Below, one piece after another: positions 1 through 9,492 of a stretch of DNA of 9,492 nt (position 1 is its first letter; every line of letters starts with the position of its first letter). This stretch comes from Candidatus Hydrogenedentota bacterium. GTDB lineage: Bacteria > UBA8481 > J006. The notes under the pieces are model-generated. The model searched no databases. It was not told the origin of the DNA and worked only from the letters and a program-made list of their open reading frames with translations. Location: positions 1 through 9,492 of the forward strand of contig RFFU01000068.1 in NCBI GenBank assembly GCA_003697085.1, written 5' to 3'. A program made the translations under genes and the position numbers.

Positions 1-521
1 CCCTTTGGTTGCCAACGGGAAAGGGATTTCAGAACAACTCTTGCTGAAACATAGTCGGGAGGTGAGGGAGACGAGGGTTTCCCGATAATTCCACGGCATT
101 CCGTTGCGAGGACGGTTTCGGACCCGCCGCGGATTGCGCATTACGGCGACCAGATAATCGAACGGATCCTCTTCCGATAATTCGGCGGTGTGAAGCAGGC
201 TCATGCAGATATCGCCGACACACGCTCCGTTCTTTGTCTTGAAGAAGAGACTGTTCTTCCGATGAAGAATCGCTTTCTTCAGAGCACGATCGCAGACGTT
301 GTTGTCCAACGGCGCCCTCGGCTCCCGAAGGAAAAGCGTCGATTCCTTCCAATGCCCGCGCCACGAGCGAGACGCCATACTTCGTAGAGAGGTCCGCGGC
401 GCGTTTCCAGAGGCGTTCCGGCATCGCCGTGCGTTTTTTCTCGCTGCCTCCGCCATTTTTCCACCTGTCGGCGCAGGGCCAGGAGCCGCCTTGCGGCGGC
501 GGGACTCGTTTTCGGTTTCAT
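1..521 (-). pseudogene. IS66-family insertion sequence remnant: small HTH-type ORF fused by deletion to the transposase C-terminus
   Basis: Three minus-strand frames together spell IS66 parts. An ATG at 521 follows a good ribosome binding site (AAAGGAGGAAG) and starts MKPKTSPAAARRLLALRR. At an A6 run (about 434-439) the sense moves to the frame reading MPERLWKRAADLSTKYGVSL, the pattern of the small HTH-type accessory protein of IS66 elements. Near 350 it moves again to a frame that stays open to the window edge and matches the IS66 transposase C-terminus: HWKESTLFLREP, PLDNNVCDRALKKAILHRKN, NGACVGDICMSLLHTAEL, DPFDYLVAVM, MPWNYRETL. The whole central catalytic part of the transposase is missing, so an internal deletion joined the two ORFs. 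The usual Glu after DNNxx is Asp here. The element cannot transpose by itself. The family call is firm; the exact breakpoint is approximate, and the 3' end lies outside the window. Confidence 0.85.
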
Positions 522-680
522 GAAACTTCCTCCTTTCGGAACGAAGTTTCCCGCCGGACGTTATACCACTTCACGCACGCTTGCCGGAGGGACACGTCAT
601 TTCGGCTGAGGCGAAGCGGAACAACGCGGACAGGAACGTCCCGCGGGAGCGCAGGAAGGGAAAAATCGAGAAATACGATT

Positions 681-1079
681 CTATTCGAGTCGTTCGACGA
701 TCGAGCGGACGATCGGGAAGATGATTCGCGGGTATTTCAGAATCACCTGGCGGAACTTCCCGCTTTCGATCATCAAGGTATTGGTATCCTCGAGCGCCTC
801 GACGGTCGCCCGGCGTGCGCCTCCGGCAAGAATCGCCATTTCGCCGACATAAGTTGGAGGAACGAGGTCGATCGTCTGGTCATCGTGGTAGACGCGGACC
901 TTTCCCTTTTCGATGATGTAGAGTTCCCGTCCTTCTTCGTTTTCCTTCATAAGGATATCGCCGGCCGAGAAGGCGACCTCGTCACAAATTTCAGCGATAA
1001 GCCGGAGGTCTTCGGAACAGATATCGCGGAAGAAGGAGACGTTGCGGAGAATGAGGATCTTCTCGAAGGTCGAAAGCAT
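681..1079 (-). CDS. Cyclic nucleotide-binding (cNMP, Crp-type) domain protein, single domain
   Basis: A 132-residue protein that is almost entirely one cNMP-binding beta-roll. It opens with MLSTFEKILILRNVSFFRDI, the lead-in helix usual for these domains. Residues 48-62 (NEEGRELYIIEKGKV) form the mid-domain strands. The phosphate-binding cassette is at 79-95 (GEMAILAGGARRATVEA), with the expected Glu80 and Arg89, so ligand binding looks intact. No DNA-binding helix-turn-helix follows, so it is not a complete Crp/Fnr regulator. A longer frame runs up to 1202, but its extra N-terminus is only the shadow of the upstream ORF. The ATG at 1079 overlaps that ORF's TAA (TAATG) and lacks a clear ribosome binding site, suggesting translational coupling or a formerly single protein. 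In relatives such a domain often sits after HEAT repeats. The ligand and target are unknown. It ends with TAG. Confidence 0.8.
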   Translation of the reverse strand: MLSTFEKILILRNVSFFRDICSEDLRLIAEICDEVAFSAGDILMKENEEGRELYIIEKGKVRVYHDDQTIDLVPPTYVGEMAILAGGARRATVEALEDTNTLMIESGKFRQVILKYPRIIFPIVRSIVERLE

Positions 1080-1444
1080 TACGCGGTCCGGGCCTGTTCG
1101 TAGATCTGGACCGCCTCGCGGAAATAGGGATCCTTCCGATAGAGCGGTTTTTGAAACCACGTTGGAGCGGGAAACGGTTGTTGTTTCCGGCGAGTTGTCC
1201 AATCGGCGACGATGCAGGCCGCGATCCAGGAATCAGCGAAACGGGAGAGTTCCTGGAAGAAGGAAGAGTCGCTTGTTCGGAGAGCGGCGCGATGGCCTGA
1301 AGAGTCGGCGCGGTCCATCCTCTCGCGAATCCGTTTCATTTCATGAACCGATTCCATTCTTCCCATCCCAGCCATATTCTCGATTGTTTCCCAGGCCTTG
1401 TCCATCGTTTCGGGGTCGTTCGAGAGGATATTAAACCGGAGAAA
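1079..1444 (-). pseudogene. HEAT-repeat-like C-terminal fragment, probably once fused to the downstream cNMP domain
   Basis: The first ATG is at 1405 and gives 108 residues, but protein-like sequence begins earlier, directly after an in-frame TAG at 1445-1447 (FLRFNILSNDPETMDKAWET). No ribosome binding site precedes 1405. Two segments resemble HEAT-type helices seen in HEAT-plus-cNMP proteins: FFQELSRFADSWIAACIVAD, corresponding to the common 'DPWLRACAL' helix, and YRKDPYFREAVQIYEQA, corresponding to the 'DPDPLVRETA' helix. It is followed by the cNMP protein with a TAATG overlap. The simplest reading is the C-terminal third of a larger HEAT/cNMP protein that lost its N-terminus and split from its last domain. 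The HEAT resemblance is weak and by eye. A genuine short ORF translated with the cNMP gene remains possible. Confidence 0.45.
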
Positions 1445-1447
1445 CTA

Positions 1448-1739
1448 GATGAAAACGACCGCGCTTGGCGTTTGGCAGATTCCGACGAACCCTTCGCCTA
1501 TTACCGGCAAGCCGCGCTTCCATTGCCGGAATAATATCGCCGGGGAGGTGGACGAGAAGTTAGAGGGATGGAATCGGGTCGGGATTGGTAATGGTGACGG
1601 GCTTGGGGGGTGAGGCGCGTGCGGGCGTGCTGGCGGGCGGAGCGGGTCGCTGGATTTGCTTCGCCCCGGCCACCGCGCCGCGGGCAGGGGGGACGAGGGT
1701 TTGGAAAGGAAAAAATTTACAGGAAAGGAGGATCCTGAA
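1448..1739. other. Intergenic region between divergent units, G-rich, no gene recognised
   Basis: This 292-base stretch separates the minus-strand HEAT/cNMP remnant from the plus-strand exported genes. From about 1590 to 1695 it is strongly G-rich on the plus strand, with several runs of five or six G. Open frames exist in it, but none resembles a protein or has a ribosome binding site. It should contain the promoter of the 110-residue gene, yet I see no convincing -35/-10 pair. Confidence 0.5.
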
Positions 1740-2072
1740 ATGAAAAGGATCGTCTCTTGGGTGATGGCTGTCGGGTTTGTGGTGTCGCTTTCGGCGCCGG
1801 CCGTGCATGCGAGGTATGCTCCACCGAATCCTCCGCAGAAGCCGACGTTGCAGTGCAATCCGCAGGAGGTGAAGGAATTGACGGAGGAATACGTCAATGA
1901 AACCGCCGCGACGATCAATGCGCTTATGAATGCAATCACCTGTGTCTTCGGGGAACTGGGAGGAGAGAAATGCGTCGATGCCATCAACGCCGCCAACGCA
2001 TCGATGGAAAAGATGCTTCAGACGCAGGAGCAATTGAGCGAGGAACTGCAGGACTGCACGAAGACGCAGTAA
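1740..2072 (+). CDS. Small exported protein with a four-cysteine helical hairpin, function unknown
   Basis: The ATG at 1740 is preceded by AAAGGAGG at a normal distance, so this start is preferred over an in-frame ATG at 1656 that would add 28 residues before the signal peptide. The 110-residue product begins with a standard Sec signal peptide (MKRIVSWVMAVGFVVSLSAP, likely cleaved after AVHA, residue 24). A proline-rich stretch follows (26-35), then two long predicted amphipathic helices. The four cysteines are placed symmetrically at 39, 68, 78 and 106. This fits a helix-turn-helix hairpin closed by Cys39-Cys106 and Cys68-Cys78. I do not recognise the family. It is the first gene of a plus-strand run of exported proteins and sits 43 bases before the next one. 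Disulfide formation could be served by the DsbA-like protein encoded at 6103-7182. Confidence 0.8.
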   Translation: MKRIVSWVMAVGFVVSLSAPAVHARYAPPNPPQKPTLQCNPQEVKELTEEYVNETAATINALMNAITCVFGELGGEKCVDAINAANASMEKMLQTQEQLSEELQDCTKTQ

Positions 2073-2115
2073 CTTTCGGCGGAGTCGGCTGCGGGACCGG
2101 TGTCGCGGCGCCGTT

Positions 2116-3321
2116 ATGATCGCCGCGGCCGGTCACGCTTCGACGTCTTACGCGGCCAAGGCGAAGGCGGCGCGGTCACAGCAGCAGATTCAGCCGCAAT
2201 CCAGCGACGACCCGGTTGCGCTGCTTCTGTCGAAATGGGCCAATTATCGGTATCAGCTGAAGGTGCGGTATCCCGTCTTCAGTAGTGTCTCGGACCGCGA
2301 GTTCGTTTGGGTGATGGAGAACGAGACGGTGAACTATCTCGAGCTTCCGTTTGTGCTTCGCGTCACGGGCAACGAGCAGTTCGACAAGTTGACGCCGCTG
2401 TTGGCCGCAAAGCATTATGGCGGTTCTCCCATCGCCGCCACGGCTCAGCTTTCCGGCCCCAGCGACAAGGTTCTCGAGACGGTTTACGTGATTCCGGACG
2501 TGGCGTATCTCCAGCAGAGCAAACTGCCGGACGAGAAAAAGCAGGCGATCTACGATGCCATTGACTCGCAGGCGATAGCGAAGGAGATCACGGATCAGGC
2601 GGGGCTGGACGACGGAAGTCCAGAGGATCAATTTGCGGAAGCCTTGATCATGGCGGCCTTCGACGAAGCGATGGGAGGAGAGGAGGGGGACGCCGGCGAT
2701 CCAAGCCAGACGCAAGGAATGCTGTTGTTCATCTTCCCTGATCTGGTGGGCTTCGAGAACGGAGACTACACGGGGCGAGTTCTTTTGCGGGGCGAGCAGA
2801 TCGGCAATGAGGTGAGTTTCAAGGTCAATGCGAAACTGTTCCCGGGACCCGAGCCGATCAAGATCGATTTCTTTTATGCTCCCAGTACGTTGCTGTTCGT
2901 GATGAAGGATCTCCGCGGAAACTTGTTGGTCGAGAAAACGTTTCCCGTCCTAGATCCTATCGTCGCCAACAAGAAGATTTACTCCGACGTGGAAGGGGCT
3001 CATATTCAGATTTCATTCCCGAACGGCACGGTTTGGGACATTCCGAACGAGGGCGAGCCGGAAGTGCCGGTAAGCTATGACGACGGGATGTACACAATCA
3101 CGGCCACGGTGTCCACGGAGGAGACCGAGAACGGAAAAGGAATTCTCTTCACCAATGTGAAGATAACCCGGCCGGAAACATCCGACGTCGCGGATATCGT
3201 CTCGACGCTGAAGTCGGTGGACGGCGACGGCAACGTGATTCGCGCGATCGTGGGAGACAACGATGAGGAGACGGATTTGACGGGAGATCTGATCTGGAAG
3301 ATCACGAATTCGGTTCAGTAG
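2116..3321 (+). CDS. Hypothetical exported protein, cysteine-free, function unknown
   Basis: A 401-residue frame with steady protein-like composition. The first ATG is at 2116, but there is no clear ribosome binding site. In-frame codons upstream of it (2074-2115) encode an Arg-rich stretch ending RCRGAV, which with MIAAAGHASTSYA would look like a signal-peptide n-region and core. The true start may therefore be lost or altered. Residues 20-35 are Gln/Ser-rich. Residues about 40-240 are mixed alpha/beta with an acidic Glu/Asp/Gly patch (186-196). Residues about 245-400 look beta-rich (FFYAPSTLLFVMKDLRGNLL, YTITATVSTEET, ILFTNVKI). It contains no cysteine at all, unlike its exported neighbours. 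No family or catalytic motif is recognised. It follows the 110-residue gene closely, likely in the same transcript, and is followed by a strong hairpin at 3365. Confidence 0.75.
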   Translation: MIAAAGHASTSYAAKAKAARSQQQIQPQSSDDPVALLLSKWANYRYQLKVRYPVFSSVSDREFVWVMENETVNYLELPFVLRVTGNEQFDKLTPLLAAKHYGGSPIAATAQLSGPSDKVLETVYVIPDVAYLQQSKLPDEKKQAIYDAIDSQAIAKEITDQAGLDDGSPEDQFAEALIMAAFDEAMGGEEGDAGDPSQTQGMLLFIFPDLVGFENGDYTGRVLLRGEQIGNEVSFKVNAKLFPGPEPIKIDFFYAPSTLLFVMKDLRGNLLVEKTFPVLDPIVANKKIYSDVEGAHIQISFPNGTVWDIPNEGEPEVPVSYDDGMYTITATVSTEETENGKGILFTNVKITRPETSDVADIVSTLKSVDGDGNVIRAIVGDNDEETDLTGDLIWKITNSVQ

Positions 3322-3364
3322 AGGTGGGAATACCGAAGCGATCGTGATCCTGGAGACGGAAGGT

Positions 3365-3393
3365 CCCTCCGGCGTCCTCGTGACGCCGGAGGG
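3365..3393 (+). terminator. GC-rich perfect hairpin after the 401-residue gene
   Basis: A perfect 12-bp inverted repeat (CCCTCCGGCGTC / GACGCCGGAGGG) with a 5-base loop lies 43 bases after the TAG stop. No T tract follows on the plus strand; instead there is CGCGC and a G9 run. It may end transcription of the preceding genes or stabilise mRNA 3' ends. Because it lies just before the next start codon at 3421, an attenuator role is also possible. Confidence 0.55.
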
Positions 3394-3420
3394 CGCGCGG
3401 GGGGGGGCGGAGGAGAAAAG

Positions 3421-4363
3421 ATGGACGAAATCACGGAGGGGGGGACCGGTGTTTCACGCGGCCGCGTGGCGTTGTTAGGCGGGCGGTTTTGTTCTGTCGC
3501 TGACGGTGCTTGTCGTTGCCTTTGCCGCTCTGGCCACTGGCGCGACGGCGGATTGTGCGGAGGAATGCAACATACAAGGGGACCGTTATGCTACATCTAA
3601 GACAGCGGAGATCTGTTCGAAGCAGCCGGATGGAACGAGTGTATAGACACCGTTAACGGTTATGACGAAAAAAAGTGGAGTGGCCCCTCTTTACTATCTT
3701 CTTGCGCAAAAGACGTACACGTTTCGCTTTAGTTTTATTAACAACGGCGCGGATCCCTGTGCGGTCTGGCGGAGGTGTAATAGATCGGACAAGGTGGGCG
3801 ATTTCGCCCTTTTTCAATCCAATAACCAGGGGGCGCATACTGGAATAACGTGGCGATATTTCGAATTAAAGCCGGGAGAAGAGGTAAACAAGGGCGAAAA
3901 GCGAACCTTTCTGACGGATTTTACGGTTCCGCCAGTTGGGTCTCGTGGCACCTTAGGACACCAGATGGGCGTTCGGGGGTGCGGAGAAGGATTTTATCAG
4001 CTGCCGAGGTTCCAATACAGTTCAGTGGCAACGGAAGACGAAGCCTCATTTATTCCTGGCAACTGCTCCTCCGGTGGAGATGATGATGACGACGATGACG
4101 ATGATGACGACGGGGGCGGCGGGGGGGATCCGGCTCCGCGCGACGGGGATCACGGTGGATCTGGGCGGTGCTCCGGCGGGTCCGCCGGCGACGCTCACGG
4201 TCGCTTCGGATAACGGAACCTGTCTTCTCCAACGTTGGGGCCTGCCGGGACGCTGGTTGCGCGTGTTGAGAGCGTTCCGAGACTGGTGTTTGGAGGCGAG
4301 TCTCTGGCGGTATCTCGTCCGCTGGTACTATGCGTTGGCGGGATGAGGGATGGAAATGGATAA
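3421..4363 (+). pseudogene. Broken gene for an exported protein with beta-sandwich-like domain and Asp/Gly linker
   Basis: An ATG at 3421 follows a good ribosome binding site (GGAGGAGAAAAG), but its frame soon loses sense. Another frame encodes a clear signal-peptide core, SLTVLVVAFAALATGATA, then ADCAEECNIQGDRYA. It meets an in-frame TAG at 3644-3646, resumes as TPLTVMTKKSGVAPLYYLLA, and continues as a domain rich in beta strands (YTFRFSFINNG, GITWRYFELKPGEEV, FLTDFTVPPVGSRG, GVRGCGEGFYQ). This weakly recalls NBR1-type Ig-like domains. A D11-G5 linker follows. At a G7 run (4121-4127) sense moves to another frame (ITVDLGGAPAGPPATLTVAS) and returns by about 4220 to the first (GPAGTLVARVESVPRLVFGG), ending at TAA 4361-4363. 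Thus it has two TAGs (3476, 3644) and several frameshifts, mostly near homopolymers. It could be a decayed gene, a phase-variable one, or sequencing error. The continuous piece 3662-4213 may be annotated as a 183-residue ORF. Confidence 0.6.
4079..4126 (+). repeat. Simple GAT/GAC and GGN codon tract encoding an Asp11-Gly5 linker
   Basis: Eleven GAT/GAC codons (4079-4111) are followed by five glycine codons (4112-4126) containing G5, with a G7 run at 4121-4127. It encodes a flexible acidic linker between the Ig-like-looking domain and a second beta-rich segment. Codons are mixed between GAT and GAC, so selection on the protein (acidic linker) is likelier than pure slippage. The G7 run coincides with the place where the reading frame breaks. 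Confidence 0.8.
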
Positions 4364-4438
4364 GAAGTTGGAAGCGAGGAGGTGATGGAGCGGCGAAACG
4401 AGCGCGGTTGAGAAGAGATTGTTCGCGGTGATGAGATA

Positions 4439-4462
4439 AGGAGGAAGGGAGGAAGGAAGATG
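4439..4462 (+). promoter_or_regulatory. Strong ribosome binding site and ATG leading into an in-frame TAG
   Basis: A purine-rich block with GGAGG-type cores (about 4440-4456) sits at normal distance before an ATG at 4460. The frame reads MIRGKTGRRW and then TAG at 4490-4492, directly followed in frame by VLVAGLVPLIGLIATPP. This is the basic n-region that the signal peptide of the next gene otherwise lacks, so 4460 is probably the ancestral start. A weaker AAGGCGG before the GTG at 4493 could allow re-initiation. Confidence 0.6.
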
Positions 4463-4492
4463 ATCAGGGGTAAGACGGGAAGGCGGTGGTAG

Positions 4493-5890
4493 GTGTTGGT
4501 GGCCGGATTGGTTCCGCTGATCGGGCTGATCGCGACCCCGCCGGCGGCGGCTCGAGGACGCGGCGCAAAGGCGCGGACGAGTTATCATTCGAAGGCGGTA
4601 CGTTCGGCCGAGCCCGCGCGGGGAGACCAGACGGCCGAGACGAAGGAAGACGAGTTCAATCTCCGGCCGAAGTTGACACCGGAGGAGTTGAAGGAGGAAT
4701 TGGATCCGGACGGTGACGGTGTGCCGGACCTGGAGGTCGAATTGACCCGGGAAGGACGCGTGCAGCGTTGCGTGGCGGACGTCGATGACGACGGGCGCAA
4801 CGATTTGGTTCTCGAATTTCCGACGCCGACGAGTTGGCGATACAGCGAGGACAACGACGGCGACGGGGAGTGGGATGTTGTGGAGGAAAGCAATGTCGAT
4901 CCCACGACCGGCGTGGGGCACGTGATCGAGGAACATGTCGGAAAGTATCGGCTCGAGTGGGAAGAGGTTCGGGGGGAGTTCAACAGCACAGGAGTTCTCG
5001 AACGAGATATTGATGGCGACGGAAGTTATGACGTCACGGATGTGGTGCCGATCAATCGTAACCTGTTGCAAAAGAGTGGCGGAGGCAGGCCTTCCTCGTC
5101 GAGCGGTTCCTCCGACCCCCAAAAACTCTTAAAGCGAGTGAGAAGGGATCTTTTCAACTGCATTAACGAGGGGGAAAAGGGTAAGGACGGGGAGGATTAC
5201 GTCCCGATCGAGGCGACAAAATTTTGGATGAGGACATCGAAGCCCATACAGGTCCTGAAAACCCCAAACCTGCCGACGTGCGGGGTACAACGGGTTCCAC
5301 TCCGACAGATTTTTCTTCGACAAGGATCAGGTTGTCCTGCGGACGAGCAGACGCTTGCCCACGAACTCTTGCACTTCGCTTTCGGCAGCTACAAGTGGTA
5401 TCCTGGGACGAAGAAAGAAGAGGATGCTTCAAAATTCGGACAAATCGATCCTTCGGATCAGGTCTACGGTTGTGCGGCCTATTGTTTCGGAAAAGTTGGA
5501 GATGGCATTCAGTTGGAAAAAAACAAATACAACTGTGCTCGTTGCCTCCAGACCAGCATCGATGATCCGCGATGTGCCGACGAAGCCGAACCGAACAAAA
5601 GCAGATTGGAAATGGTATGTTGCGATAATTGGTGTTACACAGCGATAGGCAGACCGGTCCATATGCAGGAAACAGACCCGACGAAATGCGATGCAAAATG
5701 CAAGGCAATGTCGGGCGGCGGGATGGCGGGTTTCGATTCGAGGTGCCATACCGGAAAGGAGGAATATCAAATACTTTGCGCTCCGGTCCGCTGTCCGCAA
5801 AAACAAACGAATAAGAAGCCGCACCCGAAGAAAACATCGAACCAGAAACTACGACGGGAGAAACTTCACGATCCCACGTTTCGGCGGTGA
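4493..5890 (+). CDS. Exported calcium-repeat, cysteine-rich protein with HELLH zinc-metallopeptidase motif
   Basis: The open frame starts with GTG at 4493 (465 residues), though the natural start is probably the ATG at 4460, separated by an in-frame TAG (4490-4492). Residues 1-20 are the hydrophobic core and cleavage region of a signal peptide. Four Asp motifs of calcium-binding type follow: DPDGDGVPD (71-79), DVDDDGRND (96-104), DNDGDGEWD (120-128) and DIDGDGSYD (172-180). A Ser/Gly linker (195-208) leads to a domain with 16 cysteines between 223 and 434. It contains HELLH (290-294), the HExxH zinc motif, and SDQVYGC (321-327), which resembles the DxxYG part of the third-ligand motif of M35 aspzincins. 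Asp322 could then be the third zinc ligand; the 27-residue gap after His294 is longer than I expect for that family. The tail (435-465) is Lys/Arg-rich. Substrate unknown. It is a likely client of the neighbouring DsbA-like protein. Peptidase activity is inferred from motifs only. Confidence 0.7.
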   Translation: MLVAGLVPLIGLIATPPAAARGRGAKARTSYHSKAVRSAEPARGDQTAETKEDEFNLRPKLTPEELKEELDPDGDGVPDLEVELTREGRVQRCVADVDDDGRNDLVLEFPTPTSWRYSEDNDGDGEWDVVEESNVDPTTGVGHVIEEHVGKYRLEWEEVRGEFNSTGVLERDIDGDGSYDVTDVVPINRNLLQKSGGGRPSSSSGSSDPQKLLKRVRRDLFNCINEGEKGKDGEDYVPIEATKFWMRTSKPIQVLKTPNLPTCGVQRVPLRQIFLRQGSGCPADEQTLAHELLHFAFGSYKWYPGTKKEEDASKFGQIDPSDQVYGCAAYCFGKVGDGIQLEKNKYNCARCLQTSIDDPRCADEAEPNKSRLEMVCCDNWCYTAIGRPVHMQETDPTKCDAKCKAMSGGGMAGFDSRCHTGKEEYQILCAPVRCPQKQTNKKPHPKKTSNQKLRREKLHDPTFRR

Positions 5891-5955
5891 CAGTATCCGC
5901 GTGGACCGGATGGCGACTGGTCCGGCGGAGGCCATTGTGCTGTTTGTGACAAACG

Positions 5956-5986
5956 CCCGGGGCGGGGAGATCAACCCCGCCCCGGG
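5956..5986. terminator. GC-rich hairpin between convergent genes
   Basis: A perfect 12-bp stem (CCCGGGGCGGGG / CCCCGCCCCGGG) with the 7-base loop AGATCAA lies 65 bases after the metallopeptidase-like gene and about 115 bases beyond the 3' end of the opposing DsbA-like gene. Plus-strand downstream sequence is only mildly T-rich (GTCGTCTCTT). On the minus strand the stem is followed by GCGTTTGT. It is well placed as a shared terminator for the two converging units. Confidence 0.7.
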
Positions 5987-6102
5987 GTCGTCTCTTACCG
6001 GCGGTCACTTTGAAGACAGAAAAGGGATTCTTGCGCGCGGACGATTGCGTCAAGGCGGATCGAAAGACCGACTACTCAGAACGGGGCGCAGGCCGAACGG
6101 TG

Positions 6103-7182
6103 CTATCGCAACTCTTCCTCGATCATCTCTCGTAGCTGCGCGTAGGGAATGGCTCCCGGGATCAAGCGGCCGTTGAGGTAACTGGTAGGGGTTCTCCGGG
6201 CGCCCAGTTTCTCGGCGGCTTCCTGGTCCTGACGAAGGCGATCGCGTACGGCATCACTCCCAAGACACCGCGCGAACTCTTCCATGTCCGCGCCCGATTT
6301 CACCACGATCTGACGCAGGACTTTCTCCGTGAGGGCCTCCTTGTAGGTGAAGACGACATCGTGAAAGAACCAGAAGTAGTCGGAGTTCTGTTGTGCCAGA
6401 CAGAGCGCGTAGAGGGCGGCCGTTTCGGCCAGCGGGTGATTATCGAGCGGGTGCTGGCGGAAGATGAAGCGGAGCGAGTCTCCGTACTCGGCCATCGCCG
6501 AATCCATGGTCGTCTTCCACCGGCGACAATAGGGACACTGAAAATCGGAGAAAGTGATGATGGTCAACGGTGCCGTTTCCGGTCCCAGCACCGGGCTCGG
6601 TCCCTCCGTCACGGGATACCGCAGGTTCGGCTTTCGGAAAAAGACCCGCACGGGAGTCTCGGAGGTGACCCGTTCGAGAAAGGCATCGCGGAGTTTGAAA
6701 TACTTCAGGCGTTTGAGGTAATTGTGTATCCGTTTTCGCAATCGAGGGCTGATCGAAGCGTTCTTCGGCGCCTGTTTCCGGATGAAAGCATCGATGTCGG
6801 AATCCGAGACCGAGATTTCATCGGGACTTGCGGGCAGAGCACCGGGATTCTTTTGGAGGTAGTGATCGAGGATGCGGCGGTAGAGCATCTTCTTCTTGAA
6901 GTCGTAGAGTTTCTGGAGGAGATCGTAATACGTCGCGAGGTCCTTGGAGACGAGTTCCGTATCGAGGACGATCTCACCATCGATCCAAGCCGCGACATTC
7001 GTCTCGCCCGCATCCACCTCCTCGATCACGGGTTGCGCGTTCGAGGGAAGAGCAATGAGAGCGAGAAGGAGGAGAAGGAGAAGCGGAACGGGGGCGTGAC
7101 GATGGGATCGGCGACGGTTCAGCGGCGGCCGGTCCCGAAGGGGACCCGGAGCGATCGTCGGCGTGGCACACCTTTCAGCCAT
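6103..7182 (-). CDS. SurA-like N-domain plus DsbA-type thioredoxin-fold protein, periplasmic
   Basis: The ATG at 7182 is preceded by GAAAGGAA at about nine bases; no other usual start codon occurs before the signal core. The 359-residue product has a long Arg-rich n-region (1-30), a poly-Leu core (LLLLLLLALIALPSNA) and a cleavage site near residue 49. Residues about 60-180 (VAAWIDGEIVLDTEL, then a helical stretch with LYDFKKKMLYRRILD) look like the N-terminal chaperone segment of SurA/parvulin-type proteins. Residues about 195-359 are a DsbA/Thioredoxin_4 domain with FSDFQCPYCRRW (CxxC at 216-219) and the cis-proline loop RTPTSYLNG (Pro332). The role is thiol-disulfide exchange in exported proteins, with the N-domain perhaps holding unfolded clients. 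It ends with TAG. It converges with the cysteine-rich metallopeptidase-like gene, a plausible client. The oxidoreductase call is firm; the SurA-like domain is by eye. Confidence 0.88.
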   Translation of the reverse strand: MAERCATPTIAPGPLRDRPPLNRRRSHRHAPVPLLLLLLLALIALPSNAQPVIEEVDAGETNVAAWIDGEIVLDTELVSKDLATYYDLLQKLYDFKKKMLYRRILDHYLQKNPGALPASPDEISVSDSDIDAFIRKQAPKNASISPRLRKRIHNYLKRLKYFKLRDAFLERVTSETPVRVFFRKPNLRYPVTEGPSPVLGPETAPLTIITFSDFQCPYCRRWKTTMDSAMAEYGDSLRFIFRQHPLDNHPLAETAALYALCLAQQNSDYFWFFHDVVFTYKEALTEKVLRQIVVKSGADMEEFARCLGSDAVRDRLRQDQEAAEKLGARRTPTSYLNGRLIPGAIPYAQLREMIEEELR

Positions 7183-7490
7183 TAGAGAATTCCTTTCGTT
7201 TCCACGATTGCCGATTCTACGGCCCGAAATCGCCGGTTACAAGGGGGTGCGTGGCGAAAAATGGGCACCTTTTGGTGGATCGTGTCCGTCCACTCCCAGG
7301 CGAAACCCCGGATATGATCGGGGAAGCCGAAAGGTGGTCCTCTACGAACCCGTTTTTGCAGGCAAGATGCCCGCGTTTCCAGGTTTGGAGGCAAGATGCC
7401 CACGCTTCCGGGAAGGCCTGCTTCGTTAAGTCTTTCCATAAACTTCTGGTCGTTGTAGGGTTATCACCAAGTCGAGACAGGGAGGGTGAC
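7183..7490. promoter_or_regulatory. Divergent intergenic region with presumed promoters for both flanking genes
   Basis: This 308-base spacer lies between the start codons of the minus-strand DsbA-like gene and the plus-strand CARDB gene, so both promoters should be here. I see no clear -35/-10 pair on either strand. The ribosome binding sites are visible at each end (AAAGGAA on the minus strand, GGAGGG at 7481-7486 on the plus strand). The only clear structure inside is the two-copy repeat at 7360-7412. Open frames across it look like shadows. Confidence 0.5.
7360..7412. repeat. Two tandem copies of a 24-base intergenic repeat, period 29
   Basis: Copy 1 at 7360-7383 and copy 2 at 7389-7412 match at 21 of 24 positions. 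Both contain the small inverted repeat GGCA-AGA-TGCC followed by C(G/A)CG(T/C)TTCC. The unit resembles short GC-rich intergenic repeats that are scattered in some bacterial genomes and that, when translated by chance, give WRQDA/ARCPR-like peptides. It may also be an operator in the divergent promoter region. Confidence 0.6.
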
Positions 7491-8315
7491 ATGGCAAAAC
7501 GAAGGCTTTTTTGGATCGCGGGTTTGTTGGTGCTTGTGGCGTTGGCGGGTTACGCTCGTTCGGATCTCTCGATCGCTTCCGTGGCGATCAATCCTTCCGG
7601 AGCGCCGATACTGTTAGAGCCGGGGCAGGCGGTGACGATTTCCGGCTCGGTGCAGAACAATCGTCTGCGCGGTGCGCTTTCGGTCAAGGTCAATCTTTTC
7701 GTCAACGATGCGTTGGTCAGCACGCAGAACATCGGGCGGGTCGGCCATTTCACCGGCGCCGGCTCCTTTACCTTCTCTTGGATTCCGCCGCGGGAAGGCT
7801 TCTTCACGATCCGGGTCGTGGCGGACCAGGCCAATCTTCTCGGCGACGCTTCTTCCGGCGACAATGTTGCTATTCGTCAGATCGAAGTTCGCTACAAGAG
7901 TTCGCCGTCCGCACCCCCGCCTTCTTCCGCGTCGGGTTCGGCGTCGGCGGCCGCGCGAGAGGCTCCCGCGGTGCCGGAGAAGGCCGATCTCGCCGTCGGG
8001 AGAGACCTCACCGTTTTCCCGGATCCCGTTGTCGGCAAGGAGTGTTACCTCTGTGTCGATGTCGTCAATCGGGGGGGGAAGGCGGCGCGCGAGGTGGATG
8101 TCATGCTCAAGATCGGCGATGCTCAGAGGGGATACGTAACGGTGAAGGAGATCGCCGCCGGTGGAATGAGGCACGTCGTTTTTCCGTGGACTCCCGAGGT
8201 GGCCGGCAGGCCGCGCGTCGTCGTGATTCTCGATCCGGACAACATTGTTCCCGAGGCACGAGAAGCGAACAATCAGGCCTTCATGCGTCCCCGCGTCGTT
8301 CCGGTGGGGGGGTGA
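7491..8315 (+). CDS. Exported protein with two CARDB-type (Ig-like) domains
   Basis: The ATG at 7491 has GGAGGG four bases before it. An in-frame ATG at 7251 would add 80 residues of non-coding-looking sequence, including the intergenic repeat, so it is rejected. The 274-residue product has a signal peptide (MAKRRLFWIAGLLVLVALAG, cleaved near residue 23). The first beta-sandwich spans about 24-136 and ends in GDASSGDNVAIRQIEV. A Pro/Ser/Ala linker (137-162) follows, then a second sandwich (164-272) with the classic CARDB ending DPDNIVPEAREANN. CARDB domains are adhesion or scaffolding modules of cell-surface and secreted proteins; no enzyme domain is attached. Cys185 and Cys188 are the only cysteines. 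Its TGA at 8313-8315 lies just before, or overlaps, the start of the PP-loop gene, so the two are probably one transcript. The role in the envelope is unknown. Confidence 0.85.
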   Translation: MAKRRLFWIAGLLVLVALAGYARSDLSIASVAINPSGAPILLEPGQAVTISGSVQNNRLRGALSVKVNLFVNDALVSTQNIGRVGHFTGAGSFTFSWIPPREGFFTIRVVADQANLLGDASSGDNVAIRQIEVRYKSSPSAPPPSSASGSASAAAREAPAVPEKADLAVGRDLTVFPDPVVGKECYLCVDVVNRGGKAAREVDVMLKIGDAQRGYVTVKEIAAGGMRHVVFPWTPEVAGRPRVVVILDPDNIVPEAREANNQAFMRPRVVPVGG

Positions 8316-8347
8316 AAGAGTCGAAGAGGGCACGCGTGCCGAGAAGA

Positions 8348-9058
8348 ATGGTGACGGAACGAACGGGCGAACGAACCGCTGTCGCGCTGGTTTCCAGCGG
8401 CGGCAAGGACAGTCTCTTGGCGCTCGAAGCCCTGAGGCGGAATGACGAGTACGATGTTCGCGGGCTTGTGGTCACAATCGCGGAACCGTTTCAGAGGGTC
8501 TCGCACCACGGTGTGAGAGAGGAACTGCTCGATCTGCAGGCCGAAGCGCTCGGACTGCCGCTTCACAAGGTTTTTCTGCCGGGGCTGGAGACGACGAATG
8601 AAATCTATGAGGACCGATTGGGGAAGGTTCTCCTGCGATTGGCGGGGGAGGGGATAAGCGCATTCGCCTTCGGCGATCTTTTTCTCGAGGAAATTCGTGC
8701 TTATCGCGAGGCGCATCTTCGTCGGTTGGGGCTGACGCCGATCTTTCCGTTGTGGGGAGAGGACACGGTCGGCTTGGCGCGCGATTTCGCGGCGCGGTAT
8801 CAGGCCTGGATCGCCTGCGTGGACGGGCGGAAATTGGAGCGGTCTTTCGCGGGAAGGAAGTTCGAGGAGGCATGGGAGGAGTTTCCCGCCGATGTAGATC
8901 CCTGTGGAGAGAACGGCGAGTTCCATACCTTCGTCGGCGACGGGCCCGGGTTCGCCCGGCCGGTTTTCGTGAAGGTCGGCGAGGTTGTGGAGCGAGACGT
9001 GAGATTCTTCGCTGAACTGGTTCCGTCTAACAACGGGAGCACGGCCGAGGAGACTTGA
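8348..9058 (+). CDS. Dph6-type PP-loop ATPase (adenine nucleotide alpha-hydrolase superfamily)
   Basis: A 236-residue cytoplasmic protein. SSGGKDSLLALEAL (16-29) is the PP-loop that binds ATP and forms an adenylate. FGDLFLEEIRAYREAHLRRL (108-127) and DPCGENGEFHTFV (184-196) are hallmark blocks of the diphthine--ammonia ligase/MJ0570-like family. Archaeal and eukaryotic members amidate diphthine on elongation factor 2. Bacteria lack diphthamide, so the bacterial substrate is unknown. Its length is near the family norm of about 220-240. The ATG at 8348 puts the PP-loop close to the N-terminus as in relatives. An in-frame GTG at 8312, overlapping the CARDB stop as GTGA, would add 12 basic residues and is a fair alternative. 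It is probably co-transcribed with the CARDB gene, although the pair has no obvious shared function. It ends with TGA. Confidence 0.85.
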   Translation: MVTERTGERTAVALVSSGGKDSLLALEALRRNDEYDVRGLVVTIAEPFQRVSHHGVREELLDLQAEALGLPLHKVFLPGLETTNEIYEDRLGKVLLRLAGEGISAFAFGDLFLEEIRAYREAHLRRLGLTPIFPLWGEDTVGLARDFAARYQAWIACVDGRKLERSFAGRKFEEAWEEFPADVDPCGENGEFHTFVGDGPGFARPVFVKVGEVVERDVRFFAELVPSNNGSTAEET

Positions 9059-9133
9059 AAAAGACTCGACAATGGGCGGGATTTAGAGAGCGCGTCAACG
9101 GATCAGAACATATCTCGCTTCGCTCGCAAGTTC

Positions 9134-9161
9134 AGGGATCGGGGATCGGGGATCAGGGATT
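9134..9161. repeat. Four tandem heptamers of type (A/G)GGGAT(C/T)
   Basis: AGGGATC, GGGGATC, GGGGATC and AGGGATT lie head to tail. The last unit overlaps the TAA stop codon (9160-9162) of the minus-strand four-helix-bundle gene. On the minus strand this reads as repeated GATCCCC directly after the gene. The array is short, exact in phase, and encodes nothing visible. Confidence 0.8.
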
Positions 9162-9492
9162 ATAATCTTCCCCGTATCTTCTTCTCCAAAACGGTAACGA
9201 GACCGCCGAGCATCTGCTTGACTTCACCATAAAGAGAGAAGAACCCCACGGTAAGTTCCTCTGATAGCAGGTTAAGATCGCGGGAAAGCAACAGGAGGGT
9301 CTCGAGTTCGGCGCCTGAAGCCTGGGCAATATTGAGGAATCGAATGTACTCTTCCGTGTTGCGGCGCTTGTGCCCATCGGCGATGTTGCACCACAGAGAC
9401 CGTGAAGTCTTTCTCAGTTCAAACGAAAGCCCGTAGCGCTCTTCCTTCGGGAAATCCCGTGTCGCCTTGTGAATCTTGAGGGACAGTTCATA
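9160..9492 (-). CDS. Four-helix-bundle protein (S23 / 23S rRNA intervening-sequence protein family), 5' end outside the window
   Basis: The minus strand is open from the window edge to TAA at 9160-9162, giving 110 residues without the start. The sequence follows the family pattern: YELSLKIHKATRDFPKEERYG (first two helices), LSFELRKTSRSLWCNIADGH (third-helix region, usually 'RRAAVSIPANIAEG'), KRRNTEEYIRFLNIAQASGA and ELETLLLLSRDLNLLSEEL (final helices). Normal members are about 115-125 residues, so only roughly 10 N-terminal residues are missing. The cysteine in LWCNIAD is where relatives have a small residue. These small pentamer-forming helical proteins were first seen within 23S rRNA intervening sequences but mostly occur alone, as here, with no rRNA around. 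Their function is unknown. Heptamer repeats overlap its 3' end. Confidence 0.85.
   Translation of the reverse strand, partial: YELSLKIHKATRDFPKEERYGLSFELRKTSRSLWCNIADGHKRRNTEEYIRFLNIAQASGAELETLLLLSRDLNLLSEELTVGFFSLYGEVKQMLGGLVTVLEKKIRGRL

What the first reader, a model, noticed from the sequence alone, without database searches (positions are those of the whole stretch)
4703..5890. Candidate new exported metallopeptidase: four Ca-type Asp repeats plus Cys-rich HELLH domain
Four DxDxDG motifs, a Ser/Gly linker, then a domain with 16 cysteines, HELLH and SDQVYGC. The pair HExxH plus DxxYG resembles the zinc site of M35 aspzincins, but the spacing, the many cysteines and the calcium-type front half do not match any family I know. 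It could be a secreted protease or a toxin-like effector.
Basis: partly seen in the sequence, partly recalled or inferred. Interest (0 to 1): 0.6.

Follow-up and report, generated by a model that had tools for sequence, protein, structure and literature searches.

The report
Exported cysteine-rich zincin-like protein family
This bacterial gene encodes an exported protein that joins calcium-type repeats to a cysteine-rich, probably zinc-dependent protein-cutting domain.

Summary
ORF 4493-5890 (+) has four DxDxDG motifs, a Ser/Gly linker, then a 259-aa domain with 16 Cys, HELLH and SDQVYGC. No Pfam, NCBIfam or PDB sequence matches that domain convincingly, and two GTDB scans found no relative. 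Whole-genome searches did find two homologues, in one phylum of large-genome bacteria. Homology is far above shuffles that keep all Cys and HELLH: hhalign 59.1 against at most 28.3 of 300. The three share the HExxH, an Asp at the position of D322, six Cys and a DxRC motif. Both homologues look like exported lipoproteins. So this is a real, small, undescribed family. Best reading: a secreted or surface Asp-type zincin with H290/H294/D322 on zinc and E291 as base. Membership in M35 is not supported: Y and G of GTxDxxYG are not conserved, and similarity to an M35 profile does not exceed decoys that keep the HExxH block. Both AlphaFold models were too poor to test the zinc site. Caveat: as assembled, an in-frame TAG (4490) cuts the signal peptide from its best start (ATG 4460), and the neighbouring gene is broken too.

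The parts
4441..4492 (+). purine-rich ribosome-binding site, ATG 4460, signal-peptide n-region MIRGKTGRRW, in-frame TAG stop at 4490-4492
   Evidence: sequence and translation
4493..5890 (+). open reading frame, 465 aa from GTG (465 codons plus TGA)
   Evidence: codon-usage score best in this frame over most of its length
4493..4579 (+). hydrophobic h-region and AxA-type end of a signal peptide (VLVAGLVPLIGLIATPPAAARG)
   Evidence: translation; cleavage inferred
4703..5023 (+). four DxDxDGxxD calcium-type repeats (4703-4720, 4778-4795, 4850-4867, 5006-5023)
   Evidence: DUF6802 E=7e-5, below its cut-off
5075..5113 (+). Ser/Gly linker SGGGRPSSSSGSS
   Evidence: translation
5159..5575 (+). conserved core of the Cys-rich domain: C223, W245, E285, H290/E291/H294, G298, D322, C327, C331-F332, C348, C351, DxRC (358-361)
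   Evidence: alignment with two homologues, same invariants with three other MAFFT modes
5360..5374 (+). HELLH, putative zinc-binding and catalytic motif (H290, E291, H294)
   Evidence: HExxH conserved in all three family members
5453..5473 (+). SDQVYGC; D322 is the best third-ligand candidate
   Evidence: Asp and Cys conserved, Y and G not
5576..5887 (+). Cys-rich tail, then Lys/Arg-rich end, weakly conserved
   Evidence: alignment A2

Best explanation
The gene encodes an exported, disulfide-rich protein of a small undescribed family. It is probably a zinc metallopeptidase working as an Asp-type zincin. Calcium-type DxDxDG repeats form a rigid extracellular stalk or binding module, a flexible Ser/Gly linker follows, and the C-terminal domain binds one zinc ion through H290, H294 and D322, with E291 as general base, to cut extracellular or periplasmic protein. 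Six conserved cysteines probably stabilise the fold outside the cytoplasm. Shown: sequence anatomy, homology of three proteins, and conservation of HExxH, Asp and Cys. Inferred: zinc binding, D322 as third ligand, peptidase activity, calcium binding and export.
For: Two homologues in the phylum of G029 (L090 in G416, L091 in G567). The profile of the two against this domain gives hhalign probability 95%, score 59.1; 300 shuffles keeping all Cys and HELLH reached at most 28.3. HExxH, D322, C223, C327, C331, C348, C351 and DxRC are invariant under four MAFFT alignment modes. Both homologues begin with lipoprotein-type signals (GLGSAAC, LLPSSC). The DxDxDG count is far above chance. A DsbA-like thiol oxidoreductase gene lies next door, which fits but does not prove disulfide formation.
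Against: No model or solved structure supports the fold. The third ligand rests on conservation in three sequences, with a variable H-to-D spacing (17, 28, 31). The homologues have an additional His after HExxH (GVGH, GYH) that could serve instead in them but is absent here. As assembled the gene has a TAG in its signal peptide, so it may be poorly expressed or decaying.
Confidence: 0.6

Rival explanations
1. It is a divergent member of peptidase family M35 (aspzincin/deuterolysin).
For: Local resemblance TLAHELLHF to TLVHEMSHF, and DxxYG in this one sequence.
Against: hhalign to an M35 profile aligns only the HExxH block. The score of 24.6 lies below the mean (25.9) of shuffles that keep TLAHELLHF. 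The family profile scores 32.4 against a decoy mean of 31.6. Y and G of the motif are not conserved. No PF14521 match.
Confidence: 0.12
2. It is a Glu-type zincin (M78/IrrE-like or similar) with E312 or E313 as third ligand.
For: The weak top Pfam match is Peptidase_M78, E 0.05-0.24, covering HELLH to the EED segment.
Against: No Glu after HExxH is invariant under all four alignment modes; D322 is. The match is far below the Pfam cut-off (11.7-13.9 bits against 22) and absent in the homologues.
Confidence: 0.12
3. The gene is decaying or carries sequence errors, so no functional product is made from this copy.
For: TAG at 4490 inside the signal peptide; neighbour 3449-4343 with two TAGs and an apparent frameshift at a G-run; IS66 remnant at 4-456. 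A start at GTG 4493 lacks the positive n-region.
Against: The 465-codon frame is otherwise open and keeps all family residues. Codon usage is good in the front half, though weak in the rear half. GTG 4493 directly after the TAG could serve by re-initiation.
Confidence: 0.25
4. TAG is read through as an amino acid in this organism, so the three in-frame TAGs are sense codons.
For: All three in-frame stops at 3476, 3644 and 4490 are TAG.
Against: TAG is an ordinary stop genome-wide (36 of 194 long frames, no longer downstream reading). No pylS above cut-off. No CTA tRNA and no excess of TAG after ribosome-site ATGs in 1.15 Mb sampled.
Confidence: 0.03

Closest known systems
Peptidase family M35 (deuterolysin/aspzincin, PF14521)
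   Same: HExxH on a TLxHExxHF-like block, an Asp downstream, exported, several Cys
   Different: No GTxDxxYG (Y, G and GT not conserved), H-to-D spacing 17-31 against 9 in M35 proteins collected here, no profile similarity beyond HExxH
Mini Asp-zincins (PF06262/DUF1025, Acel_2062; PMC3890501)
   Same: Asp as third ligand is an accepted zincin arrangement
   Different: Those have HExxHxxGxxD with close spacing, are small and have no Cys-rich part; no Pfam match here
DUF6802 / DxDxDG repeat proteins
   Same: Front half matches DUF6802 at E=7e-5 and resembles DxDxDGxxD repeat proteins such as the one in L002
   Different: Below the Pfam cut-off (23.1 against 27 bits); the repeat protein seen in L002 has no HELLH domain
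Peptidase_M78 (PF06114)
   Same: HExxH region, best though insignificant Pfam hit
   Different: No conserved Glu ligand; extracellular Cys-rich domain

Membership tests
M35 aspzincin | HExxH | tested here: met
   HELLH 290-294, conserved in homologues
M35 aspzincin | GTxDxxYG with Asp as third ligand (PMC3282736) | tested here: not met
   DxxYG only in the window protein; homologues have DQIIG and DRVNA, no GT
M35 aspzincin | profile similarity (PF14521 or M35 alignment) | tested here: not met
   no hit; hhalign not above decoys
M35 aspzincin | deuterolysin fold | tested here: inconclusive
   models of mean pLDDT 34 and 41
zincin (clan MA, any) | conserved HExxH with Glu | tested here: met
   invariant in all three members
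zincin (clan MA, any) | third metal ligand C-terminal to HExxH | tested here: inconclusive
   D322 invariant, but no structure
zincin (clan MA, any) | zinc binding and proteolysis | not testable with these tools
   needs purified protein
Peptidase_M78 | Pfam score above cut-off | tested here: not met
   11.7-13.9 bits against 22
DUF6802 | Pfam score above cut-off | tested here: not met
   23.1 bits against 27
EF-hand/calmodulin | helix-loop-helix around DxDxDG | not tested
   only a weak PDB sequence match (E 0.006) resting on Asp-rich loops

The most novel reading that the evidence does not exclude
A new metallopeptidase family of the Asp-zincin kind, with its own disulfide-rich subdomain and a third-ligand loop of very variable length, used as an exported or lipid-anchored protease in a few bacteria of two phyla.
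Probability: 0.45. Interest if true: 0.5.

Novelty: new variant of a known kind. Interest (0 to 1): 0.36.

Why it matters
If active, it would found a new peptidase family with three known members, and define its motif: HE[LM]xH, then D, then C with CF four residues on, CAxC and DxRC. The loop between HExxH and the presumed Asp ligand varies from 17 to 31 residues, a direct test of how freely the third zinc ligand of zincins can be re-sited. It also shows that an apparent orphan in a sparsely sampled phylum had relatives that fast pattern scans missed.

Tried and rejected
Pattern scans of GTDB species contigs and IMG/VR, and tblastn of plasmids and phages, found no relative. The single-sequence search of 386 diverse genomes gave only weak hits: the few checked by eye were not supported (HExxH proteins without the rest of the motif, or no HExxH in the matched frame); the others were not followed. 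L094 looks like Cys-rich noise. L096 does not cover HExxH, and L097 (with two stops) was not read. Single-sequence AlphaFold models were too poor to search with, so no fold search was run. An alignment with the two homologues was not submitted for structure prediction, because the tool does not list loci from the genome search as allowed input. TAG recoding was considered and not supported.

Full report
Observation. The frame 4493-5890 is open for 465 codons. It holds DxDxDG at residues 71, 96, 120 and 172, a Ser/Gly linker at 195-207, HELLH at 290-294, DQVYG at 322-326 and 16 cysteines after residue 206. Shuffles show that neither the repeats nor the HExxH plus DxxYG pair is a composition effect. 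Codon usage favours this frame over most of its length, strongly in the front half and weakly in the rear half.

Start of the gene. Upstream, ATG 4460 follows GGAGGAAGGAAG and opens MIRGKTGRRW-TAG-VLVAGLVPLIGLIATPPAAARG, a textbook signal peptide cut by TAG 4490. The neighbouring exported-protein frame, 3449 to about 4343, has TAG at 3476 and 3644 and an apparent frameshift after an Asp/Gly run. TAG is a normal stop in the rest of the genome. No pyrrolysine synthetase passes its cut-off. No CTA tRNA and no excess of early TAGs was found in 1.15 Mb. So this is most likely gene decay, a rare allele or an assembly error. Initiation at GTG 4493 remains possible.

Known families. The C-terminal domain has no significant match in Pfam, NCBIfam or PHROGs, nor any PDB sequence match. 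Two pattern scans of GTDB species contigs found nothing. The only genome of the same order in the set lacks it.

The family. A search of 195 genomes of the phylum of G029 (genomes to 12.7 Mb; I would guess Myxococcota, not shown) gave two homologues. G416 has LHEMLHLATGVGHADPTESDPSDQIIGCATACF...CAACIGPSVGACDPRC. G567 has FHEMMHGLLGYHPD...YTDRVNACEAWCF...CTCAACLESKVCDERC. Pairwise BLAST E is 3e-10 and 9e-7, aligning D322 with D in both. hhalign gives 95% probability and score 59.1, against at most 28.3 for 300 shuffles that keep every Cys and HELLH. Under four MAFFT modes the same residues are invariant: C223, W245, E285, L288, H290, E291, H294, G298, D322, C327, C331, F332, C348, A349, C351, D358, R360, C361. 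Both homologues start with lipoprotein-type signals. The G416 protein has Asp-rich segments before the domain, but their similarity to the window's repeats is not significant. A profile search of 195 and 386 genomes found no further convincing member. The family is therefore rare in what could be searched.

Function. HExxH with its Glu conserved across phyla argues for a zincin. Of the acidic or His residues after it, D322 and D358 are invariant in every alignment; D322 is nearer and sits in the best-conserved block. The distance from the second His of HExxH to it is 28 here, 17 in G416 and 31 in G567. I therefore propose an Asp-type zincin. Zinc binding, catalysis and calcium binding are inferences.

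Not M35. I collected 31 M35 proteins from whole genomes and compared profiles. The window domain scores 24.6; shuffles keeping TLAHELLHF average 25.9. The family profile scores 32.4; decoys keeping the HExxH block average 31.6. The M35 motif GTxDxxYG (PMC3282736) is not conserved in the family.

Structure. Two single-sequence AlphaFold runs gave mean pLDDT 34 and 41.

Front half. DxDxDGxxD repeats of about 25 residues match DUF6802 below its cut-off and resemble a repeat protein in G058 (L002). They are a known kind of repeat.

Noticed in passing
window 4-456 (-): Remnant of an IS66-type transposase (PF03050, E 2.7e-11), C-terminal part only in this frame.
   Followed up: partly
window 3449-4343 (+): Broken gene for an exported protein with an Asp/Gly run: in-frame TAGs at 3476 and 3644 and an apparent frameshift at a G-run near 4120.
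   Followed up: partly
window 6103-7182 (-): DsbA-like thiol oxidoreductase with N-terminal extension (Thioredoxin_4, E 2.6e-27).
   Followed up: no
window 1735-2072 and 2116-3321 (+): Two exported-looking proteins without any convincing family match, in the same orientation upstream of the finding.
   Followed up: no
window 9160-9492 (-): Four-helix-bundle protein of the 23S rRNA intervening-sequence type, cut by the contig end.
   Followed up: no
L058: Exported Cys-containing protein with IIHEALHVAGQLEN...PSQIDQAIKDAC, weak M35 hit (E 2e-4), a possible more distant cousin.
   Followed up: no
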